From the NCBI RefSeq assembly GCF_006717095.1, contig NZ_VFQE01000001.1, positions 2,356,001-2,420,000 of the forward strand: a DNA stretch of 64,000 bases. The letters run 5' to 3'. Below the pieces are notes generated by a model. It did no database searches. It worked only from the letters and a program-made list of their open reading frames with translations, and was not told where the DNA came from. Position 1 is the stretch's first letter; every line of letters starts with the position of its first letter. Source of the stretch: Blastococcus colisei. GTDB taxonomy: Bacteria; Actinomycetota; Actinomycetes; Mycobacteriales; Geodermatophilaceae. Shown piece after piece: positions 1 through 64,000 of this stretch. Position numbers and translations under genes: made by a program.

Positions 1-494
1 CGACCGGGCAGCGACAGGCACCGGGCCGCGCGCTCCTGCCCCGTCCGTCCACGCTGGACGGCCGCACCGTCGGGCTGCTCGACATCAGCAAGGCCCGCGG
101 CGACGTCGTCCTCGACCGGCTGGAGCAGCTGTTGACCGCGGACGGGGTCCATGTGCGCCGGTACCGCAAGCCGACGTTCGCCCGCACCGCCCCGGTCGAC
201 CTGCGGCACGAGATCGCCGAGCAGTGCGAGGTGGTGATCGAGGCGCTCGCCGATTAGGGCTCGTGCACGTCGTGCAGTGTGCACGACATCGCCGATCTCG
301 AACGCCGCGGCGTGGTGGCCCTCTTCCTCGCCAGCGAGGCCTTCGCCGAGGCCGCGCGCGTGCAGGGCGAGGCGCTCGGCTTCCCCGCCCCGTTCGTGCT
401 GGTGCCCCACCCGGTCCAGGACCGGACCGACGACGAGCTGCGCGCCACCGCCGAGCAGGTCTACCCCGACGTGGTCGCCGCGCTGACGGCGTAG
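1..494 (+). CDS. UGSC-family selenoprotein, C-terminal part, with UAG as the Sec codon
   Basis: The 5' end lies outside the window; the frame is open from base 3. Reading gives a lead-in ending in ALAD, then UAG at 255-257, then GSCTSCSVHD and about 70 more residues to a stop UAG at 492-494. Replacing the UAG by selenocysteine yields D-U-G-S-C-x-x-C-S-V-H-D, the hallmark of UGSC-family (seleno)proteins. Both flanks are family-like: the upstream part has a GLLD-x-S-K-A motif and the downstream part a VPHPV motif. A stop here would leave two pieces with no good start for the second. The molecular function of the family is not known; a thiol/selenol redox role is inferred from the U-x-x-C-type motif. 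An 8-bp hairpin starts 3 bases after the UAG. UAG-encoded Sec is documented in Geodermatophilus and Blastococcus, which this DNA resembles. Confidence 0.85.
255..286 (+). promoter_or_regulatory. Candidate bacterial SECIS hairpin after UAG of the UGSC gene
   Basis: UAG is at 255-257. The arms TCGTGCAC (261-268) and GTGCACGA (279-286) are perfect 8-bp inverted repeats enclosing a 10-base loop that begins with GU. The stem begins three bases downstream of the Sec codon, where bacterial SECIS elements sit so that SelB can bind the mRNA. It lies inside the coding sequence, as bacterial SECIS do. The hairpin is seen; the SelB-binding role is inferred. Confidence 0.6.
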
Positions 495-499
495 GAGGG

Positions 500-901
500 T
501 CAGTCCCGCCGGGTGCGCCGCAACCAGCCGCCGCCGAACAGCGCCAGGAGCACGAGGAGGGGTTGGAAGAACAGCCGGACGAGTCGCTTCCGGTCCGTGT
601 CGAGGCCGAAGGCGTCGGTGCCCTCGAGGTACTGGGCGACGTTGCCCGGGAAGACCACCACGAAGAACGCCGCCAGCAGCGCTCCGACGAGCCGCCGCTT
701 CTTCGGGAAGACGATGAAGGACGCGCCCAGAACGATCTCGGCGACGCCGGAGCCGAGCACCGTGAGGTCCTCGTCGAGGGGGAACCAGGCGGGCACCTGG
801 GCCTGGAACTCCTGCCGCTGGACCGTCAGGTGGGCCACCCCCGCGCCCACCATGGCCGCGCCGAGCAGGAGACGGGCAGCGGTGCGGGCGACGGAAGCCA
901 C
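500..901 (-). CDS. DoxX-like small membrane protein
   Basis: 133 residues from a GTG start. There are four hydrophobic stretches: residues about 6-25, 45-62, 70-88 and 108-127. The G-A-G-V-A-H-L near the N-terminus and the spacing of the helices fit DoxX/DoxX-like quinol-oxidase-associated membrane proteins. The family is usually 120-150 residues and is linked to thiosulfate:quinone or redox-stress functions, but no specific substrate can be read here. It converges with the selenoprotein gene with a 5-base gap, and it lies downstream of the monooxygenase gene on the same strand (52-base gap), so it may be read through from that promoter. Confidence 0.7.
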   Translation of the reverse strand: MASVARTAARLLLGAAMVGAGVAHLTVQRQEFQAQVPAWFPLDEDLTVLGSGVAEIVLGASFIVFPKKRRLVGALLAAFFVVVFPGNVAQYLEGTDAFGLDTDRKRLVRLFFQPLLVLLALFGGGWLRRTRRD

Positions 902-953
902 GGCCGCACCGTAGCCGGGCGGGCCGGCGCGCCCCGCTGACGGCCGTCCGCCC

Positions 954-2900
954 CTACCGGGCGTCGACCAGGATGCCCGCCAGGAAGTCCGCCAGCTCGT
1001 CGTGCGCGTCCAGGGGCAGCACGTGGGCGACGTACTGGTCCGGCCGGACGACGACGACGCAGCCCGCGTCCCGGTCGATCCCGCGCAGGTCGAAGATGTC
1101 GCCGGCCGCGGGGTCGGGGCAGAAGGCCTTCTCGTAGTCGACCAGGCCGAACCGTCCCTTCCTCGGCTGCAGGACCGCCGGCATCGCGTCGACGGGCAGG
1201 TCCCGGTGCCCCTGCTGGAAGACGGCGCGGACGTCGATGACCGAGTCCGGGTCGGCCCCGGCCGGCGTGTGCCGCGCGATCGGGGACTTCTCCGACACCA
1301 GGAAGTCGCACAGTGCCCGGGCCCGTGAGTCCGGGCTCGCCGGGTCCGACCGGTCGGCGAAGACGTAGAGCCGCCAGGCGCCGTCGGCCCGGGCGACGTG
1401 GCCCAGCTGCACCGGTTTGGCGTCGGCCAGGCGGACGACCGGAGCGGAGTGGAAGCGCATGCCGACCGGGAGGCCCCGCGCCAGGTCCTGGAACTCCGGA
1501 GAAGCGGTGATCATCGACGGCGCGTACCGGGTGGCGACGCCCGCGGTGAAGCGCCCCTGGGCGGCGAAGTACCGCTGGAATCTCTCCGGATCGATATCCT
1601 CGTCATCGCCGCTGTCACCTCCCTCCTTCGGGGCCGCGCTGAACATCCGGGAGAACTCGCGGTCGAACGCGATGAGCTCGGCCGCGACCTCCTGGCGCTC
1701 CGCGGAGTAGGTGTGCAGCAGGTCGGGCACGGCCGTCCCCCGGAGCACGGCGGCCAGTTTCCAGCCGAGGTTCCAGGCGTCGGCCATCGACACGTTCATG
1801 CCCTGACCGGCCTTGGCGCTGTGCGTGTGACAGGCGTCGCCCGCGATGAAGACGTGCGGGTGGCGGGAAGGGGTCTCCGCGGCCGGCACGTCGTCGAACT
1901 TGTCGCACAGCCGCTGGCCGATCTCGTACACCGACCACCAGCCGACGTCCTTCACCTCGATGGTGTACGGATGCAGGATCCGGTTCGCGACCGCGGCGAG
2001 CTTCTCCGGCGTGACGCTGCGGTTCTCCAGCATGTCCCGGTCCCTGACCGCGTCGAGCTCGAGGTAGATCCGCACCAGGTAGCCACCCTCGCGGGGAATG
2101 ATCAGGACGCTGCCCTGATCCGCCGAGACGGCCGCCTTGAGGCGGATGTCGGGGAAGTCGGTGACGGCCAGGACGTCCATGACGCCCCATGTCTGGTTCG
2201 TCAGGTCGCCGACCAGTTCGCGACCGATCGCCGTCCGGACGCCGCTGCGCGCGCCGTCGCAGCCGACGACGTACCTGGCGCGCACCGTCGAGGTCCGGCC
2301 GGTCTCCCGGAAGTCCGCCAGGTGCTGCAGCGTGACGGTCACCGGGTGCTCGGACTCGCCACTGGGATCGACGGTGAGTTCACTGGCGTGCAGTCCGTAG
2401 TGCGGTCGCAGCCGGCTGGCCGACCGTTCCATGGAGCCGCGCAGGTAGGCGAGCATCCGGGCCTGGTTGACGATGACGTGCGGCATCTCCGACAGGCCGT
2501 CCTCGACGTCCTGGATCCGCCCGGTCCGCGTGATCCTCGACCGGTCATCCGGATCCGGCCGCCAGAAGGAGACCTCGTTGACCCAGTAGCCCTCGGCGAT
2601 CAGCTGGTCGGCCAGCCCGAACGCCTCGAACATCTCCACGGTGCGGCAGGCGACCCCGTCGGCCTGGCCCACCTCGAGCGGACCGTCCCGGCGGTCGATG
2701 ACCATGGTCGTGACGTCGGGGAAGTTGGCCAGCTGGGCGGCCAGGACGAGACCGGCCGGGCCGCACCCCACGATGAGGACGTCGACCTCCTCGGGCAGGC
2801 CCTCCGGCCGGTCGGCGACCGACGGGTGCGGCTCCTCGAGGAACGGGTCGCCGGGCCGGTAGCCGTCGAGGTAGAACTGCACGCTTCGTTCCCCTGACAT
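954..2900 (-). CDS. FAD-dependent aromatic-ring monooxygenase (phenol / 3-hydroxybenzoate hydroxylase family)
   Basis: 648 residues, class A flavoprotein monooxygenase. Near residues 40-50 is the Rossmann GxGxxG motif (GCGPAG), followed by an acidic-end strand (VIDRRDG). The DG motif (VGCDGARSGVR) lies at about 215 and the second FAD motif (IAGDACHTHSAKAGQGMN) at about 350. A C-terminal thioredoxin-like domain (about 470-648) is typical of phenol 2-monooxygenase and MobA 3-hydroxybenzoate 4-monooxygenase, whose length (about 640) matches. It would insert one oxygen atom into a phenolic ring using NAD(P)H. Its ATG is directly next to an inverted repeat, and the divergent IclR gene suggests local control. 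The exact substrate cannot be assigned from sequence. Confidence 0.9.
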   Translation of the reverse strand: MSGERSVQFYLDGYRPGDPFLEEPHPSVADRPEGLPEEVDVLIVGCGPAGLVLAAQLANFPDVTTMVIDRRDGPLEVGQADGVACRTVEMFEAFGLADQLIAEGYWVNEVSFWRPDPDDRSRITRTGRIQDVEDGLSEMPHVIVNQARMLAYLRGSMERSASRLRPHYGLHASELTVDPSGESEHPVTVTLQHLADFRETGRTSTVRARYVVGCDGARSGVRTAIGRELVGDLTNQTWGVMDVLAVTDFPDIRLKAAVSADQGSVLIIPREGGYLVRIYLELDAVRDRDMLENRSVTPEKLAAVANRILHPYTIEVKDVGWWSVYEIGQRLCDKFDDVPAAETPSRHPHVFIAGDACHTHSAKAGQGMNVSMADAWNLGWKLAAVLRGTAVPDLLHTYSAERQEVAAELIAFDREFSRMFSAAPKEGGDSGDDEDIDPERFQRYFAAQGRFTAGVATRYAPSMITASPEFQDLARGLPVGMRFHSAPVVRLADAKPVQLGHVARADGAWRLYVFADRSDPASPDSRARALCDFLVSEKSPIARHTPAGADPDSVIDVRAVFQQGHRDLPVDAMPAVLQPRKGRFGLVDYEKAFCPDPAAGDIFDLRGIDRDAGCVVVVRPDQYVAHVLPLDAHDELADFLAGILVDAR

Positions 2901-2927
2901 CCGTCGGTGTGATGGCGCTCCCGACGG
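2901..2927. promoter_or_regulatory. Candidate IclR operator between divergent genes
   Basis: CCGTCGG (2901-2907) and CCGACGG (2921-2927) form a perfect 7-bp inverted repeat with a 13-base spacer. It abuts the ATG of the monooxygenase gene and lies upstream of the IclR start. IclR regulators commonly bind palindromes in such divergent gaps. The repeat is seen; binding is inferred. Confidence 0.4.
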
Positions 2928-2965
2928 TGCCTCACCTCTCGCAGGACGGGATAGCCTTTTCTGCA

Positions 2966-3706
2966 GTGAAGAACCGACCTGCGTACGCGATCGCCTCGGT
3001 CGACTCCGCGCTGCTCCTGGCGAGCCTGCTGCAGCAGGAGGGGGCCATGCGGGTCACCGACGTCGCCGCGCGCCTGGGGGTGTCGGTGTCGACGGCCCAC
3101 CGCCTGCTGGGCATGCTCGTCTACCGGGACTTCGCCGAGCAGCTGCCGGACCGCCGGTACGCCGCCGGGCCGGTCCTGCGCCGTGGACCGGTGCAGCAGG
3201 CGTCGGTCGCCCGGTTGCGCGAAGTCGCCCTGCCACACCTGCGCGGACTGGTCGAGGCGGTAGGGGAGACCGCGAACGTGATGGTGCTGGCCGGCCCGGA
3301 CGTCCGGTTCGTCGCGACGGTCGAGAGCGACCAGGTGCTGCGGGTCGGCGACCGAACCGGCCGGACGCTGCCGGCCCACCTCAGCTCGGGCGGCAAGGCG
3401 GTGCTGGCCACGCTGGACGACGAACGGCTCGCCGCCGTCGTGGCATCCCTGGACGCGGCCGTTGCGGTGCGGCTGGAGCGCGAGCTGCGTACCGTCCGGC
3501 GCCGGGGGGTCGCGGTCAACGACCAGGAGACCGAGGCGGGGCTGACGGCGGTGGGGGTCGCCGTCCCGCCCTCGGGCGGGGTCACCGGCGCCGCCCTCTC
3601 CGTGGCCGCGCCCTCGGCCCGGTACTCCCGGGATCGGTTGCCGGTCTGGAAGGAAGCGCTGGCCGAGGCTGCCGGCGGCATCGCACGCGATCTGGGCGAC
3701 GGCTGA
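2966..3706 (+). CDS. IclR-family transcriptional regulator
   Basis: 246 residues from GTG at 2966. A more upstream ATG at 2909 exists but would run through the palindromic spacer, and homology-like sequence begins at KNRPAYAIASVDSAL. The N-terminal winged helix is at residues about 12-70 (RVTDVAARLGVSVSTAHRLLGML). The C-terminal ligand-binding domain has the family hallmark LPAHLSSGGKAVLA and a late segment GVAVNDQETEAGLTAVGV. It is divergent from the aromatic monooxygenase, so it most likely controls that gene in response to an aromatic acid. Known IclR regulators of aromatic catabolism act this way; the ligand here is unknown. Confidence 0.92.
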   Translation: MKNRPAYAIASVDSALLLASLLQQEGAMRVTDVAARLGVSVSTAHRLLGMLVYRDFAEQLPDRRYAAGPVLRRGPVQQASVARLREVALPHLRGLVEAVGETANVMVLAGPDVRFVATVESDQVLRVGDRTGRTLPAHLSSGGKAVLATLDDERLAAVVASLDAAVAVRLERELRTVRRRGVAVNDQETEAGLTAVGVAVPPSGGVTGAALSVAAPSARYSRDRLPVWKEALAEAAGGIARDLGDG

Positions 3707-3769
3707 CCGGGGACCTCGACGCCGCCGTCCGTGACCGGAGGCTGCGCGCGTCCTGCGACGGGTGGCACC

Positions 3770-4657
3770 ATGCCGACCATGGCATCGACACGGGTGCCGG
3801 CCGAGCGCGGCGGCACGGCATTCGTCCTCGGTGGCGGGGGAGTGCTCGGCGCGGCCGAGGTCGGGATGTTGCGAGCCCTGCTCGAGCGCGAGATCAGCCC
3901 GGACCTGATCGTGGGCACCTCGGTCGGCGCGATCAACGGCGCGCTCGTCGCCGCCGACCCCACCCTGAACGGGGTGCAGCGGTTGCGCGGGCTGTGGGAG
4001 GAGCTGACCTCCCAGGGCATCTTCGCCGGGTCCGTGCTGGCCCGTGTGGGCACCCTGGTACGGACCCGCACCCACCTGCATCCGCGGGAGCCACTCCGGG
4101 ACCTGCTCACGGAGCATCTGCCGGTGCAGACCTTCGCCGAGCTGCCGGTTCCCTTCCAGTGCGTCGCAGCCAGCATCGAGCGGGCCGCCGAGCACTGGTT
4201 CACCGACGGTTCGCTGAGCGAGGCGGTTCTCGCGTCCTGCGCGGTTCCCGGGCTGCTGCCGCCGGCAGAGATCGACGGTGAGCACTACCTGGACGGGGGG
4301 CTGGTGCACAGCATCCCGGTCGGCCGGGCGGTCGCCCTCGGCGCCGACACGATCTACGTCCTGCACGTGGGGCGGATCGACCGTCCGCTGCGCCCGCCGG
4401 CGAGGCCGTGGGAGGTCGCGCTGGTCGCCTTCGAGATCGCCCGGCGACATCGGTTCGCCGCCGACCTGGCCGCGCTGCCACCGGACGTCACCCTGCACGT
4501 GCTGCCTTCAGGTGAGCAGTCCGCCCCTGCGGCCGGAGACCTGCGGAACGTGCGCTACCGCGACCTCTCCGGCGTGCCCGACCGGATCGAGCGGGCGTAT
4601 GTCGCGGCCGCCGGCTACCTGGACCGGTCCGGCGCGTCCGAGGACGGGGCGGCCTGA
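3770..4657 (+). CDS. Patatin-like phospholipase
   Basis: 295 residues from ATG 3770 (ATG 3779 is an alternative). Patatin fold markers are all present: the glycine-rich oxyanion motif GGGGVLGAAEVG near residue 18, the nucleophile elbow G-T-S-V-G (Ser of the Ser-Asp dyad) near 50, and the Asp in D-G-G near 170. The size and motif set fit bacterial RssA/YchK-like lipid acyl hydrolases. It is followed after one base by an acyltransferase gene, so the pair may remodel membrane lipids. The substrate is not determinable. Confidence 0.9.
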   Translation: MPTMASTRVPAERGGTAFVLGGGGVLGAAEVGMLRALLEREISPDLIVGTSVGAINGALVAADPTLNGVQRLRGLWEELTSQGIFAGSVLARVGTLVRTRTHLHPREPLRDLLTEHLPVQTFAELPVPFQCVAASIERAAEHWFTDGSLSEAVLASCAVPGLLPPAEIDGEHYLDGGLVHSIPVGRAVALGADTIYVLHVGRIDRPLRPPARPWEVALVAFEIARRHRFAADLAALPPDVTLHVLPSGEQSAPAAGDLRNVRYRDLSGVPDRIERAYVAAAGYLDRSGASEDGAA

Positions 4658-4658
4658 G

Positions 4659-5738
4659 GTGCTGCCTCCCCGTCGCGTGCGCCGGTTCACCGGACCGCTG
4701 CTCATCGGTGTGCTGGTGGCGGCGGTCATCTCGCTGCCGGTGCTCGTGCTCGTGGCGGTGGTCGCCTCGGTGTGGCTGCCGGGGCGCTGGTACGCGCTGC
4801 GGCTGCTGTTCTTCGCGCTCGTGTACCTGGCGCTCGAAGTGGTCGCACTCGTGGCCGCGGCGGTCCTGTGGACGCTCAGCGGCTTCGGTCGCCGGTCGGA
4901 CCATCCGGCCTACCGGCGGGCGCACTACACCATGCTGCGCCTGCTGCTCGACGTGCTCATGCGGGTGGCGCAGCGGCTGTTCGCCCTGCGGCTGGTCACC
5001 GACGGCGAATCCTGGACGCCGCTGGACGACGGAAAGCCCGGTTCGACGAACGCCATGGTGGTGCTCTCCCGCCACGCCGGCCCGGGGGACTCGTTCCTGC
5101 TCGTGCACACGCTGATGAACCGGGACCACCTGCGCCGACCGCGGATCGTGCTCAAGGACGTGCTGCAGATCGACCCGTTGCTCGACGTCTACCTCAACCG
5201 GTTGCCGAACCACTTCGTCACAGCAGATCCCGGTGCGGGCCGGAACTCCGCGGATGCGATCGCCGACCTGGCCCGCGGCCTGGGCGAGGAGGACGCCCTG
5301 CTGATCTTCCCCGAGGGTGCGAACTTCACCCCGCAGCGTCGATTCCGGGCCATCCAGCGACTGCGGAACCGGGGACTGGTGCGCGCAGTGCGCCGCGCCG
5401 AGGCGATGCGGCACGTGCTGCCCCCGCGTCCGGCCGGGGTCACCGCGGCGCTGCGGGCGGCTCCACACGCCGACATCGTCTTCGTCGCGCACACCGGACT
5501 GGAGCACCTGAGCACGCTGCGGGACTTGTGGCGCGGTCTGCCGATGGACAAGACCCTCCACCTGCGCTGGTGGTTCGTACCGGCTGCCGACGTGCCGCGC
5601 GAGGAGACCGAGCAGACCGATTGGCTCTACCACTGGTGGGAGACCATGGACGACTGGATCGACGCCACGCGGCACCAGGAAGCCGAGTGGGCCGCTGCTC
5701 GCGAGCAGCCGGGGATCAGGGCCAGCCCTTCTCGTTGA
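4659..5738 (+). CDS. Glycerolipid-type acyltransferase, membrane-anchored
   Basis: 359 residues, GTG start one base after the patatin stop. Two hydrophobic segments (about 13-38 and 42-70) anchor the protein. The acyltransferase block I motif H-x4-D is seen as SRHAGPGD near 135, and block III as FPEG near 220, as in 1-acylglycerol-3-phosphate acyltransferases (PlsC family). The C-terminal half also has a W-rich segment. It likely transfers an acyl group to a lysophospholipid or related acceptor, possibly re-acylating the products of the upstream patatin. Its 3' end overlaps the converging SDR gene by 23 bases. Confidence 0.8.
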   Translation: MLPPRRVRRFTGPLLIGVLVAAVISLPVLVLVAVVASVWLPGRWYALRLLFFALVYLALEVVALVAAAVLWTLSGFGRRSDHPAYRRAHYTMLRLLLDVLMRVAQRLFALRLVTDGESWTPLDDGKPGSTNAMVVLSRHAGPGDSFLLVHTLMNRDHLRRPRIVLKDVLQIDPLLDVYLNRLPNHFVTADPGAGRNSADAIADLARGLGEEDALLIFPEGANFTPQRRFRAIQRLRNRGLVRAVRRAEAMRHVLPPRPAGVTAALRAAPHADIVFVAHTGLEHLSTLRDLWRGLPMDKTLHLRWWFVPAADVPREETEQTDWLYHWWETMDDWIDATRHQEAEWAAAREQPGIRASPSR

Positions 5739-6483
5739 GCGGCGTCACCGTGACCTGATCGAGCACCAAGCCCTTCGGTGCGGCGATGATCCACGCGATG
5801 AGCTCGGCGATCTGATCCGCCGGTAGCGCGTCCACGTCCGGTTGTTGCGCCTGCGCGCCGTCGGCCGCGCGACGCTCCTCCGCATCCCAGGCGCCCCAGG
5901 AAGTGGCCATGGCACCGGGGTAGAGGACGCACGCCCGGATGCCGTGTGGCTTCCCCTCGGCGGCCAGCGCCTGGGTGAAGCCGGTCAACGCGAACTTCGA
6001 CGAGCAGTAGGCCGCCGCGTTCGCCCACCCGCGCAGCCCGGCCACCGAGGACACGTTGACGATCGTGCCGCCGCCCACCCGGCGCATGTGTGCGAACACG
6101 GCCTTGCTCAGCAGGAACGGGGCGCGCAGGTTGACGTCGAGAACGCGGTCCCAGTCCGACACCGTCGTCTCCTCGACCGGGCCGGGAACGTCGGTAGCGG
6201 CCGCGTTGATCAGGGCATCGGCCCGTCCCCAGACACTGATCACATGGTCGACGGCGGCCTGCGCCGCTGACGCGTCGGCGAGGTCGACCGGCCGGCTCAG
6301 TGCCGACCCCCCGCTCTCCTCGATGCTCCGCTCGAGCTCGGACAGGACGCCCGCGTCGCGGGCGAGCAGTGCCACCCGCAGCCCGTCCCGGGCCAGGCGG
6401 ACCGCGGTCGCCCGGCCCAGCCCGCTGCTGGCGCCGGTGACGATGGCCACCGGGCCGGGGTCTGCGCCGCCGGTGCCGGTCAC
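5716..6483 (-). CDS. SDR-family NAD(P)-dependent oxidoreductase
   Basis: 255 residues, the classical short-chain dehydrogenase size. The cofactor motif TGASSGLG is near residue 18, NAA near 92, catalytic Ser in VSSVAGL near 145, and Y-C-S-S-K (YxxxK) near 159. It is the last gene of the minus-strand cluster with the dehalogenases, so it could oxidise a hydroxy-acid or alcohol released by dehalogenation. That role is inference from position. It overlaps the converging acyltransferase gene at the 3' end. Confidence 0.92.
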   Translation of the reverse strand: MTGTGGADPGPVAIVTGASSGLGRATAVRLARDGLRVALLARDAGVLSELERSIEESGGSALSRPVDLADASAAQAAVDHVISVWGRADALINAAATDVPGPVEETTVSDWDRVLDVNLRAPFLLSKAVFAHMRRVGGGTIVNVSSVAGLRGWANAAAYCSSKFALTGFTQALAAEGKPHGIRACVLYPGAMATSWGAWDAEERRAADGAQAQQPDVDALPADQIAELIAWIIAAPKGLVLDQVTVTPLNEKGWP

Positions 6484-6562
6484 GTCGCCTCCCGCAGTCG
6501 ATCGCGTGCGCGACAGGTCAGCTCGGCCCCTGTACCCGTGCCGTGCGTCGTCGGCCGCACGA

Positions 6563-7234
6563 TCAACCCAGCCGGCCGGCGAGATCGGCCAGGCTGGCGG
6601 CCTGCATCGACGGCGGGGTCAGCGACTTCGGATAGGGGACGCCGGTGCGGTCGATCCAGGCCGTTCCCATGCCCGCCCGGGCGGCGCCGTCGATGTCCCA
6701 GGGGTGCACCGCCACGAGCAGCATCTCCGACAGTTCGGTGCCGCAGGTGCGGGCCGCGTACTCGTAGGCACCCCGGGCCGGCTTCCAGATCCCGGCGTCC
6801 TCCACCGACAAGAGCGCGTCGAACAGGTCGCGGATGCCGGCGTCGGTGAACAGCTTCTCCGAGACCTTCGTGGAGCCGTTGGTGAGGGTGACCAGGCGGT
6901 GTCCTGACTCCTTCAGTGACTGCACGCCGTCGGTCACGTCGGGGTGGACGGTCAGCTCGCTGAAGCCGCTCATGACGTGATCGATGGCGGCCTGCTGGTC
7001 CCGGTCGAGGTCCACGCCGTGCAGCACGGTGCGCAGCGCGTCGACGCCCAGGTCGGCGAAGGGGCGATCCGCGCCGGCGGCGGCCAGGCCGAAGCCGTCG
7101 CGCAGCAGGGTCGCGAACCACAGCTGGGCCAGGTGCGAGGGGGCGCCGATGTCGGTGAACCGCTGCGCCATCGGGCTCATGTCGGACAGGGTCTCGTTGA
7201 CGTCGAAGACGATCACGGACGGTGACGTGCTCAT
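6563..7234 (-). CDS. Type II haloacid dehalogenase (HAD superfamily)
   Basis: 223 residues from ATG at 7234; longer reading frames upstream are spurious extensions. The HAD nucleophile motif is F-D-V-N-E-T (Asp11), with motif II T-N-G-S near 115 and the Lys in G-I-W-K-P near 145, then HPWDIDGA near 173. Type II 2-haloacid dehalogenases hydrolyse L-2-haloacids to D-2-hydroxy acids through an aspartyl ester. The FDVNET variant differs from the classical DAYGT form, and many actinobacterial members with it are uncharacterised. It follows the DehI-type gene on the same strand. Confidence 0.85.
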   Translation of the reverse strand: MSTSPSVIVFDVNETLSDMSPMAQRFTDIGAPSHLAQLWFATLLRDGFGLAAAGADRPFADLGVDALRTVLHGVDLDRDQQAAIDHVMSGFSELTVHPDVTDGVQSLKESGHRLVTLTNGSTKVSEKLFTDAGIRDLFDALLSVEDAGIWKPARGAYEYAARTCGTELSEMLLVAVHPWDIDGAARAGMGTAWIDRTGVPYPKSLTPPSMQAASLADLAGRLG

Positions 7235-7290
7235 GCGAGCTCCTGATTGGTGGGGACGGATGTGTGCGCTGGCCGTGGATCCGGGCGGCG

Positions 7291-8028
7291 TCAGCCGGTG
7301 ACGCTGCTGGAGGCGGTGAGGACGAGGACCCGGGGGAGGGTCGTGAGATAGCAGTCCAGGACGCTGGCCATGCCGGGCGCGGCATCGCCGAGCCCGGCTG
7401 CCTGCAGCGCAGGTGGGCTGGCCGCGGACTGCCAGGGCACCCGCCGCGCCGCGTCGAGGGCCCGCTGCCGCAGGTCGTCCGCGGCCGGGCGGGTGGCCGC
7501 CGCCTGGGAGCGCAGTGCCGCCCAGGCCGGCTCCAGCAGACCGCGCCCGGCCAGCGCGCGCCAGATGCTGTTGATCAACGGGGTGTCCAGCGCCTCCCGG
7601 ATCTCCCCGTAGAGCTGCGGAGCAGGAGCATCCCACGGCGAGGGTGCCGGATCGCGGGGCTCGACCGGCCGGGGTTCCGGAGGCTGTCCCGGCGCGGGTG
7701 GCGCCTCCAGCCCGCCGTCGAGCGCCAGCCGCAGGCCGGCGGCCAGCAGCAGCATCCGGCTCAGCGGACCGACGAACTGTGCCAGCGCCTCCCGCACCTC
7801 CTGCTCCGGCGGCGGGATAGCGGCGTCGCGCACGGAGGCGGCGAGCCCGTCCGCCAGCGCGGCGAACTCGGGCTCGGCCTGGACGGGCGCGCCCTGCTCG
7901 TAGGCCAGCACCAGGTAGCCGGGGCACAGCGCCATGGACTTGAAGAGGCTGGGCACGAACGGCATGTCGTCGAGCAGCCGGGCGTAGACCCCGGCGACGA
8001 CGCCGGTCGCCTCGGCCTCCTCGACCAT
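7291..8028 (-). CDS. DehI-family (group I) halocarboxylic acid dehalogenase
   Basis: 245 residues from ATG 8028; in-frame GTG codons further upstream would give a slightly longer N-terminus. The sequence VPSLFKSMA near residue 20 and Y-G-E-I-R-E-A-L-D-T-P-L-I-N-S-I-W near 130 are DehI-type features. The protein is mostly helical with an internal repeat-like organisation. Group I dehalogenases act on D- or both enantiomers of 2-haloacids by direct water attack, unrelated to HAD enzymes. The C-terminal hydrophobic end is unusual. It lies between the alpha/beta hydrolase and the HAD dehalogenase, giving mechanistically distinct dehalogenases side by side. Confidence 0.75.
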   Translation of the reverse strand: MVEEAEATGVVAGVYARLLDDMPFVPSLFKSMALCPGYLVLAYEQGAPVQAEPEFAALADGLAASVRDAAIPPPEQEVREALAQFVGPLSRMLLLAAGLRLALDGGLEAPPAPGQPPEPRPVEPRDPAPSPWDAPAPQLYGEIREALDTPLINSIWRALAGRGLLEPAWAALRSQAAATRPAADDLRQRALDAARRVPWQSAASPPALQAAGLGDAAPGMASVLDCYLTTLPRVLVLTASSSVTG

Positions 8029-8056
8029 GGGGTAGCCGGCGAAGCCGCGGCCGAGG

Positions 8057-8926
8057 TCACCGTGCACGGGACTGCGCCCCCGGCGGGGCACCGGAACGGG
8101 CTGCCGCGGACGGGAGCAACTCGTCGATGGCGGCCGCGATGATCTCGGGATGGTCCTCCGGAGTGAAATGCCTGCCGCCCGGGATGGGCCGCAGCGTCGT
8201 GCCCAGGTCGGTGGCCAGGCGCTCGCCGTAGGCCACCTTCTGGAACCGGTCGGCCGCGCCCCACACCACCCGGGCGGGCAGACCGAGGGAGGGCAACCGG
8301 TCGCTGATCGCCAGGGTGTCCTCCACCCGGAGGTCGCTCACCTGCCGAGCGAGGGCCCGGGCCGCGCCGTGGGTGACGTAGGGCTGCCAGTGCACGCCGA
8401 TCGACTCCAGGGCCCGGCTCCGGTCGTCGTGGCCGCGGTGGAACAGCTGGACCAGCGAGGGGTAGACCATCGTCTGCGGCAGGAGCCGCAGGACGTCGGC
8501 GGCCCGCTTCATCGCGACGACGCTGGGGATGGGCCACGAGTCGTAGCAGACCCCGTTGGTGATCACGAGGCCGGAGAAGCGGTCCGGCCGTCGCACCGCG
8601 GCGATCTGCGCGACACCGCCACCGAGGTCGTGCCCGACGAGCACCGGCGCCTCGATGCCCAGCGCGTCGATCCAGCCGAGCAGCCGGTCGGCCTGGGCGG
8701 CCAGCCCGAGATCCCGGCCGGAACCGTCGGGGATGGAGGTGCCGTAGCCGGCCATCTCCAGCGCCAGGCAGCGGCCGTGGACCAGCGGCATCACGTGCCG
8801 CCACAGCCGGGGCGAGGTCGGCACACCGTGCACGAGGACGACGGGGGAGCCCTCACCGTGCTCCAGCCAGCGAACGGTCTCACCGTTCAGGGCGAGCTGC
8901 TCCTCGCGCACTCCGCCCCCGGTCAC
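8057..8926 (-). CDS. Alpha/beta hydrolase with Asp nucleophile (haloalkane dehalogenase / epoxide hydrolase-like)
   Basis: 289 residues from GTG 8926, whose first bases overlap the stop of the upstream DUF427 gene (GTGA), which implies translational coupling. The oxyanion motif is V-H-G-V-P-T near residue 30, the nucleophile elbow is G-H-D-L-G-G with Asp100, and the catalytic His is H253 in GGRHFTPEDHP. An aspartate instead of serine at the elbow is the signature of haloalkane dehalogenases, fluoroacetate dehalogenases and epoxide hydrolases. Two further dehalogenase genes follow directly, so a C-halogen substrate is the best guess. The halide-stabilising residues cannot be assigned with certainty. 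Confidence 0.8.
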   Translation of the reverse strand: MTGGGVREEQLALNGETVRWLEHGEGSPVVLVHGVPTSPRLWRHVMPLVHGRCLALEMAGYGTSIPDGSGRDLGLAAQADRLLGWIDALGIEAPVLVGHDLGGGVAQIAAVRRPDRFSGLVITNGVCYDSWPIPSVVAMKRAADVLRLLPQTMVYPSLVQLFHRGHDDRSRALESIGVHWQPYVTHGAARALARQVSDLRVEDTLAISDRLPSLGLPARVVWGAADRFQKVAYGERLATDLGTTLRPIPGGRHFTPEDHPEIIAAAIDELLPSAAARSGAPPGAQSRAR

Positions 8927-9720
8927 CGGGGGCCCTCGTCGACGTCGACGTCGACCCGTTGGTCGTCGAAGCAGAGCAACCCGCCGACGGCCTCGGCGTC
9001 GTGCATCGGCTCCGGATAGCTCCAGACGACGTCGCTGTCGTGCCGGTCCCCGTCCTGCAACGTGCGGTAGTGCGCGACGCCCTTGTAGGGGCATTGCGTG
9101 GTCGTGTAGCTGGGCGCGAGCAGCTCGGTCCGGACGTCGTCGGCCGGCACGTACCACCGCGGTGGCAGGCCGCTCTCCAGCAGCATGCGTGGGCGGGTGG
9201 AGTCGGCGACGATGGTGTTCCCCCAGCGGACGACGAGGTGCCGCGAGCTGCGCAGCACGTCGATCCGGTGGTACGGGTCACGCGGGTGGGCGAAGGCCTC
9301 CTCGTCCTCTTCGAACCAGGCGTCCATCGCGTCCCACGCGAAGGCGACCAGCCCGGCCAGGTGGCCGGCGGACGGCGGCGGCCGTTCGTAGGTCCAGGCG
9401 CCGTCCTCGGCACGGCGGTCGTCGACCTGCACCGTCCAGTACGTCGCCGCACCGAGCGCCGGGCTGCTCGCCGTCGTGTCGCTCGGCGTGAACAGGTCGG
9501 TCCGCACGTCCTCGCGGGGGAACAGGTAGCTGGGTGTCTGCCCCGACTGGTGGAGCAGCTGCGCACGGGTGCTGTCCGCGACGGTCTCGCCGCCCAGCCG
9601 CACCCGGACCCGGCGCGGTGACGGTTCGGCGTACAGCACGTGCTCCGGCGGGTGGCAATCGAAGTTGAACCGCCCGGACGGTGCGGAGCCGAACGGAGCG
9701 CTGCCGAGGGTCAGGGCCAT
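8923..9720 (-). CDS. Protein with two DUF427 domains
   Basis: 265 residues made of two tandem DUF427 units, about residues 30-125 and 155-250. Each has a V-A-D-S-T-R segment and a Y-x(n)-P-x-x-D-V-R-T-E/D-L stretch followed by an aromatic/Cys-containing turn. DUF427 is a small beta-rich domain of unknown biochemical role, very common in actinobacteria. It is the first gene of the dehalogenase cluster and is translationally coupled to the alpha/beta hydrolase. Confidence 0.85.
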   Translation of the reverse strand: MALTLGSAPFGSAPSGRFNFDCHPPEHVLYAEPSPRRVRVRLGGETVADSTRAQLLHQSGQTPSYLFPREDVRTDLFTPSDTTASSPALGAATYWTVQVDDRRAEDGAWTYERPPPSAGHLAGLVAFAWDAMDAWFEEDEEAFAHPRDPYHRIDVLRSSRHLVVRWGNTIVADSTRPRMLLESGLPPRWYVPADDVRTELLAPSYTTTQCPYKGVAHYRTLQDGDRHDSDVVWSYPEPMHDAEAVGGLLCFDDQRVDVDVDEGPR

Positions 9721-9842
9721 GTGGCCCCGCTACCCGCGGGGGTGCCGACTCACGCGGGCACCGGCCGGCTCCGCTGCTGATTGCACCGGTCAGCGGCCCG
9801 GTGCCGGTTTTGCCCGCAGAAAGCCAGGGGTACGGGCGATGC

Positions 9843-10304
9843 ATGAGCGTTGAACAGAACACCTCGACCCAGGAGAAGGCCGCAGCCCTGCTGAACAGCG
9901 GCGACGTCGATGCATTCGTGGACACGTTGTTCGCCGTGGACGCCGTCGACCACGACCCGGCGCCCGGCCAGGGACCCGGCCGGGAGGGCTACCGCACCTT
10001 CTTCCACACCCTCAGCACCGCCTTTCCCGACGCGCACCTCGAACCGCTGGTCAACGTGGTCGACGGGGACAAGATCGCGTTCGCGTACACGCTGACCGGC
10101 ACCCACCGGGGGGACTTCCAGGGAGTTCCTCCGACCGGCAAGCGGATCGAGGTTCGCGGCCTGCAGATCGGCCGGTTCGAGAACGGTCAGATCGTGGAGC
10201 GGTGGGGGAGCACCGACGAGCTCGGCATCATGCAGCAGATCGGCGCGGCTCCCGGTGGGGACGACAGCGTGCTCGACAAGGTGAAGAACGCGTTCACCAG
10301 CTGA
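9843..10304 (+). CDS. SnoaL-like ester cyclase / NTF2-fold protein
   Basis: 153 residues from ATG 9843. The cone-shaped NTF2-like fold is indicated by a HDPAPGQGPGREGY segment, GDKIAFAYTLTGTHRGDF and the late W-G-S-T-D segment. SnoaL-like polyketide cyclases and many stand-alone ester-cyclase-type proteins look like this. In this context it may be a small hydrolase/isomerase or only a binding protein. It starts 122 bases from the divergent DUF427 gene and is followed by a strong bidirectional terminator. Confidence 0.82.
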   Translation: MSVEQNTSTQEKAAALLNSGDVDAFVDTLFAVDAVDHDPAPGQGPGREGYRTFFHTLSTAFPDAHLEPLVNVVDGDKIAFAYTLTGTHRGDFQGVPPTGKRIEVRGLQIGRFENGQIVERWGSTDELGIMQQIGAAPGGDDSVLDKVKNAFTS

Positions 10305-10322
10305 GTTCCCGCCCGCGGCGGC

Positions 10323-10348
10323 CGCCCCTCCCGGGACCGGGAGGGGCG
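10323..10348. terminator. Bidirectional hairpin terminator
   Basis: CGCCCCTCCC (10323-10332) and GGGAGGGGCG (10339-10348) pair perfectly over 10 bp, and the 6-base loop can add two more GC pairs. It lies between the converging ester-cyclase and OsmC genes. There is no U-tract, as is usual in high-GC actinobacteria. Confidence 0.75.
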
Positions 10349-10379
10349 ACCGCCCGGGGCCCGTCACGGCCCACGCCGT

Positions 10380-10835
10380 TCAGGCGAGCTGCGTGGTGAT
10401 GTCGATCGCTCCCTCGAGGCTCCGGGCGACCGGACACCCATCGGCATGGAGGGCCAGCACCCGCTGAACCTTCGTCGCGTCCTCGTCGGCGATGGTCATA
10501 CCGGTGTAGGTCACCGTGATGCGCTTGACCACCAGGACCTTGCCTTCCAACTCCACTTCACCGCGCGCATGTCCCACCAGACCGGTGGGATCGATCCGCC
10601 GGGCCGCCAGGGCTCCGGCGAACGTTCCGGTGAGCTAACCGAGAGCGGCACCGACCAGATGATCGATCGTGCTCGCGTGACTGGGGGCGGTGCCTGGCTG
10701 CATCCCGTAGTGCTCGGCGATGGCCCCGTGCATGCCGTAGACGGTCGGCTCCTCCTCACCGGGTAGGTATGCCGCCCGAAGTGGTCCTCCCAAGCGCTCG
10801 ACGCGCACGTCCGAGACGTAAGCGATCTCTGCCAC
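10380..10835 (-). CDS. OsmC-family peroxidase with in-frame UAG at the peroxidatic Cys position (candidate selenoprotein)
   Basis: One reading frame runs from GTG 10835 (AGGAGG Shine-Dalgarno 5 bases upstream) to TGA at 10380-10382, interrupted only by UAG at 10637-10635. With Sec at the UAG the protein is 151 residues, the normal OsmC size. The UAG is codon 67 in the context GAALG-U-LTGTFAGAL, where OsmC proteins carry the peroxidatic cysteine. The resolving cysteine is Cys134 in DGCPVARSL, 67 residues later; in E. coli OsmC the pair is Cys59/Cys125. Frame and homology are intact on both sides, with no frameshift, so decay is unlikely. OsmC/Ohr enzymes reduce organic hydroperoxides in the cytoplasm. 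OsmC-like selenoproteins with UGA are known; UAG here would match Geodermatophilaceae recoding. Confidence 0.85.
10612..10637 (-). promoter_or_regulatory. Candidate SECIS-like hairpin at the OsmC UAG
   Basis: On the minus-strand RNA, GCU (starting with the G of UAG) pairs with AGC. After a CA bulge, CCGG pairs with CCGG, closing an 8-base loop AACGUUCG that contains GU. A short lower stem, a bulge and a 4-bp apical stem with GU in the loop resemble known bacterial SECIS architecture. The stem is shorter than that at the UGSC gene, so this is a weaker call. Confidence 0.4.
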
Positions 10836-10923
10836 CGTGTCCTCCTGCCGTCATGGGGTCGTCGCTGACACCTATCCAGCTGGAGCTCACCGACACCTCG
10901 CCGGCTACGGGCATGGCAGCCGG

Positions 10924-12405
10924 CTACACCTTCGCCGGCACCCGGATGAGGTTGTCGTAGCGGTCGGTGCGTGACTGCTTGTCGGCGTACATCCGCGCGT
11001 CGGCGCGGCGGACCAGGTCCTCCACGGAGCACGGCTGCTCCGGATCCCACATCTGTGCGCCGATGGAGAGCCGGAGTTCGAAGGCGGCGCTGGACCCGGC
11101 GTTGAAGTCATCGAGGGCATCGTGCACCCGCTGCCGCGCCATCGGCTCGTCCGCGCCGTCGCCCAGGAGGACGACGAACTCGTCACCACCGAGGCGGCCG
11201 AGCACGTCGCCCGATCGGCACGCCGCCCGCAGGACCGCTGCCGCGGACGCGATGGCGCGGTCTCCCTCCTCGTGGCCCAGGACGTCGTTGACCTGCTTGA
11301 GGCCGTCGAGGTCGATGAAGACAGCCAGGCGGCTCTCGCCGGCCCGGGCAGCACGGGCGAGCTCCTGCTCCGCCAGTTCGAACCAGCCCCGCCGATTGTG
11401 GATCCTGGTCAGCTCGTCGGTCGTGGCGATGACGGCCATGGCGCGTTCCCGGCGGCGGCTCATGACCACCAGGGCCGTTCCGGTGGTGAGCAGCATCGCG
11501 AGGACGAGCGCCTCGCTGCGCAGACTGGCCTCGTCCAGGTGGCCCTGGAAGCCCTCTCTGGTCTGGACGTTCATGACCAGCCAGCTGGTGCCCTCGATGC
11601 GTTTCCAGGCGCTGACGTAGTCCGTGCCACCTTCGTCGGTGTCCACGATGCCGTGGTCGCCGCCGGACTGCGCGACCTCGAGGGCCTGTGGGTAGGGCAG
11701 CGGAGTGCCGATCAGCTCCGCTTCCGGGGCACCGACGATGAGGCCGGCGGCGTCGACGATCCAGCCCTCGCCTTCACCGACGCTGAAGAACTCGGTCGAT
11801 GTGCCCCGAGCCGACCAGAAGCAGACGAAGAGGCCCGTGGTGCCGTCGGCCAGCGTCGTAGGCGCGCCGAGCGCGAGTGCGGGCTCGTTCCCGATGGTGA
11901 CGATCCCGGACAGCGGCACGTTCCCGGAGCCGGCGGCGCTGATCGCTGCCACGAGCGGCTGGAAGCCGGGGTCGGACGGGGAGGCGACCTCGCCGGTCGG
12001 CGCGTAGGACGCGACGACCTGGCCCCGCCCGCTGAAGACGGCCGCTCCGAGGTCCATCACGCCGCCGGAGGTCTCGACGATCTCCCGGATGCGGGAAGCA
12101 TCCTGGGCAGCCGCGGCGCCGGTCGCCGGTACGGCGCTGAACGCCGGGACGCCCGCCGCCTCCTGGACCGACATGACGGAGGCCAGCTGGGCGAAGCCGT
12201 TCTGCACCGTCTGCGAACTCAGGTGGCCGAGGACACGCGTCTGGTCGATCCGGTCCTGTCGGTGCTGGTCGACAGCGAGCTCGCCGGCGCTCTGCGTCGA
12301 CAGGAGACCGAGCACCCCCATGACCGCGACGAGCACCCCGGACACCACCAGGGCACCCCAGCTCCGCCGCGCCCTCGTGGGCGTGTTCCTCGTACCGCTC
12401 GACAC
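10924..12405 (-). CDS. Membrane-bound diguanylate cyclase (GGDEF)
   Basis: 493 residues from GTG 12405, chosen because GAGGAGG lies 5 bases upstream; longer frames lack such a site. A first membrane segment at about 15-37 and a second at about 298-318 enclose an extracytoplasmic sensor region (Cache-like, with YVSAWKRIEGTSWLVMNV before the second helix). The cytoplasmic C-terminus is a GGDEF domain with intact G-G-D-E-F at 406-410 and an intact RxxD inhibitory site (RSGD, 397-400). It should therefore make c-di-GMP from two GTP and be feedback-inhibited. There is no EAL domain. The sensed signal is unknown. Confidence 0.93.
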   Translation of the reverse strand: MSSGTRNTPTRARRSWGALVVSGVLVAVMGVLGLLSTQSAGELAVDQHRQDRIDQTRVLGHLSSQTVQNGFAQLASVMSVQEAAGVPAFSAVPATGAAAAQDASRIREIVETSGGVMDLGAAVFSGRGQVVASYAPTGEVASPSDPGFQPLVAAISAAGSGNVPLSGIVTIGNEPALALGAPTTLADGTTGLFVCFWSARGTSTEFFSVGEGEGWIVDAAGLIVGAPEAELIGTPLPYPQALEVAQSGGDHGIVDTDEGGTDYVSAWKRIEGTSWLVMNVQTREGFQGHLDEASLRSEALVLAMLLTTGTALVVMSRRRERAMAVIATTDELTRIHNRRGWFELAEQELARAARAGESRLAVFIDLDGLKQVNDVLGHEEGDRAIASAAAVLRAACRSGDVLGRLGGDEFVVLLGDGADEPMARQRVHDALDDFNAGSSAAFELRLSIGAQMWDPEQPCSVEDLVRRADARMYADKQSRTDRYDNLIRVPAKV

Positions 12406-12696
12406 CCGTGCCTCCTCTGGCCGATGCCCAACCATCGGAGTCCGGGCGTGGAAGCTTGAGAGCCCGGCGGGACTGGGCGTGGCCTTTCTCACCCGACGGG
12501 ACGGCATCACCCGGAGCGCTGCGATCGTGGCCCGGCTGTGTCCGCTCCGGTGGGCGCGGCGGTGTGGGCATGCCCGGGCAGGGTGCTGCAGGTCTGGCCC
12601 GGGGGACCTGCCCGTGCCGGCGTGGCCATCCCTGCACGGCTGCGCCAGGGTGTGCGGCAGCGGGGTCCTCTGGTCCGGACCGGGTAGGAGGCGACC
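12406..12696. other. Divergent intergenic region
   Basis: This stretch between the diguanylate cyclase and the dienelactone hydrolase leader contains no convincing protein-coding signal. It should hold both promoters, but no clear -35/-10 pair could be read. Confidence 0.5.
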
Positions 12697-12756
12697 ATGG
12701 AGCAGCCGACGTGCCGCGCCGCCGGCGTCGGGGCGCGAACCCGGTGCGGGACATGA
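12697..12756 (+). CDS. Possible 19-residue leader peptide coupled to the dienelactone hydrolase
   Basis: ATG 12697 follows TAGGAGG by 5 bases, the best ribosome site in the area, and the frame ends with TGA at 12754-12756. That stop overlaps the ATG (12753) of the dienelactone hydrolase as ATGA. The hydrolase ATG itself has no good ribosome site, so translation may depend on this leader. The peptide contains two Cys and several Arg. It may simply be a chance ORF. Confidence 0.35.
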   Translation: MEQPTCRAAGVGARTRCGT

Positions 12757-13484
12757 CGCCGGGCGAGGTGACCATCCCTGCGCCGGGAGGGCCGCTTCCC
12801 GCTCACGTCGCCGTCCCCCCGGGAGCGGGGCCCTGGCCGGGCGTGGTGGTGCTGCACGACATGGCCGGGATGAGCCGGGACCTGCGCAGTCAGGCCGACT
12901 GGCTGGCCGGCGCCGGCTACCTCGCCGTCGCGCCGGATCTCTTCCGTGGCAACCGGCGGGCGACCTGCATCTTCAGGATGATGCGGGAGACCTGGCGTCG
13001 GCAGGGCCCGACCTTCTCCGACATCGAGGCGGTGGGCCGCTGGCTGGCGGACCGCCCTGACTGCACCGGCCGGATCGGCGTGATCGGCTTCTGCCTGGGC
13101 GGCGGCTTCGCCCTCCTCCTGGCGGCCGAGCACCGGTTCGACGCGGCGAGCGTGAACTACGGCCCGGTCTCGACGAAGGTGTACAGCGAGGAGACGTTCA
13201 CCGGCGCGTGTCCCGTCGTGGGCAGCTACGGCGCCAAGGACCCGGGGAACCGCGGGGTCGGCGAACGGCTCGAACGCATCCTGACGGCGGTCGGTGTCGA
13301 GCACGACGTCACGACCTATCCGGACGCAGGGCACTCGTTCATGAACGACCACGACTCCGCGGACCTGCCGGCGCTGTTGGCCGTGCTCACCCGCCTGACC
13401 GGCAATCCGTACCACGAGCCCTCCGCGCACGACGCCCGCGGCCGCATCCTCGGCTTCTTCGACCACCACCTGCGGCAGCGGTGA
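12753..13484 (+). CDS. Dienelactone hydrolase family protein
   Basis: 243 residues from ATG 12753. The alpha/beta hydrolase nucleophile elbow is G-F-C-L-G-G with Cys114, typical of dienelactone hydrolases rather than Ser esterases. The acid is likely the Asp in YGAKDPG near 160, and His194 lies in GHSFMND. Family members open dienelactones to maleylacetate in chloro-aromatic degradation, though many act on other esters. The gene has no partner pathway genes immediately beside it, but ring hydroxylation and dehalogenation genes lie within 10 kb. Confidence 0.9.
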   Translation: MTPGEVTIPAPGGPLPAHVAVPPGAGPWPGVVVLHDMAGMSRDLRSQADWLAGAGYLAVAPDLFRGNRRATCIFRMMRETWRRQGPTFSDIEAVGRWLADRPDCTGRIGVIGFCLGGGFALLLAAEHRFDAASVNYGPVSTKVYSEETFTGACPVVGSYGAKDPGNRGVGERLERILTAVGVEHDVTTYPDAGHSFMNDHDSADLPALLAVLTRLTGNPYHEPSAHDARGRILGFFDHHLRQR

Positions 13485-13707
13485 CACCCCGGGCCACCGT
13501 TCACCGAGCGCGGCGCTGCCGATCGTGCGCCATCAGCTCGACCGGCTGACGCCGCGAGGCGTGGTGGAGAGTCACCGATCTCTCACGCGTCGTCCAGGCG
13601 AGCGACCGTCGCCGCGAGGCAGACTCTCGGGAGCACGCCGGCCCGTGCGGGTCCGCTGACGGGCCGGTCGAGGACCGGGACGAGAGAACACGGAGGTCGT
13701 TGCCGGG

Positions 13708-14532
13708 ATGACGGATGCGTTCCCGGCCGACCTCCTGCCCCAGGGGCTGACCCCCGAGGTGCTCCTGCTCGTCCTGCTGGCTGCGCTCGCGGCCGGGTGG
13801 ATCGACGCCGTCGTCGGTGGCGGCGGTCTCCTGCAACTGCCCGCGTTGCTGCTCGTCCCCGGGATGAGCCCGGTCCAGGCCCTGGCGACGAACAAGCTGG
13901 CCTCGATCTTCGGCACCACGACCAGCGCCGTCACCTACTACCGCCGCGTCCATCCCGATCTCCGGACCGCCCTGCCGATGGCCGCGGTGGCCCTGGTGTG
14001 CAGCTTCGCCGGGGCATCCGTCGCCGCCGCCCTGCCGGCCAGCGTGTTCAAACCGATCATCGTCATCGCGCTCATCGCCATCGCCACGTTCACGCTGCTG
14101 CGGCCGTCGCTCGGCGAGGTGACCGCGCTGCGCCACGGGGGGCGGCGTCACCACGGCGTCGCCGGAGCGGTGGGCGCCGGCATCGGCTTCTACGACGGCA
14201 TCCTCGGCCCGGGAACCGGGTCGTTCCTCGTGTTCGCCATGGTGTCGCTGCTGGGCTACGACTTCCTCAACGCCAGCGCCAAGGCCAAGATCGTCAACGT
14301 CGCCACCAACGCGGGAGCCCTGATCTTCTTCGTCCCCTACGGCGCGGTCTTCTGGGGTCTCGGGCTCGTCCTGGGCGCCGCCAACATGCTGGGCGGCTAC
14401 CTGGGCTCCCGGACGGCGACCGCCCGGGGCAGCCGCTTCATCCGGATCGTCTTCCTCGTCGTGGTCACCGCGCTGATCGGGCGGGTCGGCTCGGACGTCT
14501 GGACGGAGAACCTCCGCCCACTCCTGGGTTGA
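13708..14532 (+). CDS. TSUP-family (TauE/SafE) membrane transporter
   Basis: 274 residues with about eight hydrophobic helices. Hallmarks of TSUP permeases are the repeated G-G-G-L-L-Q-L-P (near 36) and G-F-Y-D-G-I-L-G-P-G-T-G (near 160), plus TNKLASIFGT near 65. Such proteins export sulfite, sulfoacetate or other organosulfur or C2 anions. Substrate cannot be inferred. It is monocistronic in appearance, with 223 bases of non-coding sequence upstream. Confidence 0.9.
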   Translation: MTDAFPADLLPQGLTPEVLLLVLLAALAAGWIDAVVGGGGLLQLPALLLVPGMSPVQALATNKLASIFGTTTSAVTYYRRVHPDLRTALPMAAVALVCSFAGASVAAALPASVFKPIIVIALIAIATFTLLRPSLGEVTALRHGGRRHHGVAGAVGAGIGFYDGILGPGTGSFLVFAMVSLLGYDFLNASAKAKIVNVATNAGALIFFVPYGAVFWGLGLVLGAANMLGGYLGSRTATARGSRFIRIVFLVVVTALIGRVGSDVWTENLRPLLG

Positions 14533-14671
14533 TGCGCGGCAGGCAGAGGTGGACCCGGAGAACGGCGACGGTTCCGCGGTCGATGACCGCGGAACCTTCG
14601 AGAAGCCCCCTGATGTGCTCCGAGGGGGGCAGGGCGTTGGCTCCGTCCGCGACGACGGGCACACTGCCGGT

Positions 14672-16252
14672 GTGATCGGTGGCGGCGAGGCGACGACCCA
14701 GCCCGACACCGATCCCGCTGCCGCACACCCCGAGCGACGCGACGGGGGCGACGACGGCCCGTCGGAGCAGGGCGCGCCGCTGCTGATCCCCGGCGAGACC
14801 TGCTGGCGGATCGAGCGGGCCACTCGCTTCGCGATCTTCGTCGACGCGGCCGGCTACTTCGCCACTCTCAAGCGCGCCGTGCTGCGCGCCGAGCGGCGGG
14901 TGCTGTTCATCGGCTGGGACTTCGACCCCCGGATCCGGCTCGACCCGCTGGACGGCTGCCGGCCGAAGGACGACCGGCTCGGCACGGTGCTCGAGCGGGC
15001 GGTGGAGCAGAACCCACGGCTGGAGATCGGCGTCCTCCAGTGGGACCTCGGGATGCTGCGCGCGCTCGGCCGGGGGCTGAAGCCCATCGTGCTGCTCGAC
15101 CGGCGCACTCCCGACCGCCTCACCTTCGCCGTCGACACCCACCATCCGGTCGGCGGTGCGCACCACCAGAAGATCGTGATCATCGACGACTGCCTGGCCT
15201 TCGCCGGCGGCATCGACGTCACCGCCGACCGCTGGGACACCTCCGACCACGCCGACGGCAACCCGCACCGACGTCGTCCGGCAGCCGGACGCGCCGGGGG
15301 TCGGCTGACCGGGCCGTGGCACGACGCGACCAGCATGATGACCGGGCCCGCTGCTCGTGCCGTCGCCGAGCTCGCTCGCGAGCGGTGGGTGAGCGGCACG
15401 GGGGAGCGGCTCGAGCCGCTCCCCGAGGAGCGGGAGTGCTGGCCCGAGGACGTGGAGCCGCTGCTCACCGACGTCGACGTCGCGATCTCCCGCACCCGCC
15501 CCGAGCACGCTGGCGCGCCCCTCGTGCACGAGGTCGAGCTGCTGTGGCTGGCCACGATCGCCGCGGCCCGCCGCTCGATCTACGTGGAGAGCCAGTACTT
15601 CGCCTCCCGCCGGATCGCCGAGGCGATCGCCGAACGGCTGCGCGAGCCCGACGGCCCCGACGTCGTCGTGCTCAACCCGTGGACCGCCGACGGCTGGCTG
15701 TCCGAGAAGGCGATGGGCACCGCGCGCGCCCGGGTGCTGGAGATCGTCCGCGAGGCCGACGTGCACGACCGGTTCCGGCTCTACACGCCGGTGACGGAGC
15801 AGCGCGAGCACATCTACGTGCACGCCAAGTTGACCGTGGTCGACGACCGCCTGCTGCGTCTGGGTTCGAGCAACCTGAACAACCGCTCGATGGGCCTGGA
15901 CACCGAGTGCGACCTGGCGATCGAGGCGGTCGAGGGGCGGCCGGGGGCCGACCGGCTCGCCGCGACGATCGTCGGCTTCCGCGACGGGCTGCTCGCCGAG
16001 CACCTCGGCTGCACGCCGGACGACGTCGCCGCCGCGATCGCCGACACCGGCTCGCTCGTGCAGGGCATCGAGCGGCTGCGCCGGCCGACCGGCCGCTCAC
16101 TGGTGCCGTTCGAGCCGCCCGAGCTGGACCCGGTCGACCGGGCGCTCGCCGAGTCCGAGGTGATGGACGCCGAGAAGACGCCGAACCGGTGGCGCCGGGT
16201 CGAGCGGTTCTTCGCCCGCCGCCGGCGGCCGCGGAACCGCGTGCGTTCCTGA
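14672..16252 (+). CDS. Phospholipase D-like protein (two HKD motifs)
   Basis: 526 residues if it starts at GTG 14672; the frame is open from 14549, but the earlier part is low-complexity. HKD motif 1 is HHQKIVIIDD (His165, Lys167), followed by an A-G-G-I-D segment. HKD motif 2 is HAKLTVVDD (His384), followed by G-S-S-N-L-N-N-R-S. The two-domain bacterial PLD/cardiolipin synthase-like arrangement can catalyse phosphodiester hydrolysis or transphosphatidylation. There is no N-terminal membrane segment, unlike typical cardiolipin synthases. A cytoplasmic or peripheral phosphodiesterase is more likely. Confidence 0.9.
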   Translation: MIGGGEATTQPDTDPAAAHPERRDGGDDGPSEQGAPLLIPGETCWRIERATRFAIFVDAAGYFATLKRAVLRAERRVLFIGWDFDPRIRLDPLDGCRPKDDRLGTVLERAVEQNPRLEIGVLQWDLGMLRALGRGLKPIVLLDRRTPDRLTFAVDTHHPVGGAHHQKIVIIDDCLAFAGGIDVTADRWDTSDHADGNPHRRRPAAGRAGGRLTGPWHDATSMMTGPAARAVAELARERWVSGTGERLEPLPEERECWPEDVEPLLTDVDVAISRTRPEHAGAPLVHEVELLWLATIAAARRSIYVESQYFASRRIAEAIAERLREPDGPDVVVLNPWTADGWLSEKAMGTARARVLEIVREADVHDRFRLYTPVTEQREHIYVHAKLTVVDDRLLRLGSSNLNNRSMGLDTECDLAIEAVEGRPGADRLAATIVGFRDGLLAEHLGCTPDDVAAAIADTGSLVQGIERLRRPTGRSLVPFEPPELDPVDRALAESEVMDAEKTPNRWRRVERFFARRRRPRNRVRS

Positions 16253-16330
16253 CACCGCACCCGTCGCCGTCGCGCCTCCGTGTTGCCGGTCCGTTCGGGG
16301 GCGTGGCTTCCGCTCTCGTCGGGACGTCGG

Positions 16331-16570
16331 TCAGGGGCGCAGCGGCGCCTTGATCGCGCGGCGCTCGTCCATCGCACGGTAGCCCTCGGCGGCCTGCTCG
16401 AGCGGGAGCTCGAAATCGAAGACCTTCCCGGGGTCGATCTCGCGCCGCCAGATGCGGTCGATCAGGTCGGGCAGGAACCGGCGGACCGGGGCGGGACCGC
16501 CGTGGAAGGCGGCTGCCCCCAGGGGAGCCGGCATCGACGACGGAAGCCCGAGAAGCGCCGTGTCCGAGGC
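16331..16570 (-). pseudogene. C-terminal remnant of a zinc-type alcohol dehydrogenase
   Basis: The last 60-80 codons before the stop at 16331 read as the end of a medium-chain zinc alcohol dehydrogenase: GGPAPVRRFLPDLID, then DPGKVFDFELPLEQAAEGY and MDERRAIKAPLRP. The upstream 280 or so residues (GroES-like zinc domain and most of the Rossmann domain) are absent, and the frame upstream has no homology-like sequence. It is a 5'-truncated relic. The upstream boundary is approximate. Confidence 0.65.
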
Positions 16571-16637
16571 GCGACACGCTACGTGCGCGCACGGTGGCGG
16601 CCGTGCCCGGCGGGACCGGACGTCGCGGCCCGCCTGC

Positions 16638-17351
16638 TCACCGCGGCGTGGCCTCCGGGGGCATCGGCTGGGCAGGGACCGGGGGCAGCGGCGGCAGTAC
16701 CGGCGGGGTGGTGAGCTCCTGGTAGGCGGTGGTGTGGGCGCGCAGCGCGGTGACCGCATCCGCGACGTCGCTGGTCAGCCGGCCGGCCGCCGGCACCGCC
16801 CGCTCGGCCTGCAGCACCGCGTCGCAGACGTCGGCGAGCATGTCGAGGTAGGCCCGTGCCTCTGTCTCCAGGTCTGCCTGGTCGGTCGGGCTCGGAGCCA
16901 GCGCCCGTTGCCGCAGGCGCTGCTCGAGCCGGCCGCCCTCGGCCTCCAGCGTCGACAGCAGACTCGGCACGTCGCCGAGGTGCGCGCCGGCGGCCCGGGC
17001 GGTGGCCACCTGGCGACGCAGGTGGCCCCGAGCGCGGGCGATCTCCAGCTGGAGCTCCGCGGCGGTACGCCGCTGCCCCGGCGGAAGCCGGCGCGCAGCG
17101 ACGGCGGTGGCGCCCCGCACGCCGAGCTCCCGGCCGCGCGCGGTGAGCTCGCGGCCACGGGCCATCACCGGACTGCGCTGGACCCTCCGGAGGACCAGCC
17201 ACCCGGCGACCGCGGCGATCACCAGGAGCACCAGCAGCACGCCGCCGAGGACGGCGATCACCGAGGGGTCCAGCGAGAACAGCCACGACAGCTCGTCGTC
17301 AGCCCGCACGTCCAGGGCGTCGGCGGGGCCGGTCGGCAGCGGGGTGGTCAT
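16638..17351 (-). CDS. Single-pass membrane protein with coiled-coil cytoplasmic region
   Basis: 237 residues from ATG 17351. A strong hydrophobic segment at about 32-53 is followed by a basic VLRRVQR edge, giving N-out/C-in topology. The remainder is rich in Arg, Ala and Leu with heptad-like spacing (about 70-200) and ends in a proline-rich tail. No family could be named with confidence. The organisation is reminiscent of small actinobacterial LemA-like or secretion accessory proteins, but no hallmark motif supports that. Confidence 0.6.
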   Translation of the reverse strand: MTTPLPTGPADALDVRADDELSWLFSLDPSVIAVLGGVLLVLLVIAAVAGWLVLRRVQRSPVMARGRELTARGRELGVRGATAVAARRLPPGQRRTAAELQLEIARARGHLRRQVATARAAGAHLGDVPSLLSTLEAEGGRLEQRLRQRALAPSPTDQADLETEARAYLDMLADVCDAVLQAERAVPAAGRLTSDVADAVTALRAHTTAYQELTTPPVLPPLPPVPAQPMPPEATPR

Positions 17352-17896
17352 GGGTCTCCTCGTCCTGGGCGGCGGGCCGTCCTCCGGGGGAACGATCCCA
17401 CGCCGTCCGCCGGTTCCCGGGACGTCACCCGACCGCGGCCGGGGACTCCCGACGAGGCCCCGCACGACGAGCGCACCTCCGGCGTGGCCGCGTCGAGCAG
17501 CGTCCCGGGTCGTCGGCCCGGGACCGGTGAGCACCGTGCCGGCGGGCGCCATCAGGAACAGGAGGATCCCGCCGGCCCAGGAGCCGTGGGGGTTCGACAC
17601 GGTGTCCGAGGGGGATGCGATGTCGCGGGACACCTACGGCCGTGGTCCTGCCTGGCGAGTATCCCGACCCCCGGTCCTGCCGTCTGTGCCAGCGGAGTCG
17701 GCAACGGGCGTCGCCGGGTGAAGTCGTCACCTGCCCCACCCGACCTCGCCCGCATACGCCGGACGCGGGTACGGCTGGCGGCGGGGTCCGTAGCCTCGGT
17801 CGCGCGCGGTGGAGCTTTCGATCAGGATCGTCGCGGGTCCGGTCGGTGTCCGATGACGCCGCCGCGATGGAGCCGACGGGAGAGGTGAGTCTCGGG
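17352..17896. other. 545-base gap without a supported gene
   Basis: Several short ORFs cross this gap but none has coding-like composition or recognisable motifs. A minus-strand frame continuing upstream from the membrane-protein gene contains one hydrophobic stretch (about 17560-17600) but no ribosome site. It must contain the promoters of the two divergent genes. Confidence 0.4.
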
Positions 17897-18643
17897 ATGG
17901 CGATCAGCGAGGTCGACCTGCGGGGGCGGTGGTCCGACGGGCAGCCGTGCCACGGGCTGTGGAGCCTGCTCCCCGGTGTGGTGACCGGCGAGGTGCTGGC
18001 GCGGACGGGAGTCGACTACGTCGTCGTCGACCTGCAGCACGGCGCCACGGCCGAGGCCGAGATGCCGGGCGTCGCGGCGGCGATCTCCGCGGCGGGGGCG
18101 GTGCCGCTCGTCCGGACCCGTAGCCCGGCCTTCGCCGACGTCGGCCGCCCGCTCGACCTGGGTGCCCGCGGCGTCATCGTGCCCAACGTGCGCGACGCCG
18201 ACCACGCCCGGGAGGTCATCGCCGCGAGCCGGTACGCGCCGGTCGGCGGGCGGTCGATCGGACGGCTCTCCGGCGGGGCCGACCAGCCCCTGGTGATCGT
18301 GATGGTGGAGGCCTCGACCGCCCTCGACGATCTCGACTCCGTCCTCGCCGTCGACGGACTGGACGGCGTGTACGTCGGCCCGGGAGACCTGTCCCTGTCC
18401 TTGGGGCTGACCGGCGACGAGCACCGGGACGAGCTGCGCGACGTGCTGTCCTCGATCATCGCCCGGGCCGGCGCAGCGGGCGTGCCCGTCGGTGTCCACG
18501 CCTACAGCGGTGAACAGGCCGCCGAATACGCCGCCGAGGGCGCGACGATCGTCACGGTTGCCGTCGACGCCGCCTCCCTGCGCGAGGCCGTGGCACACCA
18601 CCTCGGCGTCGCCCGCGGACGCCCTGGGCCGGACCAGCGGTGA
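17897..18643 (+). CDS. HpcH/HpaI-family 2-oxo-acid aldolase
   Basis: 248 residues from ATG 17897; in-frame ATG 17867 and GTG 17885 are alternatives. The class II aldolase motifs are V-D-L-Q-H-G (catalytic His) near 40, VRTRS (substrate Arg) near 72, M-V-E-A metal Glu near 138, and G-P-G-D-L-S-L-S-L-G (metal Asp) near 162. These enzymes cleave 4-hydroxy-2-oxo acids into pyruvate and an aldehyde in aromatic or sugar-acid catabolism. The nearby fumarylacetoacetase would fit an aromatic compound context, though the two belong to different branches. Confidence 0.9.
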   Translation: MAISEVDLRGRWSDGQPCHGLWSLLPGVVTGEVLARTGVDYVVVDLQHGATAEAEMPGVAAAISAAGAVPLVRTRSPAFADVGRPLDLGARGVIVPNVRDADHAREVIAASRYAPVGGRSIGRLSGGADQPLVIVMVEASTALDDLDSVLAVDGLDGVYVGPGDLSLSLGLTGDEHRDELRDVLSSIIARAGAAGVPVGVHAYSGEQAAEYAAEGATIVTVAVDAASLREAVAHHLGVARGRPGPDQR

Positions 18644-18662
18644 CCGGCGGCTCGCCACGGAT

Positions 18663-18983
18663 GTGGTCCGTGGACTGACCGACCGGGTCGAGGCGGCGGT
18701 GGCGCATGAGCTGGCCGACGTCGGTTGGGGGGTACACCCGACTGCGCCGAGGCAATCCGCGATCGGTGCGGAGTTCTTCGACGAGCTCGCGGTCATGGTC
18801 GACACGTTCGGCCGCTGGACCTGGGAAAGGCCGCCCCGGGCCAGCGGGGTGGCCGATCGCGCGAGTCAGGTGCGCGAGCGCTTCCGGTCGTCCGGCACGT
18901 GCAGCATCGTCGAGCCTCTGGAGGAGCTCGTCGCCCTCGGTCTCCTGGACCGTTCCGACGACCGCGGAGGAGTCCGTCGATGA
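18663..18983 (+). CDS. Hypothetical small protein coupled to fumarylacetoacetase
   Basis: About 106 residues if GTG 18663 is the start; the start is uncertain. The frame ends with TGA overlapping the ATG of the next gene (ATGA), and that tight coupling is the main evidence for a real gene. The sequence is mixed hydrophilic with an amphipathic helix (LTDRVEAAVAHELADVG) and no recognisable motif. It might be a small regulatory or accessory protein. Confidence 0.45.
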   Translation: MVRGLTDRVEAAVAHELADVGWGVHPTAPRQSAIGAEFFDELAVMVDTFGRWTWERPPRASGVADRASQVRERFRSSGTCSIVEPLEELVALGLLDRSDDRGGVRR

Positions 18984-20197
18984 CCACCCTTACCGTTGCG
19001 CCCGACTCGCCGTTCGGGCTGCACAACCTGCCCTACGGCGTCTACTCGACGCCCGGCTCTCCGCCCCGCGTCGCGACCCGGCTGGGCGACAGCGTGATCG
19101 ACCTGGCCCGCCTGCTGCACGACGAGGTGTTCGCGCAGCCGACGCTGAATCCGTTCATGGCCCAGGGGTACGACCGCTGGGGGGCGGTGCGCCGCCAGAT
19201 CCCCGAGCTCGTGACCGGCGACGTCCCGGACGATGCGGTGCACGCTCTCGGCGACGTCACCCTGCACCTGCCGATCGAGGTCGCCGACTACGTCGACTTC
19301 TACGCGTCCGAACACCACGCCGCCAACCTGGGGCGGCTGTTCCGACCCGACAACCCAGACCCGTTGACGCCGAACTGGAAGCACCTGCCGGTGGGCTACC
19401 ACGGGCGCGCGAGCTCGATCGTCGTCTCGGGCACCGACATCGTGCGGCCCTGCGGCCAGCGCAAGGGGAAGGACGATCCGGCTCCGGTGTTCGGGCCCTC
19501 CACGCGACTGGACATCGAGGCCGAGCTCGGCTTCGTCGTCGGCACGGGGTCGGCCATGGGCGAGTCCATCCCGGTCGAGGAGGCCGAGCGGCATCTGTTC
19601 GGAGTGGTCGTGTTCAACGACTGGTCGGCGCGGGACATCCAGGCATGGGAGTACGTGCCCCTCGGCCCCAACCTCGGGAAGTCGTTCGCCTCGACGATCT
19701 CGCCCTGGGTCGTGCCGATGCTCGCGCTGGAGGACGCCAGAGTGCCGACGCCCGCCCAGGATCCGCAGCCACTCCCGTACCTGTCGATGCAGCCGCCGTG
19801 GGGGCTGGACGTGGAGCTGTCGGTGCGATGGAACGGGCAGGAGGTCAGCCGGCCGCCCTACCGGGAGGTGTACTGGTCCCCGGCGCAGATGCTGGCGCAC
19901 CTGACCGTCAACGGTGCCCCGTCACGGACCGGGGACGTCTTCGCCTCCGGCACCATCTCCGGCCCGGCCAAGGAGACCCGGGGCGCATTCATCGAGCTGA
20001 CCTGGGGCGGGGCTGAACCGGTGACCGTTGGGGGCGAGCAGCGGACCTTCCTCGAGGACGGCGACGAGATCGTCATCACCGCCTCGGCACCGGGCCCCGA
20101 CGGCACGCGGCTCGGCTTCGGCGAGGCCCGGGGGCGGATCCTGCCCGCCAGGTCGACACCGGCCCACCGTGCGGACGACACGGGCGGAACGGGTTGA
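18980..20197 (+). CDS. fahA: Fumarylacetoacetase
   Basis: 405 residues. The N-terminal FAA domain (FGLHNLPYGVY near 14) is followed by the catalytic domain with the metal and substrate motifs: YVDFYASEHHA near 115, G-Y-H-G-R-A near 142, E-A-E-L-G-F-V-V near 185, FNDWSARDIQAWEY near 215, and LGKSFASTISPWV near 235. It hydrolyses fumarylacetoacetate to fumarate and acetoacetate, the last step of tyrosine and homogentisate breakdown. Homogentisate dioxygenase and maleylacetoacetate isomerase genes are not in the window. The product acetoacetate could feed the PHA locus that follows, but a CoA transfer would be needed. Confidence 0.95.
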   Translation: MTTLTVAPDSPFGLHNLPYGVYSTPGSPPRVATRLGDSVIDLARLLHDEVFAQPTLNPFMAQGYDRWGAVRRQIPELVTGDVPDDAVHALGDVTLHLPIEVADYVDFYASEHHAANLGRLFRPDNPDPLTPNWKHLPVGYHGRASSIVVSGTDIVRPCGQRKGKDDPAPVFGPSTRLDIEAELGFVVGTGSAMGESIPVEEAERHLFGVVVFNDWSARDIQAWEYVPLGPNLGKSFASTISPWVVPMLALEDARVPTPAQDPQPLPYLSMQPPWGLDVELSVRWNGQEVSRPPYREVYWSPAQMLAHLTVNGAPSRTGDVFASGTISGPAKETRGAFIELTWGGAEPVTVGGEQRTFLEDGDEIVITASAPGPDGTRLGFGEARGRILPARSTPAHRADDTGGTG

Positions 20198-20220
20198 CTC
20201 GATCCGCGTCCAGCGCCTGA

Positions 20221-20245
20221 CGGGCCGCTGCCGGCCAGCGGCCCG
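20221..20245 (+). terminator. Hairpin terminator after fumarylacetoacetase gene
   Basis: CGGGCCGCTG (20221-20230) and CAGCGGCCCG (20236-20245) form a perfect 10-bp stem with a 5-base loop, 24 bases after the stop. The remaining bases up to the next gene at 20582 hold no gene that I can support; they should contain the promoter of the PHA locus. Confidence 0.7.
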
Positions 20246-20581
20246 GACGCGGCGCCGCTGACCTGAACTCGGCTGTCGACGGCATGCTCCGCACGAGTCC
20301 CGGGACTGCAGCACGAGCTTGCCAGCTGCGGCCAGGGTCGGGCGACGGTGCCTGCGTGCCACGCCTCCCGCCAGAATTCGGACGGGTGCGCCCGTCCGGG
20401 CGCATCCGCCGCGGGCGGCGAGAACCAATGAGCCCGTTCAGTGCCGACTCCGGTTGACGGTGGCAGGCGTTCCCAGGAGGCTGCGCGAGTGCCCGGCGTC
20501 GGGGCACCCGGCGCGGCGAGTGGCCGTCTGCTCCAGCCCCGAGGGCCCACGGTGAGGCGCGCCGCGCCCGGGGAGGACACC

Positions 20582-21397
20582 ATGACCGCTACGCAGGAAC
20601 GTTCGACGAGGACCGGGGACAAGCTGCTGGGCAAGGTGGCTTTCGTGACGGGCGGCACCCGCGGAATCGGTGCCGCCATCTGCCGGAGCCTGGCCAAGCA
20701 AGGCGCCGACATCGCGGCGGGGTACAGCGGCAACCAGGAACGGGCGGAGATGTTCGCCCAGGACTTCGCCGGCGCCTACCCCGAGAGCCACATGAGCGTG
20801 CACCGGGGGGACATCGCGAACCCCGACGACTGCCGCCGGACCGTCGCCGAGGTCATCGAGCAGCACGGCCGGCTGGACATCCTCGTCAACAACGCCGGCA
20901 TCACCGCGGACCGGACCGTGCTCAAGATGACCGACGACGACTGGCGACGGGTCATCGACGTCAATCTCTCCGGAGCCTTCTACCTCTCGCAGGCCGCGCT
21001 GAAGCACATGCTCGAGCGGGGCAGCGGGCGCATCGTGATGATCTCCTCGGTGATCGGCGAGATGGGCGGCATCGGGCAGTCGAACTACTCCTCGGCCAAG
21101 GCCGGACTGCTCGGGCTGACCAAGACGCTGGCCCGGGAGGCCGCGCACCACGTGCAGCGCGCCGGCCACACCGACGGGATCGGGGTGACCGTCAACGCCG
21201 TCACCCCGGGCTACACCGCGACCGAGATGCTCGACAGCGTGCCCGAGAAGGTCCTGGACGGGCTGCGGACGAAGATCCCGATCGGGCGGCTCGGTGAGCC
21301 GGACGAAGTCGCCCGCGTCGTCCACTTCCTGGCCGCGGACGCGTCCGCTTACATCACGGGACAGGTGTGGGGGGTCAACGGCGGCCTTGACATGTAG
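20582..21397 (+). CDS. phaB: Acetoacetyl-CoA reductase-like SDR
   Basis: 271 residues from ATG 20582. The cofactor motif is TGGTRGIG near 23, then NNAGIT near 103, catalytic Ser in MISSVIG, and Y-S-S-A-K near 167. The NAGITAD-x-x-x-x-K-M and Q-S-N-Y-S-S-A-K-A-G segments are typical of PhaB/FabG-type 3-oxoacyl reductases. It should reduce acetoacetyl-CoA to (R)-3-hydroxybutyryl-CoA with NADPH. The next genes make malonyl-CoA and perform a Claisen condensation, and a PHA synthase gene is near, all supporting PHA synthesis. A short insertion (HHVQRAGHTDG) before NAV is unusual. The gene ends in UAG, so UAG is also a normal stop here. Confidence 0.8.
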   Translation: MTATQERSTRTGDKLLGKVAFVTGGTRGIGAAICRSLAKQGADIAAGYSGNQERAEMFAQDFAGAYPESHMSVHRGDIANPDDCRRTVAEVIEQHGRLDILVNNAGITADRTVLKMTDDDWRRVIDVNLSGAFYLSQAALKHMLERGSGRIVMISSVIGEMGGIGQSNYSSAKAGLLGLTKTLAREAAHHVQRAGHTDGIGVTVNAVTPGYTATEMLDSVPEKVLDGLRTKIPIGRLGEPDEVARVVHFLAADASAYITGQVWGVNGGLDM

Positions 21398-21459
21398 CGG
21401 AGACATGGAGCGGGAACGCGACCGTCGGCGTGGAGTGATCACGCGGGAGAGGTGCACAG

Positions 21460-24400
21460 GTGTTCAGCCGTATCGCCGTCGTCAACCGGGGTGAGCCTGC
21501 GGTCCGGCTCATCCGTGCCGTGCGGGAACTCGATGCGGAGCACGGGACCGCGACGCGGGTCATCGCACTGCACACCGAGGCCGAGCGCCGGGCCACGTTC
21601 GTGCGCGCCGCCGACGAGGCCGTCCTGCTCCGGGAGACCGGGGCGGGCAACCCCTACCTCGACCACGCCGAGCTGGCCCGCGCACTGCGCACGAGCCGCG
21701 CCGATGCCGCCTGGGTCGGTTGGGGGTTCGTCGCGGAGGACCCGGCATTCGCCGAGCTGTGCGCCGAGCTCGGCGTGGTGTTCGTCGGCCCGCCGCCGGA
21801 GGCCATGCGGCTGCTGGGCGCCAAGATCGAGGCGAAGGTGCTCGCCGAGCAGACCGGTGTGCCGGTGGCGGCGTGGAGCGGCGGCCCCGTGGACGGCGTC
21901 GAGGACGGGCGCCGCCACGCGGACGCGATCGGCTATCCGCTCATCGTCAAGTCCAGGAGCGGCGGCGGCGGGCGGGGCATCCGGATCGTCCGGTCGGCTG
22001 CCGAGCTCGAGGAGGCGCTCACCCGCACGCAGATAGAGGCGGAACGCACCTTCGGCGACCCCGTCGTCTTCATGGAACGCCTGGTCGAGGGTGGCCGGCA
22101 CGTCGAGGTGCAGGTCATCGCCGACCAGCACGGGACGGTGTGGGCCCCCGGCGTCCGCGACTGCTCGGTGCAGCGGCGCAACCAGAAGGTCCTGGAGGAG
22201 TCCAGCTCGCCGGCCCTGACTCCCGAGCAGGACATGTCGCTGCGCGGCTCGGCGATCGCCCTGGTGAAGGCCGCCGGCTACGTCGGAGCCGGCACCGTCG
22301 AGTTCCTGTACCAGCCCGACGAGAAGCTGTTCACCTTCCTCGAGGTCAACACCCGGCTGCAGGTCGAGCATCCCGTGACCGAGGAGACCACCGGCCTCGA
22401 CATCGTGAAGCTGCAGTTGCACGTCGCCGAGGGCGGCCGCCTGGTCGGCGACCCGCCGGCACAGTCGGGCCATGCCGTCGAGGCGCGGCTCAACGCCGAG
22501 GACGCCGAGCAGGGATTCGCCCCCGCACCCGGCCGGGTGGAGCTGATGCGCCTGCCCACCGGCCCGGGCGTGCGCGTGGACACCGGCATGGGCGTCGGCG
22601 ACGTCATCCCGCCGCAGTACGACTCGATGATCGCCAAGGTCATCGCGTGGGGCCGGGACCGCCCCGAAGCCCTGGCTCGCCTGCGCGTCGCGCTCCGTGA
22701 GACGACCGTGGTGCTGCGCGGGGGGACGACGACCAAGTCCTTCCTGCTCGATCTGCTCGACCGGCCGGAGGTCGTGGGAGGGACGGCGGACACCGGCTGG
22801 CTGGACCGCACCGGGATCGGCGGTACGGCCGATGCCACGCCGTCGGCGTTCGTGGCCCTGGCCCAGGTGGCGATCGACGCCTCCGATGCCGAGGAGCTGC
22901 GCGAGCGGGCGGCGTTCCTCGCCTCGGCGCGGGGCGGGCGCCCGCGGTCACGGCACGAGGTGGAGCGGACGCTGGAGCTCGGGTACCGCGGCCAGGTCTA
23001 CCGCCTCACCGTCGGGAAGGTCAGCCAGGACCGGTACCGCGTGGAGCTCGGCGGCCGGTACGCGGACGTGGACGTGGACCGGCTCGGCCCGCTCGAGAGC
23101 CGCCTGACCATCGGGGACCAGAGGTTCTCGGTCGTGGCCGTCGAGGCGCCCGGCTCGCACCTGGTCGAGGTCGACGGCGTCTCGCACCGCGTCACGCGGG
23201 ACGCCGGGGGAGTGGTGCGGGCCCCGGCCCCGTCGGTGGTGGTCGCGCTGCGCGTGCGGCCAGGGCAGGACGTCGAGGCGGGCCAGACGGTCGCCGTCCT
23301 CGAGAGCATGAAGATGGAGACGGCGGTGCAGGCCCCGTTCGCCGGCCGGGTACGCGACCTGCTCGCCGCAGCCAACTCCCAGGTGGACGCGGGCGCACCG
23401 CTGCTCACCCTCGAGCGGGCCGGCGACGACGCCGAGGAGGCCTCGGGCGAGCGCGTCGTCTTCCCCGGGAACGGAGCACCGGGACGCAGCCATCGCGACC
23501 GGGCGCTGTCCCTGCTCGCGGCGCTGCAGGCCCTGATCACCGGCTACGACGTCAGTGCCCGGTACGCCCAGCAGCTGGTCGCCGAGTACGGCAGCGCCCG
23601 CGACGAGCTCCCCGTGGACGACGCCGAGCTGCTGGACGGCGAGCTCGCCGTCCTCACCACCTTCGCCGACCTCTCGGAGCTGTCCCGGAACCGGCCGGCC
23701 AGCGAGGAGGAGGAGGCCGACGCGCAGGTCCACAGCCCGCGCGAGCACTTCCACGCCTACCTGCACTCGCTCGACGTCGAGCGCGAGGCGCTCCCGGAGA
23801 GCTTCCGGAGCCGGCTGTCCCGGGCGCTGCTGCACTACGGAGTGGCAGACCTCGAGCCGAGCCCGAGGCTGGAGGAAGCGGTCGAGCGGATCTTCCTGGC
23901 TCAGCAGCGGGTGGCCGACCAGCTGCCCGCCGTGCTGGCGCTGCTGGACCGCTGGCTGACGGCGGGGGAACCGCCGAGCGGCCCGGCGCGGGCGCAGGTG
24001 GGGGAGGTGCTCGACCGGCTCGTCGTCGCGACGCAGCTGCGCTACCCCTCGGTGGGCGACCTCGCCCGCGCCGTCCGGTACCGCTACTTCGAGGAGCCCG
24101 TGGTCCTGCAGGCCCGGCAGCAGGTCCTCGACGAGGCGCAACGGCTGCTCGACGAACTCGACGCCGGCGCGCGGGACGGGGACCGCGACAGCATGAAGCG
24201 GATCGAGGCACTCGTCGCGAGCCCCGAGCCGCTGATCCGGCTGCTCGCGCAGCGCTTCGAGCGGGACACCGCCGAGCCCGATCCCGTCCTGGAGGTCCTC
24301 ACCCGCCGCTACTACCGCAGCCGCGACCTGCAGGGCGTCCGAGCCTTCCTGCTCGACGGCCACTCCGCCGTCTCCGCCGGCTACGAGCTCAACGGGACGC

Positions 24401-26961
24401 AGTTCCAGCTGCTTTCGCTGATGGTCCGGGCGGCAGGTCTGCCGTCGGCCCTCGCGTCCATTGCGGAACGGATCGCGGACGTCGCCGACCCGTCGCACCT
24501 GCTCGTGGACCTCTACCTGTCCTGGCCGGACCGGCCGGCCGACGCCGACACGATGGCGGCGGAGCTGCAGGGCGTGATCGCCGGCGTCGCCGTGCTCAGG
24601 AGGGTCCGGCGCGTGACGGTGACCGTCTCGACGCCGGACGGCGAGGTCGAGACCGTGACCTTCCGGCCCTCGCCGGACGGGGCGGACGCCGGGGAACTCG
24701 TGGAGGACCGGATCATCCGGGGTCTGCACCCGCTGACGGGGCAGCGGCTCGCCCTGTGGCGGCTGAAGAACTTCGACGGCGAGCGCGTGCCTTCGGCCGA
24801 GGACACCTACGTCTTCCACGTCACGGCGAAGGAGAACCCGAACGACGAGCGGTTCATCGCCATGGCCGCGGTACGCGACCTGACACCCCTCCGGGACGGG
24901 ACCGGCGAGATCGTCGGGTTCCCGACCGTGGAACGTCAGCTGACCGCCTGCCTCGACAGCCTGCGCAGGGCGCAGTCCCGACGACGGTCGCGCCGGCCGC
25001 TCGAGCACAACCGGGTGTTCCTCTACGCCTGGCCGTCGATCGAGGTGCCGTTGTCCGAGGTGGCCGCCTTCGCCCGCACGGCGGCGCCGCTGACGGTGGG
25101 GGCCGGCCTCGAGCAGATCGTGCTGCTGGCCCGGCTGCAGGAGGAGGGCGAGGCGCCCCGAGAGGTGGCGTTGCGGTTCTCCTACCGGCCGGGGACCGGC
25201 GTGCAGATGCAGCTGACCGACCGGCCGACCGAGCCCATGCGTCCGCTCGACGACTACACCGAGAAGGAGCTGAGCTCCCGTGCCCGGGGGGCGGTCTACC
25301 CGTACGAGCTCAGCACCCTGCTGGCCGGCCCCGGAGGCTCGTTCGTCGAGCACGACCTGGACGGCGACGGCCGGCTCGTCCCCGTGGAGCGGCCGGCCGG
25401 GCAGAACCGGGCGGGGATCGTCGTCGGCGTGGTGAGCACGCCCACGAAGCGCTACCCCGAGGGCATGACCCGGGTAGCCCTCTTCGGCGACCCGACCAAG
25501 CAGTTGGGCACCGTCGCGGAGCCCGAGTGCGCCCGGGTGAACGCCGCGCTCGACCTGGCGGAGGAGCGGGGCATCCCCGTCGAGTGGTTCGCGCTGTCCT
25601 CCGGCGCGCGCATCTCGATGGACAGCGGCACGGAGAACATGGACTGGGTCGCCCGGGCACTGCGCCGGATCATCGAGTTCACACAGCGCGGCGGCGAGAT
25701 CAACGTCGTCGTCGCGGGGATCAACGTCGGGGCCCAGCCGTACTGGAACGCCGAGGCCACGATGCTCATGCACACCAAGGGCATCCTCGTCATGACCCCC
25801 GACAGCGCGATGGTGCTCACCGGGAAGCACTCGCTCGACTACTCCGGAGGCGTCTCGGCCGAGGACAACTTCGGCATCGGTGGCTACGACCGCGTCATGG
25901 GCCCCAACGGTCAGGCGCAGTACTGGGCGCCCAATCTGACCGCCGCGGGCGAGCTGCTGATGCGGCACTACGACCACGCCTACGTCGCGCCGGGTGAGCG
26001 CTGGCCGCGGGCGGCCGGCACGGACGACCCCGTCGACCGGGACGTGCGCTCCTTCCCGCACCGGCATCCGGCCAGCGAGTTCACCACCGTGGGCGACATC
26101 TTCTCCGCCGCCACCAACGCGGAGCGCAAGAAGCCGTTCGACATCCGCACGGTCATGCGCGCGGTCACCGACCAGGACCACCCGGTGCTCGAGCGGTGGA
26201 CCGGCATGGCCGACGCCGACACCGTCGTGGTGTACGACGCGCACCTCGGCGGGTATCCGGTCTCCGTCCTGGGCGTCGAGTCGCGGCCGATGCCGCGACG
26301 CGGCAGCTTTCCCGCGGACGGTCCCGATCAGTGGACGTCGGGAACCCTGTTCCCGCACTCGTCGAGGAAGACCGCCCGCGCGATCAACGCGGCCAGCGGC
26401 AACCGGCCGCTCGTCGTGCTGGCCAACCTCTCCGGCTTCGACGGGTCACCGGAGTCGCTGCGCAAGCTGCAACTCGAGTACGGCGCCGAGATCGGCCGCG
26501 CCATCACGAACTTCGACGGCCCGATCGTCTTCTGCGTCGTCTCCCGCTACCACGGCGGGGCCTTCGTCGTCTTCTCCGGCGTCCTCAACGACAACATGGA
26601 GGTGCTGGCCGTCGAGGGCTCGTACGCGTCGGTGATCGGCGGGGCTCCCGCGGCCGCCGTGGTGTTCACGCGCGAGGTCGACAAGCGGACGGGTGCCGAT
26701 CCGCGCGTCCGCGAGGTGGAAGCCGCGATGAACAGCGCCGAGGGCGTCGAGCAGGCACATCTGCGGGTCGAGCTCGCCACCCTGAGAGCCGCCGTCCGCT
26801 CGGAGAAGCTCGGCGAGGTGGCCGCGGGCTTCGAGGCGGTCCACGACATCGAACGGGCCCGCCGTGTCGGGTCGGTGCACGACATCATCCCGGCCGCCGA
26901 GCTCCGCCCGCGTCTCATCGCCGCCGTCGAGCGGGGGATGGAGCGAGCCGTCCTGCCCTGA
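21460..26961 (+). CDS. Single-chain acetyl/acyl-CoA carboxylase (BC-BCCP-central-CT)
   Basis: 1833 residues. Residues 1-450 are biotin carboxylase: ATP-grasp with glycine-rich loop KSRSGGGGRGIR near 165, then QRRNQKVLEE and FLEVNTRLQVEHPVTE. The biotinyl domain has E-S-M-K-M with biotinylated Lys618. Residues about 670-1290 form a central region, and the carboxyltransferase lies C-terminal (RAGIVVGVV near 1310; NVVVAGINVGAQPYWN, then SLDYSGGVSAEDNFGIGGYDRVMGP). The order BC-BCCP-central-CT on one chain is that of eukaryotic acetyl-CoA carboxylase, whereas most actinobacteria use separate AccA/AccD-type chains. It makes malonyl-CoA from acetyl-CoA, bicarbonate and ATP. Position between reductase and ketosynthase genes ties it to PHA precursor supply. 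Confidence 0.9.
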   Translation: MFSRIAVVNRGEPAVRLIRAVRELDAEHGTATRVIALHTEAERRATFVRAADEAVLLRETGAGNPYLDHAELARALRTSRADAAWVGWGFVAEDPAFAELCAELGVVFVGPPPEAMRLLGAKIEAKVLAEQTGVPVAAWSGGPVDGVEDGRRHADAIGYPLIVKSRSGGGGRGIRIVRSAAELEEALTRTQIEAERTFGDPVVFMERLVEGGRHVEVQVIADQHGTVWAPGVRDCSVQRRNQKVLEESSSPALTPEQDMSLRGSAIALVKAAGYVGAGTVEFLYQPDEKLFTFLEVNTRLQVEHPVTEETTGLDIVKLQLHVAEGGRLVGDPPAQSGHAVEARLNAEDAEQGFAPAPGRVELMRLPTGPGVRVDTGMGVGDVIPPQYDSMIAKVIAWGRDRPEALARLRVALRETTVVLRGGTTTKSFLLDLLDRPEVVGGTADTGWLDRTGIGGTADATPSAFVALAQVAIDASDAEELRERAAFLASARGGRPRSRHEVERTLELGYRGQVYRLTVGKVSQDRYRVELGGRYADVDVDRLGPLESRLTIGDQRFSVVAVEAPGSHLVEVDGVSHRVTRDAGGVVRAPAPSVVVALRVRPGQDVEAGQTVAVLESMKMETAVQAPFAGRVRDLLAAANSQVDAGAPLLTLERAGDDAEEASGERVVFPGNGAPGRSHRDRALSLLAALQALITGYDVSARYAQQLVAEYGSARDELPVDDAELLDGELAVLTTFADLSELSRNRPASEEEEADAQVHSPREHFHAYLHSLDVEREALPESFRSRLSRALLHYGVADLEPSPRLEEAVERIFLAQQRVADQLPAVLALLDRWLTAGEPPSGPARAQVGEVLDRLVVATQLRYPSVGDLARAVRYRYFEEPVVLQARQQVLDEAQRLLDELDAGARDGDRDSMKRIEALVASPEPLIRLLAQRFERDTAEPDPVLEVLTRRYYRSRDLQGVRAFLLDGHSAVSAGYELNGTQFQLLSLMVRAAGLPSALASIAERIADVADPSHLLVDLYLSWPDRPADADTMAAELQGVIAGVAVLRRVRRVTVTVSTPDGEVETVTFRPSPDGADAGELVEDRIIRGLHPLTGQRLALWRLKNFDGERVPSAEDTYVFHVTAKENPNDERFIAMAAVRDLTPLRDGTGEIVGFPTVERQLTACLDSLRRAQSRRRSRRPLEHNRVFLYAWPSIEVPLSEVAAFARTAAPLTVGAGLEQIVLLARLQEEGEAPREVALRFSYRPGTGVQMQLTDRPTEPMRPLDDYTEKELSSRARGAVYPYELSTLLAGPGGSFVEHDLDGDGRLVPVERPAGQNRAGIVVGVVSTPTKRYPEGMTRVALFGDPTKQLGTVAEPECARVNAALDLAEERGIPVEWFALSSGARISMDSGTENMDWVARALRRIIEFTQRGGEINVVVAGINVGAQPYWNAEATMLMHTKGILVMTPDSAMVLTGKHSLDYSGGVSAEDNFGIGGYDRVMGPNGQAQYWAPNLTAAGELLMRHYDHAYVAPGERWPRAAGTDDPVDRDVRSFPHRHPASEFTTVGDIFSAATNAERKKPFDIRTVMRAVTDQDHPVLERWTGMADADTVVVYDAHLGGYPVSVLGVESRPMPRRGSFPADGPDQWTSGTLFPHSSRKTARAINAASGNRPLVVLANLSGFDGSPESLRKLQLEYGAEIGRAITNFDGPIVFCVVSRYHGGAFVVFSGVLNDNMEVLAVEGSYASVIGGAPAAAVVFTREVDKRTGADPRVREVEAAMNSAEGVEQAHLRVELATLRAAVRSEKLGEVAAGFEAVHDIERARRVGSVHDIIPAAELRPRLIAAVERGMERAVLP

Positions 26962-26981
26962 CCCAGAAAAGAGGCCCGTCG

Positions 26982-28940
26982 ATGAACGCCTTCGTCCTCA
27001 ACCGGCACGGCCGCATGGTTTTTCCCTCGAACATCATGCCCGAGCTGGACTTCTCCACGATGGAGACGCTGGAGCAGCTCGACAGCGTCATCCGCCGGGA
27101 CTTCGAGACCAAGGCGCCGAGCGGCACCGAGATCCTCGAGAGGGTCCGGACCGGCGCCTACGAGACCCGCTACGACCTGATGCGGGACCTCGCGCTGAAC
27201 CTCTTCTGGGCCAACCGCTTCTCCATCACGATGTACGACAAGCGGCCGACCCGCTGGGCCGACGTCCCCCGGAACCGCACGGACGTGTTCCTCCCCGTCC
27301 TGCAGCCGTGGGAGGACGGGGAGGCGAAAGTCACCGGCGTTGAGGAGGCATTCCCGGGGCTGCCGGCCCGATGGAACGAGGGCTGCGAGGACCGCATCTT
27401 CGACATCCTGTTCGACGTCTTCGCCAACCGCCGGCACCACGCGACCACGTTGCCGGCGGTCAAGCCCACGGTCGCGGAGTTCCTCGAGCAGCCGGGCAAC
27501 CTCACGTTCCGGCTGCCGCGCTACGACCCGGACTTCCCGGTCTACGACTACACCGACATCCTCGACGTGTCCGAGGACGTCCCCGAGCTCGAGGCGCTGC
27601 ACCGCTGGGCCATGGTGCTGCACAACCAGTACCCGTGGGAGCGGTCGAAGGTGGAGCTGGCCGAGGCCGGCGACCTCCGGGACGACGACTACGTGGTCGC
27701 CTTCCACCCGCGGGACAAAGAGGTGCGGGCCTTCCTGCGCCGGCTTCGCGCCGGCGCCGAGCCACAGCACGTCGCCGGGCCCCGAGAGTCGCGCCCGCCG
27801 GTCCGGCCGTATCCGGAACTCGACGTGCGGCGACGCTTCTCGGTGCAGCCGCGGATCGAGGCGCTGGCGGCGGTGCACGGCGACCAGGTGTGCAGCAACG
27901 ACGACCTGATCCGCAACACGGCCTACAACTGGTCGCCGATGAGCGCCGACGAGATCGCATCCAAGACCGGCATCGAGCAGCGCGAGTACAGCTCGCTCCC
28001 GCTGGAGGAGCTCGCCCTGCGGGCCGCCGAGTCGGCGCTGGACAAGGCGGGGCGGCAGCCGGAGGAGATCGGCGGCGTCCTGGTCTGCACCTGCACCAGT
28101 TCTCGGCTCATCCCGTCGCTGGCCACCTACCTCTGCGGGCAGCTCGGGATGCACCAGGTCTACGCCGCCTACGACATCATCGCCGCCTGCGCGGGCATGC
28201 CCTACGGCGTCGCGGACGCCGTCCGGATGCTGCAGGAGGTGGAGCGGCCGGTCCTGGTCGTCTGTGTCGAGAAGTTCTCCGACAAGATCGGCAACATCCG
28301 GACCTCCCGGATGATCTTCGGGGACGGCGCGGCGGCGCTGGTCGTCGGCCCGGCTGCGGACGGGACCGACGGCGACATCGAGTTCATGAAGACCTACGCC
28401 AGCGGCCCGGCCAGCGAGGTGAACTCGATCCTCTGGCCCAATCCGGAGTTCGACAACAACATCACGGTGTTCGGCCCACAGGTGAAGGCACTGGCGGGGC
28501 GCTACCTCGCGCAGATGATCGACGAGCTCGGGAAGCTGCCCGCACCGGAGGGACGGGACGGGTCGCTGATGGACGCGATCGACCTGATCGTGCCGCACCA
28601 GGCCAACAAGACGATGGTCATCCAACTGGCCGAGCGGGCGGGGCTGACCGCCGACCAGCTCTACTTCAACATCGAGAGGGTCGGCAACACGTCGTCGGCG
28701 AGCATCCCGCTGGCCATCCACGACGCGGTGCGCGACGGCGTGATCACCGAACCCCTGCGGGTCTTCGCGCCGGGGTTCGGTGCGGGCGCCGTGGCCGGGT
28801 ACGCGGTGATGCGGGTGGACCCGGCGGTGGTCGCGGTCCAGCGTCCCGGCGAGCAGGGGACCGGAGCCGCCCAGCCGGACATGCCCGCGCAGCCCGAGCG
28901 CGCCCCGGCGTCCGAGGAGATGCAGACGGCGTTCGGCTGA
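26982..28940 (+). CDS. Ketoacyl synthase III-like enzyme with extra N-terminal domain
   Basis: 652 residues from ATG 26982 (AAAAGAGG upstream). Residues about 1-280 are an acidic/aromatic domain that I cannot identify; it begins with a NRHGRMVFPSN segment. Residues about 285-620 are a KAS III (FabH/thiolase-like) fold with catalytic Cys403 (IIAACAG), His539 (VPHQANK) and Asn569 (VGNTSSAS). The Cys-His-Asn triad is complete. The best role is decarboxylating condensation of malonyl-CoA with acetyl-CoA to acetoacetyl-CoA, as in NphT7-type acetoacetyl-CoA synthases, because malonyl-CoA is made by the preceding gene and no thiolase is nearby. The specificity is inferred, not shown. A terminator follows. 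Confidence 0.8.
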   Translation: MNAFVLNRHGRMVFPSNIMPELDFSTMETLEQLDSVIRRDFETKAPSGTEILERVRTGAYETRYDLMRDLALNLFWANRFSITMYDKRPTRWADVPRNRTDVFLPVLQPWEDGEAKVTGVEEAFPGLPARWNEGCEDRIFDILFDVFANRRHHATTLPAVKPTVAEFLEQPGNLTFRLPRYDPDFPVYDYTDILDVSEDVPELEALHRWAMVLHNQYPWERSKVELAEAGDLRDDDYVVAFHPRDKEVRAFLRRLRAGAEPQHVAGPRESRPPVRPYPELDVRRRFSVQPRIEALAAVHGDQVCSNDDLIRNTAYNWSPMSADEIASKTGIEQREYSSLPLEELALRAAESALDKAGRQPEEIGGVLVCTCTSSRLIPSLATYLCGQLGMHQVYAAYDIIAACAGMPYGVADAVRMLQEVERPVLVVCVEKFSDKIGNIRTSRMIFGDGAAALVVGPAADGTDGDIEFMKTYASGPASEVNSILWPNPEFDNNITVFGPQVKALAGRYLAQMIDELGKLPAPEGRDGSLMDAIDLIVPHQANKTMVIQLAERAGLTADQLYFNIERVGNTSSASIPLAIHDAVRDGVITEPLRVFAPGFGAGAVAGYAVMRVDPAVVAVQRPGEQGTGAAQPDMPAQPERAPASEEMQTAFG

Positions 28941-28959
28941 GAAAGCCCCTCCGTCCCCA

Positions 28960-28986
28960 CCCCACCCCTCGTCCCTCGGGGTGGGG
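28960..28986. terminator. Strong bidirectional hairpin
   Basis: CCCCACCCC (28960-28968) and GGGGTGGGG (28978-28986) form a 9-bp GC stem with a 9-base loop, flanked by further pairing G/C runs. It separates the converging ketosynthase and PHA synthase genes. Confidence 0.75.
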
Positions 28987-29005
28987 CCCTGGGAGGGGGC
29001 CGGGC

Positions 29006-30745
29006 TCAGCTCGAGCGGCGCTCCACGACGTACGTGCCGGGCGCCGGCTCCAGCGCCGGGTGAGCCGAGCTGCCGACATCCGTGGGCCGCTCGACCTCGT
29101 CACCCGAGCGCTCGTTCATCCACTCCGCCCAGGGCTCCCACCAGCTCCCGGTGTGCTTCGTCGCGGCTGCCCGCCAGGCCTGCGGGTCCGGGCCGGGCTC
29201 GCCTCCCGTCCAGTAGCTGGCCCTGGGGTTACCCGGCGGGTTGACCAGGCTCTGGATGTGTCCGCTGGAGCTCAGCACGAACGTCGTCGGGCCGGAGAGC
29301 AGCTGCGTCGTCCGGTAGCAGCCGTCCCACGGCGTCAGGTGGTCGGTGAGCGCACCGGTGACGAACGTGGGCACGGTGATCCGGCTCAGGTGGACGGGCG
29401 TGCCGAGCACGCGCATCGCTCCCGGGTGGACCAGGGCGTTCTTCCCGAAGATCTCCAGGAACTGCTCGTGCAGCCGAGCGGGCAGATTCGTGCCGTCCGC
29501 GTTCCACGCGAGGATGTCGAAGGCGGGCGGGTCCTCACCCATGAGCCATTCGCTGACCAGGTAGTTGAAGATCAGGTCGTCGGGCCGCATCCAGGTGAAC
29601 ACCGAGCCCATCTGCCGCGCGGTGATGACCCCGCCCCGCCGCGAGTTCCGCCGCGCCAGGTCGAGCAGGCGCGGGGCGGAGAACGCGCCCAGCGGTGCCC
29701 GGCTGGAGAAGTCGAGCAGGGTGACGGCATAGCCCGCGGCGTGCACCCGGTCGTCGCCGGTGGCGGCGAGGTGGTTGAGCGCCGTCGTCATCAGCTGGCC
29801 GCCGGCGCAGAACCCGAGCGTGGTGACGTCGGGGGAGCCGGTGATCTCTCGCGCGACGTCGATCGCGGTCAGGACGCCGCCGGAGTAGGTGTCCAGGTCC
29901 CAGTCCGCCTCCTGCTTCGTCGGGTTCCGCCAGCTGATCATGAAGACCTGGAGGCCCTGGCTCACCGCGTACTCGACGAAGCTCCGTCCCGGGCTCAGGT
30001 CCAGGAAGTAGAAGCGTCCGATGGGCGGCGGCACGATGACCAGCGGTCGATGCCGCACGCGCGCCGTCGACGGTGCGTACTGGATGACCTCGAGAACCTC
30101 GTCACGGTGGACCACGGCTCCCGGGCTGACCCCGAGATCCTTGCCCACGGTGAAGGCGCTGCGGTCGACCTGGGTCGGCATCCCGCCGTTGTGCCGGAGG
30201 TCGTGGAGCAGGTGGCCGAGGCCTCGGACGAGGCTGCGCCCGCCGGTGTCGAAGGCGCGCTTCAGCGCCGCGGGGTTGCCGAGCAGGGTGTTCGTGGGGG
30301 CCAGGGCGCTGATGTACGCGTTGAGGACGAAGCGGGCCTGCTCCACCTCCCGCCAGTCCGGGCCGCTGGCCTCGTAGTCGTCGACGAGGCGAGTCAGAGA
30401 TCCGGACAGCGCCACGTACGACTGGGCGAGGCGCCGGTAGCCCGGATTCTGCGACCAGGCGGGGTCGGCGAACCGCTTGTCCTTCGGCGAGGGGGCGATC
30501 TCGTCGGTGCCGCGGAGGATGCGCACGGAGTCACGCCCGAGCCGGACCGCCTCCCGTGCCAGGGGTCTGGGCCGGGCGAAGGTCGCGAACAGTCCGCGGA
30601 CGACACCTCGGGGCGTGGGCAGGGCGACCGGTTCGCCACCCTCCACCGACGCGATGGCCTCGGACTCGCTCCGCGGCGCCGGACCCTCGGATCCACGGAT
30701 CCTGCGCTCCGGCGAGGTCGAACTCGGCACTGTGGTGGTCGACAC
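29006..30745 (-). CDS. phaC: Polyhydroxyalkanoate synthase (class I-like)
   Basis: 579 residues from GTG 30745 (GGGGG-type ribosome site upstream; ATG 30772 is an alternative). The PHA synthase lipase-box variant is G-F-C-A-G-G with Cys313, and the other catalytic residues are Asp468 (ALTDHL) and His496 (SSGHIQ). Other markers are NPAALKRAFDTGG near 170, QYAPST near 228, PLVIVPPPIGRFY near 242 and SWRNPT near 278. Class I synthases polymerise 3-hydroxyacyl-CoA into PHA granules. It converges with the precursor genes but is not in their operon. No phasin or PhaR gene is seen in the window. Confidence 0.95.
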   Translation of the reverse strand: MSTTTVPSSTSPERRIRGSEGPAPRSESEAIASVEGGEPVALPTPRGVVRGLFATFARPRPLAREAVRLGRDSVRILRGTDEIAPSPKDKRFADPAWSQNPGYRRLAQSYVALSGSLTRLVDDYEASGPDWREVEQARFVLNAYISALAPTNTLLGNPAALKRAFDTGGRSLVRGLGHLLHDLRHNGGMPTQVDRSAFTVGKDLGVSPGAVVHRDEVLEVIQYAPSTARVRHRPLVIVPPPIGRFYFLDLSPGRSFVEYAVSQGLQVFMISWRNPTKQEADWDLDTYSGGVLTAIDVAREITGSPDVTTLGFCAGGQLMTTALNHLAATGDDRVHAAGYAVTLLDFSSRAPLGAFSAPRLLDLARRNSRRGGVITARQMGSVFTWMRPDDLIFNYLVSEWLMGEDPPAFDILAWNADGTNLPARLHEQFLEIFGKNALVHPGAMRVLGTPVHLSRITVPTFVTGALTDHLTPWDGCYRTTQLLSGPTTFVLSSSGHIQSLVNPPGNPRASYWTGGEPGPDPQAWRAAATKHTGSWWEPWAEWMNERSGDEVERPTDVGSSAHPALEPAPGTYVVERRSS

Positions 30746-30910
30746 GGAAGCCCCCTTCGTGACCCGGATCACGCCAGAGCCCGACGGTAGACGCCACGCA
30801 CGGTCCCGTGCGTTCTTCGGGTCCTCGTCCGTCGCCGCACTACGCCCTGATCACGGCCGGGGAACGTCGTGCGGAGCTCGTCGACCTCGAACCGACCGCG
30901 GTGGAACCCG

Positions 30911-32281
30911 TCAGTGATGCTGGCTCTCGGCTGCGCCGGACAGGTCGGTGAGGTACCGCAGAGCGGTCAGACTCGGGAGGAAGAAGTAGGCGCCCCCACG
31001 CGTGGTGACCAGCCGCGGTAGGTCGGTGAGCACCGTCGCGCCTCCGGGACCGGGTATGGAGAAGGTGCCGGCCGCGTCGTCGTTCGCACCGACGATGGGA
31101 TCCTTGGACCGGCCCAGCCCGGGTGCGAAGAGGCCGTCGTTGGCCCAGTCGGCCATGAGGAACTCGAACTGGTCGCGGAGGCTCACTCCGATGAACATGC
31201 CGAGCAGGCCGCGCTCCACGCCGTCGTGCGGCCGGGCCGGGTCGAACGCCGGGCCGTAGGTGAGCCCGCGGCGCACGATGCGGTGCTTGTGGCCACCGTT
31301 CCCGGCCACGCGGGACCCTCGCGGGTACATCCGGCGGACGTGTGCCCCGATGGGACAGGCCATGCCTCGCTCGTCGGCGAACCGGCCGACGTAGTCGAAG
31401 TCGTTGAGCTGCTCGGGGGAGAGGGGAGGCTGCGGAGTATCCGCGTGGGGAGAGAGAACGAGCGGCGTCCCGTTGCGCCACCGGCCGCAGAGCTTGGCCG
31501 CGATCAGCTCCGTTGACAGACCCGTCCGACGGCTGTGCTCGGTCAGCAGCTCGGTGAAGGCGTCGACGTCCTGGGCCAGCATCCGGAAGGCGGCGAAGCT
31601 GCCGTTGCGGCCGAGGGCGTCCGGGGTCGGCACCGGATAGCTGAAGCCGACGTGCTGGCTGGGATGACCGAGCAGGAACTCGCCGGTCGGCGCGACCGGC
31701 ATGGCATCCGGCGGGCCGGTGGGAGGAGCCGATGCGATGGTGGGCTGCGAGATGCCGTCGACGTATCCGAAGTGGTCCACCCGCGCTCCCAGCAGGGCTG
31801 CGTCGAACCGGCAGAGCTCCGTGAGGCCGCGGCCTGACGCGGAGACGACGGCGTCCGTCGGGCGGTTCAGGGCGGCGCCGTCCCGGGCGAACACGGAGAC
31901 GAGCAGGTGCAGCCCCGGGTCGGTGAAAGCCGGCAGCCAGTTCGCCGGTGCGCTGGTACCGACGTCGCCGACCCGCTCGGCCCGGGCAGCGGCGCCCGCG
32001 ATGAACTCGTCGGGGAAGCTCGCCAGCGATCTCTGGGAGACGCCGAGGGCCTGGAGCCCGGCAAAGGTGATCCCCACGTTCAGGCAGTGCTCCGGCTTGG
32101 TCTCCCACGGGGCGCCGCTGGTGACCTGCGGTGTGCTCGGGCCGCCGTCCACCAGTGAGGCCAGCAGTCGGTGTGCGACCGCGGGCACGTCGATCCGGAG
32201 CAGCACGTGGCGCGCCAGCGGCATCGTGTATCCCCGGACGATCAGCCCCTGGACGTCGGCGAGGTCCAGTGCGGACACCAC
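30911..32281 (-). CDS. DyP-type heme peroxidase
   Basis: 456 residues. The distal Asp of the GxxDG motif is Asp175 in F-G-Y-V-D-G-I-S-Q, with Tyr replacing the usual Phe at the second position. The proximal His is probably in PIGAHVRRMYPRG near 325, and LRDQFEFLMADWAN near 385 is typical. There is no Tat signal and no encapsulin-targeting tail evident, so a cytoplasmic enzyme is likely. DyP peroxidases use hydrogen peroxide to oxidise dyes, phenols or lignin-like compounds. It starts 3 bases after the stop of the small upstream gene, so the two are co-transcribed. Confidence 0.92.
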   Translation of the reverse strand: MVSALDLADVQGLIVRGYTMPLARHVLLRIDVPAVAHRLLASLVDGGPSTPQVTSGAPWETKPEHCLNVGITFAGLQALGVSQRSLASFPDEFIAGAAARAERVGDVGTSAPANWLPAFTDPGLHLLVSVFARDGAALNRPTDAVVSASGRGLTELCRFDAALLGARVDHFGYVDGISQPTIASAPPTGPPDAMPVAPTGEFLLGHPSQHVGFSYPVPTPDALGRNGSFAAFRMLAQDVDAFTELLTEHSRRTGLSTELIAAKLCGRWRNGTPLVLSPHADTPQPPLSPEQLNDFDYVGRFADERGMACPIGAHVRRMYPRGSRVAGNGGHKHRIVRRGLTYGPAFDPARPHDGVERGLLGMFIGVSLRDQFEFLMADWANDGLFAPGLGRSKDPIVGANDDAAGTFSIPGPGGATVLTDLPRLVTTRGGAYFFLPSLTALRYLTDLSGAAESQHH

Positions 32282-32284
32282 GGA

Positions 32285-32758
32285 TCAGCCGGTGGGGGCT
32301 GCCAGGATGTCGAGCACCGTTCGATCCGGATAGGCGCTGTAGAACGGCGGGACACAGCCCAGGTCGTGCAGACGGATGTACGCCAGGAACTCGTCACGGT
32401 GCGCTTGGACCGGCAACGGCGGGGCGTCGCCCACGTGCTGGAGAAGAGCGTTGAAGACGTCGCCGATGTGGTCGACGAACTCGTTGATGTAGGTGGCGAA
32501 GTCGCCGTCGTACGTGGTGATGACGGCCAGGCGGGTCTCGTCGAGGAACACGAACCGGGCGAAGTGGACGGTGGAGATCTGGTCCAGGGCCCGGATGATC
32601 GGGTTCTGCTCCCGGGGCAGGGACTGCAGCTGCTCGATCGTTGCCCGCAGGGCCGCGAAGTCCTCTGATGAGCGGATGGGCAGCACCAGCGTCAGGGGGT
32701 GCTGCACCGTCTCGTCGGCGGTGGATCGTCCGTGCGTGTCCGGCATGCGAGTGGTCAT
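32285..32758 (-). CDS. Hypothetical partner of DyP peroxidase
   Basis: 157 residues from ATG 32758. It has a ferredoxin-like pattern (LTLVLPIRSSEDFAALRATIEQL, then TVHFARFVFLDETRLAVITTYDGD) resembling dimeric alpha-beta barrel proteins. It occurs directly upstream of the peroxidase and is probably co-expressed. The VHFARFVFLD and TTYDGDFATYI motifs suggest a conserved family often next to peroxidases. Biochemical function is unknown; a heme- or substrate-related helper role is a guess. Confidence 0.7.
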   Translation of the reverse strand: MTTRMPDTHGRSTADETVQHPLTLVLPIRSSEDFAALRATIEQLQSLPREQNPIIRALDQISTVHFARFVFLDETRLAVITTYDGDFATYINEFVDHIGDVFNALLQHVGDAPPLPVQAHRDEFLAYIRLHDLGCVPPFYSAYPDRTVLDILAAPTG

Positions 32759-33385
32759 GGCGTGCCCTCTGTGCGGAGCGGCTCGATGGCGACCGCCGCC
32801 CGTTGTTGAGCGCGGCTGCCTCGCAGTGTGCCGACATCCGGCCACCGGCGGTGCGTTCCGTCGCGCGGCTCCTCGACGCACCGCTGCCGCCAGTGCTCGT
32901 CCTGTCGTCAGCCGGGGCCGGGACCTGCTCGGTGCCAGGGCACGAACAGCTACCCCAGGCCGAGCATCACCGTTGCGTGGACTGCGCGGCGGCGGCGAGG
33001 AGCACGACGGCGACGACCACGGAGAGGGTCGACAGCAGGCCGTTGGAGGACATTCCACAGGACCGATCTGACATGTGTCGAGAAGATCGCCTGGTCGCTC
33101 GCGAAGCCCAGCAGGCCGAACACCAGGAGGAACAGCGTCACGAGGACGGCGCCGGTGCGTGCGTGGCGTACACGAGGGCTCCGGGCCCGTCCGTTCCTGG
33201 AGTGTGCGGAGGTGGGGATCCGGCGCCTCGTGAGGTGACGGACACGGTGAGTCAGTGGCTGCAGGATTTCATCGGTGACGCAGCAACGCGCATTGACAGC
33301 GAGTAGCGACTGCCCAACCATTCTGAACCGCCGTGGCACCGGAAACCGTCCGTCAAACGACACTCACGGGGCCAAGGGGGAACCG
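32759..33385. other. 627-base region upstream of the SARP gene
   Basis: No intact gene is supported here. It contains the membrane-protein remnant listed separately and must hold promoters for both divergent transcription units (DyP partner and SARP regulator). No clear -35/-10 pair was found. Confidence 0.4.
32960..33180 (-). pseudogene. Frameshifted remnant of a small membrane protein
   Basis: On the minus strand, one frame encodes a hydrophobic helix (GAVLVTLFLLVFGLLGF). At about 33050 the coding-like sequence shifts to another frame that encodes NGLLSTLSVVVAVVLLAAAA. The two halves together look like a small two-helix actinobacterial membrane protein. A UAG occurs further on, between GLG and LFV, without a Cys context. 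The frameshift and stops indicate decay; identity is uncertain. Confidence 0.3.
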
Positions 33386-34132
33386 ATGGACCACGCGGTG
33401 GTGACACGTGTCGGCTTGCTGGACGGGTTCACCCTCGAGCTGCAGGGTGTCGGTCGTGATGCTGCACCGGAGCTCCCGCGAACAGTTCAACGACTGATCG
33501 CGCATCTCAGTCTCACCAGACGGCCGGCACGAACGGCGATCGCCGGGAAGCTGTGGCCGGAGGTCACCGAAGAACACGCACATGGCAGCTTGCGGTCCTC
33601 GCTGTGGCGCGTGCACAAGGTCGCACCGGGACTCATCACCGTGTCCGGCGGCACGTTGTCCATCGCTCGTGATGTGCTCGTCGACGTCCATGAGTTGGTG
33701 GCGTGGGCGCGGCAGGCACTGGATCCTTCCTGCTCGGCGACGGACGTCCTCGCCGCCGGAGACCTCGGTCTGCCGGGGGAGCTCCTCCCGGGGTGGTACG
33801 AGGACTGGGTTCTCCTCGAGCGCGAGCGGCTGCGACAACTCCGCATGCACGCCCTCGAGGCGCTGGCGGAGAAGTACGCGGCAGCGGGCCGCTACGGCGA
33901 GGCAGTGCAAGCGGCGTACGCCGCAGTACGAGCCGAGCCGCTGAGAGAGAGCGCCCACCGCACGGTCGTGCGTGTCCACCTGGCCGAGGGGAACGTTGCC
34001 GAGGCGGTCCGCGCATACGAGTCGTTCCACGAGATGCTGGCCGACGAGATGGGCGCTGCTCCGACGCCGCAGATGCGCCGACTGGTCGACAACCTCCCGG
34101 GGCGACGCGCGACGGCGGCGATCCGCTCCTGA
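33386..34132 (+). CDS. SARP/BTAD-family transcriptional activator
   Basis: 248 residues from ATG 33386 (AAGGGGG ribosome site). The N-terminal OmpR-like DNA-binding domain (about 1-95) contains RTAIAGKLWPEVTEEHAHGSLRSSLWRV, and the bacterial transcriptional activation domain (about 100-240) has PGWYEDWVLLERERLRQLRMHALEALA and later tandem TPR-like helices. There is no ATPase domain, as in small SARPs such as AfsR-type truncations. It directly precedes the eCIS operon in the same orientation, so it is probably its activator. Three similar heptamers lie in the next gap and may be its sites. Confidence 0.88.
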   Translation: MDHAVVTRVGLLDGFTLELQGVGRDAAPELPRTVQRLIAHLSLTRRPARTAIAGKLWPEVTEEHAHGSLRSSLWRVHKVAPGLITVSGGTLSIARDVLVDVHELVAWARQALDPSCSATDVLAAGDLGLPGELLPGWYEDWVLLERERLRQLRMHALEALAEKYAAAGRYGEAVQAAYAAVRAEPLRESAHRTVVRVHLAEGNVAEAVRAYESFHEMLADEMGAAPTPQMRRLVDNLPGRRATAAIRS

Positions 34133-34472
34133 GGCCGCGGAGGGTTCTCCTCGGCGACGAGCGGGCTCTCCCACCGTGGGGGAGTGGCCTCCGCAGTCGT
34201 CGCGCTGATGCCGCTTCCGTCGCGAGCTCGTGTGGTGGCACGCCTGGACCCACGGCCGGTCTGCCTCGCGATCCGGGCGGGATCGTCCGAGGTGGCCGAG
34301 GACCGACGTACCGGTGTTCCGACGGCGACCCGCCGACGTTGACATGGTCGTGACGGTGCGGTGACGCCGGGCCCCGACCATCGGGGTGTGGGGAGACGGG
34401 CGGGGCCCCCGGTGTCGCACGCCGGAGCAGTAGCGGGCTGAGCGGACAGGCAGCCGGGCCGAAGGAGCGGTG
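34133..34472 (+). promoter_or_regulatory. eCIS operon upstream region with heptamer repeats and a -35-like box
   Basis: No gene is seen in these 340 bases. Heptamers CCGACGT (34303-34309), CCGACGG (34319-34325) and CCGACGT (34333-34339) occur at 16- and 14-base steps. The last one runs into TTGACA (34339-34344), a perfect -35 hexamer; a -10 box is not obvious. SARP activators bind direct heptamer repeats overlapping the -35 region, though with 11- or 22-base periods. The repeats are seen; SARP binding is inferred and the spacing is not classical. Confidence 0.4.
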
Positions 34473-35441
34473 ATGAGCACGCAGGACCACGGCGACCGGG
34501 CGGCCGCCAACGATCCGGGGGCCAGTGCGTCGGCCACCGCGGCGGAGGAGCGCACCTCGTCGACGGACGATTCCGCGGGTTCGGCGAAGGGCGCCCGACA
34601 GGGGGGCAAGACGCCGGCTCCGGACGACTCGACCCCCGACACCCTCGGCGAACTCATGGCAGAGCTCCGGAAACGGCAGTCGGAGCTCGCCACCACCATC
34701 AAGCAGGGCAAGGCCTCGCTCGCCGACCGCGAGAGCCAGCAGCAGAAGGTGAAGAAGCAGCTGGCCGACCTCGACCGTGCCGCGGGCGATCTCGAGAGGA
34801 CGCGCACGGACAGCCAATCCGTCCTCGACGACGCGCAGAAGGCCCTGGACGACGCCCGCCCGCTCATCGACCAGCTCGACGACGACGTCGAGGAGGCGCT
34901 CGGGAAGGCGCTCGCAGCGATCGACAAGGCCATCGCCGACAAGCAGGCCGAGGTCGACGTCCAGGCCGGCGAGGTCCCGAAGCTCGAGTCGGAGCGCGAC
35001 CGGCTGCAGCGAGCATGGGTCGAGCAGCAGGTGGCCCACGACGCCGCCAGCGCGCGGCTCACGGGACTGCCTGCGGCCATCAAGCAGACGACGGCCAGGC
35101 TCAAGGCGCTCCGGTCCGAACTCGTCGCCGCGACGACCGCGGGGCATGCCGCGAAGGCCTGCGTCCTGGCGCTGGAGGTCACCGCCAGGAAGACCGAGCT
35201 CGAGGACCTGCGCGACCCCTCGTACGAGGCGGATCTGATCGAGGCGGTCACCGACGCCGGGACGGCGCTCTCCGCGGCGGGCGACGCCCTCGCCGACGGG
35301 CAGTCCGCCCTCACCGAGCGTCAGGCGAAGGTCGACGAGCTGAAGGCCGAGCTGACCGCGCTGTGGCAGTCCCGGGCCGCGAAGGTCCAGCAGTTGTACG
35401 ACGCGCCGTCCGACGCGGCGTCCGCCGCCCCCGCAGCCTGA
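34473..35441 (+). CDS. Coiled-coil protein, first gene of the eCIS operon
   Basis: 322 residues from ATG 34473 (AAGGAG upstream). The first 55 residues are low complexity. The rest is almost continuous coiled coil: about 60-165 and 170-310, with runs such as LMAELRKRQSEL, DDVEEALGKALAAIDKAIADK and DLIEAVTDAGTALSAAGDALADGQSAL. No enzyme or membrane motif is present. It is followed by the sheath gene after 12 bases. It could be a short tape-measure/ruler or a scaffold, because no other such protein is found in the cluster; that is inference only. Confidence 0.65.
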   Translation: MSTQDHGDRAAANDPGASASATAAEERTSSTDDSAGSAKGARQGGKTPAPDDSTPDTLGELMAELRKRQSELATTIKQGKASLADRESQQQKVKKQLADLDRAAGDLERTRTDSQSVLDDAQKALDDARPLIDQLDDDVEEALGKALAAIDKAIADKQAEVDVQAGEVPKLESERDRLQRAWVEQQVAHDAASARLTGLPAAIKQTTARLKALRSELVAATTAGHAAKACVLALEVTARKTELEDLRDPSYEADLIEAVTDAGTALSAAGDALADGQSALTERQAKVDELKAELTALWQSRAAKVQQLYDAPSDAASAAPAA

Positions 35442-35453
35442 GGAGTCGGGTAC

Positions 35454-36962
35454 ATGCCCCCGCAGTTGAGCTATCCCGGTGTGTACGTCGAGGAGATCCC
35501 GAGCGGTGTCCGTGCGATCACGGGGGTCGCGACGTCGATCGCGGCGTTCGTCGGCTGGACACCCCGTGGGCCGGTCGACCAGGCCGGCCACGTCTTCAGC
35601 TGGGCTGACTACGACCGCCACTTCGGAGGGCTTCACCGCGACAGCATCGTGAGTTATGCGGTGTCGCACTTCTTCGCCGCCGGTGGCCAGGAGGCGTACA
35701 TCGTCCGGGTGGCGGACCCTGCGGCGACCCTCGCCGAACTGACGGTGGACGACCTGACGCTCCGGAGCACGGGCCCGGGGGAGTGGGGCAACGAGTACGG
35801 CGTCGATGTCGTCGTCGTCAGCACCGACGACGACGGGAGCCTGCGTTTCGGGCTGACGGTGATCCGCCGCAACCCCTCGGACGGCACCCGGCAGGTGGCC
35901 GAGGTCTTCGAGAACCTGTCGCTGCTCCCCTCGGACGCGCGGTACGTCGAGGGCGTCGTCAACGAGGAGTCCGAGATCCTCAACGCCGCGGTCGCCGAGG
36001 GCGGGACGACCGTCTCCGCCGTCACCGGGGAGATGCTCCAGGGCGGTTCCGGCGGCACGGTCCTCATGCCAGGAGACGCCGACTTCTGGGCGCAGGTCAT
36101 GCCCACCGACGCGGACGAGGACGGTCGCCTCGGTGGGGTGCACCACCTGGACCGGGTCGATCTGGTCAACCTGCTGTGCGTGCCGGGCCTCACCGACCTC
36201 GCCAGCCTGGCGGCGCTGGCGGCATTCTGCAGGGACCGTCGCACCTTCCTCATCGCCGATGGCGGCACCACGACGAACGACGCGACCGTCACGCCGATCC
36301 AGGGTGACGCAGGGATCAACGCCGCCCTCTACTACCCGTGGGTGCGGGTGCCCGATCCGCTCCAGGAGGGGCGGGCGCGCCCGTTCCCCCCGAGCGGGAT
36401 CGTCGCCGGCATCTACGCCCGGACCGACACCACCCGCGGAGTCTGGAAGGCCCCCGCCGGCATCGATGCGAGCCTCGGTCCGGTGCGTGACCTCGGCAAC
36501 GTGCTCACCGACGCGGAGTCGGGCCGGCTGAACAAGAAGGGCGTGAACGCGCTCCGGACCTTTCCCATCTACGGCCCCGTCGTCTGGGGCGCGCGCACCT
36601 GCCGAGGCAACGACGAGATCGGGTCCGAGTGGAAGTACGTGCCGGTCAGGAGGACGGCGCTGTTCATCGAGGAAACCCTCCGCCGGAGTCTGAAGTGGGT
36701 CGTGTTCGAGCCCAACGACGAACCACTGTGGGCGCAGATCCGGCTCAACGTGGGTGCCTTCCTGCACGACCAGTTCCGCAAGGGCGCCTTCCAGGGGGCG
36801 ACACCGCGGGAGGCCTACTTCGTCAAGTGCGACAAGGAAACGACGACCCAGAACGACAGGAACCTCGGCATCGTCAACATCGTGGTCGGCTTCGCCCCGC
36901 TGAAGCCCGCCGAGTTCGTCGTGCTCAAGCTCCAGCAGATGGCTGGGCAGGTCCAGGCCTGA
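35454..36962 (+). CDS. Contractile tail sheath protein (eCIS)
   Basis: 502 residues. Family features are the start (S-Y-P-G-V-Y-V-E-E-I-P), GVATSIAAFVGWTPRGP near 25, a central subtilisin-like sheath domain, VPDPLQEGRARPFPPSGIVAGIYARTDTTRGVWKAPAG near 295-330 and the C-terminal half FPIYGPVVWGARTC, SEWKYVPVRRTALFIEETLRRSLKWVVFEPN. It forms the contracting outer cylinder, as Afp2-4. Only one sheath gene is present, unlike the multiple sheath paralogues in Afp and PVC. Confidence 0.96.
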   Translation: MPPQLSYPGVYVEEIPSGVRAITGVATSIAAFVGWTPRGPVDQAGHVFSWADYDRHFGGLHRDSIVSYAVSHFFAAGGQEAYIVRVADPAATLAELTVDDLTLRSTGPGEWGNEYGVDVVVVSTDDDGSLRFGLTVIRRNPSDGTRQVAEVFENLSLLPSDARYVEGVVNEESEILNAAVAEGGTTVSAVTGEMLQGGSGGTVLMPGDADFWAQVMPTDADEDGRLGGVHHLDRVDLVNLLCVPGLTDLASLAALAAFCRDRRTFLIADGGTTTNDATVTPIQGDAGINAALYYPWVRVPDPLQEGRARPFPPSGIVAGIYARTDTTRGVWKAPAGIDASLGPVRDLGNVLTDAESGRLNKKGVNALRTFPIYGPVVWGARTCRGNDEIGSEWKYVPVRRTALFIEETLRRSLKWVVFEPNDEPLWAQIRLNVGAFLHDQFRKGAFQGATPREAYFVKCDKETTTQNDRNLGIVNIVVGFAPLKPAEFVVLKLQQMAGQVQA

Positions 36963-36972
36963 GGAGGCGACG

Positions 36973-37491
36973 ATGGCCCAGTTCAACGTCAACGTCCACC
37001 GCTTCGACCCCTACAAGAACTTCAAGTTCAGGGTCCGGTGGGAGGGCCGGGACGTCGCCGGCATCAGCAAGGTAGGAGCCCTCAAGCGAACGACGGAGGT
37101 CGTCGAGCACCGCGAGGGCGGCGATCCCAGCACCAGCCGCCGGGGCCCGGGCAGGACGAAGTACGAGGCGATCACCCTGGAACGGGGCGTGACGCACGAC
37201 CTGGAGTTCGAGCAGTGGGCGAACAAGGTCTGGCACTACGGCAACGGTCCCGGGCAGGAGATGTCGCTCAAGGACTTCCGCCGCGACCTCCTGATCGACC
37301 TCTACAACGAGGCGGGCCAGGTCGTGAAGACGTTCAAGGTCTACCGCTGCTGGGTCTCGGAATTCCAGACGCTGCCCGACCTCGACGCCAACGCCAACGC
37401 GGTCGCGATCGAGACGATCAAGCTGGAGAACGAGGGGTGGGAACGCGACCGCGACGTGCCCGAGCCCTCCGAGCCCACGCTGAACCAGTGA
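36973..37491 (+). CDS. eCIS inner tube protein (gp19-like)
   Basis: 172 residues with GAGGAGG ribosome site. The opening (VNVHRFDPYKNFKFRVRW), then ISKVGALKRTTEVVEHREGGDPS and TKYEAITLERGVTHD, is the T4 gp19-like/Hcp-like tube fold, equivalent to Afp1/Afp5. It stacks as hexameric rings within the sheath and carries or surrounds cargo. A single tube gene is present. It follows the sheath gene closely, as in other CIS loci. Confidence 0.96.
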   Translation: MAQFNVNVHRFDPYKNFKFRVRWEGRDVAGISKVGALKRTTEVVEHREGGDPSTSRRGPGRTKYEAITLERGVTHDLEFEQWANKVWHYGNGPGQEMSLKDFRRDLLIDLYNEAGQVVKTFKVYRCWVSEFQTLPDLDANANAVAIETIKLENEGWERDRDVPEPSEPTLNQ

Positions 37492-37494
37492 CCC

Positions 37495-38214
37495 ATGCTC
37501 GCCGCCGATCTCGTCTCCGCCTGGGAGCAGGGCCAGAGCCGGTCACCTGCTCACCGCTGGCAGCCCCTCCTGGCCGTGCTGGGGGTCGACGTCGGCCGGC
37601 GGACGCAGCTGAGCGTCGGACAGCGCGACGCCCTGTTGCTGGACCTGCGGGGTGAGCTGTTCGGCTCGAGCATCGTCGCCGTCGCCTCGTGCCCCGACTG
37701 CGCGGAGCGGGTGGAGCTCGGCTTCGAGGTCGACGACGTGCGCACCCGCCCGCCCGGCGATCCGACGGCCACCTTCGAGCTGACCAGCGCGGGCTACACC
37801 GTTCTCGCCCGGCCGCCCGCGGCGGGGGACCTCGCCGAGCTCGGGACGGCCCGGTCCGGGGCGGACGCACGCGAGCTCCTGATGGCCCGGTGTGTCACTG
37901 CCGCCCGGCGGGGGGACGCCGACGTCCCGGTGACGGAGCTCCCTGACGGCGTCCGCGCGGAGCTGGTGGCGCGGATGGCCGCGGCCGACCCGCAGGCCGA
38001 CACCCGCCTCGTGCTCACCTGCCCCTCCTGCGCGTGCACCTGGGCGGCGACGTTCGACATCGTGTCCTTCCTCTGGCAGGAGCTGGACGCCTGGGTCCAC
38101 AGCCTGATCGACGACGTCCACCGCCTCGCGTCGGCGTACGGCTGGTCGGAGGCCGAGATCTTCGCCATGAGCCCGTCGCGTCGATCCCTCTACCTCGGTC
38201 TGGTCCGGAGATGA
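37495..38214 (+). CDS. gp26-like baseplate/chaperone protein with two Cys pairs
   Basis: 239 residues, 3 bases after the tube gene. Two knuckles are visible: C-P-D-C near 63 and C-P-S-C-A-C near 179. A gp26-like pattern (LLLDLRGELFGSSIVAVASCPDC and a C-terminal IVSFLWQELDAWVHSLIDDVHRLASAYGWSEAEIFAMS) matches the T4-type baseplate hub assembly/chaperone family found in actinobacterial eCIS. The paired CxxC suggests zinc binding. It may assist baseplate or hub assembly. Confidence 0.8.
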   Translation: MLAADLVSAWEQGQSRSPAHRWQPLLAVLGVDVGRRTQLSVGQRDALLLDLRGELFGSSIVAVASCPDCAERVELGFEVDDVRTRPPGDPTATFELTSAGYTVLARPPAAGDLAELGTARSGADARELLMARCVTAARRGDADVPVTELPDGVRAELVARMAAADPQADTRLVLTCPSCACTWAATFDIVSFLWQELDAWVHSLIDDVHRLASAYGWSEAEIFAMSPSRRSLYLGLVRR

Positions 38215-39182
38215 CCGACTTCCTGGGCCACCTCGTGGCGCGCAGCGCGGGTCTGGGGGAGGAGCTGGCACCACGGCTCCGGGCCAGGTTCGAGCCGGTC
38301 GGCGGCCCTTCGGTGACCGACCCCGATCCAGGGGACGACGAGCCACCCGGGATCCACTCGGTGCACCGGCTCCCATCCGCACCGGATCCTGCACCCCCGG
38401 CCGGACGGGACCCCGCGGACGGCGCTCCCGCCCGCGGGGTGGCTCGAGCGGACGAGCCGCCGCCGGCTCCCGCCCCCGGTTCGGAGTTGCGCGAAGCCGG
38501 ATCGGCAGGCGCGGTGCCGCCCCGGGGACCACGCCGGCCCGTCGTGGTGGCCCCCGCACCAGTCGTGGCACCCGTTGCGCCGGTTCCCCCGGCCGCCCCT
38601 CCGGCCACGGACGTCCCGCCGCCGCAGGCCGAGGTGGCGGCCGCGTCGACACCGACGGCGGTGCCGGCGCCGGCGCCGTTGCCGTCCTCGCCGTCGGCGC
38701 AGGACCGGGTCCGCCCGATCGTCGCCGACCCGGCGCACCACGCGCCCCGGCTCGCCCGGCCGGGAGACGCCGACGAGGCCGCTCCGGGCGTGGCCACGCC
38801 GCCCCCCCGTCCGCCGGCGGAGGTGGTGGCCCATCGCGGGACGCCCCCGGAGCGTGAGGCAGCCGCACCGCTCGAGGCTCCGGTCGCCGCACCCCCTCCC
38901 GGTGACGTCCCGCCGGTGCCACGACGCGAGCCCGCCCGGCGCCGGGCGCCGTCGGAGGACGTCGGTCCCGAGCACTGGCTGCGTCCGCCGCCCCCACGCG
39001 AGCGCTCGCCCGATCACGCGGACCGGACGAGCGCGCGCACACAGCCGACCATCGAGGTCACCATCGGTCGGGTCGAGATCCGGAGCCGGCCGGCACCCAG
39101 TGCGGCACCGCGGCAGCCGGCGCCCCGCGCAGGAGTGCTGCCGCTGGCCGAGTACCTCGCCCGCCGGTCGGGGAGCCGATGA
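38211..39182 (+). CDS. Proline-rich eCIS protein
   Basis: 323 residues; ATG overlaps the previous stop (ATGA). The first 30 residues are folded-like. About 40-270 is a Pro/Ala/Val/Arg-rich disordered region, and a short conserved C-terminal segment (PTIEVTIGRVEIRS) ends the protein before the LAEYLARR helix. Proteins of this layout, with the TIEVTIGRVE motif, occur at this place in many eCIS loci. The role is unknown; a flexible linker or assembly factor is likely. Confidence 0.75.
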   Translation: MTDFLGHLVARSAGLGEELAPRLRARFEPVGGPSVTDPDPGDDEPPGIHSVHRLPSAPDPAPPAGRDPADGAPARGVARADEPPPAPAPGSELREAGSAGAVPPRGPRRPVVVAPAPVVAPVAPVPPAAPPATDVPPPQAEVAAASTPTAVPAPAPLPSSPSAQDRVRPIVADPAHHAPRLARPGDADEAAPGVATPPPRPPAEVVAHRGTPPEREAAAPLEAPVAAPPPGDVPPVPRREPARRRAPSEDVGPEHWLRPPPPRERSPDHADRTSARTQPTIEVTIGRVEIRSRPAPSAAPRQPAPRAGVLPLAEYLARRSGSR

Positions 39183-40426
39183 TGGCCAACCACCTGGCGA
39201 TCGCGACGGTCACCGAGGCGCTGCGCCTGCGGCTCGCCGAGGTCATCGGGACCGAGGTCTCGGGCGTCGACGTCGTCGCCCGGCGCCCGGAGGCCACGGA
39301 CGGCCAGTCGACGAGCCAGGTCACCATCTTCCTGTACCGGGTGACGCCCAACGCGGCACTGCGGAACGCGGACCTGCCGACCCGCGGCGCCGACGGCAAC
39401 GACGTTCGCCGGCGTCCGCGCGTCGCCATCGACCTGCACTACCTGCTGAGCTTCTCGGGCGACGAGGAGCAGCTGGTCCCGCAGCGCATGCTCGGCACCT
39501 CGCTCGCGGCCCTCCACAGCGCTCCCGGCCTCAGCCGCGCCGAGCTGGCGACAGCGAGCCAGGACGAGCCGTGGCTGACGGGCTCGGACATGGCCCAGGA
39601 GGTCGAGTCGGTGCACTTCTCCCTCGGCCAGCTGTCGCTGGACGACATGTCGAAGGTCTGGTCGGTGTTCGTCCAGGTGCCCTACCGACTGTCGGTGGCC
39701 TACGGCGCGAGCGTCGTGCTCATCGAGGCACCGGTCACGGCGCGTGATCCCGTCCCGGTGCAGCAGAGCGGCGTCGACGCCGTCCCCGTGCGACAGCCGG
39801 TCATCGACCAGGTCCGAGTGACGGGAACTGCCTCCGCCGGTGCGCCACTCCAGCTCGAGATCCTCGGACGGAACCTCCGGGGCCCGGTCACCGCGGTGCG
39901 TGTGGACGACGGGGACCCGGCGCCGGTCGCCACGGTGACCGACCGCCGGATCGTCGTGGGCGCCGACGGTCTGCCCGCCGGCGTCCATGCGGTCCAGGTG
40001 GTGCACCGGTTGGAGATCGGCGTGCCGCCGGTCCCGCACGATGCGGTGGAGTCCGCGAGCGCGGCCTTCCTCCTGCGCCCCTCCGTCACCGCCGACTTCG
40101 TGCCCGACGCCGGCCCGCCGCCGGACCCCCGGAAGGACGTGGTGGCCGTGACGTTCGCGCCGCCCCTGGCCGCGGGCCAGCGGGTGAGCCTCCTGCTCGA
40201 CGAGTTCACCACCCCGGCACCGGCCGACCGCCTGCTCGGCTTCCACCGCCTCGAGCCGGTGACCGCCCCTGCGGCGGGGGATACCACCCTGCGCTTCGTC
40301 CGGGGCGACGTCCCCGCCGGGACCTACCTGGTCCGCGTACAGGTGGCCGGCGCCGAGAGCCCGCTGGACTTCCACCGCGGCGAGACCCCGTCGAGGCCTC
40401 CCGATCCACGGGTGACGCTCCCATGA
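39179..40426 (+). CDS. DUF4255 tail-terminator-like protein (Afp16 type) with C-terminal beta domains
   Basis: 415 residues; start overlaps previous stop (ATGA); ATG 39182 is also possible. The N-terminal about 190 residues are DUF4255 (LAIATVTEALRLRLAEVIG, then FLYRVTPNAALRNADLP and RPRVAIDLHYLLSFSGDEEQLVPQRMLG), the family of Afp16/Pvc16, which caps the tube at the sheath top. After about 200 residues, two beta-rich modules follow (QPVIDQVRVTGTASAGAPLQLEILG and later), IPT/Ig-like in look, absent from minimal Afp16. The extension may alter the terminator or contribute to the particle surface. Confidence 0.88.
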   Translation: MMANHLAIATVTEALRLRLAEVIGTEVSGVDVVARRPEATDGQSTSQVTIFLYRVTPNAALRNADLPTRGADGNDVRRRPRVAIDLHYLLSFSGDEEQLVPQRMLGTSLAALHSAPGLSRAELATASQDEPWLTGSDMAQEVESVHFSLGQLSLDDMSKVWSVFVQVPYRLSVAYGASVVLIEAPVTARDPVPVQQSGVDAVPVRQPVIDQVRVTGTASAGAPLQLEILGRNLRGPVTAVRVDDGDPAPVATVTDRRIVVGADGLPAGVHAVQVVHRLEIGVPPVPHDAVESASAAFLLRPSVTADFVPDAGPPPDPRKDVVAVTFAPPLAAGQRVSLLLDEFTTPAPADRLLGFHRLEPVTAPAAGDTTLRFVRGDVPAGTYLVRVQVAGAESPLDFHRGETPSRPPDPRVTLP

Positions 40427-42669
40427 GCGACGTCGACGTCGACGCCGTCCGCCGGGACAACGACGACCGGTTGATGGACGCCACGATGACGTGGCTGCGG
40501 GCGCTCCTCGTCCCACCCACCCGCAGGTCGCGGGCGGACGGGCCGGCGGAGCCGGCTGCGCCCGAGGCAGTCGCCGTCGCCCGGTGGTGGGGCCGCAAGG
40601 AGACGCTGCGTCCTCCGCCCGTCGCGCCGGCGGAGCGGGACCCCCGTGCCGCGGCCCGGAGGGCGCGGAAGCGGCTGGAGGGGGCGCTGGCGGCCGACCC
40701 GGCTCCCCGGTTCACGCGGATGTGCGACGTCCTCGGGATGAGCCCCTTCGAACGGGACGTCGCGCTGCTCTGCGTTGCGCACGCCGTCAGCACGGAGGTC
40801 GCCCGCCTCTGCCGGGCCATGCCGGAGAGCACGAGTGGTGCGCCGACGTTCGCTCTCTCCCTCGGGTTGGCCATGGACGCCGAGTTCGACTCCGTTCCGC
40901 CCGAGCGCAGGAAGGGGATGACACGCGTCGCCGCCGCACCCGAGTGGGCCGCGCTGGGACCGGACCGGCCGCTGCGGTACTGGCGCCTGATCGACATCGC
41001 CCAGGGACCCGCTCAGGCCCTCGTGAGCAGTGCACTGCGGATGGACGAACGGGTCGTCGACCACGTACGTGGGCGGGACCACCTCGACGACCGGCTGGCC
41101 TCGGTCGTCGACGCCGTGCCGTCCACGCACGGTGACGCGATCATCAGCGCGACGCAGCGGACACGGCTGGTGGCGGCGCTGCGTTCCCTCCAGCGCGCGG
41201 CGCCCGGGCGTTCCCGGCTGCTGGTCCAGATGCCCGGAGCTGACGCCACCACGAAACGGCTGTTCGCCCGGTGGATCGCGGACGCCGTCGACCGCGAGCT
41301 CCACCGGCTGTCCCTCGACCAGATCCCGGGCGACGTCGACCTCACCACCGCCGTGGACCTGTGGAACCGGGAGACCCGACTCCTGGACGTGGCATTGCTG
41401 GTCGGCGCCCCGACCGGTACGGACGAGACCACGCCCATCCTGAGCCGGCTCCTCTCCCGGCTCACCGGCCTGGTGTTCCTGGACGTCCGCGAGCCCCTGC
41501 CCGAGCAGGACACCGCGCTGGTCCTCGACGCACTGCGTCCCGACGCGGCCGAGCAGCGCGCCATGTGGGAGCAGGTCCTCACGGGAACGGCAGGGGACTG
41601 GCCCGAGCGGCTCGCCGGTCAGTTCCGTCTCAACGGCGGGGAGATCGCGGCGGTGGCCGACTCCGTCGCCGACGACGACGCGGGCGCCGACGAGGCCGGT
41701 GAGCGCACCTGGGATGCCTGCCGGCTGCGCGCGCGTCCCCGTCTCGAAGGGCTGGCGCAGCGCATCGTCACCGACACGACGCTCGCCGACGTCCAGCTGC
41801 CCGACCGGGAGCGCCGCCTGCTCGAGCAGGTCCGCGACCAGACCCGGCACCGCGTCCGGGTCTACGACGAGTACGGGTTCCGTTCGCGGCTCTCCCGTGG
41901 CCTGGGCATCACCGCGCTCCTGGCGGGTGAGAGCGGCACGGGGAAGACCATGGCGGCCGAGGCGCTGGCCAACGAGCTGCGGCTGGACCTCTACCGCATC
42001 GACCTGGCCAGCGTGGTCAGCAAGTACATCGGCGAGACGGAGAAGAACCTTCGCACGGTGTTCGACGCCGCCGAGGAGGGCGGTGCGGTTCTGCTGTTCG
42101 ACGAGGCCGACGCGATCTTCGGCCGACGCAGCGAGGTGCAGGACAGCCACGACCGCTACGCGAACATCGAGGTCAGCTATCTCCTGCAGCGGATGGAGGC
42201 CTACCAGGGGCTCGCCATCCTCACCACGAACATGAAGAGCGCCCTCGACCCTGCCTTCGTGCGGCGACTCCGGTTCATCATCACCTTCCCGTTCCCGGCG
42301 GCCGCCCAGCGGGAGCGGATCTGGAGGGGGATCTTCCCGACGGCCGACGACAAGGCCGACGACCCGCGGCGCTCGCGCGTACCGGGGGTGGACCGGCTCG
42401 ACATGGCCGCGCTGGCCCGTCCCGGCCTGACCGGCGGACAGATCCGCAACACCGCCGTGAACGCCACGTTCCTGGCCGTCGCAGGGGACGGCGCGGTGAC
42501 GATGGAGCTGCTCAGGGAGGCTGCTCGCGAGGAGCTGCGCAAGGGCGGCCGCCCCTTCGTGGCGGCCGACTTCGCCGGGTGGACGACGAGGCACGACGCG
42601 GCCGACGAGCCGCGGGTGACGGCGGGGGAGACGTCCCGTCCGCTGGTGAAGTCGGGGGAGCCGTCGTGA
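40423..42669 (+). CDS. eCIS AAA+ ATPase (Afp15-like)
   Basis: 748 residues; ATGA overlap with the previous gene. The N-terminal region (1-430) is family-specific. The AAA+ module has Walker A G-E-S-G-T-G-K-T at 502-509 and Walker B L-L-F-D-E-A-D (Asp560, Glu561), and a sensor/arginine region with LDPAFVRRLRF near 607. All contractile injection loci of the Afp type carry such an ATPase. Its role is assembly or recycling/chaperoning rather than sheath contraction energy. It is predicted cytoplasmic. Confidence 0.95.
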   Translation: MSDVDVDAVRRDNDDRLMDATMTWLRALLVPPTRRSRADGPAEPAAPEAVAVARWWGRKETLRPPPVAPAERDPRAAARRARKRLEGALAADPAPRFTRMCDVLGMSPFERDVALLCVAHAVSTEVARLCRAMPESTSGAPTFALSLGLAMDAEFDSVPPERRKGMTRVAAAPEWAALGPDRPLRYWRLIDIAQGPAQALVSSALRMDERVVDHVRGRDHLDDRLASVVDAVPSTHGDAIISATQRTRLVAALRSLQRAAPGRSRLLVQMPGADATTKRLFARWIADAVDRELHRLSLDQIPGDVDLTTAVDLWNRETRLLDVALLVGAPTGTDETTPILSRLLSRLTGLVFLDVREPLPEQDTALVLDALRPDAAEQRAMWEQVLTGTAGDWPERLAGQFRLNGGEIAAVADSVADDDAGADEAGERTWDACRLRARPRLEGLAQRIVTDTTLADVQLPDRERRLLEQVRDQTRHRVRVYDEYGFRSRLSRGLGITALLAGESGTGKTMAAEALANELRLDLYRIDLASVVSKYIGETEKNLRTVFDAAEEGGAVLLFDEADAIFGRRSEVQDSHDRYANIEVSYLLQRMEAYQGLAILTTNMKSALDPAFVRRLRFIITFPFPAAAQRERIWRGIFPTADDKADDPRRSRVPGVDRLDMAALARPGLTGGQIRNTAVNATFLAVAGDGAVTMELLREAAREELRKGGRPFVAADFAGWTTRHDAADEPRVTAGETSRPLVKSGEPS

Positions 42670-42941
42670 ACGTCCGACTGCACATCGAGCGGCTCGTCCT
42701 CGACGAGGCCTGGGGCGGCGTGGAGCCCGCCGTGCTCGGACGGATGGTGGAGCGGGAGCTGACACGACTGCTCGCCGGTTCGCGCCTGGACCGGGGGCTG
42801 GCCGTCAGCGGCGCCGTCGCGGCGATCCGGGGCGGTGACGTCCCCGGGCGGGAGACCGCGGCCGGCGCCGGTGGGCTCGCGGCGCAGATCTCGGCGGCCG
42901 TCCACGCCGGCCTGACCGGCGAGAGCCGGGGTGCACCGTGA
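42666..42941 (+). CDS. Small conserved eCIS protein
   Basis: 91 residues; GTG start overlaps the ATPase stop, and its own stop overlaps the next start. The N-terminus (VRLHIERLVLDEAWGGVEPAVLGRMVERELTRLL) is an amphipathic region often found in a small gene between ATPase and DUF4157 genes in eCIS loci. The rest is Gly/Ala-rich. Function unknown; possible chaperone for the next protein. Confidence 0.7.
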   Translation: MNVRLHIERLVLDEAWGGVEPAVLGRMVERELTRLLAGSRLDRGLAVSGAVAAIRGGDVPGRETAAGAGGLAAQISAAVHAGLTGESRGAP

Positions 42942-45100
42942 CCGTGTCGAAGACCCTCCAGGGGCCGTCGATCCCCGAGCGGACGGCACGACCGGCCCCC
43001 GTGCCCCTTCGTCGCCGCACGGAGGGCACCTCCACCGGGCGCGGGCGGGACGAGCGACCCGGCACCCGCCCCAGCGGCGGAGCCCCGGGGCGCGCCCTCC
43101 ACGGCGGAGGGGACGCGGCCGGCCTCGCGCCGGTCGTCGTCCGGGAGACGCTGCGTTCCCCCGGCCGGCCCCTCGACAGCGGGATCCGCGAGTACCTGGA
43201 ACCGCGGTTCGGCCAGGACTTCTCCCGCGTGCGGGTTCATGCCGACAGCCGGGCTGCGGAGTCGGCCCGGGCCGTCCGCGCGGCCGCCTACACCGTCGGC
43301 GACCACATCGTCTTCGCCGAGGGCCGGTACCGCCCCGGGGAGGGACATGGGGTGCGCGTCCTCGCCCACGAACTGGCGCACGTCGCTCAGTCGGGACCAG
43401 CCCCACGGACGGGCGACGACATCCCGATCGGTCGCGAGGACGACCCTGCGGAGAAGCTGGCCCGTGACACCGCCGACCTGGTCACCCGACCCGGGTCCAC
43501 CACCCCCACCCCGTCCTCCCGGCTCGGCCGGGCCGTGCTCCGCCGTTTCTCGGAGTCGGAGCACCGGCGCATCGGTGACGCCGCCTACACCCGGGCATTC
43601 GACGAGACCAGGTCCGGTCCGGCGACGGCCTCGCGTGCCCCGGTCGACCCCGACCTCGTGGCCGAACTGCGACAACTGCGCTTCCAGCCCGGCCGGACGG
43701 CGTACGGCTACGGCGAGATGGTGGCGATCGCCGACAACATCGCGAGCTTCGATCTGCTCGAGCAGCAGCAGGTCGATCGCCGCAGCGGGATCCCGATCCT
43801 GGGCCCGGTCTGGGACTTCCTCGGCGACAGCGCCCACTACCTCGACCTCGCCGCCCGGAACACGGCGCACTTCCACCCGCACAACTACCTGACGTGGCAG
43901 CCGTGGCACTGGCGGGCGCTCCAGGTGATGGAGCAGGCACACCAGACCGGCGAGCGGGCCGCGGACCTCAGGAGCGAGGTCCGGGACCTCCTCCGGCGCT
44001 TCCGGGCGGCTCGGCTCCGCGCCCGGCGGCTCCTCGACGCCGAGGAGGCACGGCCGGGCGCCGCAGGAGGGCCCACCGAGGCCTCGCTGCAGCGGGCGCT
44101 CGACGAGATGCAGGCCCTTCTGAGCCGGGCGGAGCGGACGCAGGCGCGCTATCGGGCGCTGCGCGGCGAGGCCGGACGGTTGGCGGTGCGGGCGATGGCG
44201 ATGAACGGCTTCGCCGACCACTTCCTCACCGACGCCTTCGCGGCCGGGCACATCGTCACGCCGAGGCAGGAGCTGCTCACCGAGTACAGCACCCGGTTCC
44301 TCGGTGTCGTGCCCGTGGGCGGCGTGCTGCAGTGCGCCAACGTCCCCTCGCTGGCCTGGCACGACCTGGACAACATGCTCGGGGTCGAGGTCGACAACGT
44401 GCAGGGCGCCCGGTGGCGCACGTACGGGGACGACTACGCCGACGAGGATCGTGCACCTGGCGGCCGCACGCTCAGTCCCACCATGGAGCACGTGGTGGCG
44501 GCCACGACCGAGTCGATCAGGCAGATGTGGCGGGCTGCGAAAGGCAGCCGGGTCTCGTCCCTGCGTCCGGTGCTGGACCAGCTGCCCCGGCCCGTGCTGG
44601 ATCGCTATCCGTCGTGGCAGGGCCGGGAATGGGAGCTGCAGCTGCGCCACGCCGCCGGTGAGCAGCTGGGCGCGTCCGTGGACCCCATGAGCAGCTCCCC
44701 GCGCGGGATCGGGTCGCCCGAGGTGGCTCCCAATCCGCGCGGCAACCAGGTCGGGTCCGGACTGCTCTCCGCCCGCGCGACCTGCCTGGACCTCCTGCAG
44801 CGCTTCACCTACCGAGGCTTCGTGCTCCCGACCGTGGAGCGGATCAAGCGGAACTACCGGTCGCGGTACTTCGTCGGCGCGCCGGGTCAGGTGGTGCCGG
44901 CCACGGCCCCCGCCTCGCCCCAGGCCAGCGTCACCGGCTACGTGGTCGCCGGGTCGTTGATCGGGCTCGGCGCCGGACTCCTGGGCGCGGGTCTGCTGGG
45001 CGCCGGTGTCCTGCTCGGCGGCCTGCTCGTCGCCGGAGGGTTCCTCGTCGGCGGTCTCGTCGGGGGGCTCTTCGGCCGCCGCAGAGACGTGGCGGGGTGA
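42938..45100 (+). CDS. DUF4157 (eCIS core) protein with phospholipase C-like motif and hydrophobic tail: candidate cargo
   Basis: 720 residues. The DUF4157 domain is at about 75-155: IREYLEPRFGQDFSRVRVH, then zincin motif H-E-L-A-H (144-148). From about 285 to 500 a helical domain contains H428-x3-D432-x5-H438 in DHFLTDAFAAGHI, the spacing of zinc ligands in bacterial zinc-dependent phospholipase C, plus further His-rich segments near 305-320 (NTAHFHPHNY). The last 50 residues are a Gly/Leu-rich hydrophobic stretch that could insert into membranes. DUF4157 is associated with eCIS cargo/toxin loading. A phospholipase-type effector is inferred. Confidence 0.7.
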   Translation: MTVSKTLQGPSIPERTARPAPVPLRRRTEGTSTGRGRDERPGTRPSGGAPGRALHGGGDAAGLAPVVVRETLRSPGRPLDSGIREYLEPRFGQDFSRVRVHADSRAAESARAVRAAAYTVGDHIVFAEGRYRPGEGHGVRVLAHELAHVAQSGPAPRTGDDIPIGREDDPAEKLARDTADLVTRPGSTTPTPSSRLGRAVLRRFSESEHRRIGDAAYTRAFDETRSGPATASRAPVDPDLVAELRQLRFQPGRTAYGYGEMVAIADNIASFDLLEQQQVDRRSGIPILGPVWDFLGDSAHYLDLAARNTAHFHPHNYLTWQPWHWRALQVMEQAHQTGERAADLRSEVRDLLRRFRAARLRARRLLDAEEARPGAAGGPTEASLQRALDEMQALLSRAERTQARYRALRGEAGRLAVRAMAMNGFADHFLTDAFAAGHIVTPRQELLTEYSTRFLGVVPVGGVLQCANVPSLAWHDLDNMLGVEVDNVQGARWRTYGDDYADEDRAPGGRTLSPTMEHVVAATTESIRQMWRAAKGSRVSSLRPVLDQLPRPVLDRYPSWQGREWELQLRHAAGEQLGASVDPMSSSPRGIGSPEVAPNPRGNQVGSGLLSARATCLDLLQRFTYRGFVLPTVERIKRNYRSRYFVGAPGQVVPATAPASPQASVTGYVVAGSLIGLGAGLLGAGLLGAGVLLGGLLVAGGFLVGGLVGGLFGRRRDVAG

Positions 45101-45146
45101 TCCGGGTGCCGGTCGGTCCTGCTGTCGCACTTGAGGGGATGCAGCC

Positions 45147-45809
45147 ATGACGGCCTCGCCCGCGATAGCCCCGCGCATCCTGAAGGGCGGCATCGCCCTC
45201 GTCGATCCCGGCACCGGCCGGGTCGTGCGCATCATCGCGCTCCAGTACAACCCCGAGACGCTCAGCCGCTCGTTCCAGGCCCAGGCCGTGGGCGGCGAGG
45301 GCGGCACCGACCGCTCGCAGGCGCTGCGGCTCAAGGGCCCGCCGATCGAGACGTACACGCTGGACGCCGAGGTCGACGCGGTCGACCAGCTCGACGTCGG
45401 CGACGCCCTCGTCGGGCGCTTCGGCATCCAGCCACACCTGTCGGCCCTCGAGCTGCTGCTCTACCCGTCCAGCGCGCAGCTGCGGGAGCACCACGCCGCC
45501 GCCGCCCGCGGAGAGCTGCAGGTGGCACCGGTCGAATCGCCGCTGACGCTCTTCATCTGGAGCACCAGCCGCGTGGCACCGGTGCGGGTGACGGACTTCA
45601 GCGTCAACGAGGAGTTCTTCGACACCCGGCTGAATCCCATCCGGGCCAAGGTCAGCCTGGGCATGCGGGTCCTCAGCGTCAGCGACCTCGGGCACGACCA
45701 CCGAGGCGGGTCGCTCTACCTGCGCTACCAGCAGGAGAAGGAGCGCCTGGCGGCCGCCGTCCCGAGCGCCTCTCCCGCCGTGCTCGGCCTGCGGGAGGTG
45801 CCCACGTGA
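45147..45809 (+). CDS. CIS tube initiator/adapter (Afp7 N-terminal-like)
   Basis: 220 residues from ATG 45147. The CIS_tube-type sequence includes IIALQYNPETLSRSFQAQ, RLKGPPIETYTLDAEVDAVDQLDVGD and PLTLFIWSTSRVAPVRVTDFSVNEEFFD, equivalent to the N-terminal part of Afp7/Pvc7 (T4 gp53/gp54 position). It links the tube to the baseplate hub. The LysM part of Afp7 is here a separate downstream gene, a split arrangement. A 46-base gap separates it from the DUF4157 gene, the largest gap within the structural block. Confidence 0.9.
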   Translation: MTASPAIAPRILKGGIALVDPGTGRVVRIIALQYNPETLSRSFQAQAVGGEGGTDRSQALRLKGPPIETYTLDAEVDAVDQLDVGDALVGRFGIQPHLSALELLLYPSSAQLREHHAAAARGELQVAPVESPLTLFIWSTSRVAPVRVTDFSVNEEFFDTRLNPIRAKVSLGMRVLSVSDLGHDHRGGSLYLRYQQEKERLAAAVPSASPAVLGLREVPT

Positions 45810-46180
45810 CCGTCGACGAACAGGAACGACGGCTCCAGGCGCTGCTGCAACCGTCGCCGGGGAGCACGCCGGTCCTCTTCCCGGCCAGCCGGTACGCGAC
45901 CGTCGGCACCACGGTGCTCGACCCGGACGGCGACCACCCGATCGTCCACCTCCTGCGCCGCTTCGTCCCGCGTCCCGAGCAGTTGCCCGTGCTCGGGACG
46001 CACGTCGTGACGGCGGGGGAGCGCACCGACCACGTCGCAGCGGCCGTGTTCGGCGATCCCGAGCTCTTCTGGCGCCTCTGCGACGGGAACCGGGTGGTCT
46101 TCCCCGAGGACCTGGTCCAGGAGCCGGGCCGCAGGCTGCGTGTCACCGCGCCCGAGGGCACGCCGGGGGCCGCGCCGTGA
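45806..46180 (+). CDS. LysM-like baseplate wedge protein (gp53-like; Afp7 C-terminal-like)
   Basis: 124 residues; GTG overlaps previous stop. The C-terminal half is a LysM-like module (TAGERTDHVAAAVFGDPELFWRLCDGN-R, ending in RVTAPEG), as in T4 gp53/Afp7 C-terminus. It probably binds neighbouring baseplate proteins; in some systems LysM binds peptidoglycan. The split from the N-terminal partner is common in actinobacterial eCIS. Confidence 0.8.
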   Translation: MTVDEQERRLQALLQPSPGSTPVLFPASRYATVGTTVLDPDGDHPIVHLLRRFVPRPEQLPVLGTHVVTAGERTDHVAAAVFGDPELFWRLCDGNRVVFPEDLVQEPGRRLRVTAPEGTPGAAP

Positions 46181-47325
46181 CCGGCGCCTCGGCCAGCGCC
46201 GTGACGCTGTCCCTCTACGTCGGCCCGGCGGTTCCGTTGCCCGCGCCGCGGTCGATCGTCGAGGCGCTCACCGAGGTGACGGTGACCGCCGGGAGCGGGG
46301 AGGACGACGGGTTCGAGCTCAAGCTGAACCTCACCGATGACTCGACCTTCCTGCAGACGGTCTTCCTCCTGTCGGGCGGAGCCGTCCCGCCGCTCATCCG
46401 CGTGGTCGTCGCCGTCACGATCCGGGGCTCGGTCGAGGTGCTGATGGACGGCCTCGTGACCCAGACCCAGGTCGCACCGGACACCGGCCCTGGGCCCACC
46501 CAGCTCATCGTCAAGGGCCGCGACATCAGCCAGGCCATGGACCACGTCGACCTGAGCGGCCTGTTCCCCTATCCGGCGATGCCGATCGAGGCCCGGGTCG
46601 CGCTGATCCTCGCCAAGTACATGCTCCTGGGCGTCGTCCCGCTGATCGTGCCGACGCCGACGGTCGACATCGACAACCCGCTCCAGCGCATCGACCAGCA
46701 CTGGGGAACCGACCTGCTGTACCTGCGCGACCTCGCGGAGATGGTCGGCTACACGTTCTACGTCGAGCCCGGGCCGGCGGTGGGCGCCAGCATCGCCTAC
46801 TGGGGCCCGGTGCTCCGGATCGGGCCGGTCCAGAAGGCCCTCACCGTCGACATGGACGCCGAGACCAACGTCGAGACGGTCAGCTGCCGCTTCGACCACG
46901 ACTCCGCCGCGATGCCGATCGTCAGCGTCGAGAACCCGCTCACGCGGCTGCCCGCCATTCCCGTCCCCGTCGGGCTGGTCAACCCCCTCGATCCGCCGCT
47001 CGGGCTGATCCCGCCGATCCCCAAGAAGTTCGAGATCGTCGCGGACACCGCGTTCAAGGGCTTTCCGCGCGCGCTGATGCAGGCCTGGGCCGACCAGGCG
47101 GCGAGCAAGCGGGCGGTGACCGCCGAGGGCACCCTCGACGCGCTGCGCTACGGCTCGGCCCTCAAGCCCCGCCGCCTGGTGGGGCTGCGCGGCGTGGGCG
47201 CCGCCTTCGACGGCCTCTACTACACGCAGAAGGTGACCAGCACGCTCAAGGAGGGCGAGTTCAGGCAGTCCTTCACCCTCGTCCGCAACGGCCTCGTGTC
47301 GACCGTAGGAAGGATCCCGGTGTGA
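46177..47325 (+). CDS. gpD-like baseplate hub protein (Afp8 N-terminal-like)
   Basis: 382 residues; GTG overlaps previous stop. Late-control gene D/hub hallmarks: ITVTAGSGEDDGFELKLNLTDDS near 40, LIVKGRDISQAMDHVDLSG near 110, and RVALILAKY. It forms the trimeric hub that adapts hexameric tube to trimeric spike. In Afp8 the hub and spike are fused; here they are consecutive genes (this and the next). Confidence 0.88.
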   Translation: MTGASASAVTLSLYVGPAVPLPAPRSIVEALTEVTVTAGSGEDDGFELKLNLTDDSTFLQTVFLLSGGAVPPLIRVVVAVTIRGSVEVLMDGLVTQTQVAPDTGPGPTQLIVKGRDISQAMDHVDLSGLFPYPAMPIEARVALILAKYMLLGVVPLIVPTPTVDIDNPLQRIDQHWGTDLLYLRDLAEMVGYTFYVEPGPAVGASIAYWGPVLRIGPVQKALTVDMDAETNVETVSCRFDHDSAAMPIVSVENPLTRLPAIPVPVGLVNPLDPPLGLIPPIPKKFEIVADTAFKGFPRALMQAWADQAASKRAVTAEGTLDALRYGSALKPRRLVGLRGVGAAFDGLYYTQKVTSTLKEGEFRQSFTLVRNGLVSTVGRIPV

Positions 47326-47873
47326 CCGTCATGACGGCCGCGGGCGCCGCGTCCCGGCGCGCGAGGAAGCAGTACCTGGGCAAGTACCGGGGTGTCGTCC
47401 TGCAGAACGTCGACCCCATGGGCATCGGCCGGCTGCAGGTCCAGGTCGTCGGTGTGTTCACCGTCGCGTCCAGCTGGGCGATGCCGTGCTTCCCGGTCGC
47501 CGGGGCGCAGACCGGCGCGGTCGCCGTCCCTCCGGTGGGGGCCGGTGTCTGGGTCGAGTTCGAGCGGGGTGATCCCGACTACCCCATCTGGACCGGCTGC
47601 TACTACAGCACCCGGCTGGAGGTCCCGCCGCTGGCGCAGCTCGTACCTCCGCCCGTTCCCGCCATGACGATGCAGACCCCGCTGAAGAACGCGATCCAGC
47701 TGAGCGACGCACCCCCCACGCCGGCGACCGGCGGCGTCGTGCTCCGCAGCGGCACCGGCGCCTCGGTGGTGGTCAACGACTCCGGCATCTACCTGTCGGA
47801 CGGGAAGGGCGGCTCCGTCACGATCGTCGGCGGGGTCGTCACCGTCAACACCGGCGCCCTCGTCGTGAAGTAG
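47322..47873 (+). CDS. gpV-like spike / baseplate assembly protein V (Afp8 C-terminal-like)
   Basis: 183 residues; GTG overlaps hub stop. OB-fold signature: KQYLGKYRGVVLQNVDPMGIGRLQVQV, SSWAMPCFPVAG and PPVGAGVWVEFERGDPDYPIWTG, then a beta-helix-like C-terminal segment with repeated short strands (SDGKGGSVTIVGGVV). It is the puncturing spike of VgrG/gpV type. The stop codon is UAG with no obvious hairpin context needed for recoding. Confidence 0.92.
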   Translation: MTVMTAAGAASRRARKQYLGKYRGVVLQNVDPMGIGRLQVQVVGVFTVASSWAMPCFPVAGAQTGAVAVPPVGAGVWVEFERGDPDYPIWTGCYYSTRLEVPPLAQLVPPPVPAMTMQTPLKNAIQLSDAPPTPATGGVVLRSGTGASVVVNDSGIYLSDGKGGSVTIVGGVVTVNTGALVVK

Positions 47874-47882
47874 GCGGACGAC

Positions 47883-48224
47883 ATGCCAGGGTTCCTGCTC
47901 ACCGTCGGGTCCGGCGTCCAGTGCACGCACGCGGCCCCCGCGACCGCCCACACGGGCAACACCCGGGTCGTGGCCGGCACCGGTCCCGCGGTCACGGCGT
48001 CCGACAAGCACACCGTGGCCGGCTGCCCGTTCACCGTTCCGGGCCCCAAGCCGCAGCCGTGCGTGACGATCACCTGGGTGCCGGCCACCCGCGTGTTCAT
48101 CAACGGGCAGCCGGCCGTCGTCCAGGTGACCGGCACCGGCCAGGGCGTCTGCCAGAGCGTCGAGCAGATCCCACAGGGCCCGCCGATCATCGCCGCGGTC
48201 CAGACGCGCGTGATCGGGGTGTGA
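47883..48224 (+). CDS. PAAR-like spike tip protein (Afp10 N-terminal-like)
   Basis: 113 residues. The sequence begins PGFLLTVGSGVQCTHAAP and has KHTVAGCPFTVPGPKPQPCVTITW and ATRVFINGQPAVVQVTGTGQGVCQ. The cysteines and histidines (Cys13, His15, and later Cys/His) fit the metal-binding PAAR cone that sharpens the spike. It follows the spike gene, as in Afp8/Afp10. No toxin extension is fused. Confidence 0.85.
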   Translation: MPGFLLTVGSGVQCTHAAPATAHTGNTRVVAGTGPAVTASDKHTVAGCPFTVPGPKPQPCVTITWVPATRVFINGQPAVVQVTGTGQGVCQSVEQIPQGPPIIAAVQTRVIGV

Positions 48225-48227
48225 GAC

Positions 48228-48587
48228 GTGGACGTCGACTTCCCCTGGGCCTACGACGGCCGAGGCCGCACGGCCGAGACCACCCCGGCCGATCACATCC
48301 GCGACATGTTGGTCCTGCTGGTGCTCACCGAAGCGGGGGAACGGGTCAACCGGCCCGGCTTCGGCTGCGGCCTGCGCCAGCTGGTGTTCGCGCCCAACAG
48401 CCCCGAGCTGGCCGCGGCCCTGCAGTTCACCATGCAGGCGGCGATCGAGCGGGAGCTCGGGGACGTCCTGAGGCTCCAGGCGATGGAGGTCAGCAGCGAC
48501 GACGCGACGCTCGCCGTCACCGTGACATACGTGCTGCTCGAGGACGCCGTCGAGGAGACGGTCACCGTGCCGGGAGGCCGGCCGTGA
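48228..48587 (+). CDS. GPW/gp25-like baseplate wedge protein (Afp9-like)
   Basis: 119 residues from GTG 48228. Hallmark G-E-R-V-N-R-P-G-F-G-C-G-L near 42, with upstream HIRDMLVLLVLTEAGE, matches gp25/GPW family. It binds the sheath start at the baseplate. The gene ends with a GTGA overlap with the next one. Confidence 0.93.
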   Translation: MDVDFPWAYDGRGRTAETTPADHIRDMLVLLVLTEAGERVNRPGFGCGLRQLVFAPNSPELAAALQFTMQAAIERELGDVLRLQAMEVSSDDATLAVTVTYVLLEDAVEETVTVPGGRP

Positions 48588-51562
48588 CCGACCCCGACCT
48601 CGTCTGCGGCGGTGATCGCCGGCGCCCCCTGCTGCGTGCCTCCGAGCGCACGAACGGTATCGACTACGTCGAGGTGGAGCGGGTCGACGACAAGCTCGAC
48701 CTGCACCTCTTCCTGCTGCGTTCGCTGCCGCAGGGGGACGACGGGCCCCTCTTCGGTGCAGAGAACGTGCTGGTCACCCGGGATGACGGCGGGGACCCGC
48801 TCGTGGTGGCCGAGGACCCGCGGTGGCTGCCCGCGCCCGATCCCGCGCGCGACGACGCCGCGGTCGTGACCGTGGACGACCCCGGTGACCGGGGCCGCTA
48901 CACCCTCCGCCTGGTCGACACGCCCGATCGACCGCTCGAGGACATCGATCCTCGCTACCGGACCGCGACGTTCTCGCTCGCTGCGGGCACGCCGATCGAC
49001 GTCGACTGCCTGCCCGCGCCGATGTGCCCGTCGACGGAGCTCCCGACGCCGGAGCTCAGCTACCTCGCCAAGGACTACGCGAGTTTCCGGCAGCTGCTCC
49101 TCGACCGTCTCGCGACGACGCTTCCCGGCTGGCAGGAACGGCACGCCGCCGACCTCTACCTCACCCTCGTCGAGGTGCTGGCCTACGAGGCCGACCGGCT
49201 CAGCTACGCGCAGGACGCGGTCGGGACGGAGGCCTACCTCGACACGGCGCGCCTGCGCACGTCGGTCCGCCGCCACGCGCGGCTGGTCGACTACGCCATG
49301 CACGAAGGCTGCAACGCGCGGGCGTGGGTCCACCTGACGGTCGAGGGTGACCCGGGCGTCGCCGCCGACGCGTTGTCCTTCGTCACCCGGCCGGCGGGGA
49401 TCGACGTCCGCAGCGCGTCCCTTCCGTCCCATCTCCTGGCCCGTGCGCCGCGTCGCACCTACGAGGTGTTCGAGCCGGTGCTCCCCGAGGGACCGGCGGG
49501 CGTGACGGCGCAGGACGTCGTCGAGCCTCGCGCTCTCGTCGATCGCATCCGGCACGGAGACGATCCTGTCCTGGACCACGTGCGGACGACGCTGTCCGAC
49601 GACGAGCGGCGGCTGTTCGATCGCGGGGACCCGGGGGACGAGGACCTGCCGGCCCTGCTCGGCGCCGTCGCGGCCCGCCTGGCGGGCCTGCTGCAGGACC
49701 CCGCCCTGGTCCACCGCGCACCTGGGGCAGTCGCACGTGCCGTCCGGCGCCACGGCACCGTCAACGCGCTGTCCGGGGCCCGGCTCGCCCGCCACAACCG
49801 GGCCGAGCTCGCGAGGCTGTTCCCCGAGGAGCTCGCCGACCCCACGGCGCTGCGGTTCCACGAGGCGCACAACGAGATCCGGTTCCACACCTGGGGCCTC
49901 ACCGAGTGCTGTCTCCCGGCCGGAGCGACGTCGGCGACGCTGCGGGACGGGGAGGACGGCGGCCGCGTCCTGCGCCACCTGCGCCCCGGGGACGTGCTCG
50001 TCCTCGAGGAGGTGCTCGGTCCGCGCTCCGGGTCGCGCGCCGACGCCGATCCCTCGCACCGGCACCCCGTCCGCCTCACGGCGGTGCGGCCCGGAAGGGA
50101 CGCACTGGCCGACGTGCCGGTGGTCGAGGTGGCGTGGGACCCCGAGGACGCCCTCCCGTTCCCGCTCGTCCTGTCGGCGATCGGCCCGGCACCGGAGTGT
50201 GCGCTGGTCGGGGACGTGACCGTCGCCCGTGGCAACGTCGTGCTCGTCGACCACGGCGAGACCGTCCGGGCCCCCGACCCGGTGGTGCTCCGCGACGGCG
50301 GCCGGACGATCGTCGCCGTGCCCTTCCCCCCTCCCCACGAGGTCGTCCCGGCCGCATCGGTCGACCTGTGCTGCACGTGCGAGGGCGCACCCGCCGAAGG
50401 CCCGGCGCGGGTTCCCGCGTACGAGCCGGTGCTCGATCGGCAGCCCCTCGTGTTCCGCGCCCCTCTCGCCCCCGGCACGTCCGCGCGCGCCACCGTGACG
50501 CAGGACCCGCGTCGCGCCCTTCCCGCGCTCACCGTCTTCGGGCCCGTGACCGGGACGAACCCGTGGGAGGACGTCGTGGAGCGGGAGCAGGACGCCGCCA
50601 TGGCGCGGCCCGGAACCGTCCGCTACGGACGCTGGCGTGTCCGGCGCGACCTGCTGAGCAGCGGGTCCGAGGACCGGCACGTCGTCGTCGAGGTCGATGA
50701 CGACCGCGTGGCCCATCTGCGGTTCGGGGACGACCAGCTCGGCGCGCGACCCACCCCGGGCATCCGCATGCTGGCCGCCTACCGAACCGGCGGTGGTGTC
50801 GCCGGCAACGTCGGGCAGGGCGCGATCCGGCACGTCGTGGCCCGTGCGCAGCCTCGGGGCGGTCGCATCGTCGGCGTCCGCAACCCGCTGGCCGCCGGAG
50901 GCGGCACCGATCCGGAGCAGGTCGACGAGGTCCGGCTGCGCGCACCGCACGCCTTCCGGGTGCAGCTGGAGCGGGCCGTCGTGGCCGAGGACTACGCGGC
51001 GATCGTCGCCCGGGACTTCCCCGAGGTGCAGCGGGCGGTCGCGACGGTGACGGTGCGCCCGCCCCGCACCGTGATCACGGTGCTCGTCGACCCCGTCGGG
51101 ACGACGGCGGAGACGGTGGAGATGCGGCAGCGGATCCACGGGCACCTCGAGCGGTACCGGAGGATCGGCCACATCGTCGAGGTGACGACGGCCGTGTACG
51201 TGCCGGTCGACCTCGCTCTCGACGTCATAGTGCTGCCGGGGCACCAGCCGGGGGCCGTGCGCGCCGCCCTGCGCGACCGGTTGAGCGACCGGAGGCTCCG
51301 GGACGGCAGCCTGGGCCTCTTCCATCCCGACGCGCTCACCTTCGGTCGACCGGTGGCGATCAGCCAGGTCCTCGCAGTCGTGCACCGCGTGCCCGGCGTC
51401 GCCTCCGGACGGGTCACGAAGCTGGCTCGGACCGCCGGCGGCGACCCGCTGCCCGCGGACGACGTCCTCCGCATCGAGGCGCACGAGGTCGTCCGGCTCG
51501 ACGCCGATCCCGACCGGCCTGAGAACGGGTCGCTGACCATCCACCTGGAGGTGGTCCCGTGA
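48584..51562 (+). CDS. gpJ-like baseplate wedge protein 1 (Afp11-like)
   Basis: 992 residues; GTG overlaps gp25 stop. After a variable N-terminus, the baseplate-J pattern appears: LSYLAKDYASFRQLLLDRLATTLPGW near 155, EVLAYEADRLSYAQDAVGTEAYLDTARLRTSVRRHARLVDYAMHEGCNARAWVHL near 200, and C-terminal VIVARDFPEVQRA-type and DPVGTTAETVEMR segments. It builds the wedge ring of the baseplate. Length is close to Afp11 (about 900-1000). Confidence 0.9.
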   Translation: MTDPDLVCGGDRRRPLLRASERTNGIDYVEVERVDDKLDLHLFLLRSLPQGDDGPLFGAENVLVTRDDGGDPLVVAEDPRWLPAPDPARDDAAVVTVDDPGDRGRYTLRLVDTPDRPLEDIDPRYRTATFSLAAGTPIDVDCLPAPMCPSTELPTPELSYLAKDYASFRQLLLDRLATTLPGWQERHAADLYLTLVEVLAYEADRLSYAQDAVGTEAYLDTARLRTSVRRHARLVDYAMHEGCNARAWVHLTVEGDPGVAADALSFVTRPAGIDVRSASLPSHLLARAPRRTYEVFEPVLPEGPAGVTAQDVVEPRALVDRIRHGDDPVLDHVRTTLSDDERRLFDRGDPGDEDLPALLGAVAARLAGLLQDPALVHRAPGAVARAVRRHGTVNALSGARLARHNRAELARLFPEELADPTALRFHEAHNEIRFHTWGLTECCLPAGATSATLRDGEDGGRVLRHLRPGDVLVLEEVLGPRSGSRADADPSHRHPVRLTAVRPGRDALADVPVVEVAWDPEDALPFPLVLSAIGPAPECALVGDVTVARGNVVLVDHGETVRAPDPVVLRDGGRTIVAVPFPPPHEVVPAASVDLCCTCEGAPAEGPARVPAYEPVLDRQPLVFRAPLAPGTSARATVTQDPRRALPALTVFGPVTGTNPWEDVVEREQDAAMARPGTVRYGRWRVRRDLLSSGSEDRHVVVEVDDDRVAHLRFGDDQLGARPTPGIRMLAAYRTGGGVAGNVGQGAIRHVVARAQPRGGRIVGVRNPLAAGGGTDPEQVDEVRLRAPHAFRVQLERAVVAEDYAAIVARDFPEVQRAVATVTVRPPRTVITVLVDPVGTTAETVEMRQRIHGHLERYRRIGHIVEVTTAVYVPVDLALDVIVLPGHQPGAVRAALRDRLSDRRLRDGSLGLFHPDALTFGRPVAISQVLAVVHRVPGVASGRVTKLARTAGGDPLPADDVLRIEAHEVVRLDADPDRPENGSLTIHLEVVP

Positions 51563-54500
51563 GCTGCCGGCCGTGCGTGGGCGCCCCGTGCGGCTGTGGT
51601 TGCGGGCACGACACGGTGGTCGGCTGCGGTCGCTGTCCCTGCGCCGTAGCAGAGGACGCCAACCCGCCGGGGTCGAGCTCGCTGTCCTACGGCCGCACGG
51701 CGTACCCGGATGCGTTCGACCGGATGCGGCAGAGACTCTCGGCGGCGGACCTGCCGGCACTGCGCGCGTTGACGACGCGGGGCGCCGGCCCGCCCATGGA
51801 CCCGGCTCTCGCGCTCGTGGACGGGTGGGCCTGCCTGGGTCACGTCCTGGACTTCTACGGCGAGCGGACGGTCAACGAGCACTACCTGCGGACGTGTCTG
51901 CACCGGCGCTCGGCCGTCGAGCTCGGCAGGCTCGTCGGCTACGCGCCACGTCCGGGTCTGGCCGCGGACGCGTTTCTCGCCTTCACCCTGGACGACGTCG
52001 ACCCCGAGGCACCGCTCGAGGTGCCGGCGGGAACGCGTGCGTACACGCAGCCGGGGCCGGGGGAGACGATGCAGCCCTTCGAGACCAGCGAGGCCTTCGC
52101 CGGTCGCCCCCGCTGGAGTTCCATGCGGCCGCGTCTCACCGCCCCGCAGCTGGTCGGCACCGGAACGCGCCGGCTGTACCTCGCGGGGACGGCGACGGGG
52201 CTCACGAAGGGCGACCACCTCCTGGTCGTCCTGCCCCGCGGGCAGGAGACGAACCGTGGCGTCCTCACCGTTGCGACGGTGCAGCCCGACCCGGAGCGGG
52301 ACCGCACCGTCGTCGACCTGGAGAGAGAGCCGGTCGCCGAGAGCCCGCGCATCCCCGTGCCGGTCGACTCCGAACTGCTGACGGCGCTGCTCAGACGGCC
52401 CGCGGCCTTCACCGCCGACCGTGAGCGGCTCCCGCTCGATCCCGGTGCGGTCTTCGGCCGGGACTCCTATGCCGCCTACGGGTTGCTGGAGAGCGCGTAC
52501 CCGCGACTGGCGCGGCTCCTGGACGTGGCCCTCGGCGGCACCGCCCACGGCGACCAGACCGGTGCCGTCCGCATCCACGCGATGCGGGTGAAGGCGGCCC
52601 TGCACGGCCACAACGCACCCCTCATCCCCGACGTCGACCCCGTAACCAAGGCGGTCCGGGGTTACCTCGAGTGGAACTCCGCGGGAACAGGGCCGACCGT
52701 CGTCACCGATGGACCGGGCATCGGCGCCGTCCCGGCGGGCGGGGGCAGCGGAGGCGAGGGTGCGCAGGCCACCACCCGCTCCGTCACCGACCTGAGCGGC
52801 GCGGTGCCGGGTCTCGATCCCGCCGAGATCGCGCTCGACGCCGTCTACGACGGCATCCTGCCGGGGAGCTATGCCGTCCTGGTTCCGCCGGATCTCCCCG
52901 GATCGGCCGACGACGGAGTGCACGAGGTCATCGGCGTGCGGACCACCACCCGGAACGCGTTCAACCTGCCCGCGCGGGTCACCGTGCTGCAGCTGGAGGG
53001 ATTCTCCCGCCCTGTGGACGACGACGAGACGAGGGAGGACGTGCTCGACCGCCGCGTCGTCGTGTACGGCCAGAGCGAGCTCCTCGCCCTGGCCGAGGTG
53101 CCGGTCGCCGACGACGTATGCGCCGGGGAGCTCGAGCTGGACGGCTACTACCCGGGCCTGCACCCGGGTCGGCGGGTCATCGTGACCGGCGAGCGGACGG
53201 ACCTCCTCCCCGCCGACCGCGACTCCCGGCGGCAGGTCACCGGTGTGCCGGGGACGGAGCTCGTGATGATCTCGTCGGTGCGCCACCGCGCCCCGGCGGG
53301 CGGCGGAGCGGACGGCGAGGGCGAGGAGCCCGCCGCCGCGACCGGCGACACCGTGCACACCGTTCTCGGCTTCGCCGATCCCGACCTCCGGTACTGCTAC
53401 CGGCGCGACACGGTGCAGGTCCTCGCCAACGTCGCCCACGCCACGCACGGCGAGAGCCGGGCCGAGGTCCTCGGCGGCGGCGACGCCACCCGGCCGCTGC
53501 AGGCATTCCCGCTCCGGCAGGGCCCCCTCACCTACCTCCCGTCCGAGACAACGAGCGGCTCGACGGCGGCGCTGGAGGTGCGCGTGGAAGACCTGCGCTG
53601 GTCGGAGGCACCGCACGCGGCCGCCGTGGGGCCGGGAGAGCGCCGCTACGTGATCCGGACCGACGACGAGGGCACCACCCGGGTGGTCCTCGGCCTGGGT
53701 GCCCGCCTGCCCACGGGAACGGACAACGTCAGGGCCCTCTACCGCAGCGGCATCGGTGCCGTCGGCAACGCCCGCGCCGGGCAGATCACCGTGCTGGCCA
53801 GCCGACCCAACGGCGTCATGGGTGTACGGAACCCGATGCCCGCGACCGGCGGTGCCGACCGCGACGACCTCGGCAGCATCCGGCAGCGTGTGCCGATCGG
53901 ACTCACGGCGCTCGACCGGCTGGTCTCGGCTGCCGACCTCGAGGACTTCGCCCGTGCGTTCGCGGGCATCGGCAAGGCGCGGGTCGTCTCCGCGCCGGCG
54001 GCTCCCGCCGAGTACACCGTCGTCGTGGCCGGCGTGGACGACGCCCCCCTCACCGCGGGCTCGGCGCTGCTCACGAACCTGCGTCGCGCGCTCGCACGCT
54101 TCGGCGACCTCGAGGACCGGCCCGGGGACCCCGTGCTGCACACGCGCGGGTCGCCGCCCGCCACGGTGGGCATCGACGTCCGGACGGCGATGCTGCTCGG
54201 TATCCGGGCGCGGATCCGGACCCTTCCCGACCATCCCTGGGAGGAGGTGCACCCCAGGCTCCGCGACGCCCTCGTCGCGGCGTTCGGCTTCCGCGCCCGA
54301 GAGATCGGGCAGGTCCCGTATCCCGGAGAGGCGATGGCCGTGATGCAGGCGGTGCGCGGCGTGGCCTGGGTGGACCTGCTGGCCTTCGGGACCATCCCGA
54401 CCGGGACCCCGGAGGAACCCCGGTCCCCGGCGGAGATCGCGGACGCGGCCAGGGCGCTGTTCGACGTGGACCCGGCTGCGCTGCCGGGCCTGCCGCCCGA

Positions 54501-54594
54501 TCCGGTCGTGGGCGTGGTCGACCTCGCCTACCTGGCGCCCGATGCCGCTGGCACGCTCCTGCTCGAGCCGGCGTCGGAGGAGCCGCGACCATGA
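51559..54594 (+). CDS. gpJ-like baseplate wedge protein 2 (Afp12-like) with Cys-rich N-terminus
   Basis: 1011 residues; GTG overlaps previous stop. The first 28 residues contain eight cysteines (positions 3, 6, 11, 13, 15, 23, 26, 28), an unusual cluster that could bind metal or an Fe-S centre. Baseplate-J features follow: ALVDGWACLGHVLDFYGERTVNEHYLRTC near 80, GRLVGYAPRPGLAADAFLAF near 118, DNVRALYRSGIGAVGNARAGQI and VRNPMPATGGADRDDLGSIRQRVP late. It forms the second wedge component. The Cys cluster is not found in the neighbour gpJ protein. Confidence 0.9.
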   Translation: MSCRPCVGAPCGCGCGHDTVVGCGRCPCAVAEDANPPGSSSLSYGRTAYPDAFDRMRQRLSAADLPALRALTTRGAGPPMDPALALVDGWACLGHVLDFYGERTVNEHYLRTCLHRRSAVELGRLVGYAPRPGLAADAFLAFTLDDVDPEAPLEVPAGTRAYTQPGPGETMQPFETSEAFAGRPRWSSMRPRLTAPQLVGTGTRRLYLAGTATGLTKGDHLLVVLPRGQETNRGVLTVATVQPDPERDRTVVDLEREPVAESPRIPVPVDSELLTALLRRPAAFTADRERLPLDPGAVFGRDSYAAYGLLESAYPRLARLLDVALGGTAHGDQTGAVRIHAMRVKAALHGHNAPLIPDVDPVTKAVRGYLEWNSAGTGPTVVTDGPGIGAVPAGGGSGGEGAQATTRSVTDLSGAVPGLDPAEIALDAVYDGILPGSYAVLVPPDLPGSADDGVHEVIGVRTTTRNAFNLPARVTVLQLEGFSRPVDDDETREDVLDRRVVVYGQSELLALAEVPVADDVCAGELELDGYYPGLHPGRRVIVTGERTDLLPADRDSRRQVTGVPGTELVMISSVRHRAPAGGGADGEGEEPAAATGDTVHTVLGFADPDLRYCYRRDTVQVLANVAHATHGESRAEVLGGGDATRPLQAFPLRQGPLTYLPSETTSGSTAALEVRVEDLRWSEAPHAAAVGPGERRYVIRTDDEGTTRVVLGLGARLPTGTDNVRALYRSGIGAVGNARAGQITVLASRPNGVMGVRNPMPATGGADRDDLGSIRQRVPIGLTALDRLVSAADLEDFARAFAGIGKARVVSAPAAPAEYTVVVAGVDDAPLTAGSALLTNLRRALARFGDLEDRPGDPVLHTRGSPPATVGIDVRTAMLLGIRARIRTLPDHPWEEVHPRLRDALVAAFGFRAREIGQVPYPGEAMAVMQAVRGVAWVDLLAFGTIPTGTPEEPRSPAEIADAARALFDVDPAALPGLPPDPVVGVVDLAYLAPDAAGTLLLEPASEEPRP

Positions 54595-56918
54595 CGACCG
54601 ACCGATTCTTCGATCTGCTGCCGGGAGTCGTCCGCGCGCCGGGCGGTGAGCTGAGCCATGCGCTCCGTGACCTGCTCCGGGTGCTGGGCGCGGAGGCCGA
54701 CCTCGTCGAGGAGGACATCCGGCAGATGTACGCCGACCTCTTCATCGAGACCTGCGCGCCCTGGGCCGTTCCCTACATCGGCGACCTCGTCGGCTACCGC
54801 TGGCTCCCGGTCCCTGCCGGCCGCCGCGGCTGCGAGCCCGATCCGGTGGCCGGGCTGGTGCCGCGGAGCGCCGTGGCGGACGCCATCCGCTACCGCCGGC
54901 GCAAGGGGACCCGTGCCGCCGTCGAAGACCTGGTGCCGGCCGTGAGCGGCTGGCCGGCGGTCGTCTGCGACGGTGAGGACGGACCTGACTGCGCCGGTGC
55001 AGCTGTCGACACCGTGACGATCCGCGCGTGGCGGTTGCCATCCTGGCCGCTGTCCTACGTCCGTCCGTATCGCGTGCGCCGGCGGACCAACAGTTACGAG
55101 CTCAGCGTGCTGGGCAACGACGCCCCCTTGTTCACCTGCGGGGCGGCTCCGGCCTGGCAGGACGGAGTCGAGCGGCCGGCGATCCCGCGCATGCTCGGCG
55201 TCGACGCCTTGGTCGACGACCTGGCGCGCCACTACGGCCACGGGCGGAGCCTGCAGCTCTACGAGGACGGCGCACCGATCGCTCCGGAGCGGATCAAGGC
55301 CCGCGACCTCGGGGAGTGGGGCCCCGAGGTCTTCGACACCGATGTGGCCGTGGATCCCGAACGCGGGCGGGTGATGTTCCCGGAGCGGTACGAGCTCGGC
55401 GAGCTGACGGCGTCCTACTGCTACGGCTTCCCGATGGCGATCGGCGGCGGTGAGTACCGGCGCGGCCCCTTCGGCGTCCCGGTGGTGTCCTCGTTCCTGC
55501 GGACCGAGCAACTGAGTCCGCAGATGCCCGGCCACCTCCTGCGTGACCGCGCACCCTTCAGCGACTTCCTGCGCGGTCTCCTGGATCCCGCCGTGCTCGA
55601 GGCGATGGCCGACGACCCGGCGACCGCGCGAGCCCGGCTCTCGGCGGAGCTCAATCGCGTGATGCAGGCACACGACCTCGCCGCCGGTCAGCGCGACGAG
55701 CCCCTCGACGAGGAAGCGGTCGAGCTGCTGAACGGTGCGCCGGCCGGCCCCGCCCGCCTGCGGCTCAACCGGCTCGTCCTGGAGGCGGTGTACGCCGAAC
55801 ACATCCAGCGGGCGTACGCGGTCAGCCGCATCCGCTCTGCGGACGGGGAGCCGACCGTCGCCGAGGCGGTGCGGGCGTTGCAGGACTCGGGGCGGCCGCC
55901 GGCCCACCTGGTGGTGGAGCTGTGCGACAGCGGCCTCTACGTGCAGCCCGTCAAGCTGGAGGTCGGCGAACTGCACACCCTCGAGGTCCGCGCCGCCGAG
56001 GGCTGTCGGCCCACGATCGTCCTGCCGGAGCGGCGGGAGGACGTCGATGACATGATCGTGCGCTGCGGCCCGGGCAGCCGTGTGATCATCGACGGGCTCA
56101 TGGTGGCGGCCCACCCGGTCCGGTTCTCGGGCGACCCCGTCGAGATCGTGGTCCGGCACTGCACGTTCGTGCCCGGGTGGGAGATCGACGTGCGATGCGA
56201 GCCGAGGCACGCGGCCGAGCCCAGCCTGGTCCTCACCGACCTGCCCAGGCGGCGGGGCGCACCCCTGGCAGACGCGGTGGACCGGCGGCCGGAGGAACGT
56301 CGGCACACGTGCGTCGAGGTGGACCGGAGCATCATCGGATCCGTCGTCGTCCAGCGGGACGAGGTGGGCGCAGAGCCGGTCGCGCTGTTCGTCCGGACCA
56401 GCATCGTCGACGCCACGACGGACCGCGGCGATGCGATCGCGGCACCCAACGGACGACGCGCCCACGCCGTCGCCACGATCGTGGACGCCACCGTCATCGG
56501 GCACACCCGCGTGCACGCCGTCGAGTTCGGGGAGAACACGATCTTCACCGGGCCGATCGACGTCGCCCGGAGGCAGATCGGCTGCCTGCGGTACTGCTAC
56601 GTGCCCCGGGACTCGCGGACACCACGCCGGCACGCCTGCCAGCCCGACCTGGTCATGGAGTCGCCCGGAGCAGAGACGCCCGAGGACGCGGCCGAGCGCG
56701 TGCGGCCCAGGTTCGTCAGCGTGCGCTACGGCAAACCGGACTACTGCCGCCTGTCGCGGGTGGACGACGCCGTGGAGATCCGCACGGGCGCGGACGACGC
56801 CTCGGAGATGGGGGTCTACCACGACCTCTTCGAGCCACGGCGCGAGGCCAACCTCCGGGCCGCCGTGGCAGAGCACCTGCCGCTCGGCTGGGGCTGCGAG
56901 GTCGAGTTCCGGTCATGA
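54591..56918 (+). CDS. gpI-like baseplate/tail protein with beta-helix-like C-terminus
   Basis: 775 residues from ATG 54591, overlapping the previous stop. The N-terminal 110 residues are of gpI/tail protein I type: FFDLLPGVVR, YADLFIETCAPWAVPYIGDLVGYR, then AVADAIRYRRRKGTRAAVEDL. The middle is variable. Residues about 440-700 have parallel-beta-helix-like repeats (VIIDGLMVAAHPVRF, ASIVDATTDRGD, ATIVDATVIGHTRVHAVEFGENTIFTGPIDVA). It corresponds to the wedge-end baseplate protein (Afp12/13 region). A beta-helix part may contribute to target binding in place of a separate fibre. Confidence 0.82.
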   Translation: MTTDRFFDLLPGVVRAPGGELSHALRDLLRVLGAEADLVEEDIRQMYADLFIETCAPWAVPYIGDLVGYRWLPVPAGRRGCEPDPVAGLVPRSAVADAIRYRRRKGTRAAVEDLVPAVSGWPAVVCDGEDGPDCAGAAVDTVTIRAWRLPSWPLSYVRPYRVRRRTNSYELSVLGNDAPLFTCGAAPAWQDGVERPAIPRMLGVDALVDDLARHYGHGRSLQLYEDGAPIAPERIKARDLGEWGPEVFDTDVAVDPERGRVMFPERYELGELTASYCYGFPMAIGGGEYRRGPFGVPVVSSFLRTEQLSPQMPGHLLRDRAPFSDFLRGLLDPAVLEAMADDPATARARLSAELNRVMQAHDLAAGQRDEPLDEEAVELLNGAPAGPARLRLNRLVLEAVYAEHIQRAYAVSRIRSADGEPTVAEAVRALQDSGRPPAHLVVELCDSGLYVQPVKLEVGELHTLEVRAAEGCRPTIVLPERREDVDDMIVRCGPGSRVIIDGLMVAAHPVRFSGDPVEIVVRHCTFVPGWEIDVRCEPRHAAEPSLVLTDLPRRRGAPLADAVDRRPEERRHTCVEVDRSIIGSVVVQRDEVGAEPVALFVRTSIVDATTDRGDAIAAPNGRRAHAVATIVDATVIGHTRVHAVEFGENTIFTGPIDVARRQIGCLRYCYVPRDSRTPRRHACQPDLVMESPGAETPEDAAERVRPRFVSVRYGKPDYCRLSRVDDAVEIRTGADDASEMGVYHDLFEPRREANLRAAVAEHLPLGWGCEVEFRS

Positions 56919-57970
56919 GAGCAACGTCGACGGAGTGGGAAGCGACCCGGCGCGTCCAGGAACAGGACGGAGATACGGCCATGATCGACTTCGCGGCGCT
57001 CGCGCCGCACAGCGCGCACCACAACGACCTGTACAGGTCCGTAGATGCGTTTCCACCGGTCCAGCACGCGGCCGTCACGCCGGCCCTGCGCCCGCCCGGC
57101 AGGTCCCCCGCGGGGGCGTCACTCGACGTGCGGTCGGACGTCGGCCGCGACTTCAGCCGGATCAGCACCGGTCCGGCGACTGAATCGGTCACCGCTCGCC
57201 GCCCGCTCCACCGTGCCGCCGAGTCCTACGGAGCTGCCGGCGCCGTTCCCCGGGCGCCGATCGACGAACGCGCGAACGTGTCCCGAGCGCCGAGCGGCAA
57301 GCAGGAGGCGCTGGGCGCCGGCCTAGGAGCTCTCGGGGGAGCCGCGCTCGGTGCAGGCGTCGGCTTCGGCTTCGGCGGTCCTCTCGGCGCCCTGATCGGG
57401 GGCGGCATCGGAGCCGTCGCCGGAGGCATCCTCGGCTACCTCGCCGGCCGGCGTTCGGTGACGGTGAACATCACTCGACTCGCAGGCGCCGCGGACACGA
57501 CGGACGCGGACCTGCGCACGGCCAGCACGGTCTTCGGCCAGGCGGGGATCTCCGTGTCGCGAGGAGCAGGAGAAGCGGTCTCGGCCGCCGAGTCCACCGC
57601 CATCCTCGGGGCGGACAGCGTCCTCGAGGAGTTCAGCAGCCCGACCCTGACCGCGGAGGAGACGAAGCTCCTCGCGCGCAACCGCACGCGGGGGCGCATC
57701 ACCGCCTACTGGGTCCCGTCGCTGAGCGCCGGCAGTCGCGGGGAGGCCATGATCCCCAGCTACCACGGTGTGGCCGACTCCTCGATCGTGATCAGCTCCT
57801 CGGCGCGCGCGGCCGACACCTTCGCCCACGAGCTGGGACACGTCCTCCTGGACGACGGCGCGCACTCTGCCGATCCCGACAACCTCATGGCCAGCGGCTC
57901 CATCAGGAACTTCACCGACAAGCTGACCGCCGCGCAGATCACGACGATCAAGGCGAGCAGGTATGTCTGA
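56915..57970 (+). CDS. Candidate eCIS cargo: Gly-rich membrane segment plus HELGH zinc-peptidase motif
   Basis: 351 residues from ATG 56915 (overlaps previous stop); ATG 56981 is an alternative with its own ribosome site. Near 70-80 is SDVGRDFSRIS, which echoes the FG-x-DFS-x-VRVH core of DUF4157 but without its HELAH. Residues about 130-172 are a Gly/Ala-rich hydrophobic region with glycine-zipper spacing. The C-terminal 170 residues contain H305-E-L-G-H309, a third His at 317 and a Met-turn-like N-L-M-A (Met325), as in metzincin-like peptidases. A membrane-inserting or peptidase effector is inferred. The next gene overlaps it. Confidence 0.65.
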   Translation: MRATSTEWEATRRVQEQDGDTAMIDFAALAPHSAHHNDLYRSVDAFPPVQHAAVTPALRPPGRSPAGASLDVRSDVGRDFSRISTGPATESVTARRPLHRAAESYGAAGAVPRAPIDERANVSRAPSGKQEALGAGLGALGGAALGAGVGFGFGGPLGALIGGGIGAVAGGILGYLAGRRSVTVNITRLAGAADTTDADLRTASTVFGQAGISVSRGAGEAVSAAESTAILGADSVLEEFSSPTLTAEETKLLARNRTRGRITAYWVPSLSAGSRGEAMIPSYHGVADSSIVISSSARAADTFAHELGHVLLDDGAHSADPDNLMASGSIRNFTDKLTAAQITTIKASRYV

Positions 57971-58292
57971 TCCACCGCGTGACCTCGAGAGCCTGCCCAC
58001 CGAGATCGCCGACCTCTACGAGCGGTTCGTCGGCTCGATGCGCGCGGGCGACCTGCAGGCCGCGTCCCGGCTCGCACCGTCGATCTCCCTGACGGCGGGG
58101 GAGGCCGGTCAGGAGACGGGGCCGCTGCACCCGCAGGCCTTCCAGACCGACGAGGCGCACCACCGCCTGCTCGCCTGGTACCCGCGCGCCGAGGGGCGGG
58201 TGCTCCTGCGCTCGGGTGCCGGCTGGTTCGTCGTCGCGCCGGGTGGGGACGGGTACGAGATCGTCGACGCCGGGCTCAAACCGATCGACTGA
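57963..58292 (+). CDS. Small protein after the cargo gene, possibly NTF2-fold immunity
   Basis: 109 residues; the ATG at 57963 lies inside the cargo gene (8-base overlap), so translation is coupled. The sequence (ADLYERFVGSMRAGDLQAASRLAP, then a beta-rich W-F-V-V-A-P and G-Y-E-I-V-D-A-G) resembles NTF2-like folds, which include known immunity proteins. Coupling to a putative peptidase effector supports an immunity or chaperone role, but that is an inference. No signal peptide or membrane segment is present. Confidence 0.6.
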   Translation: MSDPPRDLESLPTEIADLYERFVGSMRAGDLQAASRLAPSISLTAGEAGQETGPLHPQAFQTDEAHHRLLAWYPRAEGRVLLRSGAGWFVVAPGGDGYEIVDAGLKPID

Positions 58293-58706
58293 CCGACGCG
58301 CCGGTGACCGGGACGGACGACGCGCTTACGCCGTCGCCACGATCGTGCACGCCATGGGCACGTCTGTCAGACGTTCCCCGAGCCTTGCTCCCAGGGACTG
58401 GGCGACAGCCGGAGGCAGCACGGCTGGAGGAACGTCCACGCCGGGACCGACGCTCCCACGGGTAGAAGCTCCTCCGGCTGCGTCACCGCCGCGTCACCTC
58501 GTCACGCCATGCGCGCCGCCGAACGCGTACGTCCGGTGACGTCGTCGTGACGGACATGCCGAACACTGGCGCCGAGACCCACGAGCAGCTGAATGGCCCC
58601 ATGATCCGACGGCAGAACCCGGGCATGGTCGAGAGCCACGCAGCCCGACCGGCTGTTTCGCGCGTCTCGCCGGATCGTCGCTCAGGCGACACGCTGATAG
58701 CAGGGA
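58293..58706. other. 414-base gap before the second DUF4157 gene
   Basis: No supported gene. Several overlapping short ORFs have no motif and no clear ribosome site. The gap probably contains a promoter for the following gene. No obvious terminator was found after 58292. Confidence 0.4.
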
Positions 58707-59948
58707 ATGGTGCCGAGCATGGCTGGGTGTGCGTTCGATGCCACGGTGGACCGACGACCTGGATCGGTCGCAACTCATCGGCGGCCGCCGCTCCCATCCG
58801 GGACAGCAGGAGCGCCGGCGCAGCACCATCGAGCGCTGGATCCCGACAGTCGTCGCCGCCTGGAGCCGATCTTCGGACATGACTTCAGCCGAGTTCGTAT
58901 CCATACGGAGCGCGATGCCGATCGGGCCGCCGCCGCCATCGACGCGCAAGCCTTCACCGTCGGGAACCACATCTTCTTCGCCGCCGGCAGCTATGCGCCC
59001 CACTCCGTCGCCGGGATGCGGCTGCTGGCGCACGAGCTGGCCCACACTCTCCAGCAACGGCACCACGGGTCCGGGCAGGAACTCCTCCTCGATGATCGCG
59101 GCGACGCCGCGGCGGAGCGGGCGGCGACGGCGGCCGCGCGGGGACAGCACGTGGACGACGTGGGCACTGGCGTCGAAGCAGCGATCCAGCGTCAGCGGCC
59201 GTATCGCGCACCGGGCATCGACATCCGCTTCCCGGCAGCTGAGGAGGCGGTTCGTCAGGTGGCAGGGTTGGAACCCGGCGGCCGGCCTCTGACCGCGGCC
59301 GAGAGAAGGCTCGTCGAGCCGGTGTTCGGCAGGTCCGTGGACCTGGACCGGGTACGCATCGTCGAGACCGCGATATCCCCGGGGACCACCGTCGGCAACA
59401 TCATCCGCATCGAGCCCGGCTTCGACATCCGGTCCCCCTGGGACGCCGAGGTACTGATTCACGAGATGGCCCATGTCTGGCAGTACCAGCATGGTGGGAC
59501 GGGCTACATCTCTGTCGCACTGAGAACACAGATCTCGGCGTCGATACGCACGGGCAGCCGGAACGAGGCGTACGACTACGTTCCCGACCGGTCCAAGAGC
59601 TTCTTCGACTTCACACCGGAGCAGCAGGGGCTGATCGTCCAGAACTTCTTCGCGATGCGCCGGGACCAGAGTGCACCAGCGCACCAGGTCCGGTTCCGCG
59701 GCAACCACATGGACGGCCGCGGCAACTTCCTGACGCTGGATCGTGCCCGCCGCACGGCCGAGATCAGCGCCGAACTACCCGTCCATGAGTCGTACATCGG
59801 CCAGTTGCGCGCGTCGGTCCCGATGGCGGAGTGGGACATCCTCAGGCAGCCGTCGGAGTTCATGCACACGCCCGGGGGGAGGCTGGGAGCGGTTCCGGCC
59901 GAGCAAGAACCCGTCCCGCTCCGTCCCTTGCTCCGGATCGACTTCTAG
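58707..59948 (+). CDS. Second DUF4157 (eCIS core) protein with additional HEMAH zincin-like domain
   Basis: 413 residues if ATG 58707 is the start; ATG 58719 is close. DUF4157 core: RRLEPIFGHDFSRVRIHTERDADRAA near 50, then H-E-L-A-H at 109-113. A second domain has H-E-M-A-H-V-W-Q-Y-Q at 252-261, followed by AYDYVPDRSKSFFDFTPEQQGLIVQNFF, typical of zincin-like domains accompanying eCIS cores. Both motifs are intact, so two zinc sites are possible. The C-terminal 100 residues are unlike known toxins. Position after the eCIS operon suggests a second cargo. It ends in UAG. Confidence 0.75.
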   Translation: MVPSMAGCAFDATVDRRPGSVATHRRPPLPSGTAGAPAQHHRALDPDSRRRLEPIFGHDFSRVRIHTERDADRAAAAIDAQAFTVGNHIFFAAGSYAPHSVAGMRLLAHELAHTLQQRHHGSGQELLLDDRGDAAAERAATAAARGQHVDDVGTGVEAAIQRQRPYRAPGIDIRFPAAEEAVRQVAGLEPGGRPLTAAERRLVEPVFGRSVDLDRVRIVETAISPGTTVGNIIRIEPGFDIRSPWDAEVLIHEMAHVWQYQHGGTGYISVALRTQISASIRTGSRNEAYDYVPDRSKSFFDFTPEQQGLIVQNFFAMRRDQSAPAHQVRFRGNHMDGRGNFLTLDRARRTAEISAELPVHESYIGQLRASVPMAEWDILRQPSEFMHTPGGRLGAVPAEQEPVPLRPLLRIDF

Positions 59949-60219
59949 AGCATTCGCCATGCCGAGTCGTCGCGCTCTCGACGTAGGGGCGGACTGGAAC
60001 GGCGCGACGTAGGGGATTGTCGCGACGGTCACGGTGGTCGCTACTCGGTCCCTTCGCCGTCTCTGTGGTCCGGGTGTCCCTGCCGGTCGGACCGAACGAC
60101 GTGCGGGTGAGCGTCTGGGGCACGCCATTCGCAGCACGGGGACGGTGAGTCACCCCGAGGCACCCGTCCGCACCTAGGGTGACGACGGATCCTCCGCCGC
60201 CCCCCGCAGGAGCCAGCCC

Positions 60220-60468
60220 GTGAACCTCGAACCGGCCGCGTACGAGTGCCCCGTCCACCACGTCGACCTCACGCCCTTCCTCGTCCAGCGGCTCGCCGAG
60301 GACGACGACAGCGACCTCGCGTTCGGTGACCGCGGCCGCATCCGGGGTCTCGTCGGACGCGATCGGGGATCCACCCGGTCCCCGTCCCGGCCGTTCCAGG
60401 TGGTGGTCACCTGTCCCGGGGGGAGCTCTCCGCACACCCAGGTCTGCGAAGGCTCCTACGTCCCGTGA
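60220..60468 (+). CDS. Hypothetical small Cys-containing protein
   Basis: 82 residues from GTG 60220 (GGAG upstream). There is a C-P-V-H-H motif near residue 10, CPGG near 65 and C-x-G-S-Y-V-P at the end; the Cys/His could bind zinc. The stop overlaps the GTG of the next gene (GTGA), which supports it as a real gene. No family recognised. Confidence 0.5.
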   Translation: MNLEPAAYECPVHHVDLTPFLVQRLAEDDDSDLAFGDRGRIRGLVGRDRGSTRSPSRPFQVVVTCPGGSSPHTQVCEGSYVP

Positions 60469-61259
60469 CCGACCCCGCCGCCCCCTCGGCCGCGGTCGAA
60501 CCCGACCCCCGGGTGCTGGCCTGGCGAGCTCTGGCGGACGACCTGACACCGGCGAAGTCCTTGGCCCGTATCGACGTCGCCACGTCTCGCGTGGTGACGA
60601 ATGTGACGGTGGTCGGCAGTCTGCTGACCGGGCTCGGGCTGCTGGCCGCGGGACAGCCGGCGACGGACGTCGCAGCGCGCCGTCTCGCCGTGGCCGGCGT
60701 CGTGGCCGCCGTCCTCGCGGTCGCCTGTGCCCTGACCGCGCAGACTGTGAGCATCCGGAGTGGGCTCAACACCAACAACCTGGTCATGGTGAAGGAGTGG
60801 TACCGCACCCAGTTCCGTCGCCGGGCCTATCCGGCCCGCGCGGCGACCGTGCTGCTGCTCGTCGCGGTGGTCCTCGCAGGCGGAGCCGCCGTCGTGGCGC
60901 TCACGGCGCCTGACGGGACACGGCTGTCGCTGGGGGTCAGCGCGATCCGTCTGGCGGGCTCCACCGCATCAGACGGCGCCACGGTCACCGCGGAGGTGGC
61001 TTTTCGTTCACCGGATCCCGATGCGGGCGCCACGGTCACTGTCACGGCCGATGGTGGTGGCGGCCCGGTGATGCTGGCCCATGCGGCCTTGACCCCGGCG
61101 GTCGAGGGCACGGCTTCGCGCACCCTCACGGTGAGCGGCGTCCCAGAGGGCGCCACCGTCGACGTCACCGCCGTCGGGGGAGGACGACAGTGCCGGGCGA
61201 CCTGGGAGACGTCCGACGACGACCGCCCCGTGGTGACGTGCGGACCGGCGGAGGGCTGA
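60465..61259 (+). CDS. Membrane protein with three helices and extracytoplasmic tail
   Basis: 264 residues from GTG 60465. Hydrophobic stretches lie at about 45-65, 72-92 and 124-148, and the C-terminal 100 residues are a soluble beta-rich region (ATVTAEVAFRSPD, TVTVTADGGGGP, RTLTVSGVPEGATVDVTAVGG) with two Cys (in GGGRQCRATWE and VVTCG), possibly disulfide-linked outside the membrane. No family recognised. It is coupled to the small upstream gene and converges with the WD40 gene. Confidence 0.7.
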   Translation: MTDPAAPSAAVEPDPRVLAWRALADDLTPAKSLARIDVATSRVVTNVTVVGSLLTGLGLLAAGQPATDVAARRLAVAGVVAAVLAVACALTAQTVSIRSGLNTNNLVMVKEWYRTQFRRRAYPARAATVLLLVAVVLAGGAAVVALTAPDGTRLSLGVSAIRLAGSTASDGATVTAEVAFRSPDPDAGATVTVTADGGGGPVMLAHAALTPAVEGTASRTLTVSGVPEGATVDVTAVGGGRQCRATWETSDDDRPVVTCGPAEG

Positions 61260-61278
61260 CCTGGGCGCCGAGCGCGTC

Positions 61279-64000
61279 TCACGCGGTGTGCCGAGTGGAA
61301 CCGGTTGCCATCGAGCCGTCCAGCGGAAAGAGGACGCAGACGAAGGTGCGCTGCCCCAGGTCCCACTCCGCCGAGGTGTCGGGACCAGCTGCCGTGACAA
61401 GGAATTCCAGGTCGTCGAGGTAGTCCATGCCGCGGTAGTCGCTGTACGCCGTGCCCTGGCACTCCTCGCGGATCCAACCCCAGACGTCGCGGGGGAACGG
61501 GGCATCGGGCCCGCCGGGGTGCGTCCGGATCGCGAACACCTCTGCTCCGTGGGGTTCGTCGCAGTCCACCGGGCGACCGAGGTCGGCACTGTGCGGGAAG
61601 CACTCCCCGACGGCCGGGATCTTCGGGTCGACCCGCTGGTCGGCGGCGAGCCGGTCGCCCGCCACAGACCGCAGGTCATCGCGGGGCAGGCATGTCTCAC
61701 ACCCGGCGATCCGCACCGTGGTGTCATCACTGGCGCTGAGGATGCCCGGCGTCTGGCCGCCGGTGAAGAGAACCGTGTTCACGGTGTCGGCATGGCGCGG
61801 TAGCCAGCCGATCCGCCGGCCGGTCTTCACTTCCCAGACGCCGATGAAACCGTCGTCGCCACCGGTGACCACCCAGTCCCCGGAGTCGTCGAACGCGGCG
61901 GACCAGAGTTCCCCGCGATGCCCTTCGAGGGTACGGACCGGCTCCCCGTCGGCGGTCCAGATCCGTGCGGTCCCGTCCGCCCCGGCCGTCACCAGGTGGG
62001 TGCCGTCCTGGCTGTAGGCGACGTCGAAGACATGGCCTGAGTGGCCGCCCAGCTGCCGCTGGAACACCCCGTCGCTGCTCCAGATCTCGAGCTCCCGGGT
62101 GCTCGACGTCGCGAAGGACGTGCCGTCCGGGCTGAAGGCGAAGGCCTGGAAGATGGAGTGGGTCATTCCTCCGTAGATCAGCGTCTGCACCTCGTCGCCG
62201 GCGCCCGCGACCCAGTTCCACGCGACGACGTCAGGATTGCCGGCGACCACGAGCCGTGACCCGTCACCGTCGAAGGTCACCTCCACGGCGATGTTCAGCA
62301 GCTGCCGTTGCGCCAGGAGTTCGCCGCTCCGCCAGTCCCACACCGACGCGGTGCCGTCGTGAGTGGCCGCGGCGACGTATCGGCCGGAGGGATCGACGTC
62401 GATCCCCTGGACCGAGGCACCTGGTCCGGTCAGGTCGGCGACCATCTGTCCGCTGGCTACGTCCCACACCCGGACATGGCCGTCCTCGCCACCCGCTACG
62501 ACCTGCTCTTCCCCCGGAAGACTCGCGACGTCCAGGATCCAGTCTCCCTGGCCGGCGGGCAGCACCCGCTGCTCGGGAAGCCGGAAGAGACGCACGGACT
62601 GTCCGCTGATCGTCGCCACCACGGCGCCCGTCGGGTCCAGTTCTGCCTGGATCCAGGAGCTGTCCTCGTGGCCGCGCAGGACGGCGATCTGCTGACCGCT
62701 GGGCGCATCCCAGACCCGGACCGTGCCGTCCGAGGAAGCGCTCACGATCCGTTGGCCGTCCCGGCCGGGCCGGACGCCCAGCACCCAGGACTGATGCCCC
62801 TCGAGCTCGTGCCGCAGGTCTCCGCTGCTGCTGTCGAAGACGCGTGGGGACTTGTCCCCGTACGCGACCACGTTCCCCGCCCCGTCGAAGGCGACGGAGG
62901 CCGCGCCGTGCTCCTGACCGTCCAGCACGAGTGGCTGGCCCGGATCCGGCCACCGCCAGACACGCACCGATCCGTCGCCGTACCCGACGGCGACGGCCCC
63001 GGAATCCTCCCGGAACGCGGCCTGCCAGGCGGAGGCCCCCGTACCCTCGAGGACGGCGACCTGCTGCCCCGTGCTGCCGTCCCAGACCCGAGCGGTGCCG
63101 TCCTGACCGGCGGTGAGGACGAACGCGCCATCCGCGCTGGTGGCGATGCTCTTGATGGCGGCCGCGTGACCGACGAGTGGATCAAGCGCGGGCCGGCCGC
63201 TCGACGGGTCGAGGATCTTCACTGCGTTCGTCGCGCTGTCGGCGACCAGGATCCGCGTCCCGTCCGGGGTGAACGAGGCCGGCCACCGGACCTCGGAGGT
63301 GGTCATGATCGGCTCGTCCGAGTCACCGTCGACCCTCCACGTGCTCAGCTGCCCGGAACCGGTGAGCGTCAGCACGAACTCCCCGTCCGGGCTGTAGCGG
63401 GCATCGAGGACGTTCTCGTTGTGCGGGAACAGCCGCAGCTGCTCACCCGTCTCGGCATCCCTGATGCGCGCCGTCCGGTCCCAGCTGGCCGTCAGGACCT
63501 GGTCGCCGACCGGGTTGAACTGCACGCTGTTCACCGTGTCGCCATGGGTGAGGACGGCCGCCGGAATCGTCTGGGCAAGGGCCTGCCGCAGGGCGTCCTC
63601 GGCTTCGTGGGTCGTCGCGTGGGACAACGCCCGCTCGGCGAGGCGCAGGGCACGTGCGGGATCGATCGTGACCTGCGCTGCGGCCTCGGCGGCCAGGGCT
63701 CGCGACGTCGCCTCCTCGGAGCGCTCCGCTGCCTCGTCCCTCGCCGTCTCCGCCGACCGCAGGGCCAAACCCGTTCCGACGAGCGCGACGGCGAGCGCGG
63801 CAGCCAGCCAGCGGAGCAGCACGGTGGTCCGGCGGCGTCGCCGTCGGTCTGCCTCCGCTCCGCCGGACGCCCGGAGAAAGCTCTGCTCCAGGTCACTGAC
63901 CTCGGCCGGGTGTTCGGCTGCCCAGCTCTTCGCCTCGCTCAGGACCTTCCCCGTGACCAGCAGGTCATGGGGGCGGTCCAGGGCGGCCCACTGCTGCGCC
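61279..64000 (-). CDS. WD40-repeat protein (STAND-NTPase type), C-terminal part with septum-formation-like tail
   Basis: The N-terminus is outside the window; the frame is open to 64000. About 907 residues are visible. The first visible part (QQWAALDRPHDLL, then KSWAAEHPAEVSDLEQSFLRAS) is the C-terminal helix typical of nSTAND1 NTPases. Next come a transmembrane helix (LLRWLAAALAVALVGTGLAL) and a long coiled stalk. Then at least twelve WD40-like repeats form beta-propellers, including GHxSxWVLGVRPGRDG and SASSDGTVRVWD. The last about 130 residues resemble septum-formation proteins: VGECFPHSADLGRPVDCDEPHGAEVFAI and YLDDLEFLVTAAGPDTSAEWDLGQRTFVCVL. STAND/WD40 proteins act as signalling or defence scaffolds; the target is unknown. 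It converges with the membrane-protein gene. Confidence 0.85.
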   Translation of the reverse strand, partial: AQQWAALDRPHDLLVTGKVLSEAKSWAAEHPAEVSDLEQSFLRASGGAEADRRRRRRTTVLLRWLAAALAVALVGTGLALRSAETARDEAAERSEEATSRALAAEAAAQVTIDPARALRLAERALSHATTHEAEDALRQALAQTIPAAVLTHGDTVNSVQFNPVGDQVLTASWDRTARIRDAETGEQLRLFPHNENVLDARYSPDGEFVLTLTGSGQLSTWRVDGDSDEPIMTTSEVRWPASFTPDGTRILVADSATNAVKILDPSSGRPALDPLVGHAAAIKSIATSADGAFVLTAGQDGTARVWDGSTGQQVAVLEGTGASAWQAAFREDSGAVAVGYGDGSVRVWRWPDPGQPLVLDGQEHGAASVAFDGAGNVVAYGDKSPRVFDSSSGDLRHELEGHQSWVLGVRPGRDGQRIVSASSDGTVRVWDAPSGQQIAVLRGHEDSSWIQAELDPTGAVVATISGQSVRLFRLPEQRVLPAGQGDWILDVASLPGEEQVVAGGEDGHVRVWDVASGQMVADLTGPGASVQGIDVDPSGRYVAAATHDGTASVWDWRSGELLAQRQLLNIAVEVTFDGDGSRLVVAGNPDVVAWNWVAGAGDEVQTLIYGGMTHSIFQAFAFSPDGTSFATSSTRELEIWSSDGVFQRQLGGHSGHVFDVAYSQDGTHLVTAGADGTARIWTADGEPVRTLEGHRGELWSAAFDDSGDWVVTGGDDGFIGVWEVKTGRRIGWLPRHADTVNTVLFTGGQTPGILSASDDTTVRIAGCETCLPRDDLRSVAGDRLAADQRVDPKIPAVGECFPHSADLGRPVDCDEPHGAEVFAIRTHPGGPDAPFPRDVWGWIREECQGTAYSDYRGMDYLDDLEFLVTAAGPDTSAEWDLGQRTFVCVLFPLDGSMATGSTRHTA

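Follow-up and report, generated by a model that had tools for sequence, protein, structure and literature searches.

The window analyzed here, a 64,000-nucleotide stretch from the genome of the soil bacterium Blastococcus colisei, carries a (-)-strand gene that, judged from sequence comparison and with a probability of roughly 95%, encodes an OsmC-type thiol/selenol peroxidase with selenocysteine (Sec) inserted at an in-frame UAG codon, kin to the OsmC selenoproteins in which Sec is encoded by UGA. The peroxidase activity is predicted from family membership. The features of the gene, with its GTG start counted as codon 1, are as follows:

10380..10835 (-): predicted OsmC-like selenoprotein gene, GTG start, TGA stop, 151 amino acids with UAG read as Sec
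10841..10846 (-): AGGAGG ribosome-binding site, 5 nt before GTG, read from the sequence
10635..10637 (-): UAG codon 67, the predicted Sec codon, at the column of the reactive Cys; TAG in 17 of 17 family homologues and TGA in 41 of 49 phylum loci
10434..10436 (-): codon 134, the second (putative resolving) Cys, in GCPVARS; invariant in the family alignment and facing the Cys of GCPV in 1ukk

The CTA at positions 10635-10637 of the (+) strand reads as TAG on the (-) strand, where it is the single internal stop in a frame that is otherwise open from GTG to TGA. The initial annotation had described this interrupted OsmC frame, with UAG at codon 67, the second Cys at codon 134, and a ribosome site at the start, and all of these were found again in the (-)-strand sequence and its translation (the two residues are numbered 68 and 135 in P0001). 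Its comparison of the spacing used Cys59 and Cys125 of E. coli OsmC. A gene finder with UGA as its sole Sec codon would end the OsmC gene at codon 66.

The joined protein, with TAG read as Cys, matches the Pfam OsmC family (PF02566) at 42.3 bits against a cut-off of 27.5, over residues 56-149 of P0001. The NCBIfam cut-offs were missed for both the OsmC subfamily (TIGR03562, 24.2 versus 85.8 bits) and the SACOL1771 subfamily (TIGR03563, 23.4 versus 166.15 bits), and the gene was therefore assigned to the OsmC superfamily only. With classical OsmC (TIGR03562, 1ukk) it shares the Pfam domain and two redox residues at matching columns, whereas it falls below the subfamily cut-off and would have Sec in place of Cys. 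In a single-protein phmmer alignment with 1ukk, which is weak (E 0.037) but in register, the TAG column lies opposite the Cys of AGCF and Cys135 (P0001) opposite the Cys of GCPV, and the redox residues, counted on the printed alignment, are 67 positions apart here and 66 in 1ukk. An hmmsearch of the PDB sequences with a 14-row profile gave no match at 0.01. The AlphaFold model (14 rows) has a mean pLDDT of 69.4, too modest for geometry, and places residue 67 within a predicted helix (52-78) and residue 134 between predicted helices 117-133 and 135-139.

This OsmC is present in 17 of 112 genomes of the family Geodermatophilaceae. The family set of 35 loci comprises 17 distinct coding sequences, every one of which has a single TAG, always at the same column and flanked on either side by conserved protein sequence. 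The 13 OsmC loci with organism names belong to Blastococcus, Geodermatophilus, and Modestobacter; NCBI taxonomy places Blastococcus and Modestobacter in the Geodermatophilaceae. The tRNA-Sec anticodon is CUA in all 17 OsmC-carrying family genomes.

When 396 genomes of the phylum were searched with a profile, 47 gave matches, our own among them; the other 46 all belong to the same phylum and none to the same class or order. The query gene was the sole match in a single-protein search of 394 genomes of the class (E 1e-10), and tblastn of plasmids found no OsmC match. Among 49 loci outside the family (the phylum matches G653:C231, G777:C346, G720 in three pieces, and G809 were left out), the Sec column holds TGA in 41, Cys in seven, and Asp in one. 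The initial annotation had placed the UAG exactly at the reactive Cys and had proposed both a search of related genomes for TAG or TGA at this codon and a check for homologues with a residue other than Cys; its placement is borne out by these codon counts, by the TAG in all family homologues, and by the register with 1ukk (E 0.037). The 41 TGA loci come from 39 genomes, and the tRNA-Sec anticodon is UCA in all 31 of these that were read. Two of the remaining eight have a tRNA-Sec match over the cut-off with the anticodon unread, and in six no match reaches the cut-off; the completeness of these six genomes is 96 and 98% for two and 75-82% for the other four. In the five genomes with Cys or Asp forms only, the best tRNA-Sec scores are approximately 46-51 bits, in the range of tRNA-Ser, with anticodons unread. 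In a tree of 63 rows, built without CYS_L135 (a very long branch), TGA_L110 (a copy of L109), and L139, the TAG forms make up one clade with support of 100/100, and 25 TGA rows form the clade next to it (94/91).

In the phylum set, the locus with Asp at the Sec column (L141) has HSPCARS in the usual place of GCPV, with no Cys there, and its genome (G803) holds another copy with Cys (L139); L141 is perhaps a non-redox paralogue. Loci L142 and L143, from one family of the phylum, form a deep branch of TGA-type OsmC with the motif UMMGT and belong to neither of the hairpin classes described below.

The genome also carries the machinery that Sec insertion at UAG would require, whose absence the initial annotation had named as grounds for giving up its reading. 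A tRNA-Sec with the anticodon CUA scores 66.4 bits over all 91 positions of the Rfam model (gathering score 47; a tRNA-Ser of the same genome, L002, scores 48.2 bits against it). It lies within the same few kilobases as selA (417.9 bits), selB (280.5 bits), and selD (387.1 bits), all of which score above their own cut-offs. UAG occupies the Sec site of two formate dehydrogenase (FDH) genes of this genome (L207 (-) and L208 (+), motif ARI-U-HSS) and of a gene at the edge of the window:

1..494 (+): UGSC-family selenoprotein gene, PF24696 at 114 bits; its first 19 bases precede the window
254..256 (+): UAG Sec codon of the UGSC gene; TAG in 30 of 30 UGSC loci read

The whole UGSC gene scores 151 bits with NF041046 (cut-off 125). 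The FDH fragments score 1077.9 and 1083.6 bits with their best NCBIfam model, actinobacterial formate dehydrogenase; both fall short of the cut-off of 1400, since the fragments stop at the locus edge. The UGSC and the two FDH genes are of the known Geodermatophilaceae UAG kind. The other UAG event claimed in the initial annotation, the one in the UGSC-family gene, is thus real, and its suggestion of systematic recoding holds, since UAG is found at the Sec sites of UGSC and both FDH genes. Nevertheless, UAG is still a stop elsewhere in the genome and recoding is context-dependent: the UGSC gene itself ends at TAG (492-494 (+)), as do 6 of the 30 UGSC loci read, and UAG therefore stands for Sec in context only. 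In the UGSC mRNA, UAG would serve both as the Sec codon and as the stop.

With the ordinary code, the program-made list of open reading frames contains no frame spanning the TAG, as would be expected of a pseudogene or of a base-call error in a Cys-type osmC. Such an origin has next to no likelihood: it is ruled out by the 17 of 17 homologues in which a lone TAG stands at one and the same column and the protein stays conserved after it, and the TGA at this column elsewhere in the phylum, together with tRNA-Sec anticodons that match the codon in the genomes read, likewise argues against it. The decoding of UAG as pyrrolysine, or by a general amber suppressor, would agree with the label 'tRNA-Pyl' that ARAGORN gives to the CUA tRNA. 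This tRNA, however, fits the tRNA-Sec model over its whole length and lies among the sel genes, the column elsewhere holds Sec-UGA or Cys, and the UGSC gene also stops at TAG. The single match in a PylS search of the genome (21.5 bits versus a cut-off of 178.15) rules out pyrrolysine, and we regard this class of explanation as very improbable.

Release factor 1 must compete with Sec insertion at UAG, and this competition, like the use of UAG as a stop elsewhere in the genome, favors a scheme in which the gene yields either a functional truncated product of 66 amino acids or the full-length selenoprotein, according to the selenium supply. The short form would, however, be without most of the OsmC domain, and conservation continues to the end of the protein, which makes a functional truncated product improbable. 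We prefer the decoding of UAG as Sec in a single full-length protein, a reading that came through both the comparison of homologues at this column and the search for the tRNA-Sec and that we grade as supported.

Two hairpins can form downstream of the UAG in all 17 TAG genes:

10592..10624 (-): proximal hairpin, nt 14-46 with the U of UAG as nt 1; in this genome its apical loop reads CUGGC
10572..10590 (-): distal hairpin, nt 48-66, the likely SECIS core; its 7-bp stem carries the loop GGUCU (nt 55-59)

The distal hairpin agrees in its upper stem (7 bp) and loop (5 nt, starting with G-G) with the consensus bacterial SECIS element (bSECIS) in 17 of 17 rows. Its loop GGUCU is invariant, the mean probability of its pairs is 0.98-1.0 in 16 rows and 0.52 in one, and the hairpin of our gene has a folding energy of -11.9 kcal/mol when folded alone. 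The same loop on a 7-bp stem occurs at nt 22 in both FDH genes, and the UGSC gene has a 7-bp stem with the loop AGUGU at nt 22; the resulting spacing of 18 nt fits the published range in these genes. According to a recent review (PMC13188914), most bacterial SECIS elements have 16-37 nt between the codon and the apical loop, and a subset of putative elements misfits this model. In contrast, the distal loop of the OsmC gene starts at nt 55, 51 nt after UAG, and the hairpin was not filed as a consensus bSECIS because of this spacing. Given its stem and loop, it probably works like one.

The recoding could also stand with the proximal hairpin as the SECIS element and the distal one incidental. 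The spacing of the proximal hairpin from the codon is the usual one, the pairs of its core (18-41 to 21-38) are near certain (p 0.97-1.0), a hairpin with a GG loop is found near its position in 27 of the 41 TGA homologues, and a distal GGTC hairpin arose by chance in 407 of 20000 synonymous shuffles. Synonymous variation, which is the lowest of the gene at codons 80-89 (as low in 1 of 10000 position permutations), is reduced over the 3' arm of the proximal hairpin as well as over the distal hairpin (codons 83-89), and fits either assignment. However, the proximal loop of the TAG rows starts with C-U, not with an early G, and its bases 30 and 31 vary, whereas the distal loop is invariant and equal to the FDH loops of the genome. 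We therefore consider a proximal SECIS unlikely, and the distal GGUCU hairpin the better candidate.

The stability of the fold after UAG is unexceptional, with 170 of 1000 synonymous shuffles being as low. The sequences are closely similar and therefore offer little covariation: each hairpin shows one double change, and a single proximal pair is disrupted in one row. Two further pairings were rejected. In the outer three-way closing helix of an 81-nt fold, the A208-U279 pair (A2 columns) fails in many rows by eye, and the pairing of columns 213 and 249 is contradicted by two further rows (L056 and L064), in which 213 changes and 249 does not.

Hairpin classes were also assigned in the TGA genes, with a stem of at least 6 and either a GG loop at nt 27-34 or a GGTC loop at nt 51-62. 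By these classes, which were drawn post hoc so that the counts describe and do not test, 27 of 41 TGA genes have only the GG-loop hairpin near nt 30, eight have only the GGUC-loop hairpin at approximately nt 58, and six have neither; the two classes occur together in 0 of 65 sequences, and either class in 0 of 7 Cys or Asp genes (L139, a Cys gene, is unclassed). In a consensus fold of the eight TGA rows of the distal class, GGUC pairs near the codon and the distal hairpin is absent; in their single folds, compared by eye, it is present in five and absent in L128, L130, and L132. The closest relatives of the TAG clade in the tree carry mainly the proximal type, while the distal type turns up again among other TGA rows, which weighs against a strong reading of the distal signal.

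Tentatively, and with somewhat less than even confidence, we suggest that the SECIS core of this OsmC family has two alternative places. In one set of UGA genes it would follow the codon by 25-26 nt; in another UGA set, and in the UAG genes, by 51-54 nt. The UAG genes would thus have a compound SECIS, in which the intervening hairpin would fold the surplus RNA away and leave SelB at the usual distance, breaking the published spacing rule. The model is graded no higher because the consensus fold of the eight distal-set UGA genes is without the distal hairpin. The shift from the FDH SECIS to the distal OsmC loop amounts to 33 nt, which equals the span of the proximal hairpin; this equality is suggestive only, because the outermost proximal pairs (14-46 and 15-45) are weakly predicted (p 0.02-0.66) and pair 14-46 is absent when the hairpin is folded alone. 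The displaced invariant GGUCU hairpin makes the reach of SelB from the codon directly testable.

In the mechanism that we propose, SelA would make Sec on the CUA tRNA-Sec with selenophosphate supplied by SelD, and SelB with the charged Sec-tRNA(CUA) would bind an mRNA hairpin past the codon, most likely the distal one with the GGUCU loop. Insertion of Sec at UAG would then proceed in competition with release factor 1. In the finished protein, Sec67 may attack the hydroperoxide and Cys134 may resolve the intermediate with formation of a selenylsulfide. The sequences show the position and conservation of the codon, the decoding machinery, the match of codon and anticodon across genomes, and the potential for the hairpins; the insertion of Sec, the binding of SelB at the distal hairpin, and the catalytic cycle are inferred.

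The sequences also suggest that the Sec codon changed in the direction from UGA to UAG. This change needs two base substitutions, and a stop or Trp codon must therefore have been passed on the way. Beyond the family, no sampled genome of this class has the gene, and its kin belong to other classes of the phylum. A selenoprotein encoded with UGA therefore seems to have been either retained or acquired, its codon changing together with the tRNA. The absence from the rest of the class would be explained equally by acquisition from an organism that uses UGA, followed by recoding, and by loss in the relatives.

The tRNA-Sec anticodon was read in 49 of the 112 family genomes and is CUA in 41, UCA in seven, and both in one (G015); in a 50th genome (G033), the match read proved to be a tRNA-Ser. 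All seven genomes read from three family genera (g6, g9, and g11; L011-L017) have UCA, and those read from nine other family genera have CUA, G015 having both. The anticodon switch may thus have occurred inside the family and hence be datable. The two tRNA-Sec genes of G015 (UCA and CUA; L010 and L194) point to a possible mixed-code genome or to possible contamination; the UCA gene adjoins a transposase-like ORF (by eye), and no sel genes were recognized within 2.7 kb of it.

Decoding of UAG as Sec by a CUA tRNA-Sec in Geodermatophilaceae was reportedly described by Mukai et al. in 2016, for FDH and UGSC. Another published case is AhpC of Blastococcus saxobsidens, a UAG-coded selenoprotein of this family (PMC5330540). 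The OsmC gene has in common with these selenoproteins the CUA tRNA-Sec, the UAG at the Sec site, and the bacterial family, and differs in that OsmC is absent among the families named in the accessible part of that source (PMC5330540) and in that its likely SECIS is displaced. OsmC-like selenoproteins encoded with UGA are known from the Sargasso Sea and GOS surveys (PMC1088965, PMC2398784, PMC9312934, PMC13188914), one of which gives their motif as UxxT (PMC1088965). As far as these sources describe it, the survey type likewise has an OsmC domain with Sec at a redox Cys; compared by description rather than by sequence, our gene differs from it in using UAG instead of UGA and in its motif U-L-T-G-T, which does not fit UxxT. 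In the literature covered, which was partial and did not include Mukai et al. 2016 and its supplement, nothing was found that joins OsmC with UAG-coded Sec; as far as accessible, papers mentioning OsmC, UAG, and selenocysteine refer to UAG in engineered Sec insertion, as a standard stop, or as pyrrolysine. UAG-coded Sec in the family and UGA-coded OsmC selenoproteins have already been published separately. The gene would add a further enzyme family to the users of UAG for Sec, and would offer a three-way natural comparison (UGA, UAG, and Cys) at one catalytic column.

The genomic neighborhood of OsmC varies within the family. The OsmC and UGSC genes are approximately 1.5 kb apart in all five g5 genomes that carry OsmC (G030, G051, G070, G496, and G498), and approximately 10 kb apart in the window. 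In Geodermatophilus sp. DSM 45219 (L054:1005-3456), OsmC is divergent from a gene that, by eye, has a thioredoxin-like start with a CPTC motif and otherwise resembles the gene preceding UGSC in our own genome; UGSC then follows. OsmC, the thioredoxin-like fusion, and UGSC of DSM 45219 possibly constitute a selenoprotein redox module. Near OsmC in the window, an otherwise ordinary DUF427 protein is encoded at 8923-9720 (-), matching PF04248 in two stretches (188.1 bits).
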